Positions 1-52,292 of a DNA stretch of 52,292 bases are shown here, piece after piece. Within the stretch, counting starts at the first letter, position 1. Every line of letters starts with the position of its first letter. Location: assembly GCA_016201735.1 (NCBI GenBank), contig JACQCH010000046.1, forward strand, positions 1 through 52,292, read 5' to 3'. The stretch comes from Candidatus Omnitrophota bacterium (lineage in GTDB: Bacteria > Omnitrophota > Gorgyraeia > 1-14-0-20-64-10). Under the pieces are notes generated by a model, which saw only the letters and a list, made by a program, of their open reading frames with translations, made no database searches and was not told where the DNA came from. The translations under genes and the position numbers were made by a program.

Positions 1-1773
<1,773 letters not shown>

Positions 1774-1830
1774 ACCATTTTTCTTAGCGTCAGGTGTGAC
1801 GTAACCGTGCAGTTAGTTGTCCGGATCTTT

Positions 1831-1948
1831 TCCGGGCGCCCATACCGCGGGGGCCACACCCGTTCCCATTCCGAATACGGTCGTTAAGCCCCGCAGGGCC
1901 GATGGTACTTGGCTGGCAACGGCCTGGGAGAGTAGGTCAGTGCCCGGT
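1831..1948 (+). rRNA. rrf: 5S ribosomal RNA
   Basis: The 5S rRNA follows the 23S after a spacer of about 57 bases. Its ends pair (CCGGGC at 1832-1837 with GCCCGG at 1942-1947). The internal landmarks are typical: CCCGTTCCCATTCCGAA in the loop B/C region, the GCCGATGGTACTTGG stretch, and GGGAGAGTAGGTC before the 3' stem. The length of about 118 nt is normal. It is the last gene of the rRNA operon. Confidence 0.93.
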
Positions 1949-1956
1949 TTAATTTT

Positions 1957-1988
1957 AAACGCCCTCTGGTTTTCCAGAGGGCGTTTTT
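1957..1988 (+). terminator. Intrinsic terminator of the rRNA operon
   Basis: A hairpin with arms ACGCCCTCTGG and CCAGAGGGCGT and a TTTT loop is followed by a run of T. It lies 10 bases after the 5S gene and immediately upstream of the yebC -10 box, so it separates rRNA transcription from yebC. Confidence 0.93.
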
Positions 1989-1999
1989 CTTGGTATACT
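1971..1999 (+). promoter_or_regulatory. Probable yebC promoter overlapping the rRNA terminator
   Basis: TATACT at 1994-1999, in the context GGTATACT, is a strong -10 box. A weak -35 candidate (TTTCCA, 1971-1976) lies 17 bases upstream within the terminator arm. The predicted transcript would begin about 3 bases before the yebC ATG at 2009, leaving no room for a ribosome-binding site. Confidence 0.6.
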
Positions 2000-2008
2000 G
2001 TGGTTTCG

Positions 2009-2761
2009 ATGTCAGGGCATTCCAAGTGGGCCAGCATCAAGCATAAGAAAGGCGCTGCCGACGCCAAGCGGGGTCAGCTTTTCACCAAGCTGATCAAAGA
2101 AATCACCGCGGCGGCGAAGGCCGGAGGGGGCAGCGTCGATGGGAATCCCCGCCTGCGTCTGGCGCTCGCCAAGGGCAAAGAGGCCAACATGCCCAAGGAC
2201 AATATCGAGAAAGCGATCAAGCGGGGCACGGGAGAGTTGCCGGGTGTTATCTATGAAGAGGTCGTTTACGAAGGGTATGCCCCGGGAGGAGTCGCGGTTC
2301 TTGTGGAAGCCCTGACCGACAGTAAGAATCGGACCACAGCCGAAGTCCGCAACATCTTCACGAAAAACGGCGGCAACATGGCTGGCTCCGGGTCGGTTGC
2401 CTGGATTTTCCAGAAAAAGGGATATATCCTCGTCGATAAAACCAAGGTCGAGGAAGAGCGCCTCATGGAACTAGTCTTAAACGCCGGGGCGGAGGATTTG
2501 AAAACGGTGGATGCGCTGTATGAAATTACCACCCCGATGAAGGATTTGGAGGTGGTCAAGCAGGCGCTGACCCAGGCCGGCATCGGATGGCAGTCGGCGG
2601 AGCTGACGATGCTGCCTTCCTCTACCGTTCCGGTTAAGGATGAAGCGGCTGCTAGAAAGATCCTGGCTTTCATGGAATCTTTGGAAGAGCACGACGACGT
2701 TTCCCACGCCTACGCCAATTTCGACATCCCGGACGCGATCTTAGCCGAAGCGGCCAAGTAG
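2009..2761 (+). CDS. yebC: YebC/TACO1-family translation factor
   Basis: A 250-residue protein of the usual family length. The N-terminus MSGHSKWASIKHKKGAAD is the family signature, followed by the LFTKLIKEITAAAKAGG segment and a middle domain containing GYAPGGVAVLVEALTDSKNRT. The family is annotated as a transcriptional regulator in older work and, for several members, as a ribosome-associated factor that relieves stalling at proline-rich stretches. ATG 2009 is chosen because the signature starts there; the frame extends upstream into the 5S gene without meaning. yebC next to ruvCAB is a conserved bacterial arrangement. The mRNA looks leaderless. Confidence 0.96.
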   Translation: MSGHSKWASIKHKKGAADAKRGQLFTKLIKEITAAAKAGGGSVDGNPRLRLALAKGKEANMPKDNIEKAIKRGTGELPGVIYEEVVYEGYAPGGVAVLVEALTDSKNRTTAEVRNIFTKNGGNMAGSGSVAWIFQKKGYILVDKTKVEEERLMELVLNAGAEDLKTVDALYEITTPMKDLEVVKQALTQAGIGWQSAELTMLPSSTVPVKDEAAARKILAFMESLEEHDDVSHAYANFDIPDAILAEAAK

Positions 2762-2765
2762 TAAG

Positions 2766-2794
2766 TTGACACCTATTCCCGGCGGGGCTATCCT
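2766..2794 (+). promoter_or_regulatory. Sigma-70-type promoter of ruvC
   Basis: TTGACA (2766-2771), a 17-base spacer and TATCCT (2789-2794). The expected start site, 6-7 bases downstream, coincides with the ruvC ATG at 2801, so the ruvCAB message would be leaderless. No Shine-Dalgarno sequence precedes the ATG. Confidence 0.8.
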
Positions 2795-2800
2795 ACTCGT

Positions 2801-3301
2801 ATGCGGATCCTGGGGATCGATCCCGGGCTGGACGCCACCGGCTACGGGCTCATCGAAGTCAACGGAACTCAAAAAGCCAGACTGGTTGAAGCGGGGTTGA
2901 TCCGCACCAAGACGGGCAACCCGCTCCCCCACCGGTTGGCGGCTGTCGCCCGGGAACTGCAAATCATCCTCACCCAACACAGGCCAGATTTCATGGCCGT
3001 CGAGGATCTTTACAGCTACTATAAAACTCCGAAACCAGCCATCCTGATGGGACACGTCCGGGGAGTCCTCTTGTCTACCGCCGCACTTGCCAAGATTCCA
3101 GTGAGGAGTTATCTGCCTACCCGGATCAAGAAGGCGGTCGTGGGTAAGGGGCATGCCCCGAAGCTGCAGATTGCCCGGATGGTCCAGATGCGCCTGGGCC
3201 TGAACGGCGGCCAGGTTCCGGCGGACGTCACCGACGCATTGGCGGTGGCCCTCTGCCATCTGGATACGGTGAAGGGTTGGGGATGGAGAGGAAATGATTA
3301 G
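2801..3301 (+). CDS. ruvC: Holliday junction resolvase RuvC
   Basis: RuvC endonuclease, 166 residues, normal length. It cuts four-way DNA junctions on the RuvAB branch-migration complex. The RNase H-like fold is visible: the first acidic residue in ILGIDPGLDATGYG (D7), a second in VEDLYSYYKTPKPAILMGHVRG, and the last pair in the C-terminal DVTDALAVALCH. It starts a ruvC-ruvA-ruvB operon: ruvC overlaps ruvA by 8 bases. A consensus promoter abuts the start codon. Confidence 0.97.
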   Translation: MRILGIDPGLDATGYGLIEVNGTQKARLVEAGLIRTKTGNPLPHRLAAVARELQIILTQHRPDFMAVEDLYSYYKTPKPAILMGHVRGVLLSTAALAKIPVRSYLPTRIKKAVVGKGHAPKLQIARMVQMRLGLNGGQVPADVTDALAVALCHLDTVKGWGWRGND

Positions 3302-3923
3302 CCGCCTGCACGGCACGCTGGTGGATCGCCGTGAACTGAAGATATTCTTGGAGACCAATGGGTTGACGTATGAAGTCTGGGTTCCGGTTTCTATCCTGCG
3401 GGGCTTGGACCGCCACATCAGTCCGGACGGAAAGCTTCGGCTCATCACCTTTCATTATCATCACGTGGAACCCTCACGGGCCATCCCGATCCTGATCGGC
3501 TTCATCAACGAGGTGGAGCGGGATTTCTTTGAAACCTTCATCACGGTTTCAGGGATCGGGCCGAAGGCGGCGGTGAAGGCAATCAACCAGCCGATTCCCA
3601 TGATCGCCCGGGCGATCGATGACGGGAACCTGGATTTTTTGCGCTCTCTCCCCGGGATCGGGCCTCAGCGGGCCAAGGAGATCGTCGCCAAGCTCCAGGG
3701 GAAGGTGGGCAAATACGCGCTGATTCCCGAAGAGGAGCGGCGTCCGGCGGAGGTTCCCGCCTCCAATGCGGGGGCGGAGGCGCTGGAGGTGCTTCTCCAG
3801 CTTCAGTACCGCCGGAACGAGGCGCAGGCGATGATCAAGAACGCGTTGGACCGGAATGCCAATCTCACCACGGTCGAAGAGATCTTAAACGAGGTGTACA
3901 AACAGAAGGTGAAGGGCAACTAG
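3294..3923 (+). CDS. ruvA: Holliday junction branch-migration protein RuvA
   Basis: RuvA, 209 residues, the tetrameric DNA-binding platform of RuvAB. The N-terminal OB fold begins MISRLHGTLVDRR. Two helix-hairpin-helix motifs follow (TVSGIGPKAAVKAI and SLPGIGPQRAKEIVAKL), and then a flexible linker leads to the C-terminal RuvB-contact domain (ALEVLLQLQYRRNEAQAMI). The start overlaps the end of ruvC, and ruvB begins 2 bases after its stop, indicating a single transcript. Confidence 0.97.
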   Translation: MISRLHGTLVDRRELKIFLETNGLTYEVWVPVSILRGLDRHISPDGKLRLITFHYHHVEPSRAIPILIGFINEVERDFFETFITVSGIGPKAAVKAINQPIPMIARAIDDGNLDFLRSLPGIGPQRAKEIVAKLQGKVGKYALIPEEERRPAEVPASNAGAEALEVLLQLQYRRNEAQAMIKNALDRNANLTTVEEILNEVYKQKVKGN

Positions 3924-3925
3924 AA

Positions 3926-4963
3926 ATGACAGATGCCGACCCAGCCCTGTTGAATTCCCAACGAGAAGTTCTCCTGACGGGGAATGAAACCGATGAGGAC
4001 CGTGTCCTAAACCTGTCGCTGCGCCCGCAGACGTTGGAGGAGTTTATCGGCCAGGCCGAATTGGTGGAAAATTTGAAGGTTGCCATTGAGGCGGCCAAAC
4101 AGCGGTCGGAGCCGTTGGAACACCTGCTGTTCAGCGGGCCGCAGGGATTGGGCAAGACCACGATGGCGTACATCATCGCCCACGAGATGGGGACGAAGAT
4201 CACGGCGACCTCCGGGCCGGCCATCGAGCGGGCGGGAGACTTGATCGGGATCCTGACTAATCTCGCGGAGGGGGACATCCTGTTCATCGACGAGATCCAC
4301 CGGCTCTCCAAGGTGGTGGAGGAGTTCCTTTATCCGGCGATGGAGCAGTTCCAGATTGATTTCATCATTGATAAAGGCCCGTACGCCAAGACGATCAAGT
4401 TCAACCTGAAACGGTTCACCCTGATTGGGGCGACGACCCGCTCCGGGCTGCTCTCCTCTCCGCTCCGGGCCCGGTTTGGATTGGCGTACCATCTGAATTT
4501 CTACGATCCATCGGATCTGATCCGAATCTTAGAGAGGTCGGCGCGGCTTTTGGGGATTTCGATTGAGCCGGAAGGATCTCTGGAGATCGCCCGGCGGGCC
4601 CGGGGGACTCCTCGGGTGGCCAACCGGCTTCTTAGGCGGGTACGGGATTATGCCCAGGTGAAAGGAGACGGCCGGGTGACTCCGGCGACCGCGCAGACCG
4701 CCTTGAATAATCAGGGGATCGATCCGATGGGATTGGATGAGGTGGACCGGCGGGTCTTGAAGGTGATCCTGGAACAGTACAACGGGGGACCGGTCGGGTT
4801 GGAAGCCTTGGCGGCGACCTTGAATGAAGAAGCGGACACGCTCGTCGATGTGGTGGAGCCGTACCTTTTGAAGACCGGGTTTTTGCGCAGAACCCCGAGG
4901 GGCCGGGAAGCGACCCGGGCGGCCAGCGACCATCTAGGGATGTCCCCGAAGCGTTTGATCTAA
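3926..4963 (+). CDS. ruvB: Holliday junction helicase motor RuvB
   Basis: RuvB, 345 residues, the hexameric AAA+ ATPase that drives branch migration. The Walker A sequence GPQGLGKTT lies near residues 71-79, Walker B is ILFIDEIHRL, and sensor 1 is TLIGATTRSGLLSSPLRARFG. The arginine finger region and the C-terminal winged helix (NRLLRRVRDYAQVKG to GFLRRTPRGREAT) are present. It is the third gene of the ruv operon. Its last base overlaps the next start (TAATG). Confidence 0.98.
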   Translation: MTDADPALLNSQREVLLTGNETDEDRVLNLSLRPQTLEEFIGQAELVENLKVAIEAAKQRSEPLEHLLFSGPQGLGKTTMAYIIAHEMGTKITATSGPAIERAGDLIGILTNLAEGDILFIDEIHRLSKVVEEFLYPAMEQFQIDFIIDKGPYAKTIKFNLKRFTLIGATTRSGLLSSPLRARFGLAYHLNFYDPSDLIRILERSARLLGISIEPEGSLEIARRARGTPRVANRLLRRVRDYAQVKGDGRVTPATAQTALNNQGIDPMGLDEVDRRVLKVILEQYNGGPVGLEALAATLNEEADTLVDVVEPYLLKTGFLRRTPRGREATRAASDHLGMSPKRLI

Positions 4964-5175
4964 TGCCTCTTGGGAAATGGTTGATCGTTTCAGGATTGAT
5001 TTTGGTAGCCGTCGGCGTCGCGCTCACCTTTGCCCCTAAACTTCCGTGGCTGGGACGGCTGCCTGGCGACATCCTGATCCAGCGGGAAAGATTTACCTTC
5101 TCGTTCCCCCTGACCACCTGTCTCATCTTAAGCTTGCTGCTCACCCTGGTGGCGAACCTGTTTTTCCATCGATGA
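4963..5175 (+). CDS. DUF2905 small membrane protein
   Basis: A 70-residue protein with two predicted transmembrane helices (residues about 5-23 and 46-67) joined by the family-typical loop LPWLGRLPGDILIQRERFTFSFPL. This matches DUF2905, a family of unknown function that commonly follows ruvB in bacteria. The start codon overlaps the ruvB stop and its own stop overlaps the next ATG, so it is probably translationally coupled in the ruv operon. Confidence 0.9.
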   Translation: MPLGKWLIVSGLILVAVGVALTFAPKLPWLGRLPGDILIQRERFTFSFPLTTCLILSLLLTLVANLFFHR

Positions 5176-6347
5176 AGAAAGCCTTCGTTCGTTTCGGGTT
5201 ATTTCCGGCGAGTTTCTCTTGGGTTTTGCTAAGCGCTGCGATCGCGGCGGAGGAGCCGACGGTTCGGATAGCGATCCTCCAGGAAGTTCCCAGTGTCCGG
5301 GTGACTGTTCTGGCTCCGTGTCGGGCGACCGATTTCTCGACGGGGAAGTTGATCGGCCAGTGGCCGAATCTGAAATGGCAGGGGGTGGAAGCCGGAAATC
5401 CGGGCTTAAAAATCGGCCCGATCCAGACCGAGTCGCAGACGGTCCTCTTGGAAACCACGAACGATTCCATCCTCCGGATCGACGCCCGGCCTTACCGGGG
5501 AGATCTGATCTTTACCCGGACTCCCGCTGGACGCCTGACCGTCATTAATCGGCTCGGCTTGGAGGAGTATCTGGTTGGTGCCTTAGCCAGCGAGGTGAGT
5601 TCCGACTGGCCGATGGAGGCGCTCAAGGCCCATGCGGTGGTTTCCCGGACGATGGTAGCGCACCGGGTCTGGATCCAGAAGGGAAGTCCTTTCGACGTGA
5701 CGGCGGACACGGCGACCCATCTGTATTATGGAGTGGCTTCCGAGCGGCAGCGGACCAAAGAAGCAGTGGAGGCAACCCGGGGGCAGGTGTTGGCCTACGA
5801 GGGGGAACTTCTCTCCGCGACCTTTCATGCCAACTGCGGCGGACACACGGAGGATGCCTCGGAGTTGTGGCAGGTCAAGGGGGATCCGGCTCCACTCAAA
5901 GGCAGGGCCGATCCGTACTGCCGGGGTTTGAAACATTTCCGTTGGCAGGCCGATCTCTCTTCGACGGCTTTTATCAATGCGTTGGGGAAAACGGCTGAAG
6001 GAATCGGCGACTTTAAGGAGTGTGAGATTCTGGAGCGAAATGCCTCGGGCCGGGTGCGGGCAATCCGAATCAGAGGAGCCGGCGGCAGCGCCCTCTTTTC
6101 GGGCCGTGATTTTCGAAAACTCCTGGGGTCGAACCGGCTGCGAAGTTTAAACTTTACTGTGAACCGATCTGGCCGAAGGGTTATGTTCGATGGATTTGGA
6201 TGGGGCCATGGGGTGGGCTTGTGCCAGTGGGGGGCTTACGGGATGGCTCGTCGGGGCAAGACCATGGATGAGATTCTCAGCTTCTATTTCCCCAGCGCTA
6301 AGCCTCGAAACCTCAAAGGGTTGCCCGGTTTTGTAAGTAGTAATTAA
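5172..6347 (+). CDS. SpoIID/LytB-domain exported protein
   Basis: A 391-residue protein with a cleavable signal peptide (MKKAFVRFGLFPASFSWVLLSAAIAAEE). The SpoIID domain follows: LEEYLVGALASEVSSDWPMEALKAHAVVSRT, then FHANCGGHTEDASELWQVKGDP, and the closing GFGWGHGVGLCQWGAYGMARRG with FYFP. In Bacillus SpoIID is a lytic transglycosylase acting on denuded peptidoglycan. In Gram-negative lineages this domain is widespread and its role is cell-wall related but less defined. ATG 5172 is chosen because the signal peptide begins there and it forms an ATGA overlap with the DUF2905 gene; in-frame codons further upstream lie within that gene. Confidence 0.88.
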   Translation: MKKAFVRFGLFPASFSWVLLSAAIAAEEPTVRIAILQEVPSVRVTVLAPCRATDFSTGKLIGQWPNLKWQGVEAGNPGLKIGPIQTESQTVLLETTNDSILRIDARPYRGDLIFTRTPAGRLTVINRLGLEEYLVGALASEVSSDWPMEALKAHAVVSRTMVAHRVWIQKGSPFDVTADTATHLYYGVASERQRTKEAVEATRGQVLAYEGELLSATFHANCGGHTEDASELWQVKGDPAPLKGRADPYCRGLKHFRWQADLSSTAFINALGKTAEGIGDFKECEILERNASGRVRAIRIRGAGGSALFSGRDFRKLLGSNRLRSLNFTVNRSGRRVMFDGFGWGHGVGLCQWGAYGMARRGKTMDEILSFYFPSAKPRNLKGLPGFVSSN

Positions 6348-6362
6348 ATCTTGTTTAATCAC

Positions 6363-6392
6363 TTGAATTCCCGGCAGGAGGGCAGGTATACT
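6363..6392 (+). promoter_or_regulatory. Promoter of the large secreted PP2C protein gene
   Basis: TTGAAT (6363-6368), an 18-base spacer and TATACT (6387-6392) in the context CAGGTATACTT. The ATG at 6399 lies at the expected start site, implying a leaderless mRNA. The same CAGGTATACTT string precedes the riboswitch at 51934-51944, and CAGGTAAACTT precedes the gene at 36736. Confidence 0.75.
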
Positions 6393-6398
6393 TGAGGT

Positions 6399-9300
6399 AT
6401 GATGAGGGATCATAAGAAACATTCCATAAGAGGAGATATTTTTTTGTCCCGAGTCATCGCTGTTTTCCTAAGTCTAAGTCTTACTCCGCCTTTCCCTGCC
6501 TTCGCTCTGCGGCCGCTTCAGACCGGAAACAACGCCGGTCTGGAAGAGGAGGTCGCCGTTGCCCTCACAAAAGGTCAAAAGCTGATCGCCGCCGGGCTGG
6601 AGGAGGCGGTGGGCATTGAACGAATCCCTCTGGATCAAAACCTTACGAAAGAGTTCGAGGAAAATGGAAAGAAGTGGGTTGGTTTGAAGATTCTCCCTGC
6701 AGCAGTGAGGATTCCGGTAAGGGCATGGTCAGCTCTTGCTTATGGAAGACTACAACTCAAAGTGTCCAACTTCCCTTCCTTGTTGATCCAACGGTCCGGC
6801 AATTCCGAGGATTTCGAGGTCGTTAACATGGTTGGAAACAGCATATCTCTGAAGCCGGGGGAAGCCATGACGGCTGGGAAGAAAATTGCTGGTGAGGATG
6901 GGAAAAGAAAAGAGGTAGGAGTGAAGATTTTTCTGGATAAACGGAAAGAAAACATTGATTTGACCCGTCTGGGAGAAACGGACTTATTCCTCCATCGGTA
7001 CCAGCTGAAGCTTCTACAGGATGGGTCAAGGCCTTCCGGTCCCGTGGACAGAAATATTTTGGCCGCTCTCCAGGATGGAGCAGAAAGGGAAATCGTCAAG
7101 GGCAGATCTTCCGCCGGGTTGGAGGAGGACGAGAAATTTCTGGAAGTTCCACAGCTCGGGGTGCGGGCGCAGGCGTTGCGGGAAATAGGAAACAGACCTC
7201 CCCCGCAGCAGGATTCTTTTGCCCTGGGGCCGGTCGGCCGGCCGGAGCAGGATCCGCTTGGAGTTGTAGCCATTGTGGCCGATGGAATAGGTGGGTCAGA
7301 CAAGGGAGACGAGGCCAGCAAGATAGCCGTCGAGACGGTTTCAAACTACGTGAGGCAGGAATCGTTTCTGAAATTACTCGAACAGTACCGGAATCTGCCC
7401 GAGAATCAGCGGCCGGTTTGGCGGAATGAGATGGAAAACGGGCTTGGTCACGCGGTAAAGGAAGCGCATCAGAAAGTCGTCGCGCGGTCGAAGGAATATT
7501 CAACACAGGAAAACAGGGAAATCCGAATCGGTACGACGGTAGTCGCTGTTTTAATGATCGGCAATGAAGCGTTTGTTGCAAGCGTCGGTGACAGCCGGCT
7601 TTACCATTATGGTCAGGGCCAGTTGATGCTGTTGACGCAGAACGACAGTCTGGCCTGGCGGAATGTGCTCAACAAGAGGTCGAACTTAAGCAATTTAGAT
7701 ATCGATAGAGAAGCAGAGAAACGATCTCCTTTTGAAAGAAGGGTGTTGACACAATATGTGGGAAATCTCAACAAGGAGCCTGAGGTCAATCTAAATGGAA
7801 TCATTCTGAGTCCAGGAGACCGCCTACTGCTTTGCTCCGATGGGATTTGGGGATCGGTGCCTGAGGGAGAGTTAACTTCAAGTCTCGCGGCGGCAGGCAG
7901 CCCGGCAGAAAAAATCGCCGGAGAGCTAATGTCGAAAGCTCAACGAGGCAGAGACAACCGGACCGCCGTCGTCATCGATTTTCAAGGGGTTCCTCCCTCT
8001 GCGGCTGCGGCCATTCCCTCCCCCGCCGCCGGGATGGAGGAGGTGGCACGAGACATTGCTCGTCTCTCCAATCCGAATTCTGTTGTCCACCGGGATGCCG
8101 CATGGGCTCTGTGGAGCGCCGCTCAAAACCCCCAAACCCCGGCGGGATCGTTGTCTGAAATAGTTTCAGCGCTGATCGGCTCCCTGGATCCGGCCCATGA
8201 AACTGACGCTGTTGTCCGCCGGGATGCCGCATGGGCTCTGAGGAGCGCCGCTCAAAACCCCCAAACCCCGGCGGGATCGTTGTCTGAAATAGTTTCAGCG
8301 CTGATCGGCTCCCTGGATCCGGCCCATGAAACTGACGCTGTTGTCCGCCGGAATGCCGCAGGGGTTCTGATCGAGCTGGCGGTCTATGATCCGGCACGGT
8401 TGGATCAGATGGGGATTACCTTTCAGGCGCTTGGATTTCCGGAGGGAGTAGATAAGGATGCGCTGGTTAGGTTTGGCACGGGCTGGCGCAGCATTCAGGG
8501 GGAGCGAGATTACCCGGATTTGAGTTTAGGGGCTCGGGCGGCCCTGCGGCGGAATCTGCTGCTGGCCGTCCGGCAGTCTTCTTCTCGGGAAGGTCTCGTT
8601 GGGTTAGGTCAACGGAGGATGGCTCATCTGAACCGCCTGGAGAGACTGGATCAGACCCTGGGCCTGCCTTCGATAGGAGCGGAGATTCATTTGAGCCCGG
8701 AAGAGGGGGCGAGGGCCGCTCCGGTGGCCTTGAACCTGGCCGCCGGCGTGGGTCCTCACCGGCTGGTTCCGGTCCAGCCGGAGGGATCGGATCTTCTGGA
8801 CCATCGGCTTTTGCCGGGGACGCTGAGCAGTTTTTCCACGCTCCTTCGTCAATATCTGGAATCCACCGAGGTGAAGAGACTGGGGACAGTGGTCGGCCAT
8901 TACAGCGTCGGAGCGGATTTAAAGGGGGATGTGGCCGCGATCGTACTGGCCCTCTTTTTTGGAGATCCCGAACATCCCTGGGCTCCCCGAAAAGCGGTTG
9001 GGAGCGCTATCGCGGGTGTTCCGGGTCAGAACAGCTATCGGGGAGAGAGTTTGCATCTGCAGACGGGGCTCAAGACCGACATCCTGCAGAGCAACCTGGA
9101 TGTGCGGCCGTCGATGGTGGATGGGGAGATTTTGGCTGACGACGATCTGGAAGCGGTGGCGCTGTTGTCCAAGGGGTCGACCGATCCGCAGATGCGGGCC
9201 ATCTTCAACCAGTTTCTCGAGAAGTTTGGCGGATGGTTGCAGGAGGTGGGAGGGTCTGAATTACAGGGTAGTGTCCGTGCCGCCAGGGACCACATCGCCA

Positions 9301-10370
9301 CCCACTCCGGGCAGGGGGAAGGGACCAGCCGCGATTTGGATAATGCGAGTTATTTGATTTTTGAGAAGCTGCACGGGATCTCGCCGGATGACCATTGGAA
9401 GATCACACAAGAGTTGGCGGCGATAGAGGACAGAGTCTCCGGAGCCCAGGGGGAGGGCCGGGAGCCGCTGCGGCAACTTCTTGCATCGAATGGCCGGGCG
9501 CGTCCCCGGCGGGAAGCATTGAAGGGGATTCTCGATGACACGTTAGGCCGGATACGGTTGGCGCTTCTGGTCGATCCAACGGTGGTCGAGGCCGTTGGGA
9601 ACTATCGGCGGGGCCTCAGCCGAGGGGAATCTTTAGAGGCGTTGGACAAGCTTTACGAGACGGCCGCGCGGAGCATCCCTCTGGCGATCCATGCCCCCGG
9701 CCTTACTCCGGAGAAGAGGGGCCGTCTGATGGCTCTGCTGGAAGCCCTCAACCCCCCTGAGAATCTGGTGGACGTGAATAAGCTGCGGGCCGCTCTTCAG
9801 AAGAAGAATGGAGAAGAAACTCCCCCCGCCGCCGGGATGGAGGAGATTGACGCCAAGGTGATTGAAGAAGTGGCGCACATCCTTCGGAATCTTCCTCCTT
9901 TGACCGAACCCGCCTTGACTGGGAAGGCCAGCATCCTTTACTACGACGCGGTTCTGGCTTCGCTGTTCTTTTTGAAGATTCCATCCTCTGTTTTGTCTCC
10001 GAATGTGGCGGTGGTGGATCCGGACAGGTACAAAACTCTTCGAAAGATTGCTGAAAGCGCTGGGTTTTCTGATGAGGAAATTCAGCGCTGGGAGTCCCGA
10101 TACCTCGTCCGATACGACCCCAATTCCAGCGATCCTGAAATGCCGAAAAATCTCCTCGAGGGCCGGTTTCAGGCAGTCAATAAGATTACCAATCGGATCA
10201 CGATTGATCCTGCCTTGATCCAAATCCAACACATTCCCACTTTGATGGGAGCCGTGAATGAATTCGGCGCCAAATTAAAAGAGGTGCTGAACTCCTTCGG
10301 ACTTTCCGTCCTGGGAGATACGCTGGATCAGTCCGCCATCGAAGCGCTGTATCAAGCCATCCAAGCTTAA
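6399..10370 (+). CDS. Large exported multi-module protein with PP2C phosphatase domain and GLEE-type linkers
   Basis: A 1323-residue protein. The N-terminus carries a signal peptide ending TPPFPAFA before LRPLQTG. Boxes of the AGLEE/AGMEE type recur: NNAGLEEEV, IAAGLEEAV, SSAGLEEDE, SPAAGMEEVA and PPAAGMEEID. Residues about 250-530 form a PP2C-type serine/threonine phosphatase: the metal-binding ADGIGGSDKGDEAS near residue 292, ASVGDSRLYHY, LLLCSDGIWGSVPEGEL and GRDNRTAVV. Two near-identical 43-residue HEAT-like units follow (about 562-650). The remaining 600 residues and the C-terminal module after the last AGMEE box are not recognised. A phosphatase outside the cytoplasm would be unusual. 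No cotranscribed partner kinase is visible nearby. Confidence 0.8.
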   Translation: MMRDHKKHSIRGDIFLSRVIAVFLSLSLTPPFPAFALRPLQTGNNAGLEEEVAVALTKGQKLIAAGLEEAVGIERIPLDQNLTKEFEENGKKWVGLKILPAAVRIPVRAWSALAYGRLQLKVSNFPSLLIQRSGNSEDFEVVNMVGNSISLKPGEAMTAGKKIAGEDGKRKEVGVKIFLDKRKENIDLTRLGETDLFLHRYQLKLLQDGSRPSGPVDRNILAALQDGAEREIVKGRSSAGLEEDEKFLEVPQLGVRAQALREIGNRPPPQQDSFALGPVGRPEQDPLGVVAIVADGIGGSDKGDEASKIAVETVSNYVRQESFLKLLEQYRNLPENQRPVWRNEMENGLGHAVKEAHQKVVARSKEYSTQENREIRIGTTVVAVLMIGNEAFVASVGDSRLYHYGQGQLMLLTQNDSLAWRNVLNKRSNLSNLDIDREAEKRSPFERRVLTQYVGNLNKEPEVNLNGIILSPGDRLLLCSDGIWGSVPEGELTSSLAAAGSPAEKIAGELMSKAQRGRDNRTAVVIDFQGVPPSAAAAIPSPAAGMEEVARDIARLSNPNSVVHRDAAWALWSAAQNPQTPAGSLSEIVSALIGSLDPAHETDAVVRRDAAWALRSAAQNPQTPAGSLSEIVSALIGSLDPAHETDAVVRRNAAGVLIELAVYDPARLDQMGITFQALGFPEGVDKDALVRFGTGWRSIQGERDYPDLSLGARAALRRNLLLAVRQSSSREGLVGLGQRRMAHLNRLERLDQTLGLPSIGAEIHLSPEEGARAAPVALNLAAGVGPHRLVPVQPEGSDLLDHRLLPGTLSSFSTLLRQYLESTEVKRLGTVVGHYSVGADLKGDVAAIVLALFFGDPEHPWAPRKAVGSAIAGVPGQNSYRGESLHLQTGLKTDILQSNLDVRPSMVDGEILADDDLEAVALLSKGSTDPQMRAIFNQFLEKFGGWLQEVGGSELQGSVRAARDHIATHSGQGEGTSRDLDNASYLIFEKLHGISPDDHWKITQELAAIEDRVSGAQGEGREPLRQLLASNGRARPRREALKGILDDTLGRIRLALLVDPTVVEAVGNYRRGLSRGESLEALDKLYETAARSIPLAIHAPGLTPEKRGRLMALLEALNPPENLVDVNKLRAALQKKNGEETPPAAGMEEIDAKVIEEVAHILRNLPPLTEPALTGKASILYYDAVLASLFFLKIPSSVLSPNVAVVDPDRYKTLRKIAESAGFSDEEIQRWESRYLVRYDPNSSDPEMPKNLLEGRFQAVNKITNRITIDPALIQIQHIPTLMGAVNEFGAKLKEVLNSFGLSVLGDTLDQSAIEALYQAIQA
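8081..8358 (+). repeat. 129-bp tandem duplication inside the PP2C protein gene
   Basis: Two consecutive 129-bp units (8081-8209 and 8210-8338) differ at only two bases (A/G near 8089 and T/A near 8113), and a partial third unit begins at 8339. Each encodes a 43-residue HEAT-like helix pair containing AAQNPQTPAGSLSEIVSALI. The near identity at the DNA level indicates a recent duplication or gene conversion, so copy number may vary between strains. Confidence 0.92.
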
Positions 10371-10410
10371 GCTCAAGCCTGCGCTAATTATTCTTCTCTC
10401 CATCCTCTGT

Positions 10411-10416
10411 TATAAT
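10411..10416 (+). promoter_or_regulatory. Ancestral queA -10 box
   Basis: A consensus TATAAT lies 8 bases before an ATG (10425) that begins a truncated queA copy. No convincing -35 box is visible at 17 bases upstream. This is probably the original queA promoter, now separated from the intact gene by the vapBC insertion. Transcripts from here could still read through vapBC into queA. Confidence 0.65.
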
Positions 10417-10424
10417 GAGGGGAA

Positions 10425-10493
10425 ATGCTGACCTACGAGCTGCCGAGAGAATTGATCGCGCAGAGGCCGTGCGAGCCCCGTAAAATCGGTTGA
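10425..10493 (+). pseudogene. Truncated 5' end of queA (22 codons), left copy flanking vapBC
   Basis: The ATG and next 18 codons (10425-10481) encode MLTYELPRELIAQRPCEPR, closely matching the start of intact queA at 11160 (MLTYDLPKELIAQRPCEPR). After the shared CCCCG the sequence diverges and stops at TGA 10491-10493. The two 56-base copies differ at 7 positions, three of which are synonymous codon changes and two conservative replacements, so both evolved as coding sequence before being placed side by side. The last 28 bases (10453-10480 and 11188-11215) are identical. Confidence 0.88.
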
Positions 10494-10519
10494 ATAGGCA
10501 CATATCAATATGGTAATAT
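10490..10519 (+). promoter_or_regulatory. Probable vapBC promoter/operator
   Basis: TTGAAT (10490-10495), an 18-base spacer and TAATAT (10514-10519). The region is AT-rich compared with its surroundings and contains a short inverted repeat AATATggtAATATT near 10507-10520 that could be an autoregulatory operator, as is usual for VapBC pairs. Its -35 box overlaps the stop codon of the truncated queA copy. Confidence 0.5.
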
Positions 10520-10553
10520 TCACATAGAGGATATGCCCCAGGAGGGAATTTAT

Positions 10554-10745
10554 ATGCGGACAACCATTGAGCTTCCAGACGACCTTGTTGCCGAAGCAAT
10601 GAGGGTTTCGCACGTTAAGACGAAAACGACGGTGATTACCCTCGGGCTTCAAGAGCTGATCAACAAGCATCGCATCGAGGCATTGCGTTCTCTTCGGGGT
10701 AAGATCGATCTGTCCATAGACGTTCGCAAATCCCGAGGTCGCTAA
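10554..10745 (+). CDS. VapB-type antitoxin (DUF2191-like)
   Basis: A 63-residue protein starting MRTTIELPDDLVAEAM. This is the short ribbon-helix-helix N-terminus typical of VapB antitoxins, followed by KTKTTVITLGLQELINKH and a basic C-terminal tail with LRGKIDLSIDV. ATG 10554 is supported by a strong Shine-Dalgarno sequence (AGGAGGG, 10540-10546), in contrast to the leaderless starts elsewhere. It is expected to bind the toxin encoded next and to repress its own operon. It belongs to the inserted segment between the two queA 5' copies. Confidence 0.85.
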   Translation: MRTTIELPDDLVAEAMRVSHVKTKTTVITLGLQELINKHRIEALRSLRGKIDLSIDVRKSRGR

Positions 10746-10748
10746 AGA

Positions 10749-11159
10749 TTGTCCGAATTGGAAGGCATACTTGCCGACACTTCGATCTGGGTCCACTTCT
10801 TCCGATCTGCCGGAAGCCGGGAAGCCGCTCATTTAGACGGCCTGCTTCAGGCCCGGCTGGTGAGGACTTGCCCTCCGATTCGGGTGGAGGTGATATCGGG
10901 TGCGCGGACCGAACGGGAACGAATGCAATTGCGCGAATTGTTTAGTGCCATCCCTTCTCTGGATCTCCCCGACGATTTTTGGGGACGTATCGAAGAAAGC
11001 CGGTTTTCACTTGCCCGCAAGGGGATCCAGGCCAAACTCATTGATTTAATGATCGCCGCCGTTACGCAGCACCATAACGTCCCTCTCTGGACGCTGGATG
11101 ATGATTTCTCTTTGATCCGGAGCATCGTTCCATTCCCCCGATATATTCCTGAAGTTTAA
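10749..11159 (+). CDS. VapC-type PIN-domain toxin ribonuclease
   Basis: A 136-residue PIN-domain protein. The conserved acidic residues are visible: ILADTSIWVHFF (first Asp), RVEVISGAR (Glu), LIDLMIAAVTQHH and WTLDDDFSLI (last Asp). VapC toxins cleave tRNA or rRNA when released from VapB. The start is a TTG at 10749, three bases after the vapB stop; an in-frame TTG at 10758 is an alternative. Its TAA (11157-11159) abuts the GTG of queA with no spacer, so queA is cotranscribed with and probably coupled to this toxin. Confidence 0.88.
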   Translation: MSELEGILADTSIWVHFFRSAGSREAAHLDGLLQARLVRTCPPIRVEVISGARTERERMQLRELFSAIPSLDLPDDFWGRIEESRFSLARKGIQAKLIDLMIAAVTQHHNVPLWTLDDDFSLIRSIVPFPRYIPEV

Positions 11160-11215
11160 GTGCTGACCTACGACCTTCCGAAGGAGCTGATCGCGCAGAG
11201 GCCGTGCGAGCCCCG
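11160..11215 (+). repeat. Right copy of the duplicated queA 5' end
   Basis: The first 56 bases of intact queA repeat the segment at 10425-10480 with 7 differences; the last 28 bases are identical. The two copies bracket the vapBC module as direct repeats 735 bp apart. The left copy keeps the old promoter and the right copy keeps the gene. Confidence 0.9.
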
Positions 11216-12206
11216 GGATTCCGCCCGCCTGCTGGTGCTGGATCGATCAACCGGTCGGATGGACCATCGCCTCTTTCAGGATCTACCTGCCTTCCTTCAT
11301 CCTGGAGACTGCCTGATTTTAAATGACACGAAGGTCCTGCTGGCTCGGCTTTATGGAAAGAGGGCCGATACCGGCGGAAAGGTGGAACTGCTCATCCTTC
11401 GACAAAGCCTGCCCCCGACTCGATCGGGGGCTCAGGATGAGCGGGGTTGCGTTTACCGGTGCTTGGGACAGCCGGGGAAGCGGTTGAGGCCGGGCACGAA
11501 ACTTCTGTTTGACCACGGATCGATCCGGGGGGAGGTGGTTGCCTCGGAAGCGGGAGAGAAACAGGTGAGATTCGAGGGAAAAACAGACCAGATCTTCTCT
11601 CAGTTAGGTGAAATTCCACTGCCCCCCTACATCCGGCGGCCGGTGGAACCGCGGGATGCGGAATGGTATCAGACGGTTTTCGCCCGGGAGCCGGGGGCGG
11701 TGGCGGCGCCGACGGCGGGGCTTCATTTCACCGAGGAGCTGCTGGACAGGATACGGGCGGCGGGGGTCCGGGTCGCTTTTGTGACGCTCCACGTCGGGTG
11801 GGGGACGTTCAAACCGGTCGGAGAAAAAGAGATTCAGGATGGGCGGCTGCACGAAGAATGGTTCCGGGTCCCGCCGGAGACGATCGAGGCGATCGAAGAG
11901 ACCAAGAAGAAAGGCGGGCGCGTCATCGCTGTCGGGACGACGGTGGTGAGGACATTGGAGACGTTCGCCCTTCGACAAGCTCAGGGCGAACGAACAATCG
12001 AGGGAACGACCGATCTATTCATCCGGCCGGGGTTCGAGTTCCGTGTCGTGGATGCGATGGTAACGAACTTTCATCTGCCGGGCACCAGCCTGCTCCTGCT
12101 GGTGGCGGCGTTCGCGGGGGAGGAAAAAATCTTGAGTGCTTATCAGGAAGCGGTCCGCCAGAAATATCGCTTTTACTCGTACGGCGACGCGATGTTCATT
12201 CAATGA
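11160..12206 (+). CDS. queA: S-adenosylmethionine:tRNA ribosyltransferase-isomerase QueA
   Basis: QueA, 348 residues. It transfers ribose from SAM to preQ1 in tRNA to form epoxyqueuosine. Family blocks are clear: the N-terminal YDLPKELIAQRP, then LILNDTKVLLARL, PLPPYIRR, the AVAAPTAGLHFTEELL block, VGWGTFKPV and FHLPGTSLLLLVAAFAG. The start is GTG, directly after the vapC stop, because the original ATG and promoter lie on the other side of the vapBC insertion. Two palindromic repeats are embedded in frame, giving RQSLPPTRSGAQDE and [12 protein letters not shown]. The end overlaps the next gene by ATGA. Confidence 0.95.
   Translation: MLTYDLPKELIAQRPCEPRDSARLLVLDRSTGRMDHRLFQDLPAFLHPGDCLILNDTKVLLARLYGKRADTGGKVELLILRQSLPPTRSGAQDERGCVYRCLGQPGKRLRPGTKLLFDHGSIRGEVVASEAGEKQVRFEGKTDQIFSQLGEIPLPPYIRRPVEPRDAEWYQTVFAREPGAVAAPTAGLHFTEELLDRIRAAGVRVAFVTLHVGWGTFKPVGEKEIQDGRLHEEWFRVPPETIEAIEETKKKGGRVIAVGTTVVRTLETFALRQAQGERTIEGTTDLFIRPGFEFRVVDAMVTNFHLPGTSLLLLVAAFAGEEKILSAYQEAVRQKYRFYSYGDAMFIQ
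11393..11439. repeat. Palindromic CTTCGACAAGC-type repeat inside queA
   Basis: CATCCTTCGACAAAGC ... GGGGGCTCAGGATG forms a hairpin with an inner CCCCCGACTCGATCGGGGG stem. It is translated in frame within QueA and has no counterpart in typical QueA proteins that I recall. The same complex form occurs inverted at 12735-12787. Confidence 0.75.
11963..11991. repeat. Palindromic CTTCGACAAGC-type repeat inside queA
   Basis: GTTCGCCC, TTCGACAAGCTCA, GGGCGAAC: perfect 8-bp arms around the core. It is read in frame as [11 protein letters not shown] between TTVVRTLETFAL and the final QueA domain. Confidence 0.8.
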
Positions 12207-12718
12207 TTGAGCCGTTTGAAGGGACCTCGCCGAAGATCGATCCGACCGCCTGGGTCCATCCGCAGGCCCTGGTGATCGGCCGGGTGATATTGGGGCCGAG
12301 GGTTTCGATCTGGCCGGGGGCGGTGCTGCGGGGGGACATCGAGCCGATTGAAGTCGGAGAGGAGAGCAACGTTCAGGATCTGTGCGTCGCACACACCAGC
12401 GGCGGAGTTTCCCCGGTCCGGATCGGCAAGCGGGTGGTCGTCGGCCACCGGGTGATCCTGCACGGGGCGATCATCGGAGACGACGCGCTGGTCGGGATGG
12501 GTTCGATCCTTCTCGATGGAAGCGAGTTGGGGGCCGGCTCGATCCTGGCCGCCGGCGCGCTCCTGACCGAGGGGACTAAAATCCCGCCGGGGCAGTTGGC
12601 GATCGGGATTCCGGCCAGGGTGATCCGACCGGTCACGGCGGAGGAGACCCGCCGGATCCGGGAGGGAGCGAAGGAGTATCTCAGGTTGATGGCGGCGTAT
12701 CAGAAAGGTAAAGTGTAA
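12203..12718 (+). CDS. Gamma-carbonic-anhydrase-like hexapeptide-repeat protein
   Basis: A 171-residue left-handed beta-helix protein of the YrdA/PaaY/gamma-CA group. Repeated hexapeptides run from about residue 12 to 140 (IDPTAWVHPQALVIGRVILGPRVSIWPGAVLRGD). The three expected zinc-ligand histidines are present in VAHTSGG and VVGHRVILHG, followed by GMGSILLDGSELG. Such proteins are called carbonic anhydrases by similarity but many have other or unknown roles. ATG 12203 overlaps the queA stop (ATGA), showing operon membership. Confidence 0.9.
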   Translation: MIEPFEGTSPKIDPTAWVHPQALVIGRVILGPRVSIWPGAVLRGDIEPIEVGEESNVQDLCVAHTSGGVSPVRIGKRVVVGHRVILHGAIIGDDALVGMGSILLDGSELGAGSILAAGALLTEGTKIPPGQLAIGIPARVIRPVTAEETRRIREGAKEYLRLMAAYQKGKV

Positions 12719-12734
12719 AGATGAGTGTGTGCCC

Positions 12735-14027
<1,293 letters not shown>

Positions 14028-14200
14028 CCCCGCCCCTCCGGAGTGTGCCCTCGGCTGTGAGGGTGGGTTCTTTAAAATTTGAGGAGACACGACACATGCT
14101 TTACAAAAAGAGCGGCCAATTTGAGAGGGAGACAGCCGAGGGCACCTGTGCCTTCGGCACAGCGCCTGCCTTTGGCAGGCGGAACTCCGGAGGGGCGGGG
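14028..14200 (+). mobile_element. TGA-flanked palindromic element, copy 1 (tgt/yajC junction)
   Basis: A 173-bp non-coding element. Its 16-nt ends CCCCGCCCCTCCGGAG (14028-14043) and the reverse complement (14185-14200) are perfect. A second nested stem is GTGCCCTCGGCTGT with ACAGCCGAGGGCAC, then a TTCG-capped hairpin CTGTGCCTTCGGCACAG and a variable hairpin GCCTGCC/GGCAGGC. TGA occurs directly at both sides (14025-14027, 14201-14203), consistent with a 3-bp target duplication. The left TGA is the tgt stop. The last element base supplies the G of the yajC GTG start. No transposase is encoded, so it is MITE-like. Confidence 0.85.
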
Positions 14201-14469
14201 TGATGCCCAATCCGATGGTGAATTTACTCCCCATTGTCCTGATTTTTTTTGTGATGTACTTCCTGCTGATCCGCCCGCAGCAGCAGCAGCAGAAAAAGAC
14301 GGAGAAGATGCAGGGTGGTCTGAAGAAGAACGATTCCGTGGTGACGTACGGGGGGATCCACGGGGTCGTGGTCAACGTCAAGCCCGACACCGTGACCCTC
14401 CGGGCGGATGAGAATGTCCGTCTCGAAGTGGACAAGAGCGCCATTTCGCGCCTTGAGAAAGAGGGATAA
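14200..14469 (+). CDS. yajC: Preprotein translocase accessory subunit YajC
   Basis: YajC, 89 residues from GTG 14200 (or 88 from the adjacent ATG 14203). One transmembrane helix (NLLPIVLIFFVMYFLLIRP) is followed by a poly-Gln stretch and the cytoplasmic domain with KKNDSVVTYGGIHGVVVNV. It associates with SecDF. The GTG start is formed by the last G of the preceding palindromic element plus TG of the flanking TGA. secDF starts 9 bases after its stop, so the two are one operon. Confidence 0.93.
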   Translation: MMPNPMVNLLPIVLIFFVMYFLLIRPQQQQQKKTEKMQGGLKKNDSVVTYGGIHGVVVNVKPDTVTLRADENVRLEVDKSAISRLEKEG

Positions 14470-14478
14470 AATTCGATC

Positions 14479-16653
14479 ATGATGTATCGCCGCCTGACCC
14501 CCTGGATTCTCACCATCTTGGCGGTCACCCTGCTGGCTGCTTGGAACGCTTTCCCCTTGAAGGAGCGGATCGCCCTGGGGTTGGACCTCCAGGGAGGGAT
14601 GCACCTGGTCCTCAAGGTGGATACCAACAAGCTCCCCAAGGAAGCGCGGGCCGACGCCCCGGAGCGGGCGCTGGAGGTGATCCGGAACCGGATCGACCAG
14701 TTCGGTGTCAAGGAACCTTCCATCAATCGGCAGGGGGAGGATGAGATCGTCGTCCAGCTGCCCGGCGTCACCGAGCGGGAACGGGCCCTGGAGATCATCG
14801 GACGGACGGCCCACCTGGAGTTCAAGCTGGTTGCCGACGATCCGGAGCACTTCAAGCAGGCGCTGGCGGGGGATGTTCCCTCCGGTTTTGAGCTGAAAGA
14901 CTCCGAAGGAGGAGAGAAACTTCTCCTTCATTCGGAGGCGCTGCTGACCGGCGCCACCCTGGCGTCGGCTCAGGTTCAGTTCGACCAGAGAAGGTTTAAC
15001 GCCCCCGCGGTGGGATTGCGGTTCAACACCGACGGGGCCAAGGCCTTCGCCAAGGCGACTTCCGAGAATGTGGGCCGGCGCCTGGCGATCGTTCTCGATG
15101 GAAAGGTCCAGTCGGCTCCCCGGATCCAGGAGGCAATCCCCGGCGGAGAGGCGGTGATCTCCGGCCGCTTTACTCCCCAGGAGGCGGCTGATCTGGCGCT
15201 GGTCCTTCGGGTCGGGGCGCTCCCGGCCCCGGTTACCATCGAGGAGGAGCGGACCGTCGGACCCCTCTTAGGATCCGATTCCGTCCGGACCGGATTGAGA
15301 GCGGTCGTGATCGGCCTGGGATTGGTCTTCCTTTTCATGATGGCCTACTATCTTCTGGCCGGGGTGATCGCCAACATCGCCCTGATGTTGAACGGCCTTC
15401 TGATCCTGGGCGGCTTAGGGATGCTCCACTCGACTTTGACCTTACCCGGTATCGCCGGAATCGTGCTCACACTCGGTATGGCGGTGGATGCCAATGTCCT
15501 CATCTATGAGCGGATGAGAGAAGAGATGAAGTTAAACCGGCCGATCCGGCAGGTGATCGCCAACGGCTACGACCGGGCCTTCAGCGCCATCTTCGATTCC
15601 AATTTCACGACGCTGATCTCCTCCTTCCTGCTGTTCCAGTTCGGCACCGGGCCGATCCGGGGCTTCGCCGTGACCACAACGATCGGTTTGATCGCCAGCA
15701 TGTTCACGGCTATCGTGGTCACCCGGGTTATTTTTGAAGCTCTCTATCGATCGGGGTGGCTGACCCGGGTGCGGATGCTGCAGCTCATCGGCCAGACCCG
15801 GATTGATTTCTTAAAGCCGCGGAAGATCTGCTACACGGTGACCCTGCTTCTGACGATCGGCGGGCTGATCCTGTTCTTCAAGCAGGGGGAGCGGGCCTAC
15901 GGCGTCGACTTCAGCGGAGGCCAGGTCCAGCAGTATCACTTTGATCGGCCCGTCTCCATGGGGAAGGTCCGGGAGGCCCTGCGGGAGATCGACCTGGGAG
16001 AAGCCTCCATTCAACAGTTCGGCAATCCCAACGAGATCCTTGTTCGGACATCGGTCGACACGGTCAAGGGTGTCCAGCAGAAATTCCAGATCACCTTTCC
16101 GGATAACCGGTTTCAGCTGACGCGGGTGGAACATGTCGGCCCCTCGGTGGGAAAGGATCTAAGGCGGCGGGCCACCCTGGCTATCTTCTGGGCGATCCTC
16201 TCGATCAGCGTCTACGTGGCATACCGGTTCCGGGAATGGAGCTTCGGCGTCGCCGGCGTCGTGGCTCTTTTGCATGACGTGTTAATCGCGGTGGGAGCAT
16301 TGGCCTTGACCCATCGGCAGATGTCGCTGACGCTCATTGCGGCCCTGCTGACCATCGCCGGCTACTCGATCAACGATACCATCGTGACCTACGACCGGAT
16401 CCGGGAACTCCGGCGGACGGTCCGGAAGATAAGCTTCCCCGACCTGATCAACCTGGCGGTCAACCAGACCCTGGGCCGCACCATTCTGACCACCGGTGTC
16501 ACTCTGCTGACGGTCATCGCCCTCTTCTTATTCGGCGGGCCGGTCCTCAACGATTTTGCCTTCGCGCTTCTGGTGGGCTTTACCTCCGGGGCCTACTCCA
16601 CCGTTTACATCGCAAGCCCCCTCCTTCTGGCCTGGGAAAGAAAAAAGAGGTAA
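14479..16653 (+). CDS. secDF: Fused protein-export membrane protein SecDF
   Basis: A 724-residue fusion of SecD and SecF, which use the proton gradient to help pull proteins through SecYEG. The SecD half has an N-terminal helix, GLDLQGGMHLVLKV, a periplasmic domain (about 40-270) and six helices ending near residue 440, including GMAVDANVLIYERMREE. The SecF half begins near 445, contains YGVDFSGGQVQ and ends with helices containing ALLTIAGYSINDTIVTYDRIREL. Separate secD and secF genes are common elsewhere; fusions are known in several phyla. It is cotranscribed with yajC and abuts recJ. Confidence 0.96.
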   Translation: MMYRRLTPWILTILAVTLLAAWNAFPLKERIALGLDLQGGMHLVLKVDTNKLPKEARADAPERALEVIRNRIDQFGVKEPSINRQGEDEIVVQLPGVTERERALEIIGRTAHLEFKLVADDPEHFKQALAGDVPSGFELKDSEGGEKLLLHSEALLTGATLASAQVQFDQRRFNAPAVGLRFNTDGAKAFAKATSENVGRRLAIVLDGKVQSAPRIQEAIPGGEAVISGRFTPQEAADLALVLRVGALPAPVTIEEERTVGPLLGSDSVRTGLRAVVIGLGLVFLFMMAYYLLAGVIANIALMLNGLLILGGLGMLHSTLTLPGIAGIVLTLGMAVDANVLIYERMREEMKLNRPIRQVIANGYDRAFSAIFDSNFTTLISSFLLFQFGTGPIRGFAVTTTIGLIASMFTAIVVTRVIFEALYRSGWLTRVRMLQLIGQTRIDFLKPRKICYTVTLLLTIGGLILFFKQGERAYGVDFSGGQVQQYHFDRPVSMGKVREALREIDLGEASIQQFGNPNEILVRTSVDTVKGVQQKFQITFPDNRFQLTRVEHVGPSVGKDLRRRATLAIFWAILSISVYVAYRFREWSFGVAGVVALLHDVLIAVGALALTHRQMSLTLIAALLTIAGYSINDTIVTYDRIRELRRTVRKISFPDLINLAVNQTLGRTILTTGVTLLTVIALFLFGGPVLNDFAFALLVGFTSGAYSTVYIASPLLLAWERKKR

Positions 16654-16654
16654 G

Positions 16655-18367
16655 ATGCGCAGGGTCTGGCGAATCAGGCCGGTCGATGAATTGCTGGTCA
16701 GCCGGCTTGCCCAAACCCTGGATCTGCCCCGGATTATCGCGGAGGTCCTCTTTCACCGGGGCGCCGTGTCTGCCTCAGAAGCCGCTGATTTCCTTCTCTC
16801 CGATTTGAGCTCCCTGCCGGATCCTGCCCGGATGCTCAACTTGGAGAAAGCGGTCCACCTGATTCGGCAGGCCCTCTCCCGGAAAGAAAAAATCATTGTT
16901 GTGGGAGATTATGACGTGGATGGCTTGACCAGCACGGCGATCCTGATCCGGGTTCTCAGAGGGCTGGGCGGGGATCTCTCCTGGCATATCCCCCATCGGA
17001 TGACGGATGGTTATGGTCTTAAGGCCCCGGTGATCCGAGAGGCGGCAGGTAAAGGGGTCAAGTTGTTGATGACGGTCGACTGCGGGACCACCAGCTTTAA
17101 GGAACTGGCGTTGGCCAAACAGCTGGGGATGGAAACGGTGGTGGTCGATCATCACGAACTTTCGCCCGAGGGGAAACCGCCGGCTTCCGCCCTCTTAAAT
17201 CCTCTGCAGGAGGACTGCGGCTATCCCAACAAGGGTCTGGCTTCCGTCGGAGTTGCCTTCACCTTGGCTCGGGGTTTATTAATGAATTCGGTACCCGGTA
17301 CCGCTTTCGACCACCTGGATTTGGTCGCCCTGGGAACGATCGCCGATCTATCTCCCTTGGTGGGAGAGAACCGGGTTCTGGTCAAGGCAGGTCTTCATCG
17401 ACTGCAGGGAACCCGGAAGGTCGGTTTACGGGCCCTCTTATCCCAGTCGAGGATGGATGGGCGCCGGCTGACGGCGGAGGATGTGAGTTTTACCTTGGCC
17501 CCCCGGCTCAACGCCATGGGCCGGCTCGGCAGCGCCGAACTCTCTCTCGAGCTTCTCATCACCGAGGATCCCGTGCGGGCCCAATCGATCGTCAAATCGA
17601 TGGCGCAGCAGAACAAGGCTCGGGCCGCTTTTGAGAGAGAGGCCTTTCGGCGGGCGTTATCCAAGGTGGAGCGGGAGGTCAACTTCGCCCGGGAACGGGT
17701 GATCGTCTTAGAGGATGAGCGGATGAATCCGGGAGTGGCGGGGATCATCGCGACCCGGCTTACCCACCGGTTCCACCGCCCCACGGTGGCGATCGCTTTA
17801 AACGGCCCCGTTTGCCGGGGCTCGGCCCGGTCCATCCCCGCATTTCCTTTGCTGGAGGCCTTTGAACAGGTCAAGGAACATCTCCTGGAGTTCGGCGGGC
17901 ACTCTGCCGCGGCCGGTTTAACGATCGCCCGGGAGCAGATCGGGCCGTTCCGGCAGGCCCTGAATCGGGTCGCCCAGGAGCGGATCGATCCTCAAATGCT
18001 CACCCCTTCACTCGATGTGGATGCCCATCTTCCTCTGGCTTCTCTCACCGATGACTTCATGCGGGACCTGGAGCTTTTGGCCCCGTTCGGGATCGGGAAT
18101 CCCAGGCCGATTTTCGTATCGGAGGATGCCCGGATTCCACTGGAACGGAAAGAGACCGAATTCTCTCCGTTTGGGATCCGTTTTCAGGTGGAGGATGGCC
18201 AGGGCAGGCTTTTCATGGTGCTGCAACCCCGCCAGAATCTGGAGGAAGGCTGGAACTTGCGTCGCCTCCGGGGAGGCCCGGTGAATCTGGCCTATTCGCC
18301 GATTCAACGCCGGGAGGGGGATAGTTTAAGGCTCGAGCTTCGGCTCCACGACCTGAAGCTGCCCTAG
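16655..18367 (+). CDS. recJ: Single-stranded-DNA-specific exonuclease RecJ
   Basis: RecJ, 570 residues, a 5'-3' single-strand exonuclease. The DHH-superfamily motifs are IIVVGDYDVDGLTST, MTVDCGTTS, VVVDHHELS and LVALGTIADLSPL. The DHHA1 domain appears in NPGVAGIIATRL and the glycine-rich FGGHSAAAGLTI. ATG 16655 is chosen because it directly follows the secDF stop; earlier in-frame codons lie within secDF. A palindrome at 17289-17303 is translated as part of SVPGT. It converges with lepB, with no clear terminator between them. Confidence 0.95.
   Translation: MRRVWRIRPVDELLVSRLAQTLDLPRIIAEVLFHRGAVSASEAADFLLSDLSSLPDPARMLNLEKAVHLIRQALSRKEKIIVVGDYDVDGLTSTAILIRVLRGLGGDLSWHIPHRMTDGYGLKAPVIREAAGKGVKLLMTVDCGTTSFKELALAKQLGMETVVVDHHELSPEGKPPASALLNPLQEDCGYPNKGLASVGVAFTLARGLLMNSVPGTAFDHLDLVALGTIADLSPLVGENRVLVKAGLHRLQGTRKVGLRALLSQSRMDGRRLTAEDVSFTLAPRLNAMGRLGSAELSLELLITEDPVRAQSIVKSMAQQNKARAAFEREAFRRALSKVEREVNFARERVIVLEDERMNPGVAGIIATRLTHRFHRPTVAIALNGPVCRGSARSIPAFPLLEAFEQVKEHLLEFGGHSAAAGLTIAREQIGPFRQALNRVAQERIDPQMLTPSLDVDAHLPLASLTDDFMRDLELLAPFGIGNPRPIFVSEDARIPLERKETEFSPFGIRFQVEDGQGRLFMVLQPRQNLEEGWNLRRLRGGPVNLAYSPIQRREGDSLRLELRLHDLKLP
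17289..17303. repeat. Short palindrome in recJ related to the 23S rRNA palindrome
   Basis: CGGTACCCGGTACCG is a perfect 7-bp inverted repeat around one base, read in frame within RecJ. It shares the GGTACC units of the palindrome at 18-49 in the 23S gene. Confidence 0.55.
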
Positions 18368-18380
18368 CACGTTTTTGGTG

Positions 18381-18905
18381 TCAAATTTTTCCCTCGATCT
18401 GTTCCAGCGGTACGCTCCCGAAGAAGCGGCTGTCCTGGCTGTTTTCCCGGTTGTCTCCCAGAACAAAGATCTGATTTTTCTCGATAAGGAACGGTTTCCT
18501 GTCCGGGAAGGTGGATCCCAGCGCATACGGTTCCTCCAGTGGTTTTCCGTTGATCCAAACTCGCCCGCCGGCGATCGACAGGGTTTCTCCTCCCAGGCCG
18601 ATCACCCTTTTCACGTAGCGCCAGCGTTGATTCTTGGGTTGGCGTAAGACCACGATATCTCCCCGCTTAAGGCCGGAGAGGCGGAGGCTGATTTTATCGA
18701 TCAGGAAATAATGGCCTTCCCGCAGGATGGGAAGCATGCTCACATCGGTGACCAGGCCGGTGGTCATGACGTACCGTTCCAGGAGGAAAAACAGAGGGAT
18801 CGAGAGAATAAGGATCAGCGCCCATCGTTTCGTCAGCCTGCGCCGTTCGCCTTTGACGAACCGCCAGTTGAAGAAGGACCTGCGGTCGCGCGTTGGGGTG
18901 GACAT
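18381..18905 (-). CDS. lepB: Signal peptidase I
   Basis: LepB, 174 residues, the serine-lysine protease that removes signal peptides from exported proteins. There is one N-terminal transmembrane helix (WALILILSIPLFFLLERYV). The catalytic serine is in TDVSMLPIL and the catalytic lysine in WRYVKRVIGLGGE, and the closing box is FVLGDNRENSQDSRFFG. It is short but complete. It is one of two reverse-strand genes in the window and is divergent from the DUF218 gene. It presumably processes the GLEE-type secreted proteins nearby. Confidence 0.95.
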   Translation of the reverse strand: MSTPTRDRRSFFNWRFVKGERRRLTKRWALILILSIPLFFLLERYVMTTGLVTDVSMLPILREGHYFLIDKISLRLSGLKRGDIVVLRQPKNQRWRYVKRVIGLGGETLSIAGGRVWINGKPLEEPYALGSTFPDRKPFLIEKNQIFVLGDNRENSQDSRFFGSVPLEQIEGKI

Positions 18906-18918
18906 GAATGGTCGTTAC

Positions 18919-18927
18919 ACTATAACA
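18919..18927 (-). promoter_or_regulatory. Probable extended -10 promoter of lepB
   Basis: On the reverse strand TGTTATAGT forms an extended -10 box ending 13 bases before the lepB ATG. The region GTTACACTATAAC is nearly palindromic and also gives TATAAC on the forward strand ahead of the DUF218 gene, so it may fire in both directions. No clear -35 box is seen on either strand. Confidence 0.45.
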
Positions 18928-18942
18928 TAAGGAAGGTGGCCG

Positions 18943-19611
18943 ATGCCTAAACGACAAGGAATCTTCCAAAAGGGATGGATCGTTCTCTTCCTGCTGACCG
19001 CGGCGGCGGGAGCCGGTTTTTTTCCTCACGCCGGCCAGTTCCTCATTGCCGAAGACCCGTTTACCCAGGCCGACATGGCGCTGGTCCTTTCGGGAATCCC
19101 CGTCGACCGCTCTCTGGGCGCTCGAGATCTCTATCGGCAGAATCGGATCGGTCGGATTCTGGTGATCCCCGAATTTAAGGTTCCTGTTAATCAAGAGTTG
19201 GTTAAGCTGGGGTTGATAACTCCAGGTCCTCTCCAGCCACCCTGGTCGGAACGGATTCTGATCGCTTCCGGCGTGCCCAGGGAGAAGATATTTTTTCTGC
19301 CGGAGCCGGTTGACGGAACCATCAACGAAGCCCTCCAGGTGCGGCGGTACCTGAGGGAAAAAGGTTTTACCGATGGGAAGACCCCAACGAGTCTGGTCTT
19401 GGTGACCTCCCGGTACGCTTCCCGCCGGGCCCGGTTCATTTTCCAATGGATTCTTCGCGGCGAGAAAGTGAAGGTGCTGTCGTTTCCGACCCCTTACGGT
19501 TCGTATGAGCCGGATCAATGGTGGCGAAAACCCCGGCAGGCCCTTTCGGTGGTGATGGAGTACCAGAAATTCTTGTGCAACGGGTTGACGCTCCTGTTCC
19601 GGTTTTATTGA
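18943..19611 (+). CDS. DUF218/YdcF-like membrane-anchored protein
   Basis: A 222-residue protein with one N-terminal hydrophobic helix (GWIVLFLLTAAAGAGFF) and a DUF218 domain: QADMALVLSGIPVDRSLGARDLY, then PREKIFFLPEPVDGTINEALQVRRYL and LVLVTSRYASRRARFIFQWIL. E. coli relatives include YdcF, which binds SAM, and the envelope protein SanA; the substrate of this protein is unknown. A GGAAGG ribosome-binding site lies 7 bases before ATG 18943. Its TGA stop is the left flank of the second palindromic element. Confidence 0.85.
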   Translation: MPKRQGIFQKGWIVLFLLTAAAGAGFFPHAGQFLIAEDPFTQADMALVLSGIPVDRSLGARDLYRQNRIGRILVIPEFKVPVNQELVKLGLITPGPLQPPWSERILIASGVPREKIFFLPEPVDGTINEALQVRRYLREKGFTDGKTPTSLVLVTSRYASRRARFIFQWILRGEKVKVLSFPTPYGSYEPDQWWRKPRQALSVVMEYQKFLCNGLTLLFRFY

Positions 19612-19787
19612 CCCCGCCCCTGCGGAGTTGTGCCCTCGGCGGGATAAGATTTCTGAGAAGCGAGGAGATACCGTAGGTGTTTGGAGGAAAGATTGTGTTC
19701 GAGCCAAGAGAGGCCGAGGGCACTTGTGCCTTCGGCACAGCGGTTCCATCCCTGCAGGGATGGAACCGGGACTCCGCAGGGGCGGGG
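19612..19787 (+). mobile_element. TGA-flanked palindromic element, copy 2 (DUF218 gene/mutS junction)
   Basis: 176 bp with ends CCCCGCCCCTGCGGAG (19612-19627) and CTCCGCAGGGGCGGGG (19772-19787). Compared with copies 1 and 3 both arms have changed together (TCCGG to TGCGG; CCGGA to CCGCA), keeping the pairing. The second stem GTGCCCTCGGC/GCCGAGGGCAC, the TTCG-type hairpin TGTGCCTTCGGCACAG and a variable hairpin (GGTTCCATCCCTGCA/TGCAGGGATGGAACC) are present in the same order. TGA flanks both sides (19609-19611, 19788-19790). mutS starts 5 bases later. Confidence 0.85.
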
Positions 19788-19794
19788 TGACCCC

Positions 19795-22416
19795 ATGCTT
19801 ACCCCGATGATGGAGCAGTACCGATCCATCAAGAAGACGCTCTCCGGCGATACGGTCCTCTTCTTCCGGCTGGGAGACTTCTACGAGATGTTCTTCGAAG
19901 ATGCCGTCCGGGCCTCGGAGATCCTCAACATCACCTTAACCGGCAGGGAGGGGGGATCGGCCGGCCGGGTGCCGATGTGCGGGGTTCCCTATCATTCTTT
20001 TCAGCCGTACGTCCGGGCCCTGCTGGACCGGAATTTGAAGGTGGCGATCTGCGAACAGATCGGGGATCCCCGGGCGGCGAAAGGGCTGGTGGAACGGAAG
20101 GTCACTCGGATCATCACGCCGGCCACCTTTCTCGATGAAGAGACCCAGCGGGTCCGTCCGGAATATCTTGTGGCGGTCGTGGCTGCGGTCGGCCGAGCTC
20201 TTTACGCCATTGCGGCGCTGGACCTGGGGACGGGGGAGTTTTCCGTTCGGGAGGTTGTTCCGGACCGGCTGGGCCATACCTTGGCTCTGCTCGGACCTCG
20301 GGAGCTGATTCTGCCCAGAAGTTTAGCCGAGGGGGAGCTTTCGCAGGCCTCTTTTCCTAAGGAAGGCCCCCGCGCCAGCGTGACGGTCTATGAGGATTGG
20401 GTCTTTGAGCCGCAGGAAGCGCTGCGCCTGTTGAAAGAGAGATTTCAATGGGTCTCTGATCGGAGCGTCTCCTTCCACGATCATCCGTTGGCCGTCGGCG
20501 CCTCCGGAGCGATCCTCTATTACCTGAAGGATCATCTCCATGCCTCCCTCGGGCATCTGGCTCCTCCCGCCTTCGTCGAGGCGCATGAATTCATGGCGCT
20601 GGACCGCCAGGCCGTGAAAAGCCTGGAACTGGTCGCCGGCGGCGATGGGATGGATCGGGGCGGTTCCCTTTTGGGGGTGATCGATTCGACATGGACCCCG
20701 ATGGGAGGGCGGACCCTGTACCAGTGGATCACCCAACCCCTCCTCTCTCTCCCGGAGATTCAGAATCGGCAGGAGGCGGTCGCCGAGATCGCGGCGGATC
20801 TTCCGTTTGTTCAGACGGTTTGTTCCCTCTTTAAGGGGATCAAGGATGTCGAACGGATTTTGGGCCGGCTCAATGTGGGGGTGGCCAATGCCCGGGACCT
20901 GCTTCATTTAAAATTCTTCCTGGAACGGACTCCGCAAATCCAGGCGGTCTTGAATCAGAGTAAAAGCCACCTGCTTCAGACCCTGCGGGCGGACTTAAAA
21001 CCATTTCCTGAGTTGACCGATCGGATCGCTCGAGCCATGGTGGATCAGCCGCCCCTGACGCTGAAGGAGGGAAATCTGATCCGATCCGGTTATTCCAAGG
21101 AGCTGGATGATTTGAAGGGATTGGCGGCCCAGGGCAGATCCTGGCTCGTGGAGTTCCAGCGCCGGGAGTCGCAGCGGACAGGCATCAAGTCGCTCCGAAT
21201 AAAATACTCGCAGGTGTTCGGCTACGCGATGGAGGTGAGCAAACCCAACCTCCACCTGGTCCCGCCGGATTACCTCCGGAAACAGACCTTGGTCAACGCC
21301 GAACGTTTCATCACCCCGGAATTGAAATCCTGGGACGAGCGGATCGCCGGCGCCGAGGAGAAGATCAAGGCATTAGAGTATCAGCTGTTCCAGGAGATCC
21401 GGGAGCAGGTACTTCAAGAGATCAGCCCTCTCCAGCGGATGGCCAAGGGGCTGGGAGTCCTGGATGCCCTGGTTTCCTTGGGGGCCGCGGCGATCCAGAG
21501 AAACTGGGTTCGGCCGACCCTCACCGATTCCCGGGAGCTTCGGATTCAAGGAGGAAGGCACCCCGTCGTGGAAAGGATGCTCCCCGCCGGCCAGTTCGTC
21601 GAGAACGACACCCTCCTTGACGGGCGGGAGAATCAGATCATCCTGCTGACCGGGCCGAACATGGCGGGCAAATCCACTTATATCCGGCAGGTGGCCCAGA
21701 TCGTTCTCTTGGCCCAGATCGGCTCGTTCGTGCCGGCCAGATCGGCAGTCATCGGGCTCGTCGACCGGATCTTCACCCGGATCGGGGCCAGCGACGATCT
21801 GGCCCGGGGGGAAAGCACCTTCATGGTCGAGATGGTGGAGATGGCGCAGATCCTCCAGATGGCGACGGATCGGAGTTTGTTGATTCTGGATGAAGTGGGA
21901 CGGGGCACCTCGACCTTTGATGGAGTCAGTCTCGCCTGGGCGATCGGGGAGTATCTGGCGCAGGGAACGGTGCGGCCCCGGTCCCTCTTCGCGACCCATT
22001 ATCACGAGCTGATTCAACTCGAGCAACAGTTCCCCAGCGTGAAGAATTACACGGTTTCCGTCAGAGAAACGCCGGAAGGGGTGGTCTTTTTAAGAAGGGT
22101 TGTCCGGGGCGGATCGGACAAAAGTTACGGGATTCATGTCGCCCGACTGGCGGGGCTGCCGGAGCCGGTGACCGAACGAGCGGCCCAAATCTTGAAGATC
22201 TTGGAGAGCGAGAAAAGCCAAGCGACCCTGCGGATCGAAGGGGAAGAGGCGAAAGAGACGAAAGAAGAGGAACCGGCCCACCCGATTCTTGAGGAGATCC
22301 GGGATCTGGATCTGGAGGGGCTGACTCCGCTTCAGGCGTTGAACAAATTGGCTGAGTGGAGCCAGAAGCTTCGGAGTGAATTGAATTTAGGGAGGTCATT
22401 GAACCGATGGGTCTAA
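19795..22416 (+). CDS. mutS: DNA mismatch-recognition protein MutS
   Basis: MutS, 873 residues, normal length. The N-terminal mismatch-binding domain includes LFFRLGDFYEMFFEDA, with the Phe-X-Glu motif as FYE, and the lever/clamp domains occupy the middle. The ATPase has Walker A GPNMAGKST near residues 621-629, the SFMVEM region, LLILDEVGRGTSTFDG (Walker B) and FATHYHEL. ATG 19795 is chosen because MLTPMMEQYRSIKKT is the usual MutS beginning; the in-frame stretch upstream is palindromic-element sequence. It overlaps mutL by 10 bases. Confidence 0.98.
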   Translation: MLTPMMEQYRSIKKTLSGDTVLFFRLGDFYEMFFEDAVRASEILNITLTGREGGSAGRVPMCGVPYHSFQPYVRALLDRNLKVAICEQIGDPRAAKGLVERKVTRIITPATFLDEETQRVRPEYLVAVVAAVGRALYAIAALDLGTGEFSVREVVPDRLGHTLALLGPRELILPRSLAEGELSQASFPKEGPRASVTVYEDWVFEPQEALRLLKERFQWVSDRSVSFHDHPLAVGASGAILYYLKDHLHASLGHLAPPAFVEAHEFMALDRQAVKSLELVAGGDGMDRGGSLLGVIDSTWTPMGGRTLYQWITQPLLSLPEIQNRQEAVAEIAADLPFVQTVCSLFKGIKDVERILGRLNVGVANARDLLHLKFFLERTPQIQAVLNQSKSHLLQTLRADLKPFPELTDRIARAMVDQPPLTLKEGNLIRSGYSKELDDLKGLAAQGRSWLVEFQRRESQRTGIKSLRIKYSQVFGYAMEVSKPNLHLVPPDYLRKQTLVNAERFITPELKSWDERIAGAEEKIKALEYQLFQEIREQVLQEISPLQRMAKGLGVLDALVSLGAAAIQRNWVRPTLTDSRELRIQGGRHPVVERMLPAGQFVENDTLLDGRENQIILLTGPNMAGKSTYIRQVAQIVLLAQIGSFVPARSAVIGLVDRIFTRIGASDDLARGESTFMVEMVEMAQILQMATDRSLLILDEVGRGTSTFDGVSLAWAIGEYLAQGTVRPRSLFATHYHELIQLEQQFPSVKNYTVSVRETPEGVVFLRRVVRGGSDKSYGIHVARLAGLPEPVTERAAQILKILESEKSQATLRIEGEEAKETKEEEPAHPILEEIRDLDLEGLTPLQALNKLAEWSQKLRSELNLGRSLNRWV

Positions 22417-24191
22417 TTCGGGTTTTGCCGGAATTCATTGCCAACAAGATTTCCGCCGGGGAAGTAGTGGAGCGCCCCGCCTCGATCGTCAAGGAGCTCA
22501 TCGAGAACGCCTTGGATGCGGGGGCCCGCTCCATCGATATTGTCATTGAGCACGGCGGAAAAAGTTTGATCCGGGTGGCGGACGACGGGTGCGGGATGGA
22601 TCCTCAGGATGCGAAACTGGCCTTCGGCCGTCATGCCACCAGCAAAATTACAGCGGCGGCGGATCTGGACCAGATCCGCTCGTTCGGGTTCCGGGGAGAG
22701 GCCCTGCCGAGCATCGCCGCGGTGTCGAGGACCCGGCTGGTGACCCGTCCGCAGGGGGCCTCCACTGGAGCCGAGGCGGTGGTGGAGGGAGGCAGTCTTC
22801 TGGCCGTTCAGGAGCATCCCTGCCGGGCGGGGACGATCGTGGAGGTGCGGGACCTGTTTTTCAATACGCCGGCCCGTCGAAAATTTCTGAAGAACGATTC
22901 GACGGAACTGGGACACATCCAGGATCTGGTCTCTCACCTGGCCCTTTCCTCAGGGCAGGTTCGGTTCACCCTCAAGGCGGACGGGAAAATGATCTTTGAC
23001 CTGCCGCCGGTGGAGAATCTGACCCCCAGGGCCGCGGCGATTCTGGGGGAAGAGACGGCCCAGTGGCTCCTGGAGCTGGAGCAGGAGAAACCGGGAATCA
23101 AGCTTTGGGGATTGATTGGAAAGCCCAGTGTGACCCGGGCGAATCGGGCGGAGATTCGTCTGTTCGTGAATCGCCGGTGGGTCCGGTCTCTGTCCCTTTC
23201 CTACGCCCTTCAGGCCGGTTACCATGGCCTCCTGATGCATGGGCGGTTTCCGGTGGCGGTCCTGTTCCTGGAGCTGGACTTAAAAAGGGTGGACGTCAAT
23301 GTCCACCCGGCGAAACAGGAGGTGCGGATCTCCAACGAGCCGGAGGTGGTTGATCTGGTCAAGAACGCGGTAAAGGAACGCCTCCATCAAGCGGGGGATT
23401 TAGCGCCTCAGTTTAAACTTTCCGGGCCCAAAGCGACTCAGAGCTTACAAGTGGTGCGGCCTCCTCTAGCCGCAGCCACGGCTGCCGTTCCGGAGAAATT
23501 GTACCGGCTCACCCCCGCCGCTCCTCTTTGGGGAGAGGGAACGGGGGAGGGGCCGGCGAAGGTCGGGGCCGCGGTTGCCTTGGACGCGCCGATCGCCCTG
23601 CGGGACACCTTGCGGGTCACCAAGATCCTCGGCCAGATTCACAGCACCTTCATCGTCGCTGAAACGGAAGAGGGGATGCTCCTGGTGGATCAACACGCGG
23701 CCCATGAACGGATCCAGTTTGAGGCCCTCTTGAAGAATTTCTCCTCCGGAGAGGCGGAGCGCCAGACGCTGCTTTTGGAGGAGGCGCTGGAACTCCATCC
23801 CAGACAACTGGAGCTTTTCAAGAAGTCTCTGCCGATGCTGGAGAGGGTGGGTTTTGAGTTGGAGCCGTTTGGGGAGCGCACCTTTCTGATTCGGGCGGTT
23901 CCAGCGGTTTTCGGACCCGTTCATCCAGTCCGGCTGCTGACCACTTTCCTGGAGGAGCTGGAGGAAGGCAAGACCCGCACCGCCCTGGAGGACCATCTCG
24001 AGCTTCTTGCGGCCTTGTGCGCCTGCAAGAAGCAGTCGGTGAAGGCCCGGGATCCGTTGGAGCCGCTGGCGGTCCGGAAACTTCTGGAACGGTTGGGCCG
24101 GTGCGAGAACCCGTTCACCTGTCCGCACGGCCGGCCGGTCTTTTTCACCCAATCCTTCTCCGAGATGGAGAAGCAGTTTAAGAGGAGTTGA
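22407..24191 (+). CDS. mutL: DNA mismatch-repair protein MutL
   Basis: MutL, 594 residues. The GHKL ATPase motifs are KELIENALDAGA, DDGCGMD, HATSKI and GFRGEALPSIAAVS. The transducer domain has VNRRWVRS and DVNVHPAKQEVRI. A variable linker (about 340-400) leads to the C-terminal dimerisation domain (LVDQHAAHERIQFEAL, then CACKKQSVKARDPL and CPHGRPVFF). The CPHGRP box, and no clear DQHAxxExxxE endonuclease motif beyond DQHAAHERI, should be compared with nicking and non-nicking MutL types. It overlaps the end of mutS. Confidence 0.97.
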   Translation: MGLIRVLPEFIANKISAGEVVERPASIVKELIENALDAGARSIDIVIEHGGKSLIRVADDGCGMDPQDAKLAFGRHATSKITAAADLDQIRSFGFRGEALPSIAAVSRTRLVTRPQGASTGAEAVVEGGSLLAVQEHPCRAGTIVEVRDLFFNTPARRKFLKNDSTELGHIQDLVSHLALSSGQVRFTLKADGKMIFDLPPVENLTPRAAAILGEETAQWLLELEQEKPGIKLWGLIGKPSVTRANRAEIRLFVNRRWVRSLSLSYALQAGYHGLLMHGRFPVAVLFLELDLKRVDVNVHPAKQEVRISNEPEVVDLVKNAVKERLHQAGDLAPQFKLSGPKATQSLQVVRPPLAAATAAVPEKLYRLTPAAPLWGEGTGEGPAKVGAAVALDAPIALRDTLRVTKILGQIHSTFIVAETEEGMLLVDQHAAHERIQFEALLKNFSSGEAERQTLLLEEALELHPRQLELFKKSLPMLERVGFELEPFGERTFLIRAVPAVFGPVHPVRLLTTFLEELEEGKTRTALEDHLELLAALCACKKQSVKARDPLEPLAVRKLLERLGRCENPFTCPHGRPVFFTQSFSEMEKQFKRS

Positions 24192-24204
24192 AACCATCCT
24201 CCTC

Positions 24205-24597
24205 TTGACCGATGACAAGATTTGTTTTGGATGCGGGAGCCGGAATTCCCGCGGGCTTAAACTCAAATTCCGTCTGGACCGAACCCGGCGGGTGTTGAAG
24301 AGCCGATGGATCCCGACGAAAGATCTCCAGGGTTACGCACAGATCATCCATGGAGGAATGATTGCTCTGGTTTTGGATGAGCTGATGGGGAATCTGCTCT
24401 GGACATTGAAACATCCGGCGGTGACGGCCCAGATGACTGTCAAGTTCCACCGGCCGGCCCGGGTCGGCCGCCCGATCAACTGCGAGGCCCGGATCAAATC
24501 CCAACGGGGCCGTCTCTTTGAGATGGAAGCGCAGGCTCGGACCCCGGCGGGAAAGCAGATCGCCAGCGCCTCCGCAACCTGTCTGGAGATCCAATAG
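24205..24597 (+). CDS. PaaI-type hotdog-fold thioesterase
   Basis: A 130-residue hotdog protein starting at TTG 24205. The N-terminal CFGCGSRNSRGLKLKF is typical of one PaaI subgroup. The active-site region IIHGGMIALVLDELMG contains the conserved His-Gly-Gly and the acidic residue of the central helix; TAQMTVKFHRPARVG and the C-terminal strand complete the fold. It probably hydrolyses an acyl- or aryl-CoA; the substrate cannot be told from sequence. The start is uncertain because no clear ribosome-binding site is at the usual distance. Confidence 0.85.
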   Translation: MTDDKICFGCGSRNSRGLKLKFRLDRTRRVLKSRWIPTKDLQGYAQIIHGGMIALVLDELMGNLLWTLKHPAVTAQMTVKFHRPARVGRPINCEARIKSQRGRLFEMEAQARTPAGKQIASASATCLEIQ

Positions 24598-24619
24598 TGA
24601 TCACCAGGAGGGAATTATC

Positions 24620-25252
24620 ATGAACCCATGGATTTCAATCTGGCTAAAACCGCGGCAGACGATCCGGCAGATCGTGGACTCGAATCCGAGACGGTTCGTC
24701 CGGTTGCTGGCGATCGGAGGGGGAATTGCCAGTATGTTGATGGGAAGCTTGCCCATAATTCTCGAGGCGAAGGTTCTGTTTCCTGTCGTGGTTCTCCTGG
24801 CATTGGTTTTTGGAACCTTATTCGGGATCAGCGGGCTTTATCTCTTTGGCTGGCTGTACCGCTGGGTCGGCAGTTGGCTGGGCGGGCAGGCCACCCTCAT
24901 CGAGACCCGGGCGGTGGTGGCTTGGGCTCAGGTCCCCACGGTGTGGGTTTTCGGTTTATGGCTGGCGCTCCTGCTGGCTTGCGGAAGAGATCTATGGATA
25001 AAGCAAAAGGAGGCGGCTCCATTGTCGGCTCTGTTTGTAGGGATCTTGATTTTAGCCTATATCCTGGCTGCGGTCTGTCGGTTCGTGGTGACCTTTAAAG
25101 GTCTTGCAGAGGTGCATCGGTTCTCCGATTGGAAAGGATTGGGCACCGTGTTCATTTCCCCTCTCCTGTTCATCACGCCGGTCGCGGTGCTCGGCATGAT
25201 CATCGCCATCGGCCTTCCTCACTTTATGAAGCATGTGGAAACAGTCCGATGA
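24620..25252 (+). CDS. Yip1-family polytopic membrane protein
   Basis: A 210-residue membrane protein with about five hydrophobic segments (residues near 30-50, 55-85, 105-130, 140-160 and 180-200). The start MNPWISIWLKPRQTIRQIVDSNP matches the W-x-P-x-x-T motif that opens bacterial Yip1-domain proteins, whose function is unknown. ATG 24620 has a good ribosome-binding site (AGGAGGG, 24606-24612). Its stop overlaps the AsmA-like gene. Confidence 0.8.
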   Translation: MNPWISIWLKPRQTIRQIVDSNPRRFVRLLAIGGGIASMLMGSLPIILEAKVLFPVVVLLALVFGTLFGISGLYLFGWLYRWVGSWLGGQATLIETRAVVAWAQVPTVWVFGLWLALLLACGRDLWIKQKEAAPLSALFVGILILAYILAAVCRFVVTFKGLAEVHRFSDWKGLGTVFISPLLFITPVAVLGMIIAIGLPHFMKHVETVR

Positions 25253-26679
25253 AGAGACTCCTTCTTTTTATCGGTGTTGTTTTTATCCTGGCGGCCGCGG
25301 CCGTGGCGGTTTTCATCGCCACCTTCAACGCGGACCTGTACCGGCCGCTCCTGGTGAATAAACTGCAGGAAGCGCTGGGGGTGCCGGTCAAACTGGAGCG
25401 GATTTCACTCGGTTGGCGAGGAGGGATCGCCCTGAGCTTGAAGAAATTGGCGGTTTACCCGGAGCCGAAAGGGATCTACGCCGATTTAAGCCGGCGGGCG
25501 GAGCCCTCTGTGCAGATCGAGGAGATCAGTCTCCTCGTTCGGCCGCTGCCCTTGTTAAAGAAGAGGTTGGAGATTGCCTCTGTCGCGCTGATCCAGCCGA
25601 GGGTTCATCTGAGCCGTGGTGCCGGAGGGGCGTTCCAAGTTGAAGGGGTGAATCTTCCCGGGATTTCTCGGCCTAACGGCCTCGAAATGACAGAGGCGGT
25701 TGCCTCACAATCTGCGTCGGCTGCCTCGCCATCTGCATCGGCCGCCTCCCAACCTGGTCCGGCTCCGTCGAATTCCCCGACGGCCGTTTCCCTCTCCATC
25801 GATCGGGTCCAGGTGGAGCAGGGGACCGTTCGGGTCAGCGACAGCAGTTTAAAACCGCCGGGGGAATGGATCCTGGAGCAGGTGGCCTTGGAGGCCGTCG
25901 TCAAGCCGGACCGGATCGATCTAAGGAATTTTTCCGCCGAGATCGGGGGCGGGAAGATCACGGTTTCCGGAAAGGCGGAGGGTCTAAAATCTCAACCCCG
26001 GGTCGAGTTCAACGCGGCCGCCGACGGGTTGGCGCTGCAGAAATTTCTGCCCGCTTCCGAGGGAGAGCCCCATCTGTCCGGAGAACTGTCCGCCTCATTT
26101 CAGGGAACGGTCCAGGGTTCAACGCCGGATGCCATGCTCAGCTCTCTTTCAGGAAACGGGAAGGTCCGGATCGCTCATCCGGTTCTGGTGAACTTGAACA
26201 TCCTGCGGGAAGTTTTCAGCCGGATTTCGATCGTCCCCGGATTAGAGGAAGTTCTTCAAAGCCGGCTGCCGGAAAGTTACCGGGACAAATTGAATTCCCG
26301 GGATACGGTCTTTGAGCCGATTGATCTGCCGGTGACAGCCGCCCAAGGGGCCCTTCAGTTCCAGAATCTGCGGCTGGCGACCGACACCTTTGTATTGACC
26401 GGGGCGGGACGTCTGGGGATGGATCGGGCCCTTTCTTCCCGGATGCAGTTAAAGATCGGGCCGGAGCTTTCGGCGGCCATCCTCCGAAGCGCTAAGGAAT
26501 TTCAAGCGTTGGCCGGCCCCGATGGTAGAATTGAATTCCCGGTCATGGCGGAGGGAATTCTCCCTCGGGTGACGGTTCTGCCGGATGTTTCGTATCTCGC
26601 CTCCCACCTCATCGTTCACCGCGCGGAGGACCTTTTAGGCGGCCTGCTGGAGAAGATGCTTGAGAAAAGTTCGAAGTAG
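25249..26679 (+). CDS. AsmA-like envelope protein
   Basis: A 476-residue protein with an N-terminal membrane anchor (MKRLLLFIGVVFILAAAAVAVFIATFN) and an AsmA-type beginning (LYRPLLVNKLQEALGVPVKLERISLGWRGGIALSLKKLAVYP). Repeats of AsmA-like beta strands follow and the C-terminal part ends in LGGLLEKMLEKSSK. Relatives (AsmA, TamB, YhdP) are thought to bridge lipid transport between membranes. Residues about 150-180 are a low-complexity SAS/SAA linker near a repeat with core CGAAATGACAG at 25683-25693. ATG 25249 overlaps the previous stop (ATGA). Confidence 0.82.
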   Translation: MKRLLLFIGVVFILAAAAVAVFIATFNADLYRPLLVNKLQEALGVPVKLERISLGWRGGIALSLKKLAVYPEPKGIYADLSRRAEPSVQIEEISLLVRPLPLLKKRLEIASVALIQPRVHLSRGAGGAFQVEGVNLPGISRPNGLEMTEAVASQSASAASPSASAASQPGPAPSNSPTAVSLSIDRVQVEQGTVRVSDSSLKPPGEWILEQVALEAVVKPDRIDLRNFSAEIGGGKITVSGKAEGLKSQPRVEFNAAADGLALQKFLPASEGEPHLSGELSASFQGTVQGSTPDAMLSSLSGNGKVRIAHPVLVNLNILREVFSRISIVPGLEEVLQSRLPESYRDKLNSRDTVFEPIDLPVTAAQGALQFQNLRLATDTFVLTGAGRLGMDRALSSRMQLKIGPELSAAILRSAKEFQALAGPDGRIEFPVMAEGILPRVTVLPDVSYLASHLIVHRAEDLLGGLLEKMLEKSSK

Positions 26680-26687
26680 ACCGGGGA

Positions 26688-26921
26688 TTAGGAAGGGACC
26701 CGAAGGACCCGGCCCTTCTTGATGCATTTGGTGCAGACGCGGATTTTCTTCACATGACCGTTCACAAGAATCCGGGCCGGTTGGAGGTTCGGCAGGAAGC
26801 GGCGGATATTCTTTCTGGCGATGTGGCGCCCCACGCCTCCTTCTTTCTTCGCTTTCCCTTTGCGGGTATAGGTCCGTCCCATCATGGGACCTTTCCCGCA
26901 TAACTGACAGATCTGAGCCAT
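26688..26921 (-). CDS. rpmB: 50S ribosomal protein L28
   Basis: L28, 77 residues: MAQICQLCGKGPMMGRTYTRKGKAKKEGG, then KNIRRFLPNLQPARILVNG and CTKCIKKG. The CQLC and CTKC pairs make this the zinc-binding (C+) form. It is transcribed from the reverse strand, and its ATG is separated from the first possible recG ATG by a single base. Its promoter lies inside the 5' end of recG. Confidence 0.97.
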   Translation of the reverse strand: MAQICQLCGKGPMMGRTYTRKGKAKKEGGVGRHIARKNIRRFLPNLQPARILVNGHVKKIRVCTKCIKKGRVLRVPS

Positions 26922-26922
26922 A

Positions 26923-29220
26923 ATGTCCCCCATGATACGGACAGGGCTTCCGGAAGTCAAGCCATTCGGTCTTGAAACCTCGCTCCAATATCTTAAAGGG
27001 GTCGGGCCCCAGCGCTCGGTTCTGTTCCGGCGGCTGGGACTGAAAACCTTGCGGGACCTTCTGTATCATTTCCCCAGGCGCTATGAAGATCGCCGGACCT
27101 TCGGGCCGATCACGGGGCTGACGCCCGGACAGAAATCGACGGTCCGGGGGCGGGTCGCAGGAGCCAGCATCTTCCGGGCCCGGACCGGGACGGTGATCCT
27201 GCAGGTGGTCGTCAAGGATTCGACCGGGACAGTGACGGCCCTCTGGTTCAATCAGCCGTACATGCGCAAGTGGTTCCCTCCGGGGCAGGAACTGGTTTTG
27301 TATGGGATGGTGGAGAGGGTGGGCCGCCGTTTTCAAATCGCCGCCCCCGAATTTGAATTGGTGCAGGCGGGGGCGGCGGAGCATCGTTCCCTCCACATGG
27401 GACGGATTGTTCCGATCTATCCGGCCACCTCCGGCCTGCATCAGCGGGAGCTGCGCTCGGCGGTGGCGCAGGCCTTAAGGGCTCTGCTGCCGACGCTCAA
27501 AGACCCCCTTCCTGCTGATCTGCTGGGACGCCACTCCCTTCTCGATTATCCGACGGCGCTCAAGAGGATACATTTCCCTCCGGTCCCCGAGGCGGCAGCC
27601 GCCTCCCAAGCGCGGCTGGCCTTTGACGAGCTGCTCTGTTTTCAGATCGCGTTGGGATTAAGGCGCAGGAAACTTTCCCAGCGGCCGGGGATTGTCCATC
27701 AGACGAGCGGCGATCTGGTCACCCGATGGAAAGGGAGCCTTCCTTTCAAGCTGACCGCCGGCCAGGAGCAGGCAATCCAGGAGATCTCCAAAGATATGGA
27801 GGCGGAGCACCCGATGCACCGGCTGGTGCAGGGGGAGGTCGGCTCCGGCAAGACGGCCGTGGCGGCCTATGCGGTTGTGGTTGCCGTCCAGTCCGGCTTT
27901 CAAGCGGTGGTGATGGCTCCGACGGAGGTGCTGGCCCGCCAGCATGCCTTGACCTTGACGCAGCTGCTGGCTTCGGTGGATCTGCCGGCGGCCCTTCTCA
28001 CCAGTTCGCTGGACGAATCTTCCCGCAGGGAGCTGGCGCAGGGCCTGAGCGTCGGGACGGTTCCTCTTTTGGTGGCGACCCACGCGGTCTTGGAGCCGTG
28101 GGTCAAATTTTCCCGGCTGGGCCTCGTGGTGATTGATGAGCAGCAGAAGTTCGGCGTTGATCAGAGAAAGGGGATTACCGCCAAGGGGAACAACCCGGAC
28201 CTTCTGATTTTGACGGCGACTCCGATTCCCCGAACGTTGGCGTTGACTCTCTACGGGGAGATGGAAATCTCCACGATCACGGAGCGGCCGGCGGGCAGGC
28301 AGCCGGTCCGGACTGTCTGGATGGACTCCACCCGCCGGGAGGAGTCGTATGCTTTTGTCAAAACGGAGCTGGATGCCGGCCGCCAGGCCTACGTCGTGTG
28401 TCCGAGAATCGGACCAGGTGAGCGGCGCGGGGTGGGATTCTCAGGCCCGCTCGACAACCCCAGCGAGGTTGTCTCGCTAAAAGCTGGCCCTCGCTCTCTC
28501 CGCCGAAATGACAGCTTACAGGCGGAGAACCGTGCCCGCTCGGGCCATCTATTGCCTTCGAACCCCATCCCCGCGCCGCTCACTCCGTCTCCGGAGCCGC
28601 TCATTCCGTTTCCCGAAGCAAAGGTGGCCTCGGCTCAGGAGATCTTCCGGGAGTATCAGCAGATCTTCGCCGGCTATCGAGTGGGCCTGCTCCATGGGCG
28701 GATGAATGCCCGGGAGCAGCGGGCGATCTTTTCCGCGTTCAAGGCGGGGGAGATCCAGGTTTTGGTGGCGACCCAGATCATTGAGGTGGGGGTGGATGTC
28801 GCGAATGCGACCGTTATGGTGATTGAGGGGGCGGAGCGGTTCGGTTTGGCGCAGCTGCACCAGCTGCGGGGCCGGGTGGGCCGGGGCAAGCACGAGGCCA
28901 CCTGTATCCTGATGGCCGATCCGAAGGATCCCTCCAGCGTGGACCGGCTTCAAACCCTAGTCGAGGTGGCCGATGCGTTTAAGATCGCGGAGGAAGATCT
29001 TCGCTTGAGGGGTCCGGGAGAGCTTTTGGGTAAGCGGCAATCCGGGCTCCCGGATCTTAAATGTTTGGAATGGGCGACCCATGGACCCTGGCCAGAAATT
29101 TCTAAAGTGGAGGCAGAATCCATTTTAAGCCGTAATTCTGATTTATCTAGCCCAGAAATAGCCGGTTTAATGAGTGAAATAGATATCCGTTTCCAAAAAT
29201 TGCTGGAACCATGCGAGTAA
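26923..29220 (+). CDS. recG: ATP-dependent DNA helicase RecG
   Basis: RecG, 765 residues from ATG 26923 or 762 from ATG 26932. It remodels stalled forks. The wedge/OB domain starts near LQYLKGVGPQRSVLFRRLG. Walker A is LVQGEVGSGKTAVAA (near residue 305), then the DEQQKFGV box, ILTATPIPRTLALTLYG, and helicase motifs IIEVGVDVANATVMVIEGAERFGLAQLHQLRGRVGRG. An insertion of roughly 65 residues (about 498-566), containing repeat-derived sequence, follows AYVVCPRI. A CATAAT box at 26919-26924 would give a leaderless start at ATG 26932. It overlaps rsmD. Confidence 0.95.
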   Translation: MSPMIRTGLPEVKPFGLETSLQYLKGVGPQRSVLFRRLGLKTLRDLLYHFPRRYEDRRTFGPITGLTPGQKSTVRGRVAGASIFRARTGTVILQVVVKDSTGTVTALWFNQPYMRKWFPPGQELVLYGMVERVGRRFQIAAPEFELVQAGAAEHRSLHMGRIVPIYPATSGLHQRELRSAVAQALRALLPTLKDPLPADLLGRHSLLDYPTALKRIHFPPVPEAAAASQARLAFDELLCFQIALGLRRRKLSQRPGIVHQTSGDLVTRWKGSLPFKLTAGQEQAIQEISKDMEAEHPMHRLVQGEVGSGKTAVAAYAVVVAVQSGFQAVVMAPTEVLARQHALTLTQLLASVDLPAALLTSSLDESSRRELAQGLSVGTVPLLVATHAVLEPWVKFSRLGLVVIDEQQKFGVDQRKGITAKGNNPDLLILTATPIPRTLALTLYGEMEISTITERPAGRQPVRTVWMDSTRREESYAFVKTELDAGRQAYVVCPRIGPGERRGVGFSGPLDNPSEVVSLKAGPRSLRRNDSLQAENRARSGHLLPSNPIPAPLTPSPEPLIPFPEAKVASAQEIFREYQQIFAGYRVGLLHGRMNAREQRAIFSAFKAGEIQVLVATQIIEVGVDVANATVMVIEGAERFGLAQLHQLRGRVGRGKHEATCILMADPKDPSSVDRLQTLVEVADAFKIAEEDLRLRGPGELLGKRQSGLPDLKCLEWATHGPWPEISKVEAESILSRNSDLSSPEIAGLMSEIDIRFQKLLEPCE
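26932..26960 (-). promoter_or_regulatory. rpmB promoter embedded in the recG coding start
   Basis: Read on the reverse strand: TTGACT (26960-26955), a 17-base spacer, and TATCAT (26937-26932), then GGGGGACATT before the rpmB ATG. Predicted 5' leader is 3-4 bases. The whole promoter lies within the first codons of recG on the other strand. Confidence 0.7.
28452..28527. repeat. Hairpin repeats inside recG with CGAAATGACAG core
   Basis: Two hairpins lie in the RecG-specific insertion: GACAACC/GGTTGTC (28452-28472) and CTCCGCC/GGCGGAG (28498-28527). The second encloses CGAAATGACAG (28504-28514), which also occurs between GCCT and AGGC arms in the AsmA-like gene at 25683-25693. Both copies are translated in frame. 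Confidence 0.6.
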
Positions 29221-29831
29221 CCGGAGGCCAATTCTCCGGCAGACACCTTCAGATTCCAAAGGGACCTCCGATCCGGCCTACTTTAGAGCATGTCCGGCAG
29301 GCGATCTTTAATTTGTTGGGGGAGAGGGTCAGGGGGGCAAGGGTCCTGGATCTGTTCAGCGGAACCGGGGCTCTGGGGATCGAGGCCTTAAGTCGAAGAG
29401 CCGCCCATGTGACCTTTGTGGACCGGTCCTATTTCTGCGTCCGGGCTATCGAAGAGAACCTGAAAACCCTTTCCCTGACGACCCTTGAGTCCCCTCCTTT
29501 TGCGATCCACCGGGCCGAGGTCTTGACCGGGATCCGAAAACTGGCGAGAGAGGGGGCCCTTTTTGATCTGGTCCTTTTGGATCCTCCTTATGGGCACGGG
29601 CTCGTCAGAAAATCCTTGAACGCCCTTACCCAGTATGCTATGGTGGCCCCTTTGGGGTTGGTGGTTGTCGAGCAGGATAAACGGGATTCCTTGCCTCCCC
29701 AAGTAGAAGGCAAGGGGATCCGCCAGGTTCTCCAACGGCGCCAAAGGTATGGGGATACCGTAGTGGCGTTTTATGAAAGACAGGATGACCCCGCCCCTCC
29801 GGAGTTCATGCCCTCGGCAAGGAGAGGATGA
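29211..29831 (+). CDS. rsmD: 16S rRNA (guanine-N2) methyltransferase RsmD
   Basis: RsmD, 206 residues, which methylates G966 of 16S rRNA in E. coli. The beginning MRVTGGQFSGRHLQIP and RPTLEHVRQAIFNLL are family marks. The SAM site is VLDLFSGTGALGIEALSRRA and the catalytic motif LVLLDPPYGHG. The protein does not stop at the palindromic element: the frame continues into it, adding about 16 residues (DDPAPPEFMPSARRG), so the C-terminus is element-derived. It overlaps the recG end by 10 bases. Confidence 0.94.
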   Translation: MRVTGGQFSGRHLQIPKGPPIRPTLEHVRQAIFNLLGERVRGARVLDLFSGTGALGIEALSRRAAHVTFVDRSYFCVRAIEENLKTLSLTTLESPPFAIHRAEVLTGIRKLAREGALFDLVLLDPPYGHGLVRKSLNALTQYAMVAPLGLVVVEQDKRDSLPPQVEGKGIRQVLQRRQRYGDTVVAFYERQDDPAPPEFMPSARRG

Positions 29832-29989
29832 TGCAGTATGGCTGGGTGGAAGGATTGGCCGAGGGCATCTGTGTCTTTGGCACAGTGCCCCTGTCCTCTG
29901 AGCCGGGATTGAACCAGAGGGCTGGAGGTTTTCGGGTGATATCACAGAATAGCAGACCCAGAGGACAGGGGCACTCCGGAGGGGCGGGG
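29789..29989 (+). mobile_element. TGA-flanked palindromic element, copy 3 (rsmD/coaD junction)
   Basis: 201 bp with perfect 16-nt ends CCCCGCCCCTCCGGAG (29789-29804) and its reverse complement (29974-29989), flanked by TGA at 29786-29788 and 29990-29992. The second stem is ATGCCCTCGGC/GCCGAGGGCAT, a paired change from the GTGCCC/GGGCAC of the other copies. A CTGTGTCTTTGGCACAG hairpin and a long terminal stem (GTGCCCCTGTCCTCTG with CAGAGGACAGGGGCAC) follow. The last G of the element begins the GTG start of coaD, and the left end is translated as the tail of RsmD. Confidence 0.85.
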
Positions 29990-30480
29990 TGAAGACTCCT
30001 CTTCAGCGGGGGGTTTACCCGGGAACCTTCGACCCGGTGACCAACGGCCACATCGATCTGATCCGCCGGGCCAATGAGCTGTTTCAGGAATTGGTGGTCG
30101 GGGTCGCGGTCAACCCGGGAAAAGGAACCCTCTTTTCGGTGAAGGAACGGGTGGCGATGCTTAGGCAAGCGACCCGGGATCTCCCCTCGGTGGAGGTGAA
30201 GCCGTTTGATGGGTTGGTGGTGGGGTTCGCTCGGGACAACGGGGCCCGAGTCATCGTCCGGGGTTTAAGGATGCTTTCCGATTTCGAGTATGAATTCCAG
30301 ATGGCGCTGACCAACCGGAAACTGAAGCCCCAGATTGAGACGGTCTTCATGATGCCTTCCGAGGAGTACTCCTATCTGTCTTCGCGCCTCATCAAGGAAG
30401 CGGCCGCTTTAGGGGCGGACGTCGGGAAATTTGTTCCTTCCTTCGTGGCCCAGCGTCTGAGAAAGAAGTTGAAAGGTTGA
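29989..30480 (+). CDS. coaD: Phosphopantetheine adenylyltransferase
   Basis: CoaD, 163 residues, catalyses the fourth step of coenzyme A synthesis. The nucleotidyltransferase motif is YPGTFDPVTNGHIDLI, followed by KGTLFSVKERVAML, IVRGLRMLSDFEYEFQMALTN and YSYLSSRLIKEAAALG. The start codon is GTG 29989, whose G belongs to the palindromic element; before insertion the sequence would read ATGAAGACTCCT in a 4-base overlap-type junction. CoA and acyl-carrier genes follow downstream. Confidence 0.96.
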   Translation: MKTPLQRGVYPGTFDPVTNGHIDLIRRANELFQELVVGVAVNPGKGTLFSVKERVAMLRQATRDLPSVEVKPFDGLVVGFARDNGARVIVRGLRMLSDFEYEFQMALTNRKLKPQIETVFMMPSEEYSYLSSRLIKEAAALGADVGKFVPSFVAQRLRKKLKG

Positions 30481-30908
30481 TGATTCTCCACGAGAGACTC
30501 ATGAGGGTAAAACTCAACGAGATCCCGGAATCAGGGCTGACCGTTTCAGAGCGTTTCGATCCGGAGGAGCTGAAACTGCAGACACCCGAATTGAAATTCA
30601 CCGGCCCCCTCGAGGTAACCGGGTTTTTCCAGAGGGAGAGGAGCACGGTTTTTGTGAAGGTGTCCACCGCCGGGGATCAGGAGATGGTTTGCGACCGCTG
30701 CCTGGAAACGTTCGTTCAGCCCTACGGGAGGCAGTTCGACTTCGGCTACTCGGTGAAGGACGAGCTGGTGCTGGACATCACCGATGATGTCCGGCAGGAA
30801 ATCCTGTTAAGTTATCCGGTGAAGTTCCTTTGCCGCGAGGGCTGTGAAGGATTGTGTCCCAGATGCGGAAAGAATTTGAACGTGGGTCCCTGTTCATGTC
30901 CGAGGTAA
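30480..30908 (+). CDS. YceD/DUF177 family protein
   Basis: A 142-residue protein of the YceD (DUF177) family, which usually precedes rpmF, as here. Landmarks are MRVKLNEIPESGLTVSERFDPE, CDRCLETFVQPYGRQFDFGY, and the cysteine pairs in LCREGCEGLCPRCGKNLN. The family is associated with 23S rRNA accumulation in E. coli and plants. ATG 30480 overlaps the coaD stop; ATG 30501, where family similarity begins, is an equally likely start. Confidence 0.9.
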   Translation: MILHERLMRVKLNEIPESGLTVSERFDPEELKLQTPELKFTGPLEVTGFFQRERSTVFVKVSTAGDQEMVCDRCLETFVQPYGRQFDFGYSVKDELVLDITDDVRQEILLSYPVKFLCREGCEGLCPRCGKNLNVGPCSCPR

Positions 30909-30914
30909 AACACC

Positions 30915-31109
30915 ATGGCATTGCCTAAGCGTCGGTTTTCTCGAAGCCGCCGGGATAAGCGGCGGCTTCAACAGAATTTAACGGCTCCCACCCTGACCCG
31001 TTGCCCCGGGTGCGGCGCTTCCATTACCGCCCATCGGGTCTGCTCCTCCTGCGGGTCTTATCGGGGCCGCCAAGTCCTCCCTGTGGAGACCGAGGAAAAG
31101 AAAGGGTGA
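30915..31109 (+). CDS. rpmF: 50S ribosomal protein L32
   Basis: L32, 64 residues: MALPKRRFSRSRRDKRRLQ followed by a zinc ribbon CPGC and CSSC. It sits in the widely conserved order yceD-rpmF-plsX-fabH, which links ribosome and lipid synthesis. The stop overlaps the GTG start of plsX. Confidence 0.97.
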   Translation: MALPKRRFSRSRRDKRRLQQNLTAPTLTRCPGCGASITAHRVCSSCGSYRGRQVLPVETEEKKG

Positions 31110-32119
31110 TCCGGATTGCGGTGGATGGGATGGGGGGAGACCGGGCCCCCAGAGCGGTCGTGGACGGAACGGTGCAGGCCGCGCACCTCCTTAACGAGGT
31201 TGAGATCATCCTGGTCGGCCGGAAGGACCGCCTCTCTAAAGAGCTTTCCCGCTTTCACCCTCTTCCCAAAAACCTGAAGCTCCACGACGCCCCGGAGGTC
31301 ATTGGGATGGGAGAATCTCCGGCGATCTCCGTCCGCAGAAAACCGGACTCTTCCATCTGCCAGATGGTGGAGTTGGCCAAAGCCAAACAGGTCAACGCCA
31401 TCATCAGCGCCGGAAACACCGGGGCGATGGTGGTGGCGGCAAGCCTGGGGCTGGGCCTTCTGGAGGGAATTGAGCGGCCCGGAATCGCGATCCTGCTTCC
31501 CAGCCTGAACGGTTTGACCCTCTTGATCGATGTGGGAGCCAACATCGATTCCAAGCCGGAGCATCTGCTCCAGTATGGACTGATGGGCTCCGTCGTGATG
31601 CGGCGTGTGGTGGGAAGGAAGAATCCGTCCGTGGGCCTGTTGAACGTGGGAGAGGAAGAGTCTAAAGGGACCGACTTCCATCGTCAGGCGTTCAAGCTTC
31701 TTGAAGAATCTTCCCTGAACTTTATCGGGAACATGGAAGGCCGGGAGATCTACACCGGCAAGTGCGACGTCATCGTGTGCGATGGGTTTGTGGGCAACGT
31801 CGTGCTTAAAGTCTCCGAGGGGATGGCGCTGGCCATTCGGGAACTCCAGGTACGGGAGATGAAGAGGACGCTGCTGAACAAGCTTGGTGCGGTCCTCCTG
31901 CTGCCGGCCTTTAAGCGGCTGAAGAAACAGATGGATTACACCGAATATGGGGGAGCTCCTCTCTTGGGGATCGACGGGGTCTGCTTCATTTCTCACGGCT
32001 CCTCCAACGCCAAGGCGATCCGTAACGCCATCCGAGCCGCCGCCACCTTCGTCGCCCACGAAGTGAATCAACAGATCGTGGCGGCCACCCACCAGATGGC
32101 CCGCCAGAAGGTGCATTAG
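31106..32119 (+). CDS. plsX: Phosphate acyltransferase PlsX
   Basis: PlsX, 337 residues, converts acyl-ACP to acyl-phosphate for phospholipid synthesis. Family blocks are IRIAVDGMGGDRAPRAVVDG, NAIISAGNTGAMVVAA, LLIDVGANIDSKPEHLLQYG, VGLLNVGEEESKG and CDVIVCDGFVGNVVLKVSEG. GTG 31106 is chosen because the conserved N-terminus starts there and it forms a GTGA overlap with rpmF; earlier in-frame codons lie within rpmF. Confidence 0.96.
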   Translation: MIRIAVDGMGGDRAPRAVVDGTVQAAHLLNEVEIILVGRKDRLSKELSRFHPLPKNLKLHDAPEVIGMGESPAISVRRKPDSSICQMVELAKAKQVNAIISAGNTGAMVVAASLGLGLLEGIERPGIAILLPSLNGLTLLIDVGANIDSKPEHLLQYGLMGSVVMRRVVGRKNPSVGLLNVGEEESKGTDFHRQAFKLLEESSLNFIGNMEGREIYTGKCDVIVCDGFVGNVVLKVSEGMALAIRELQVREMKRTLLNKLGAVLLLPAFKRLKKQMDYTEYGGAPLLGIDGVCFISHGSSNAKAIRNAIRAAATFVAHEVNQQIVAATHQMARQKVH

Positions 32120-32122
32120 GCC

Positions 32123-33103
32123 ATGGCGATTTCCGTCGGCATCGAAGGATTGGGTTTCTACCTGCCCAGTAAGATTCTCACCAACGCCGATCTGGAAAAG
32201 AGGGTGGAGACCTCCGACGAATGGATACGGACCCGGACCGGAATCCGGGAGCGCCGGATCGCCGCCGAAGGAGAAAACACGAGCGACTTAGCCGTCGGCG
32301 CGGCCAAGATGGCGTTGGCGGAAGCGAAGTTAAAGCCCACCGATCTGGACTTGATCCTGGTTGCGACGATGACTCCGGACATGCCCTGTCCGGCGACCTC
32401 CTGCATTGTCCAGTCCAAACTCGGCGCGCCGCAGGCGGCCGCCATGGATGTCGCCGCCGCCTGTTCCGGTTTCGTGTACGGCTTGGTGATGGGCCAGCAG
32501 TTCGTGGCCAGCGGCACCTACCGGCATGTCCTGGTGGTTGGAGCGGAAGTATTGTCCCGCGTCGTGGACTGGACCGACCGCTCCACCTGCGTCCTGTTCG
32601 GGGATGGAGCGGGGGCGGCGATTCTCGGCCAAACCTCCCGGGGTCAAATCCTCTCCACCTATCTCGGCTCGGATGGGACGAAGGCGGATCTTCTGAAGGT
32701 CCCGGCCGGAGGAGTGGCGGTACCGGCTTCGCATCAATCGGTGGATGAGCGGGGCCATTATCTGAAAATGAATGGGACCGAAGTGTTCAAACACGCCGTC
32801 CGGGCGATGTCGGATGCCTGCTTGAAGGCGATCGAACGGGCCGGGATTAAACCGGAGCAAATCGCCTGTGTGATTCCCCACCAGGCCAACATCCGGATCA
32901 TCGAGGCGGTCGTGGACCGGGCCCGGATGCCTTTGGAGAAGGTGTACCTGAACGTAGACCGGTACGGGAACATGTCTGCGGCTTCCACCATCGTCGCTTT
33001 CTGCGAAGCGGTCCGGGACGGCCGGGTCAAGAAGGGGGATTACGCTCTCCTGGTCGCCTTCGGGGCCGGGTTGACCTGGGGCTCCTGCGTGATCCGATGG
33101 TGA
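32123..33103 (+). CDS. fabH: Beta-ketoacyl-ACP synthase III
   Basis: FabH, 326 residues, condenses acetyl-CoA (or another primer) with malonyl-ACP to begin chain synthesis. The catalytic Cys is in MDVAAACSGFVYGL, His in VIPHQANIRII and Asn in RYGNMSAAST. The start ATG is 3 bases after plsX. Downstream is a 263-base gap before fabD, unusual in this otherwise tightly packed cluster. Confidence 0.97.
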   Translation: MAISVGIEGLGFYLPSKILTNADLEKRVETSDEWIRTRTGIRERRIAAEGENTSDLAVGAAKMALAEAKLKPTDLDLILVATMTPDMPCPATSCIVQSKLGAPQAAAMDVAAACSGFVYGLVMGQQFVASGTYRHVLVVGAEVLSRVVDWTDRSTCVLFGDGAGAAILGQTSRGQILSTYLGSDGTKADLLKVPAGGVAVPASHQSVDERGHYLKMNGTEVFKHAVRAMSDACLKAIERAGIKPEQIACVIPHQANIRIIEAVVDRARMPLEKVYLNVDRYGNMSAASTIVAFCEAVRDGRVKKGDYALLVAFGAGLTWGSCVIRW

Positions 33104-33366
33104 TGCATCTGTCGCTTCCTCCGGGATCCTGTCGGGGGCGGTCTGGCTCCCGGCATCGGCCTTCACTGGATGAGTTTTCACATTTACTCTGGCAGCACAA
33201 CGCAGAGGTGCCCAAACCCAACAGGACGTGCACTAGGAATGTTATGCAGTTCAGCTTTTGTTTTCCAGTCCATCACGGCTAAGCCTCACACGGCGGCCTG
33301 CTGGCAGGAGCCAGCCCACCCCCGCCACCCCGAAGCCCATCCCCCGAGCCGGGGCTTCGCCCATTC
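33104..33366 (+). other. Unusual 263-base gap between fabH and fabD
   Basis: No convincing gene, promoter or ribosome-binding site is seen. A hairpin CGAAGCCC/GGGCTTCG lies near 33331-33356 just before the fabD GTG, and a smaller one (GCTGGC/GCCAGC) lies near 33300-33316. The left side begins right after the fabH stop TGA and the right side ends with GTGA at the fabD start, resembling the TGA-flanked palindromic elements, but there are no matching inverted ends. Confidence 0.5.
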
Positions 33367-34299
33367 GTGACCCACACTTTCGCTTTGTTATTCCCCGGGC
33401 AGGGAGCACAGTTTATTGGCATGGGCAAGGATCTAGCCAAAACTTTTCCCGGCGCAAAGGATCTCTTTCAGAGATCGGATGATCTGCTAGGATTTTCCCT
33501 CAGCGAAGTCTGTTTTGAAGGGCCTCTAGAGAAACTGACCCGCACCGATATTTGTCAACCAGCTCTATATGTTGCTTCCTTGGCGGCTCTAGAAGCTCTG
33601 AAATCTTCCGTTCCTCAAGGCATCTCCCCCGCGGCGGCGGCCGGTCTGAGCTTGGGAGAGTACACGGCGTTGGCCGCGGCGGGAGCCCTTTCTTTCGAGG
33701 ACGGCCTCCGGCTGGTTCATTTGAGAGGACAGGCAATGGAAGAAGCGGCTCATCTGGCGACGGGAACGATGGCGTCGGTCTTAGGATTGGAGCTGGAGAT
33801 TCTCGAACCGATCTGCGCCCAGACCGGAGCCGAGGTGGCCAACATCAATGCGCCCGGCCAGATTGTCATCTCCGGATCTCCCGAGGCGGTCGAGGCGGCG
33901 TCGGCCAAGGCGAAGGAGAAAGGATCCAAGCGGGTGGTTCCGCTCGAGGTTGGGGGAGCTTTTCATTCCCGCCTCATGGAACCGGCCGCCGCCCAGCTTA
34001 AGAAGGCCCTGGAGGGAGTGGCTCTCCAGCCGCTTAAGTTTCCAGTGGCAAGCAACGTGACCGGCGCCTACTATACCGGATCGGATCAGGTGCCCCGTCT
34101 GCTGGTCGAACAGCTCACCAGCCCCGTCCGGTGGGAGGCCTGTGTCCGAACCCTGGTCCAGGCCGGCGTTCGGACCTTCCTGGAGGTGGGGCCGGGGACG
34201 GTGTTGAAAGGTTTGTGCCGGCGGATCGATCCGGAGGTACCGGTTCACTCTGCGGGGACGGCGGATCAGGTTCGGGAACTGGCCGCTCAATGGGCTTGA
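33367..34299 (+). CDS. fabD: Malonyl-CoA:ACP transacylase
   Basis: FabD, 310 residues, loads malonyl onto ACP. The active site is GLSLGEYTAL (Ser) with the catalytic His in GGAFHSRLME; PGQGAQFIGMGKDL opens the protein. The start is GTG 33367. No ribosome-binding site precedes it. It lies between fabH and acpP in a standard fab cluster. The acpP promoter overlaps its 3' end. Confidence 0.96.
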   Translation: MTHTFALLFPGQGAQFIGMGKDLAKTFPGAKDLFQRSDDLLGFSLSEVCFEGPLEKLTRTDICQPALYVASLAALEALKSSVPQGISPAAAAGLSLGEYTALAAAGALSFEDGLRLVHLRGQAMEEAAHLATGTMASVLGLELEILEPICAQTGAEVANINAPGQIVISGSPEAVEAASAKAKEKGSKRVVPLEVGGAFHSRLMEPAAAQLKKALEGVALQPLKFPVASNVTGAYYTGSDQVPRLLVEQLTSPVRWEACVRTLVQAGVRTFLEVGPGTVLKGLCRRIDPEVPVHSAGTADQVRELAAQWA

Positions 34300-34323
34300 C
34301 AAACCCGGTCGGATCGTTATACT
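34296..34323 (+). promoter_or_regulatory. acpP promoter
   Basis: TTGACA (34296-34301), a 16-base spacer and TATACT (34318-34323). A leader of about 26 bases follows with a strong GGAGGAG ribosome-binding site (34338-34344). This classic leadered arrangement differs from the leaderless starts elsewhere and fits high ACP expression. Confidence 0.82.
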
Positions 34324-34355
34324 GACTTGACGAAATTGGAGGAGAAAAAATAGAG

Positions 34356-34604
34356 ATGAGCACCGTACAAGACAAGGTTCGATCGATCATCGCGGAGCAG
34401 TTGGGCGTGAAGTTGGAAGAGGTGACCCCGCAGGCCTCGTTCATCGATGACCTCGGCGCCGATTCGTTGGACACGGTGGAGCTGGTGATGGCGCTGGAGG
34501 AGGAATTCGGAATTGAGATTCCCGACGAAGAGGCGGAGAAGATGGTGACCGTCGGGGACGCCATGAAGTACATCGACGAGAAGTCCGGCCAGAAAGCCTC
34601 GTGA
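34356..34604 (+). CDS. acpP: Acyl carrier protein
   Basis: ACP, 82 residues, acidic, with the phosphopantetheine attachment serine in [19 protein letters not shown]. It carries growing acyl chains between the Fab enzymes encoded around it. It has its own promoter and a strong ribosome-binding site. fabF begins 9 bases after its stop. Confidence 0.98.
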
Positions 34605-34613
34605 CGTCTCGTC

Positions 34614-35861
34614 GTGGAGAAATCCCGCCGTGTCGTCATCACGGGATTGGGAGCGATCTCACCCGTTGGAAACACCTATCAGGAGATGTGGGCTTCTCTC
34701 ATCCAGGGCAAGAGCGGAGTCTCCCTTCTCACCCTGTTCGATTCCACCCATTATCCCACCCGGATTGCCGCTGAGGTCAAAGGGTTTGACCCAGCTCCTT
34801 ACCTAAGCACCAAGGAACTCAAACACTCCGATCGATTTGTCCAGTTTGCGGTGGTCGCCGCCAAGCAGGCGGTCGCTGACGCGAAGCTGGAAATAACGAA
34901 GGAAGATCCCCACCGGGTCGGGGTCTGGATTGGCACCGGGATGGGGGGTTTGGGTACCATTGAGGAAGGGTACCGGGACTTGCAGAAAAGAGGGCCGGCG
35001 AAGGTTCGGCCCTTCTTCATTCCGATGATCATCTGCAACATGGCGCCTGGACAGGTGTCGATCAGCATCGGGGCGAAAGGGCCCAATTCCTGCACGGTCA
35101 GCGCCTGCGCTTCTTCGGCCCACGCCATCGGAGACGCCTACAAGATCATTGAGCGGGGGGACGCGGACGTCATGGTCGCGGGCGGTTCCGAGTGCGCCAT
35201 TACCCCCCTCGGGGTGGCCGGCTTCTGCGCGCTGAAGGCCCTTTCCAGCCGGAACGATGAACCCCAGACCGCATCCCGCCCCTTTGACAAGACCCGGGAC
35301 GGGTTCGTCATCGGGGAGGGGGCGGCGATGGTGGTGCTGGAGGATCTGGAGCATGCCCGCCGCCGAGGAGCGACCATTTACGGAGAGATCATCGGTTATG
35401 GGATGACCGGCGATGCGTACCATATGACGGCTCCCGACCCGGAAGGGGTTGGAGCGACTGCCTGCATGAAGATGGCGCTGGAGGGGGCGGGGTTAAAGCC
35501 GGAGCAGATTTCCTACATCAATGCGCATGGGACCTCGACACCGCTCAACGACAAGATCGAGACCAAAGCGATCAAGCAGGCCTTCGGCGAATATGCCAGG
35601 AAGGTTCCGATCAGTTCCACCAAATCGATGACCGGCCATCTGCTCGGGGCCGCCGGGGCGATCGAGTTTGTCGCTTGCTGTCTGGCGATGAAGGATCAGA
35701 TCATTCCGCCGACGATCAATTACCGCACTCCGGATCCGGAATGCGATCTGGACTACGTTCCCAATCAGGCCCGCAAGGCGAAATTGGACGTGGCGTTAAG
35801 CAACTCGTTGGGATTCGGCGGGCACAACGTGACCCTCATTGTAAGGAGGTTCCAGGGCTAA
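34614..35861 (+). CDS. fabF: Beta-ketoacyl-ACP synthase II
   Basis: FabF, 415 residues, the elongating condensing enzyme. The catalytic triad is visible as Cys in [15 protein letters not shown], His in [14 protein letters not shown] and His in [13 protein letters not shown]. The start is GTG 34614 ([19 protein letters not shown]). fabI follows after two bases. The set plsX, fabH, fabD, acpP, fabF and fabI is present, but fabG and fabZ are not in this window. Confidence 0.97.
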
Positions 35862-35863
35862 CC

Positions 35864-36634
35864 ATGTTGCTTCAGGGGAAGAAAGGTCTGATCACCGGTG
35901 TCGCGAACAAGCGGTCCATCGCCTGGGCGATCGCCCAAGCGGCCCATCGGGAGGGGGCCCAGCTTGCCTTCACCTATCAGGGGGAACGGCTGAAGGAATC
36001 GGTGGCGGAGTTGGCCAACTCTTTGGGAGAGGGGACGCTCCCTCTTTTTGAATGCGACGTCTCCAGCGACTCCCAGTTGGATTCCGTCTTCGGCGGGCTG
36101 AAGGAATCCTTTGGCCGGCTCGATTTCTTTGTCCACGCGATCGCCTTCGCCAAACGGGAGGAGTTGGAGGGGGAGTTCGTCCCCACCTCACGGGAAGGTT
36201 ATCGGCTGGCCCTGGACATCTCCAGCTACAGTTTGACGGCGCTCGCTCAGCGGGCCGTTCCGCTGATGACCGAGGGGGGCAGCATCGTGGCCCTCACCTA
36301 CTACGGGGCGGAGAAGGTGATCCCCCGCTACAATGTGATGGGGGTTGCCAAGGCGGCGCTGGAGGCCTCGGTCCGGTACCTAGCGTTTGACCTGGGGCCC
36401 AAAAAGATCCGGGTCAACGGTCTCTCCTCCGGCCCGGTGCAGACCCTGGCGGCCCGGGGGATCTCCGGCTTCACCGACATGATGAAGATCGTGGAGTCCC
36501 GCGCCCCTCTTCGCCGCAACGTGGAGATCGCCGAAGTGGGCAACGCGGCGGTCTTCCTGCTTTCTCCTCTCTCCTCCGGAATCACCGGTGAGATTCTGCA
36601 CGTCGACTGCGGCTACAACATCCTCGGCATGTGA
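35864..36634 (+). CDS. fabI: Enoyl-ACP reductase FabI
   Basis: FabI, 256 residues, an SDR-family NADH-dependent enoyl-ACP reductase. The N-terminal [25 protein letters not shown] is the divergent SDR nucleotide site typical of FabI, and the Tyr-X6-Lys active site is in [19 protein letters not shown]. The C-terminus [20 protein letters not shown] is standard. ATG 35864 is chosen because the conserved beginning lies there; upstream in-frame codons are inside fabF. Confidence 0.96.
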
Positions 36635-36706
36635 GATTTTCCGCCGCCAAATCAGTTAGTTTAGATAAAGTTAGTTATTTTCCTGCAGATAAGCTCCGGC
36701 ATCAGG

Positions 36707-36712
36707 TAAACT
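36707..36712 (+). promoter_or_regulatory. Candidate promoter of the second GLEE-type secreted protein
   Basis: TAAACT (36707-36712) lies in CATCAGGTAAACTTG, closely matching the CAGGTATACTT found at the promoters near 6384 and 51934. A second AT-rich hexamer (TAATAT) follows at 36715-36720, which would place the start 6-10 bases before ATG 36736. The region upstream is AT-rich with two GTTAGTTTA-like repeats (36655-36680). No clear -35 box is seen. Confidence 0.5.
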
Positions 36713-36735
36713 TGTAATATCCGAAGCCATAACCG

Positions 36736-38397
36736 ATGAAAAGACCTCAAGTTCCGCCACGAATCTTAGCCCTTTTGCTAGCGGCCACTCTTGGCCTGCC
36801 TGATCCTGCCCTCGCTCTGCGCCAACGGGAGCCGGAGAAAGGGACCCCTGCTCAGGCCGGCCTGGAAGCTGCCCTGTCAGCCGGCAATAAGCCCGCCGTT
36901 GTCCCCGCCGCCGGGATGGAGGAAAGGACCTTGGAGCAATTCTTCACCCTTTCCGAGGAACACCGGGTCTACATGGTGCCTGCTCAGATGGTGGGTGCCG
37001 CGCTCGATCAAGTTTATTTTTCCGCAATAGGCTTAGCCTATGCCAGTGCCGCGGCTCTCAATACGCGGCAGGGGTTGTTTGAAACTCCCTTTTCAGTCCA
37101 GAACGCTGTGAACGCGAGGGAGAGACTGAGCTATATGAAGAGCCCTTGGCCCGCGCCGGAGGGGAATCCTCTTCTATACGAAACGGTCCGTCTGTTGGAC
37201 CGGACGCCGCCCGAGGAATTTGCCGCCTTCGTGAACCGGCTGTTCGGCCAGCCCCGGAACCTCATCCTTATCCATCGGGCGAAGACAAAGAAAGAACTGC
37301 TTTCCGACTCCTACCGGCGGGAGTTAATAGGGGCATTACGCCATGAACTGGTTCACAATCTCATCTCGGAAAATCTGGAGGTCTTTGAGAGGACGCATGA
37401 GGCGATCAAGAAGGATGAAATCCTGGTGCAAGAAATGACAACCCAGATTCTCATCCCCCTCTCGAAATATCAAAAGACCGGTTCCATTGAAGAAGTTTGG
37501 ACGCGGCTCCTGGAGCCGGGGGGCGCGATTCCCCCAAGGAGGATCGAGAGATTTCTTCAGCATTTGAGCGAAAGCCAGGACCCCGACATACAGGAAGGGA
37601 TCGCCCTCTTCCGGGAAATCCGGGACGCGGTTGAGAATCAATTGGGCCAGATCTGGCCGGCCGTCGGGGCGGCTTATGTCGATCGGATCCTTCCTTTAAA
37701 GGGTTCGACCTGGAGCCATTTTCTCCGCCACTGGCTTGGCCTGGGGATCGTTTTGGACGCCAGGATCCGTAGGCGATGGTCCCAGGTGGAGCCGCCTCCC
37801 GCCGCCGGGCTGGAGGAACGGGCGGAACTGGAGGCCGCTGTCGGGAGGGATATGGGAACCATCGCCGCGATCCTTAAAGAAGAGGGGGTGTTTGGGAAAG
37901 TCGTTCTGGGATTAGGTCCCGCAGAAGTGGAGTCCCATGGGGCGGCGGTCGTTGATTTTCTGGATCGATTGAAGGGGCAGGTTTCCTCGATGACCCCTCT
38001 GCTCGTTCTGACAGGGGATGAAGCCGACCAGTACGCGGCTCGACCCAGCGTTCTCTTGACTTCGAAGAATGTCAGGGATGCGGCGGTTGCTCTAAAGACC
38101 ATGATGGCTTTACCCAAGGCTAAAAGTTACTACGCAGCGGATAAGCTGGAACGGCTGGAATATATAGCGACGCCTAAAGAGGCAGAAGAGATGGAGGCCA
38201 TGCTTCGACAAAGGGGAGTGGATATCGCCCTTGTTCCGCATTCATTAGATTCCCTTCCCAGAATATTGGCACAAATCCTCCACGCTTTGGCTGGGACAAA
38301 GTTGGATCTTTCCCAATCAAACGTCAACGAATTCTACGGAATCAATCTGAACCGCCTGGCGGAGCAGCTGGAGCGGCTCGCCCAGTTAGGCGTGTAA
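36736..38397 (+). CDS. Exported protein with GLEE-type linkers and HELVH putative metallopeptidase motif
   Basis: A 553-residue protein. A signal peptide ends ...LPDPALA before LRQREPEK; GLEE-type boxes occur at QAGLEAAL, VPAAGMEERT and PPAAGLEERA. The middle module (about 65-345) contains ALRHELVHNLISE at residues 203-207, an HExxH zinc-protease motif, and EILVQEMTTQI about 30 residues later could supply a third ligand. The C-terminal module (about 355-553) after the last box is not recognised. A role as a secreted zinc protease is an inference from the motif alone. It shares its architecture and promoter motif with the genes at 6399 and 52106. Confidence 0.72.
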   Translation: MKRPQVPPRILALLLAATLGLPDPALALRQREPEKGTPAQAGLEAALSAGNKPAVVPAAGMEERTLEQFFTLSEEHRVYMVPAQMVGAALDQVYFSAIGLAYASAAALNTRQGLFETPFSVQNAVNARERLSYMKSPWPAPEGNPLLYETVRLLDRTPPEEFAAFVNRLFGQPRNLILIHRAKTKKELLSDSYRRELIGALRHELVHNLISENLEVFERTHEAIKKDEILVQEMTTQILIPLSKYQKTGSIEEVWTRLLEPGGAIPPRRIERFLQHLSESQDPDIQEGIALFREIRDAVENQLGQIWPAVGAAYVDRILPLKGSTWSHFLRHWLGLGIVLDARIRRRWSQVEPPPAAGLEERAELEAAVGRDMGTIAAILKEEGVFGKVVLGLGPAEVESHGAAVVDFLDRLKGQVSSMTPLLVLTGDEADQYAARPSVLLTSKNVRDAAVALKTMMALPKAKSYYAADKLERLEYIATPKEAEEMEAMLRQRGVDIALVPHSLDSLPRILAQILHALAGTKLDLSQSNVNEFYGINLNRLAEQLERLAQLGV

Positions 38398-38403
38398 GCC
38401 CAC

Positions 38404-38433
38404 TTGACAAGCCGCTGAATCTTTTGCTACAGT
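38404..38433 (+). promoter_or_regulatory. smc promoter
   Basis: TTGACA (38404-38409), an 18-base spacer and TACAGT (38428-38433). An AAGGA ribosome-binding site lies at about 38450-38454, before the TTG start at 38466. Confidence 0.7.
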
Positions 38434-38465
38434 AGTGCCACTCCCCGAGAAGGACAACTTAAGAA

Positions 38466-41400
38466 TTGCGGTTTAAAAAACTAGAACTTCTCGGATTCAA
38501 ATCGTTCGCAGAACCTACCGAGCTTCTCTTCGAGCCGGGCGTGACCGCTATCGTCGGTCCAAACGGCGGGGGGAAGTCCAACCTTGCCGATTCCATCAAA
38601 TGGGTGCTGGGGGAGCAGTCTGCCCGGGAACTGCGCGGCGGCCGAATGGAGGACCTGATCTTCAACGGGTCCGAGAGCCGGGACCCGATCAACTACGCGG
38701 AAGTTTCCTTGACCCTCGATAACGCCGACAAGACCCTTCCCATCGAGTATACCGATGTCACCATAGCCCGCCGGCTTTACCGCTCCGGCGAAAGCGAGTA
38801 CCTCTTAAACGGGACCACCGTCCGCCTGAAAGATATCCAGCAACTTCTCATGGGGACCGGCGTCGGCACGAGCGCTTACTCCCTCTTTGAGCAGGGCCGG
38901 ATCGAACAAATCATCAGCGCCCGCCCCGAGGACCGCCGGGCCATCTTCGAGGAAGCCGCCGGGATCACCAAGTTCAAGAGCCAGAAGCGGGAGGCCCTCC
39001 GGAAGCTGGACGAGACGGAGTCGAACCTAGCCCGGGTCAGCGACGTGGTCGCCGAGATTAAACGGCAGATCCAGTCGCTCGAACGGGCGGTCCGGCGGGC
39101 CAAGGCCTACCAGGAACAGTTCGAACAGCTCAAGAAGATGGAAGTGCGGGTGGCCTTGTCTGCCCAAACGGAACTTACCAAACAGTTGGAGGCGAAGGAA
39201 GAGGCGCTCAAAGGAATCCAGGATCGGTTGGCCGGAATCGAACAGGAGCTGGCCGGCCAAGAGAGCCGGCTTGGAGAGGAGCGGCAGGCGGTCGCGCAGG
39301 CCGATCAGGATCTGGCTCAGGCGCGGGAATCGTATCTGGGCGTGACGCACCGGCAGGAGACAATCCGGCACCGGCTGGAGGTTGCCGCTGAGCGGATCAC
39401 GGAGAGCCGGACCCGCCGCGAACAACTGATTCAGGAAATGGACGCGGCCGAAGAGCAGATCCGCCAGCTTAAAACAAATCAGCAGGAATTGTCGGCTGTC
39501 CTGGCTCAGGCGCAGGCCCAGCGGTCGGGAAAAGAAGATCACCTGCTCCGGATCCAGAAGCAGTTGGAGGAGTGCGCCAACCGGATCGGGCAGGCCGAGA
39601 TCTGGATTGCCGATGCCCAGGACCGGCTGCTCGAGGAGACGGCCTCGCAGGTCCGGGTGAAGAATGAGTTGAACAGAATTCATCAGGAAGCAACCCGGAT
39701 GGAGGCCCGTCACAGCCGCCTGCAAATAGAGGGGTCCAAGGTTTCCGGGGAGCGGACGGAGGGGTCGAGCCAGGTCCAAGAATTGGAGCAGGCCTTCGCC
39801 CAGGCGAAAGAGGGGGTGGATCAGCTTGTTCAGGAACGGGCTCAGCGCCGGGACCAACTCACCGGGACTGAAAAGACACTTGTCCAGATTAAGCAAAAGG
39901 TCGCCGGGCTCGAACAAGAGTCGACAAAACTCAACTCTCAACTGGAACTGCTCAAAGGCCTGTTGGAAAGCCATGAAGGATATTCCAGCGGCGTCAGAGA
40001 GCTCCTGGCGGCTTTCGACCAGGGCCGGCTTTCCAAAGAGGGGGTCAGCGGTGTTCTCGCCGAATTGATCCGGGTGAAAGAGGAAGAGACGGCCGCGGTG
40101 GACGCGGCGTTGGGGTCGTTCGCGCAGGGGGTGGTCGTCGAATCGGCCCCGGTCGCTGAACGATGCCGCCAATATCTGGAACAGTCCAAGTCCGGCCGGG
40201 TCCTCTTCTTAATCCGGGACCGGGTTCCCGGACAGCCGGCTGGAGAGAGGAACGATTTGGGGAACAGTGCGGTTGCCCTGATCGATCGGATTGGAATCAC
40301 TCCCCATCTGGAGCCCCTCTTGAGGATGCTGCTTTCGGACACCTGGCTGGTTCCGGACCGGGCCGCCGCCGAGACGTTTCTGGATAAAAGGGGTCAGCCC
40401 ATTTTTAATTCTTTGAGCCGCTTCGTCACGCCGGCCGGGGAACTTTACAGCCCCGTCAGCGCCCTTTTGGGATCTGTCTCGCCGGAGGGATTGGTGGTCG
40501 GCCGCGCAAGCCGCCTCCAGTCGCTTGAAGTAGCGACGGCCCATCTGGAAACCCAGCTCGATGAGGCCAGAGGGCAGCTCGGCCGCGCCGAGCAGGAATA
40601 TCAGGTCCAGCGGCAGGTCATCGGATCGCTCGAGGAGACTCTTCAGGAGCGGTCCCATCAACTCCAAGGAATCCAGGCGACCCTCTCCTCGGCGAGGGCC
40701 TCTTTGTCGAAGCTGGAACTGGAACAGGAACTTCTCCGGACCGAATACGAGCAGGCGAACGCCGAGCTGGAACAAATCCGAGGCGAAGCAGGGCGGATGG
40801 AAAAAGAGCTGGCGGTGAAAGATCAGGGATTGGCCCAGCTGGAAGGCCGAATCGGTCAGGCCCAGGAGCAGATCGCCCAGGCCGTGAGGGAGCGGGAAGA
40901 AATTTCCGTGGTCCAGGCCCGGCTGAAGGCGGAGATGGCTTCCTTTGATCAGGTGATGGAGAGCCGGCGGTCCTCTCTGAGATTATTGGAGCAGACCTTG
41001 GAAGGTTCCCTCGCCCAGCTTGAGGCCAGCCGCTCCGAATTGGCCCGGCTGGAGGAATCGAAGAAGCAGTGCGAGGCCGTTCAGATGGCATTGGAAGCGG
41101 GCCTTGAGGCGTCGGCCCAGGAGGAGATCGGCGCGAAAGGGAAGGTTGCGGTGGCCGATGAGCGGAAGGCCAAGACTCTTTCAGCGGCGCGGGCTCAGGA
41201 GCGGAACTGGCTGGTGTTGAGCCGCCAGGTGGAACAGCTCCAGTCTCAACTGCACCAGCACCAGATGGAGCAGGCGCAGGTGAATTTCCAGAGTGAGCAG
41301 ATCCACAGCCGCTTGAACCAGGTGTACCAGGTGAACCTGGAGGAACTCCCCCCGGATCAGCAGGCCCCGGCCGCGGAGGAGGAACTCGCCGGTCTTCAGG

Positions 41401-42104
41401 AGAAGATCCAGGAGCTGTCCCAGAAACTCCAGCGGATGGGGCCGGTCAATTTGGGCTCGATCGACGAGGAACGGGAGCTGCAGACTCGCTATGAGCAGAT
41501 GGTGAGCCAGCAGAACGACCTGTTGAAGGCCAAAGAGAATCTCCATGAGGCGATCACCAAGATCAACCGGACCACCCGGGCGATGTTCAGGGAAACCTTC
41601 GAGGCGATCCAGAAGGAGTTCCATGTCACTTTCAAGCAGCTGTTCGGCGGAGGGGAGGCCCGGCTGGTTCTCCTCGACGAGGAGGACCTGTTGGAAAGCG
41701 GCATTGAGATCATTGCCCGCCCGCCGGGCAAACCGGTCCAGGCGATTTCCCTCTTGTCCGGAGGGGAGAAGACGCTGACCTCGATCGCTCTCTTGTTCGC
41801 GATCTTCCGGGTGAAGCCGAGCCCCTTCTGCCTAATGGATGAGATCGACGCGGCGCTGGATGAAACGAACATCGGACGGTTCACCAACGCGTTAAAGGAA
41901 TTCCTCAAGGACTCGCAGTTCATCATCATCACCCACAACAAGAAGACGATCACCATGGCCGACGTGATGTACGGGATCACCATGGCGGAGTCCGGAGTTT
42001 CCAAGATCGTCTCCGTCAAACTGAAAGAATCCGCCAACGGCAGCGGGAACGGCAACGGCGCCCACCACCTGGTCCCGGCCGCCGCCAACGGCTCCTCCTC
42101 GTAG
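38466..42104 (+). CDS. smc: Chromosome segregation ATPase SMC
   Basis: SMC, 1212 residues. The N-terminal ATPase has Walker A GPNGGGKSNLADSIKWVLGEQS near residues 32-41; it reads GNGGGK-like with Gly where most have Ser/Cys. Long coiled coils flank a hinge at roughly 505-650 (ESHEGYSSGVRELLAAFDQG to LLGSVSPEGLVVGRA). The C-terminal head has the signature LLSGGEKTLTSIALLFAIF and Walker B FCLMDEIDAALDETN. The start is TTG 38466. The C-terminal tail is Asn/Gly-rich. It loads onto DNA with ScpAB, which are not in this window. Confidence 0.97.
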   Translation: MRFKKLELLGFKSFAEPTELLFEPGVTAIVGPNGGGKSNLADSIKWVLGEQSARELRGGRMEDLIFNGSESRDPINYAEVSLTLDNADKTLPIEYTDVTIARRLYRSGESEYLLNGTTVRLKDIQQLLMGTGVGTSAYSLFEQGRIEQIISARPEDRRAIFEEAAGITKFKSQKREALRKLDETESNLARVSDVVAEIKRQIQSLERAVRRAKAYQEQFEQLKKMEVRVALSAQTELTKQLEAKEEALKGIQDRLAGIEQELAGQESRLGEERQAVAQADQDLAQARESYLGVTHRQETIRHRLEVAAERITESRTRREQLIQEMDAAEEQIRQLKTNQQELSAVLAQAQAQRSGKEDHLLRIQKQLEECANRIGQAEIWIADAQDRLLEETASQVRVKNELNRIHQEATRMEARHSRLQIEGSKVSGERTEGSSQVQELEQAFAQAKEGVDQLVQERAQRRDQLTGTEKTLVQIKQKVAGLEQESTKLNSQLELLKGLLESHEGYSSGVRELLAAFDQGRLSKEGVSGVLAELIRVKEEETAAVDAALGSFAQGVVVESAPVAERCRQYLEQSKSGRVLFLIRDRVPGQPAGERNDLGNSAVALIDRIGITPHLEPLLRMLLSDTWLVPDRAAAETFLDKRGQPIFNSLSRFVTPAGELYSPVSALLGSVSPEGLVVGRASRLQSLEVATAHLETQLDEARGQLGRAEQEYQVQRQVIGSLEETLQERSHQLQGIQATLSSARASLSKLELEQELLRTEYEQANAELEQIRGEAGRMEKELAVKDQGLAQLEGRIGQAQEQIAQAVREREEISVVQARLKAEMASFDQVMESRRSSLRLLEQTLEGSLAQLEASRSELARLEESKKQCEAVQMALEAGLEASAQEEIGAKGKVAVADERKAKTLSAARAQERNWLVLSRQVEQLQSQLHQHQMEQAQVNFQSEQIHSRLNQVYQVNLEELPPDQQAPAAEEELAGLQEKIQELSQKLQRMGPVNLGSIDEERELQTRYEQMVSQQNDLLKAKENLHEAITKINRTTRAMFRETFEAIQKEFHVTFKQLFGGGEARLVLLDEEDLLESGIEIIARPPGKPVQAISLLSGGEKTLTSIALLFAIFRVKPSPFCLMDEIDAALDETNIGRFTNALKEFLKDSQFIIITHNKKTITMADVMYGITMAESGVSKIVSVKLKESANGSGNGNGAHHLVPAAANGSSS

Positions 42105-42133
42105 GTCCCACCGTTTCGCCTGAGTTTTCGTGG

Positions 42134-42139
42134 TAAAAT
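42134..42139 (+). promoter_or_regulatory. -10 box upstream of the palindromic element and transaldolase
   Basis: TAAAAT in GTGGTAAAATACGGC lies 5 bases before an ATG (42145) that abuts the left end of a 273-bp palindromic element. This spacing matches the leaderless promoters elsewhere in the window, suggesting that it once drove the downstream gene directly. No good -35 box is seen. Confidence 0.45.
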
Positions 42140-42144
42140 ACGGC

Positions 42145-42423
42145 ATGGTGTTGCCAACTGCGAGTGCTCAGCTCGTTGGAAGCCCAGGATTGAGGCCAGT
42201 TCAAGGCGCGACGACGAAGGCGTGTTCTCTGGAACACGTCGAGGAGGAGCAACGAAGAAATGGACCAAGCCTGGGCTTCCCCGAAGGGGCTGGTCGCTTT
42301 TGGGCTGTGACTGCGTCGCTCGTTGCTCATGTACCGCTGCGGGTACACTCCGCTCCTCGCTCCTTGTCTCGCTCCAAAATCGCCTCAGCCAACGAGCTGA
42401 GCACTCGCGGTTGGCAACACTAA
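42145..42423 (+). other. Possible 92-codon leader frame through the palindromic element
   Basis: From ATG 42145 an open frame runs through the whole element and ends at TAA 42421-42423, whose last base begins the transaldolase ATG (TAATG). The peptide (MVLPTASAQLVGSPG...) resembles no family and is simply the translated palindrome. If translated it could couple ribosomes into the transaldolase start; this is speculative. Confidence 0.3.
42148..42420 (+). mobile_element. 273-bp palindromic element between smc and transaldolase
   Basis: The 32-nt ends (42148-42179 and 42389-42420) are inverted repeats differing at one base; they begin GTGTTGCCAACTGCGAGTGC. Inside are further stems: GGAAGCCCAGG/CCTGGGCTTCC, CGTGTTC/GAACACG, CCCC/GGGG around GAA, GAGCAACGA/TCGTTGCTC and TGTACC/GGTACA. 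ATG lies directly left (42145-42147) and TAATG directly right. No protein of its own is recognisable. Transcribed, it would fold into a large branched structure ahead of the transaldolase. Confidence 0.8.
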
Positions 42424-43826
42424 TGTCTGCGACGACAAATCTGGTTGCCAAACCCAATTTACAGAATCTGCCGAAGAGCTCGCTCCTGCGGCTGTACGAC
42501 CCGGCCGCGCAGGGGAACAGCTTTTCCCTGGATGGATTCCCGGTCCTGAAGGAGGGGAAGGAGTGGCTGACCCGCTTGGTCGAGATCATCGAGATCTGGG
42601 GGGCCGTCGGGATGACCACCAACCAGACCCTCTTCCGGCAGCTCACCGAGGCCGGCGTTCTGGACGATCGGCTCCGGGCTCTGAAAGCGGGAGGGGGCTC
42701 CACATCGGAAATTTACTGGACCTTGTACAACGAGGCGGCGACCCAAGCGGCCAAGGCGTTTGAATGGGTGCACGGCCGCTGGCCGTGGGACGGCCGCGTT
42801 TCCCAAGAGGCCTCCGCTTTTCTTGCCGAGCTGGATCCGCTGGTTAAGGATGTCCAGCGGATCGCCAAATTGACGCAGGGGCTGGGGGCTTTCACCAAAA
42901 TTCCGAACGTGCCGGTCGGCCCGCAGGCGATCCAGAAGGTGATGGCGGCGGCTGAACCGCTGGTCAATCCCAACATCACGCTGGTTTTCTCGGATCGGCA
43001 TTATCTCCAAACGGTGGAGGGGTATCTGCTGGGGCTCAACGCCCGGCGGGATCGGAACGATCTGGGGAAGATCACGTCGGTGAATTCCCTGTTTGTCAGC
43101 CGGGTGGATCGGGTCGTGGACCTGATGATTGATGAGACCCTTCGACAAGCTCAGGGTGAACGTCTCAAGTTGTTGAAAGGCAAGGTAGGGGTTGCCCAAG
43201 CGAAGAAGGTGTTCCGGATGTTTGAGACGATTTTCCTTGGGGCCCCCTTCCAGGATCCAGAGGGGTTGTACCAGGATCAAGAAGGAAAACAGATGCTGGG
43301 GACGATCGACCGGCTGAGGACTCTCTTCTCTACGTTGAAAGGATTGGGGGCCCGCCCGCAGCGGCTTCTGATTGCATCCAGCGGGGTGAAATCGGACCAG
43401 CCGTACAGCCCCCTCCTTTACGTGCTGCCGTTCCTCGGTTCCTGGTCCGCCAATACGATGCCGGAGCCGACACTGGAATCTTTCAGCCGGTTCGTGGCGG
43501 GGCTCTCCGACGCGCAGACAGATGCTTTAAGGAAACGGGATCTGATGCGGGAGCCCCTGCCGGCGATCCCGACCGATGTCAAGCCGGTCGGCGAGTGGGA
43601 TCGGGTGCTCCTGATGACGGCCCAAGAGCGGAAGGCCAATGGAATTGCCGAGCTCACACCGGACCGGATCTTGAAAGAGGTGAGTGAGCTGGTGTTGAAG
43701 CCGAAGGGGACCTCCCTCCGGGCGATCTGCGATACACTCCGGGATAAAGGGGCCGCTTCCTTCGCCTCCGACGAGCAGGCGACCCTTCAATCCCTTCAGG
43801 CCAAATTGGAGACGCTGTATGTTTAA
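42423..43826 (+). CDS. tal: Transaldolase
   Basis: A 467-residue transaldolase-type TIM-barrel protein, longer than the compact 215-residue class and closer to the Tal2 type. Family correspondences are [15 protein letters not shown] near the start, [12 protein letters not shown], the Schiff-base lysine in [10 protein letters not shown] (K159), [58 protein letters not shown], and [37 protein letters not shown] palindromic repeat adds TLRQAQGER in frame. It exchanges three-carbon units in the pentose phosphate pathway and would affect ribulose-5-phosphate supply to RibBA, encoded next with an 8-base overlap. Confidence 0.85.
43137..43157. repeat. Palindromic CTTCGACAAGC-type repeat inside tal
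   Basis: ACCCTTCGACAAGCTCAGGGT is a short palindrome read in frame as LRQAQGER, identical in peptide to the insertion in QueA. Confidence 0.8.
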
Positions 43827-45027
43827 CACCATTCCGGAAATCATCGAGGATTTAAAGATCGGCCGGCTGGTCATCGTCGTGGACGACGAGGACCGGGAGA
43901 ACGAGGGGGATCTGGTCATTGCCGCCGGGTTCGCGACACCGGAGGCGATCAACTTCATGTGCAGCCACGGCCGGGGCCTGATCTGCGTCCCGATGGAGCC
44001 AGGGCGGCTGGAGATCCTGGAGTTGAAGCCGATGGTGCTGGAAAGCCAGTCGCCGTTCGGAACCGCCTGGATGGTTTCCGTGGATGCCAAGGAAGGAATC
44101 ACGACCGGAATCTCCGCGCATGACCGGGCCGCGACGATCCGGAAACTGATCGACCCCGACGCGAAGCCGTCGGATCTGGTCCGGCCGGGGCATGTATTCC
44201 CCCTGCGGGCCCGAAACGGCGGCGTCCTGGTTCGGGCCGGGCATACCGAGGCGACCATTGATCTCATGAAGCTCTCTGGGCTGGCTCCGGCCGGCGTCAT
44301 CTGCGAGATCATGAACCCGGACGGCTCGATGGCTCGTGTTCCGGAACTGATCGAGTTCGCCAAGGAGCACGGCCTGAAGATCTGTTCCATCGCGGATCTG
44401 ATCAAGTACCGCCTCTCGAAGGAAAAGATCATCCGCCGGGTGGCGGAGACGCTCCTTCCCACCCCGCACGGGGAATTCCAGTTGATGGTCTACGAGTCGG
44501 CTCTCGATGGGCAGGCCCACATGGCGCTGGTGCTGGGGGACATCCGCCAGCCGCCGGTTCTGGTGCGGGTCCACTCCCAATGTTTGACCGGAGATGTGTT
44601 CGGCTCCTGGCGCTGTGACTGCGGGCCGCAGTTGGAGTCGGCCTTGAAGCTGGTCGGAGAGGAGGGGCGCGGGGTGATTCTGTATCTTCGCCAGGAGGGA
44701 AGAGGGATCGGCCTGGTGAACAAGATCAAGGCCTACTCCCTGCAGGATCAGGGGCTGGATACGGTGGAAGCCAACCGTGCGCTAGGTTTCGACCCGGATC
44801 TGCGGGATTACGGGATCGGCGCTCAGATTCTGGCCGACCTGGGGCTGACCCAGGTGCGGCTGATGACCAACAATCCCCGGAAGCTGGTCGGATTGGACGG
44901 GTTCGGGCTCTCCATCATCGAGCGGGTGCCTCTGGAAATTCCGCCGACTCCCGCCAACGCGAAGTATCTGAAGGCCAAGCGGGAAAAGCTCGGCCACATC
45001 CTGCTCGAACTGCTCGATACGCAGTAA
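43819..45027 (+). CDS. ribBA: Bifunctional DHBP synthase/GTP cyclohydrolase II
   Basis: RibBA, 402 residues. Residues 1-200 form 3,4-dihydroxy-2-butanone-4-phosphate synthase with the acidic loop [14 protein letters not shown] and GHTEATIDL. Residues from about 208 form GTP cyclohydrolase II with zinc ligands in [15 protein letters not shown] and the active-site region [16 protein letters not shown]. It makes both precursors of riboflavin. Both halves keep their known metal and catalytic residues. It overlaps tal upstream and ribH downstream (TAATG). Confidence 0.97.
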
Positions 45028-45488
45028 TGCGCTCTCCTCACAAAAGCCGTCCCCGGTTCGGGATCGTCGCCGGTCGCTTCAACGACCCGATCACGAAATC
45101 GCTGGTCGCCGGGGCGATGAAGGCCTTTCAAAGGCACGGGGTCAAACGGGCCGCCGTCGATTTGATCTGGGTGCCGGGGGCCTTTGAGCTGCCAGTGGCG
45201 GCTTTGAAGATGGCCCGGAGCCGCCGCTATCGGGCCATCGTAGCGGTCGGATGCATCCTCGCCGGAGAGACTCCCCAGTTTGAATTTCTGTCGAACGCCG
45301 TCTTCCAGGGATTGACGACGGCAGGGCTCTTAACCGGAGTCCCTGTCGCCTGCGGCGTCATCACGGCCAAACGCTGGAAGCATGCCGTGGAACGGGCTGG
45401 CCTCCGGGGATTGAATCGGGGAGGGGAGGCGGCGGAGGCCGCTTGGGAGATGGCCCACCTGTGGCCGGTATTAGGCCATGCGGGGTAA
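45027..45488 (+). CDS. ribH: 6,7-dimethyl-8-ribityllumazine synthase, catalytic His replaced
   Basis: RibH, 153 residues, condenses the RibBA product with the pyrimidine made by Rib[17 protein letters not shown] and [25 protein letters not shown] match the family. At the position of the catalytic histidine (usually GxTxHF) this protein has GETPQFEF, that is Gln84. The phosphate-binding Arg in ERAG is kept. The usual LTTDT stretch reads ITAKR. Either activity tolerates these changes or the protein is a divergent relative. It lies directly in the rib operon and overlaps nusB by 11 bases. Confidence 0.88.
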
Positions 45489-45906
45489 GCGCTCACAGGC
45501 CCGGGAGTCGGCGTTCAAGGTTTTGTACCAGTTGGACGTCACGAAGGATTCTCCTCAGGAGGGGTTGGAGATCTTTTTCCGGAATCACCGGGTTGCCGCG
45601 GACTCCAAGCCGTTTGTCACCCGGCTTGTGGAGGGGACCCGGGCCCACCTGCCGCAGATCGACGAGCTGCTCACCAAATACGCCACCAACTGGGCGCTGA
45701 CCCGGATGGCGATGGTGGACCGGAATATCCTCCGGCTGGGCTCCTTCGAGCTTCTTTTCAGCGACGAGACGCCGCCGAAGGTGGTGATCAACGAGGCGGT
45801 GGAACTGGCCAAGCGATTCGGGACCCCGGACTCCGGAAAGTTTGTCAACGGGGTGTTGGATTCCGTTCATAAGTCAGATGAAGCAAAAATCTCCCGTTCC
45901 TCCTGA
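45478..45906 (+). CDS. nusB: Transcription antitermination factor NusB
   Basis: NusB, 142 residues, an all-helical protein that with NusE (S10) binds boxA RNA in rRNA antitermination. [31 protein letters not shown] and [27 protein letters not shown] are the family blocks. ribH-nusB adjacency is a common bacterial arrangement. The last codons overlap the next gene. Confidence 0.96.
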
Positions 45907-46768
45907 ACCCTTCGGCAAGCTCAGGGCAGGCTCTGTCGAAGGACGGGCTGACCTGCATCTGCATACCCATTACTCCGATGGGACCTTCTCCCCGGAGGAG
46001 GTAGTCCGCCGGGCGAAGGGGCTCGGTCTCTCAGCGATCGCGATCACCGATCATGACACCGTCGCCGGGATTCCCGAGGCGAAGGTCACCGGGGGTGAGG
46101 AGTTAGAGGTGATCCCCGGGGTCGAATTGACGGCGGCCTTCAAGGACCGGGAACTGCATATCCTGGGATATTTTCTGGACTGGAAGGAACCGGCCTTTGT
46201 CGGTTTCCTCGACCGGATGCAGGCGTACCGCCTTGAGCGGATTCAGGCGATGATCGACCGGCTGCGGGTCCAGGGAGTCGCGTCGCTTGAGTTACAGGAG
46301 ATCCGGTCGGTGGCCGGCCCGGGGGCGGTGGGCCGCCCGCATCTGGCCGAGGTCCTGGTCAAGAGGAAAGCCGTCTCGTCGTTCCAGGAAGCGTTCGACC
46401 GTTACATCGGGGATGACGGACCCTGTTTTGTGAAGGGAGCCACGGTGACGGTTCCCCAGGCGGTCCAAGTGATTCAGGCCGCCGGCGGGGTGGCGGTGCT
46501 GGCCCATCCGTACCGGATCGTCGAGGACGACTGGATTCCGGAGCTGGCGGCGGGCGGGATTCAAGGGATCGAGGTTTATCATTCGGACCAGGGAGAGGCG
46601 GTGGCAAAACGGTATCGAGAGATTGCCAAGAGACATCAGCTTCTGATCACCGGCGGATCCGACTGCCACGGCTTCCGGCGCTCCAAGGGGCCGCTCATTG
46701 GAACGGTGTCGATTCCTTACAGCGCCGTTGAACGCCTTAAGGAGGCGAAACAGAGCCGTTCGTCCTGA
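45878..46768 (+). CDS. PHP-domain phosphoesterase (RNase AM/TrpH-like)
   Basis: A 296-residue PHP protein. Metal-binding motifs are [40 protein letters not shown] and ITGGSDCHG. It resembles YciV/RNase AM, a 5'-3' exoribonuclease acting on RNA ends, but related proteins hydrolyse nucleoside 3',5'-bisphosphates. ATG 45878 is chosen because the segment upstream lies deep in nusB. Its first 25 residues ([13 protein letters not shown]) come from a palindromic repeat at the nusB junction. Confidence 0.87.
45907..45944. repeat. Palindromic repeat at the nusB/PHP junction
   Basis: CCCTTCGGCAAGCTCAGGG followed by CAGGCTCTGTCGAAGGAC: a double copy of the CTTCGACAAGC family in both orientations, starting right after the nusB TGA and translated as the N-terminus of the PHP protein. 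Confidence 0.75.
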
Positions 46769-46813
46769 GCCTGTCGAAGGACGAACGGTCATGGTTCGAC
46801 GAGCTCACCATGA
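46758..46813. repeat. Two palindromic repeats between the PHP gene and ribD
   Basis: GTTCGTCCT, GAGCCTGTCGA, AGGACGAAC (46758-46786) and TCATGGT, TCGACGAGCTC, ACCATGA (46789-46813). The first contains the stop of the PHP gene and the second contains the ATG of ribD (46810), so the ribD start codon lies in a hairpin arm. Confidence 0.8.
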
Positions 46814-47913
46814 CCGATTTATCACAAGACGAGCAGTGGATGCGCATGGCCCTGCGGCTGGCGGCCCGGGGGCGGTTGACGACCCGGCCCAACCCGATGG
46901 TCGGCGCGGTGGTGGTCCGCTCCGGCCGGATCGTCGGTTCCGGGTTTCATCGCGCGGCCGGAAAACCGCACGCAGAGATTCTCGCCTTGCGCCAGGCCGG
47001 GGCCTCAGCGGTCGGGGCCACCTTGTACGTTTCGTTGGAACCGTGCGCCCATACCGGCCGGACTCCCCCGTGTGCCGAGGCGATCGCCGCCGCCGGGATT
47101 CGCCGGGTCGTGGCGGCGATGATCGATCCCAATCCGAAAACCAACGGCCGTGGGTTAAGGTGGTTGAGGGGGCATGGGATCCGGACCAAGGTCGGGATCC
47201 TCGGGGAGGAGGCGAAGCGGCTGAACGAGGTGTTCATCACCTGGATACGCAAGAGGCGTCCCTTTGTCACGGTGAAAGTGGCGCAGTCCCTCGACGGAAA
47301 AATCGCCACCCGGACCGGTGAGAGCCGGTGGATCTCCGGCCTGGAAGCGCGGGCATGGGTCCACCGGCTGCGGGCCCAAGTGGACGCGGTCCTCATCGGA
47401 GTCGAGACGGTGTTAAAGGATGACCCCTTATTGACGGTTCACTCGGCGAAAGGAAACAATCCAATCCGTGTGGTTCTGGATTCCCATCTGCGGACGCTGG
47501 CCAACGCCCGGCTTTTCTCTTCTTGCTCGCCGGTTCTTATCGCCGCCGCCCGGGGCGCCTCCTACCAGAAAGAGAAAAAACTTCGCCAGGCAGGAGCTGA
47601 GATCCTGCGCCTCCCGGCCCGGGACGGCCGCGTTGATCTGCAGGCCCTGCTTCGACAATTGGCCCGTCGGGAGATTTCCCATCTGTTGATTGAGGGAGGC
47701 GGTGAGACGATCGCTTCCGCCTTCGCGGCTCGGGCGGTGGATCGGGTCTGCTGGATCGTGGCTCCTCTCGTCGTTGGCGGGCGCCAGGCCCCGACCGCCG
47801 TCGAGGGAATGGGGGTTTCTTCATTGAACCAGGCGGTCCGGCTAAAAGATCTTTCCGTTCAACACCTCGGTCCCGACCTGCTTCTCCAAGGATATGTTCA
47901 CTGGAATCGTTGA
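46810..47913 (+). CDS. ribD: Bifunctional riboflavin deaminase/reductase RibD
   Basis: RibD, 367 residues. The N-terminal deaminase has the zinc site HAEILALRQAG and PCAHTGRTPPCAEAI; the C-terminal reductase domain starts near KVAQSLDGKIATRTGESRWISG and ends with LLIEGGGETIASAF. It performs steps two and three of riboflavin synthesis. ATG 46810 lies in a palindromic repeat. It overlaps ribE by 20 bases. Confidence 0.96.
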   Translation: MTDLSQDEQWMRMALRLAARGRLTTRPNPMVGAVVVRSGRIVGSGFHRAAGKPHAEILALRQAGASAVGATLYVSLEPCAHTGRTPPCAEAIAAAGIRRVVAAMIDPNPKTNGRGLRWLRGHGIRTKVGILGEEAKRLNEVFITWIRKRRPFVTVKVAQSLDGKIATRTGESRWISGLEARAWVHRLRAQVDAVLIGVETVLKDDPLLTVHSAKGNNPIRVVLDSHLRTLANARLFSSCSPVLIAAARGASYQKEKKLRQAGAEILRLPARDGRVDLQALLRQLARREISHLLIEGGGETIASAFAARAVDRVCWIVAPLVVGGRQAPTAVEGMGVSSLNQAVRLKDLSVQHLGPDLLLQGYVHWNR

Positions 47914-48475
47914 GACATCAGGAACGGTGACCGGGCGCAGTTCCAACAGGCTGGTCATCCACCCGGCCCATTCCTTGAAGGGACTCTCCAAGGGAGAATC
48001 GGTCTCGGTCAACGGGGTCTGCCTGACCATCGACGGTCAGACCCGGCGGGGAATCACCTTCCGGCTCCTTCCGGAGACGGTCCGGGTTTCCACGTTAGGG
48101 AAGCTCCGGTCCGGGGACCGGGTGAATCTGGAGCGGGCCATGAAGGTGGGAGACCGGCTCGGAGGCCACCTGATGCTGGGACACGTCGACGGGCAGGGGA
48201 TCGTTATCGCCAAGTCCAGAAGAGGAAACAGCTGGACATTGGAAATCAAAATCCCGGCCTCTCTGCGCTCCTGCCTGGTCCCGAAAGGGCCGATCGGCCT
48301 GGACGGGGTGAGTCTCACACTGGATCCAAAGATTCGAGAAGGGCGGATCAAGGTTCACTTGATCCCGCATACCGCGAAGGCCACGACCCTGGGCGAGAAG
48401 TCGGTTGGGGAATACGTGAACGTTGAACTGGATCTGATCGCCAAGTACCTGCGGCGCATCCCTCTGATACAATAA
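47894..48475 (+). CDS. ribE: Riboflavin synthase alpha chain
   Basis: Riboflavin synthase, 193 residues, dismutates two lumazines to riboflavin. The two tandem barrels are visible: MFTGIVETSGTV with GESVSVNGVCLTI in the first and MLGHVDGQGIVI with GPIGLDGVSLTL in the second. With ribBA, ribH and ribD upstream the pathway is complete in one cluster. No FMN riboswitch is seen ahead of the cluster. Confidence 0.96.
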   Translation: MFTGIVETSGTVTGRSSNRLVIHPAHSLKGLSKGESVSVNGVCLTIDGQTRRGITFRLLPETVRVSTLGKLRSGDRVNLERAMKVGDRLGGHLMLGHVDGQGIVIAKSRRGNSWTLEIKIPASLRSCLVPKGPIGLDGVSLTLDPKIREGRIKVHLIPHTAKATTLGEKSVGEYVNVELDLIAKYLRRIPLIQ

Positions 48476-48494
48476 CAGCCATGAGGAACAAATC

Positions 48495-49010
48495 ATGAGC
48501 CGCCGATCGCCGTTGTCGCCTCGAACCGTCCGGAATCTGGCCGTGGCGGTGACGGGGCTGGCTCTGCTGGCGGCCCGCGGTTTCATCTTTACTTCCTCGG
48601 CTGGCCCGGCGGCCGGCCCGCGGGAGGTGTTCGTCCAGCGGGCGGTGGATGGAGACACGGTCCTTCTCTCGATGGGAGAACGGGTCCGCTACATCGGCGT
48701 CGATACCCCGGAGCTCCACCACCCCAGGAAACCGGTGCAGTTCTATGGCCGGGAGGCGATGGAATTTAACCGGAATCTGGTCGAGGGAAAGTCAGTCCGC
48801 CTGGAATTCGACGTGGAGCGGTACGACAAGTACAACCGGCTGCTGGCCTACGTCTATCTTCCCGATGGGACCTTCGTCAACGCCGAGCTGGTCCGCCAGG
48901 GCTACGCCCGGCTTATGACGATCCCACCCAACGTGAAACATGCCGAGCTGTTCCGGAAACTGCAGGCGGAGGCGAGAGAAGCGGGACGGGGGTTGTGGGG
49001 GAGAAGATGA
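48495..49010 (+). CDS. Staphylococcal-nuclease-like exported nuclease
   Basis: A 171-residue protein with an N-terminal hydrophobic signal/anchor (NLAVAVTGLALLAARGFIF) and an SNase fold: QRAVDGDTVLLSMGERVRYIGVDTPE, GREAMEFNRNLVEGKSVRLEFDVERYDKYNRLLAYVYL and FVNAELVRQGYARL. The calcium-binding acidic residues and catalytic Arg/Glu (R in VRYIG, E in TPEL) appear present. Such proteins degrade DNA and RNA outside the cytoplasm. Its stop overlaps the next ATG. Confidence 0.9.
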   Translation: MSRRSPLSPRTVRNLAVAVTGLALLAARGFIFTSSAGPAAGPREVFVQRAVDGDTVLLSMGERVRYIGVDTPELHHPRKPVQFYGREAMEFNRNLVEGKSVRLEFDVERYDKYNRLLAYVYLPDGTFVNAELVRQGYARLMTIPPNVKHAELFRKLQAEAREAGRGLWGRR

Positions 49011-50212
49011 GAGAAATAACAGCCATTTTTCTTTTTCTGTTATTTTCATCCGGCTGCGTCAAGCGGACGATCGTGGTGGAATCGGATCCTCCCGGTGCTT
49101 CCGTCTGGATCAACGAGCATCCGATGGGCCGGACCCCGGTCACCTACGAGTTCATCACCCACGGACGGTATCTGTTCCGCCTGGAGAAAACCGGTTTCCG
49201 GGAACTGATCGCCCGGGAAAGGGTGATGGCCCCCATTTACGAATGGATCCCGATCGATTTCATCACCGAGATCCTTCTGCCGATTCATCTCGAGGACAAA
49301 CATCTTTTCCAATACCGCCTGGACCCGCTTCCTTCCCAGGAGAAACTCCAGCTTGAGGAAAAAGAACATTTCCAGCAGGCCCTGGAAGATTTAAAGAATC
49401 CCGATCCCAAAAAACGGCGGGCCTCCTGCGCCGCTTTGGCCCGCGAGCGGGATCCCAAGACCGGGCCGCTCATTTTAGAGGCAATGAAAGATCCGGCACC
49501 GATGGTTCGGGCCGTGGCGCTTCAGGCGTGGCGGGCGGTTCAAGGGGAACAGGCCTTGGAGCTTCTGCTGGAGGCGCTCCGGCGTGATCCGAGCCGCCAG
49601 GTCCGCTGGCAGGCGGCGGTAGAGCTGGAGGCGTTGGGCGACCACCGGGCGGTTCCGGCCCTGATCGAGGCGCTCAAGGATCGGAATCCGTTGGTCCGGG
49701 CCGGAGCCGCCGAAGCATTAAAGGGAATCCCTGACCCGCAGGCGGTGCGGCCGTTGATCAGATCCCTGAGGGATCGGGACACCTCGGCCCGACGGGCGGC
49801 GGCGGAGGCGCTGGGCTTGATCGGGGACCGGGCCGCGGTCCCTGCCTTGACAAAGGTCTTGTTTCATCACGATGTCCAGACCCGCCGCCGGGCCGTCAAA
49901 TCTTTGAGCCAACTCAGAGACCCGGCCTCCGGGCCGGCGCTGGTTCGGACCTTCACCGATTGGGACCCGCAGGTCCGGCGGGTAGCGACGACCGCGCTGA
50001 TCTCCTTCGGGGACAGCCGGGTCATTCCAACCCTCATCCGCCGTCTGCGGGCATTGAAGCCCTGGACGCGGGAACAGGCCGCTCAGGTTCTAGGGGGTTT
50101 GAAAGATCCCCGGGCGATTGAGCCGCTCAAGGCGGCCCTGCGCCGCGAGCCGGATCCTCCCGCCCGCGCCGCCATGGAGCAGGCGCTCACGAATTTAGGT
50201 GCGAAACCGTGA
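49007..50212 (+). CDS. PEGA- and HEAT-repeat lipoprotein
   Basis: A 401-residue protein with a lipoprotein signal (MREITAIFLFLLFSSGC, Cys17 as lipid anchor). A PEGA domain follows (IVVESDPPGASVWINEHPMGRTPVTYEFITHGRYLFRLEKTGF). From about residue 115 to the end are some nine HEAT/PBS-lyase-type repeats of about 31 residues (DPSRQVRWQAAVELEALGDHRAVPALIEALKD). The role is likely protein-protein binding at the envelope; the partner is unknown. ATG 49007 forms an ATGA overlap with the nuclease gene. Confidence 0.87.
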   Translation: MREITAIFLFLLFSSGCVKRTIVVESDPPGASVWINEHPMGRTPVTYEFITHGRYLFRLEKTGFRELIARERVMAPIYEWIPIDFITEILLPIHLEDKHLFQYRLDPLPSQEKLQLEEKEHFQQALEDLKNPDPKKRRASCAALARERDPKTGPLILEAMKDPAPMVRAVALQAWRAVQGEQALELLLEALRRDPSRQVRWQAAVELEALGDHRAVPALIEALKDRNPLVRAGAAEALKGIPDPQAVRPLIRSLRDRDTSARRAAAEALGLIGDRAAVPALTKVLFHHDVQTRRRAVKSLSQLRDPASGPALVRTFTDWDPQVRRVATTALISFGDSRVIPTLIRRLRALKPWTREQAAQVLGGLKDPRAIEPLKAALRREPDPPARAAMEQALTNLGAKP

Positions 50213-50237
50213 TGCTTCCTCTTGGGGAAGGGGGCAT

Positions 50238-50432
50238 GTTGGGGGAAACGTGAAGTTTCCCCCAACGAGACCGATAGTTTTTGCTGGATTAGGGAGAACT
50301 GAGGGGAAAACCAAGCAATGGTTTTCCCCTCAGGAAAAGTTCGACCAACTTGTACCTCTCAATGTAGGATGGGATTATTTTGTGTGACCTTCGTTGGTGG
50401 ATGTACCGATTTGGAATTGGTCGAACTTTTCC
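50238..50432. repeat. Three consecutive perfect inverted repeats before tRNA-Pro
   Basis: Stem 1: GTTGGGGGAAAC with its complement, 12 bp (50238-50266). Stem 2: CTGAGGGGAAAACC with its complement, 14 bp (50299-50333). Stem 3: GGAAAAGTTCGACCAA (50333-50348) with its complement at 50417-50432, 16 bp around a 68-base loop; its right arm touches the first base of tRNA-Pro. The first stem may terminate the upstream operon although it lacks a T-run. No gene is recognised in the gap 50213-50431. Confidence 0.8.
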
Positions 50433-50509
50433 GGGGTGTGGCTCAGCTTGGCTAGAGCGCCACGTTCGGGACGTGGAGGTCCTGGGTTCAAATCCCAGCA
50501 CCCCGACCA
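50432..50509 (+). tRNA. tRNA-Pro (anticodon CGG)
   Basis: The acceptor arms CGGGGTG and CACCCCG pair fully and are followed by encoded ACCA. The anticodon stem is CCACG/CGTGG with loop TTCGGGA, giving anticodon CGG. The T-arm is CTGGG TTCAAAT CCCAG. The first base C and A73-type end match proline tRNAs. Confidence 0.96.
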
Positions 50510-50536
50510 TTTTGAATAGGGTAATGGTCAAATCTG

Positions 50537-51400
50537 ATGTCTAGGCATCCACACGAGTTGTCCGTTCCGAGGGACCTTCGGCCGTTGGCTTGGGCGATAG
50601 CGATCACCGTTGGGTTCATGACGCTGGAGGCCATAATCGGCCTTCTGTCGCACAGCTTGGCGTTGCTGGCCGATGCCGCCCACATGGTCAGCGACGCAGC
50701 AGCGCTCGCGATTGCCCTGGCCGCTACCTGGTTTGCCGCTCGGCCGGCGACTCGAACAAAGACCTTTGGATTTTACCGCACGGAGATTCTCGCGGCGTTT
50801 CTCAATGGGCTGGCCTTATGGCTGGCCGTCATCGCCATCGTCTATGGCGCCATCCAGCGCATCGGAAATCCGCTGGATGTCCGAGCGCCTATGATGTTCA
50901 CGACATCAGTGGTTGGTCTGGTAGCGAACCTGGCTTGTTCACGGATTCTCAAATCTTCGCGAGGATCGGGGCTGAATTTCCAGAGCGCCTATCTGCATGT
51001 TTTAGCAGATACGGCGAGCTCGGTCAGCGTCATCGGAGCTGCGGTGGTGATCTGGCTTACGGGATGGAATTTTGCAGATCCCATCGCTAGCCTGATTATC
51101 TGTGCCAGCATTCTTTTTAGCTCATGGACGCTGATCAGCCAGTCCGTCAATATCCTGTTGGAAGGAGTGCCAGTTCATATTGATGTGGCCGAACTCATGC
51201 GTGCAATGCAGGAAATTCCGGGTGTCCAACGGGTTCACGACATCCACGTATGGACCATCACGTCCGGGATAGAAGCGATGAGCGGCCACGTTGTTGTCCA
51301 AGGTTTTGACCAAAGCCAAGAGCTGCTGTCGAGACTCAACGCGTTTCTCGGAAAGCGATTTGGGATTCACCACGTAACCCTCCAGTTAGAAACGGAATGA
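50537..51400 (+). CDS. CDF-family divalent metal efflux transporter
   Basis: A 287-residue cation diffusion facilitator (CzcD/ZitB-like) with about six transmembrane helices. The two metal-site motifs are LADAAHMVSDAAAL (HxxxD) and HVLADTASSVSV (HxxxD), and TFGFYRTEILAAFLNG and the cytoplasmic C-terminal domain (VQRVHDIHVWTITSGIEAMSGHVVV) are typical. The HxxxD forms suggest zinc with possible cobalt or cadmium. Its codon use and AT content look different from the neighbouring operons. It sits between an intact tRNA-Pro and tRNA relics, a pattern seen with acquired cargo. Confidence 0.93.
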   Translation: MSRHPHELSVPRDLRPLAWAIAITVGFMTLEAIIGLLSHSLALLADAAHMVSDAAALAIALAATWFAARPATRTKTFGFYRTEILAAFLNGLALWLAVIAIVYGAIQRIGNPLDVRAPMMFTTSVVGLVANLACSRILKSSRGSGLNFQSAYLHVLADTASSVSVIGAAVVIWLTGWNFADPIASLIICASILFSSWTLISQSVNILLEGVPVHIDVAELMRAMQEIPGVQRVHDIHVWTITSGIEAMSGHVVVQGFDQSQELLSRLNAFLGKRFGIHHVTLQLETE

Positions 51401-51424
51401 GAGTGACATCGTCAGATTCGGCAG

Positions 51425-51496
51425 CGGGGCGTACGTAGCTTGGGAGTGCGCCACGATGGGGGTTGCAGGGGTCAGCAGTTTAAATCTGTCCGGCCA
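51425..51496 (+). pseudogene. Decayed tRNA-Pro-like sequence, relic 1
   Basis: It aligns along its length with the intact tRNA-Pro: CGGGGCGT at the 5' end, AGCTTGG, GCGCCACG, GGGGTCAGCAGTTTAAATC, and GGCCA at the 3' end. The following TATTTTGAATGG also matches the TTTTGAATAGG after the intact gene. The anticodon stem no longer pairs in register and the 3' acceptor arm is lost, so it is unlikely to work as a tRNA. Confidence 0.6.
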
Positions 51497-51638
51497 ACTA
51501 TTTTGAATGGCCGGTTTCTTTGGTCGCCATTATGGCAGCCACTTCTCTATGTTTGATGGTGTCTGTCGTTGTCTAGCTGGTGTTGGATGGTGTTGGGTTT
51601 TCCTTTGCAGGACAAGCAGTTAGGAATGTGAGTGTTTG

Positions 51639-51712
51639 TCGGGGGTTACGCGAAATACCGTGTAGCTGTATTCGGGACCAAGAGGTCGGGAGTTCAAATC
51701 TCCCCGCCCCGA
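51639..51712 (+). pseudogene. Decayed tRNA-Pro-like sequence, relic 2
   Basis: The 3' half is well kept: TTCGGGACCAAGAGGTCGGGAGTTCAAATC and a sound T-arm (GGGAG/CTCCC), ending GCCCCGA that pairs with TCGGGGG at 51639-51645 over six bases. The loop TTCGGGA again suggests a CGG anticodon. The 5' half (D-arm and anticodon 5' arm) is not recognisable and CCA is replaced by TTA. Confidence 0.6.
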
Positions 51713-51933
51713 TTAATCATTGCAAGGGGTTACGACAACGGGGTCTTGCCGGAGAGCGGTTTCTGATACTGTCCTGATACTGAAAAAAGCGGATTCCAAG
51801 AAACACCAAGGAGCAACAGGAAACACCAAGAGACACTGCCGAACAACAGCACGCAACAGGGAACAAATCACAATTCCCTCTTTCCTTCTGTGCCCTTCTC
51901 AGGGGAATTTCCCCCTCCTTTAGCCGGTGTATC

Positions 51934-51944
51934 AGGTATACTTA
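51934..51944 (+). promoter_or_regulatory. Promoter of the riboswitch-controlled gene
   Basis: CAGGTATACTT with TATACT at 51937-51942 as the -10 box. It is identical over 11 bases to the promoter of the PP2C protein gene (6384-6394). No strong -35 box is visible. Start near 51949, just before the riboswitch. Confidence 0.65.
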
Positions 51945-51949
51945 ATCCA

Positions 51950-52036
51950 GAAACCTCGAAAGGGCACATCTACCGAAAGGTGGAGCCGCAAAGCCAACGG
52001 GTCCTAACAATCTAAGGATGGCCGGGTTGCCGAAGG
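51950..52036 (+). ncRNA. Cyclic-di-GMP-I (GEMM-I) riboswitch
   Basis: The aptamer consensus is followed closely: AAAGGGCACATC, the GAAA-capped hairpin ACCGAAAGGT, the invariant CCGCAAAGCC, the receptor arm GGGTCCTAAC, and the closing GGCCGGGTTGCCG. The terminator that follows uses the GGGTTGCCG end as its 5' arm, so ligand-stabilised folding should compete with termination. It controls the secreted GLEE-type gene at 52106. Binding to c-di-GMP is known for this class; the direction of control here is inferred. Confidence 0.92.
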
Positions 52037-52060
52037 GAGAGCGGCAATCTGGCCGTTTTT
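52020..52060 (+). terminator. Riboswitch-coupled intrinsic terminator
   Basis: GGCCGGGTTGCCG (52020-52032) pairs with CGGCAATCTGGCC (52042-52054) over 13 positions including two G-T pairs, and is followed by GTTTTTGTTT. Its 5' arm lies in the aptamer's 3' end, the classical expression-platform arrangement. The downstream ATG is 46 bases later. Confidence 0.9.
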
Positions 52061-52105
52061 GTTTCTCAAGAAAGTGAGCCGATTGAATAAGCCATCACTT
52101 AACCT

Positions 52106-52292
52106 ATGAGACGTACAACGGTAACCCGATTCCTGGCACTTTCACTGGCCCTCAGCCTTATTTTGTCACCCTACCCTGCCTTTGCCCTGCGTCAGACGGG
52201 TCTTGAGGAATCCGATCAGATCAAGGGACAACTGGTCGACGCCCTGACGAATTCCGCCCCTTCTTCGTCGACGACAGTCAGCCACACGCTCG
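52106..52292 (+). CDS. Secreted GLEE-type protein, 5' part only (runs off the window)
   Basis: Only the first 62 codons are present. The protein begins MRRTTVTRFLALSLALSLI, a signal peptide ending SPYPAFA, followed by LRQTGLEESDQIKGQ. This is the same PAFALR...GLEE beginning as the 1323-residue protein at 6399 (PAFALRPLQTG...AGLEE) and similar to that at 36736. The function is unknown. Placement behind a c-di-GMP riboswitch suggests a surface, adhesion or lifestyle-switch role by analogy with other genes controlled by this class. Confidence 0.8.
   Translation, partial: MRRTTVTRFLALSLALSLILSPYPAFALRQTGLEESDQIKGQLVDALTNSAPSSSTTVSHTL

Follow-up and report, generated by a model that had tools for sequence, protein, structure and literature searches.

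A vapBC pair between two diverged copies of the queA start in an Omnitrophota genome: probable import of upstream DNA anchored by recombination in the gene

In the 52,292-nt window that we analysed, one contig from the draft genome (1.81 Mb, 67 contigs) of an uncultured Omnitrophota-type bacterium, an intact VapBC toxin-antitoxin pair sits between two 56-nt copies of the queA start that differ at seven positions (Table 1). A self-search of the window recovered the copies as direct repeats of 58 nt (10423-10480 and 11158-11215; 88% identity, spacing 735, E ~1e-12), in agreement with the first-pass annotation, which had described this layout from the sequence. All seven differences fall within the first 31 nt, and the last ~25 nt are identical. 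The annotation was also right that the left copy keeps the TATAAT box and an ATG and ends after 22 codons (TGA, 10491-10493), and that the right copy, whose GTG directly follows the vapC TAA (11157-11159), heads an intact queA; this gene has 348 codons and is matched by relatives over its full length. Its description of the differences as mostly synonymous or conservative stands apart from the start codon: we counted three synonymous and two conservative codon changes, plus the exchange of ATG for GTG.

Table 1. Features of the queA locus (positions in the window)
Feature	Position	Strand	Basis or remark
TATAAT box, original queA promoter	10411..10416	+	sequence; 8 nt separate it from the left ATG, so that the start is essentially leaderless
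Left, truncated queA 5' end (ATG start)	10425..10480	+	sequence, repeat search
22-codon ORF: truncated copy and first insert codons, TGA stop	10425..10493	+	ORF list
Inserted module: vapBC and its own control region	10481..11159	+	left joint 10480/10481; right edge abuts queA GTG
Candidate vapBC promoter (TTGAAT, 18 nt, TAATAT)	10490..10519	+	sequence; consensus-scan score below threshold
Candidate VapB operator (CATA-N5-TATG)	10523..10535	+	also at the equivalent place in L175, L176/L047, L177 and L178
vapB, antitoxin	10554..10745	+	PF09957, E 1e-15
vapC, toxin, PIN-domain ribonuclease (frame intact, TTG start)	10749..11159	+	PF01850, E 1e-10
Right queA 5' end copy (GTG, abuts vapC TAA)	11160..11215	+	sequence, repeat search
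Intact queA	11160..12206	+	PF02547, E 3e-131; full-length matches in relatives

It is hardly credible that the structure is an assembly error that fused two strains, one with and one without vapBC-queA. The draft state of the genome and the identical shared end of ~28 bp would suit such a fusion, but the left joint, at which queA passes into sequence upstream of vapBC, occurs once in the genome, as judged by its junction 21-mer, and needs a real molecule, and comparable structures are present in an independent genome, G007; we therefore rejected a chimera. A second match to the insert, on contig C13, was discarded as a chance match of 41 nt near an uppS-like gene.

The module has the composition of a VapBC system, with a PF09957 domain directly before a PF01850 domain, both above the curated cut-offs. 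The vapB frame opens at 10533; we chose the ATG at 10554 because AGGAGGG precedes it and homologues agree with it. The vapC product, whose structurally solved relatives by sequence include VapC11 and VapC21, is predicted to be an RNA-cleaving toxin neutralised by VapB. As in other type II VapBC systems, the antitoxin and the PIN toxin form one operon with a candidate CATA-N5-TATG operator; unlike in those, the pair lies inside the 5' end of queA and the toxin stop abuts the queA start. Since the operator motif is common to this locus and the VapBC homologues, the module probably brought its own promoter, and the region of the TAATAT box is similar upstream of the homologues L175, L177 and L178. 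A scan of the stretch from the old promoter to queA found no terminator-like site, and no gap separates queA from vapC; queA therefore probably forms the final gene of the vapBC transcription unit, and it is plausible that its expression depends on the vapBC transcript. The only ORFs in the 680-bp insert are vapB and vapC, and it has no room for an integrase, a transposase or arm sites; its ends carry no terminal inverted repeats, so that both hallmarks of transposons and insertion sequences, inverted termini and a transposase, are absent.

Comparison with relatives revealed the empty site that the annotation had led us to look for. Four genomes of the same family but other genera (G007, G001, G002 and G004) have a single queA start and no vapBC. 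A TATAAT box lies ~6 nt before the queA GTG in three of the four (L004, L005 and L006), the fourth having a similar start, and the queA start is essentially leaderless in all four as well as in the present genome. We conclude that the box that accompanies the left copy is the old queA promoter, parted from its gene by vapBC. A QueA search of 384 genomes of the class gave a match in 331, and among the matches listed there was no truncated queA start outside this genome; a search for a donor genome with a vapBC-queA arrangement found none. Sliding identity of queA against the relatives gave no clear switch of ancestry. Either copy differs from three sequenced relatives at 11-16 positions.

We then searched the whole genome against itself for short diverged direct repeats, excluding paralogue pairs, neighbouring tRNAs and repeat proteins. 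Three loci, queA, thrS and tRNA-Pro, consist of a truncated 5' end, a module and the intact gene, and the cargo at each is a toxin-antitoxin or similar system; only 0.56% of the genome is enclosed by low-copy repeat pairs of a comparable kind. The thrS start is duplicated at C53:30446 and C53:30813 (65 bp, 89%). Between the copies stands what is left of a two-gene module, in the form of two small ORFs; the second, which has no Pfam match, reads to us like a short nucleotidyltransferase remnant. The tRNA-Pro(GGG) copies at C14:14583 and C14:16123 agree at 94% over 50 bp, with no difference in the first 40; the break lies at the anticodon loop, and the insert consists of MntA-like, HepT-like and HNH genes. 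With the thrS case of G007 described below, these loci extend the arrangement to other toxin-antitoxin-type modules; the annotation had suggested a search for such 5'-end duplications in related genomes. A GTG-n-AAG motif was noted near break points.

Two further repeat pairs were not counted. On contig C1 (L050, 4371-4442 and 6143-6214, minus strand) an intact acyP-like gene is followed by a dehydrogenase/thioesterase-type insert and then by a truncated acyP start of 22 codons, its TGA overlapping the start codon (ATG) of a gene that resembles metallophosphoesterases; the truncated start thus lies behind the intact gene, not before it, and the insert is metabolic, so that we regard the locus as a related oddity. 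The pair C53:97921/99554 is linked to a nuclease-like gene and to the end of an IS66-like transposase.

Two cases came to light in G007 when ThrS and homoserine dehydrogenase (Hom) served as queries against the relatives. Its thrS (L212, G007:C95, 255-322 and from 698 onward) has a 22-codon copy followed by a DUF433 antitoxin and a toxin remnant; the break follows the codons for ..AQAVKR, as it does in our genome, with unrelated cargo. In most members of the family thrS lies directly after tRNA-Val. At hom (L225, G007:C14, 1852-1917 and 2117) a 22-codon copy of 66 bp shares 77% identity with the intact start, and behind it come the last ~41 codons of an AAA_14/DUF4143 ATPase gene. This left joint, the only one resolved to the base, brings resident hom (..AAGATGCTG) up against the ATPase gene (..GATGCTGGATGT..) with a shared 7-bp GATGCTG. 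The 144 nt past the joint have 90% DNA identity to the ATPase gene that precedes hom in G008 (L227), where hom has no truncated copy; G007's own complete upstream ATPase gene is only 65% identical to that of G008. The joint and the 90% match together indicate that a stretch preceding hom in a relative became attached to the resident hom at a 7-bp microhomology, with a homologous crossover presumably closing the right-hand side. G008 itself was not the donor, given that the intact hom of G007 is only 72% identical to its hom at the DNA level.

A wider survey covered 48 toxin-antitoxin loci, some places being counted twice; long repeats straddled three of them (L037, which is the present locus, L178 and L186) and repeats of 25-28 bp another two, and the comparison with 29 control queA loci, which gave one low-complexity case, is suggestive only. 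The two other long-repeat loci are VapBC pairs from other families: L178 (G140:C55) has 105-bp direct repeats with 89% identity (1099-1203 and 1908-2012) at a gene 3' end, and L186 (G233:C4) has 76-bp direct repeats with 84% identity (1152-1227 and 2005-2080) just after an lgt-like gene.

We next considered how the left and right copies diverged. When the four protein-coding pairs (queA, thrS of both genomes and hom of G007) were pooled, 22 changed codons were synonymous and 8 non-synonymous. Random mutation of one copy gave a mean synonymous share of 0.27, and the observed 0.73 was reached in none of 2000 runs. Most of the signal comes from hom (11 synonymous codons against 1, at 23% divergence), and queA alone is too short to decide. 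The pooled excess shows that the copies diverged while each was a functional gene in a lineage of its own; one of them was hence imported, and the pairs are not decayed target duplications.

This result bears on the reading that vapBC inserted with a 56-bp target duplication whose copies have since drifted apart, which we hold to be quite unlikely. The layout is that of the long-target-duplication insertion of restriction-modification genes, which are also addiction modules (cited in PMC3031569 and PMC3874152); the queA copies are nearer to each other than to the three relatives, VapC loci of the class (L178 and L186) have imperfect flanking repeats of 76-105 bp, and the queA substitutions taken alone are compatible with the drift of a plain duplication. 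The pooled synonymous bias speaks against it, above all at hom, where 11 of the 12 changed codons are synonymous, since a dead fragment would not change mainly at synonymous sites.

We therefore favour, as the probable explanation, that DNA from upstream of queA in a relative was imported, anchored by recombination within the gene and completed by an illegitimate second joint. An ancestor would have had queA directly behind the TATAAT box, and DNA would have been taken up from a relative whose vapBC was already placed directly before queA. On the right side the incoming DNA would have recombined homologously with the resident queA; on the left it would have been joined illegitimately to codon 19, either by homology-facilitated illegitimate recombination (HFIR) or by circularisation of the fragment and a single crossover in a short shared stretch. 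The left side would thus retain the recipient's own promoter and 56 bp of its queA, which now form a leader ORF of 22 codons, and the donor vapBC and queA start on the right would keep queA intact. The gene would then be read solely as the last of leader-vapB-vapC-queA, from the old promoter, the vapBC promoter or both, and loss of the module other than by exact reversal would silence it. That a module enters the 5' end of a gene and carries a variant of this end with it, as the annotation proposed, fits the empty site, the pooled divergence and the recurrence in both genomes.

The right sides of the inserts run seamlessly into queA, thrS and hom. Of the genes for DNA uptake, the genome has dprA and a comEC-like gene, the frame of the latter interrupted by one TGA and one TAA (G000:C54:20285-21085). 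HFIR joints mostly carry 3-10 bp of microhomology, and partial duplications of the target gene arise when linear DNA forms a circle and enters by a single crossover (PMC3240628). In laboratory experiments, resident DNA is usually lost in HFIR, and duplications of 109-950 bp were seen in the products of circularisation (PMC3240628). At queA 56 bp are duplicated and no resident DNA is deleted; the product is thus HFIR-like or a single-crossover product, not textbook HFIR, and either route fits.

The lengths of the duplications are harder to reconcile with import. They are tight (56 bp at queA, 65-66 at thrS and hom, 50 at the tRNA gene; 50-72 with all cases) and fall short of the 109-950 bp of the circularisation products; together with the break of thrS at the same codon in two genera they fit import poorly, as random joints should scatter. 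Both features could stem from a recombinase that acts in trans, or from selection favouring a short translated leader. The failure of the donor search and the stops in the comEC-like frame also count against import.

The first of these leads to site-specific integration, in which cassettes without an integrase would be moved by a recombinase in trans into fixed sites ~20 codons into conserved genes, the replacement start being the attP; we regard it as possible, if unlikely. Some integrating elements are known to supply a new end for the gene they enter, such as prophage e14 in icd and SXT-type elements in prfC; they are large and have an integrase gene. The present locus resembles them in that a variant gene end with mostly synonymous differences restores the interrupted gene, and departs from them in that the vapBC insert is 0.7 kb and encodes no integrase. 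The clustering of lengths at 50-72 bp, the break of tRNA-Pro at the anticodon loop and the same broken thrS codon with unrelated cargo all accord with fixed sites; at thrS, moreover, the copies are closest within each genome (8 and 10 differences, as against 12-15 between the genomes). Against this, the inserts contain no recombinase and no shared att site, nor was a common core established. PF00589 matches occur on contigs C1, C15, C23 and C59 and none at the queA locus, and the three good tyrosine-recombinase matches of the genome do not adjoin the queA, thrS or tRNA-Pro inserts. Finally, the joint at hom falls within another gene, at a microhomology of 7 bp, and only the last ~41 codons of that gene were taken, which is not to be expected of a defined cassette. 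The analogy with site-specific integrating elements that the annotation had drawn is thus not supported, though the independent break of thrS at one codon in two genera still speaks for a site-specific reading. We also think it unlikely that an undescribed recombination system of this Omnitrophota family targets addiction cassettes 19-22 codons into conserved genes and to the tRNA-Pro anticodon loop, the cassettes being integrase-less and each carrying a working replacement gene start.

Selection offers another account, very unlikely as a full explanation, by which the left copy was retained as a useful translated leader of ~20 codons to drive the module, with selection favouring joints at which stop and start overlap. 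Such overlaps exist: the stop of truncated thrS overlaps the next start (ATGA) in both genomes, and truncated acyP ends in TGATG at the phosphoesterase start. At queA, on the other hand, 60 nt separate the end of the leader from vapB, and vapB is preceded by a Shine-Dalgarno sequence of its own; the right copy, moreover, is left unexplained. A leader role is compatible with import, and the two can act together.

Homology-anchored import and the long-duplication insertion of addiction modules are both already known, and the queA locus is a new variant within them. HFIR is known in Streptococcus, Acinetobacter and Pseudomonas stutzeri (PMC3240628) and has been proposed to have built the immunity-gene arrays at Vibrio T6SS loci (PMC5361080). 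On the import reading, our loci share with these a homologous anchor, an illegitimate far joint with short microhomology and toxin or immunity modules placed beside a conserved gene; they differ in that resident DNA is partly duplicated and not deleted, that the anchors are the starts of unrelated housekeeping genes and that the cargo is type II toxin-antitoxin and similar systems. With the insertion of restriction-modification genes with long target duplication (Nobusato et al. 2000, as cited in PMC3031569 and PMC3874152) they share an addiction module flanked, with no transposase, by long direct repeats of the target, here within the same range of tens to hundreds of bp; unlike the copies expected from a single origin, those at our loci look separately evolved, with at least one imported. 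A literature search for toxin-antitoxin systems together with homology-facilitated illegitimate recombination found no paper in the collection covered.

How toxin-antitoxin modules spread between chromosomes without a transposase or integrase is an open question, and the queA locus suggests a readable route. A module would travel with the start of the gene behind it; homology to that gene would target the import and the imported start would keep the gene alive, so that a housekeeping or essential gene such as queA or thrS ends up hooked onto the module transcript. Such an event leaves a recognisable trace, in which a shortened resident copy stands next to a diverged copy from outside, and any genome can be screened for it.

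Some minor observations concern other repeats in the present genome. A 46-bp interspersed repeat (GTGGCTGCGGCTAG..CACTTGTAATCTCTGAGTCG) lies at 23434-23479 of the window and at about 38 places in the genome, one copy being inside a tRNA-Pro fragment on contig C39. On that contig, which has no intact tRNA-Pro, a second MntA-HepT-like module (L088) stands behind a nuoD-like gene and is edged by tRNA-Pro fragments with the 46-bp repeat (11509-11573 and 13176-13241). On contig C53 a Phd/PIN pair directly after tRNA-Val (L038) is flanked by an imperfect 25-bp repeat (1197-1221 and 1945-1969) of the tRNA-Val/thrS spacer.
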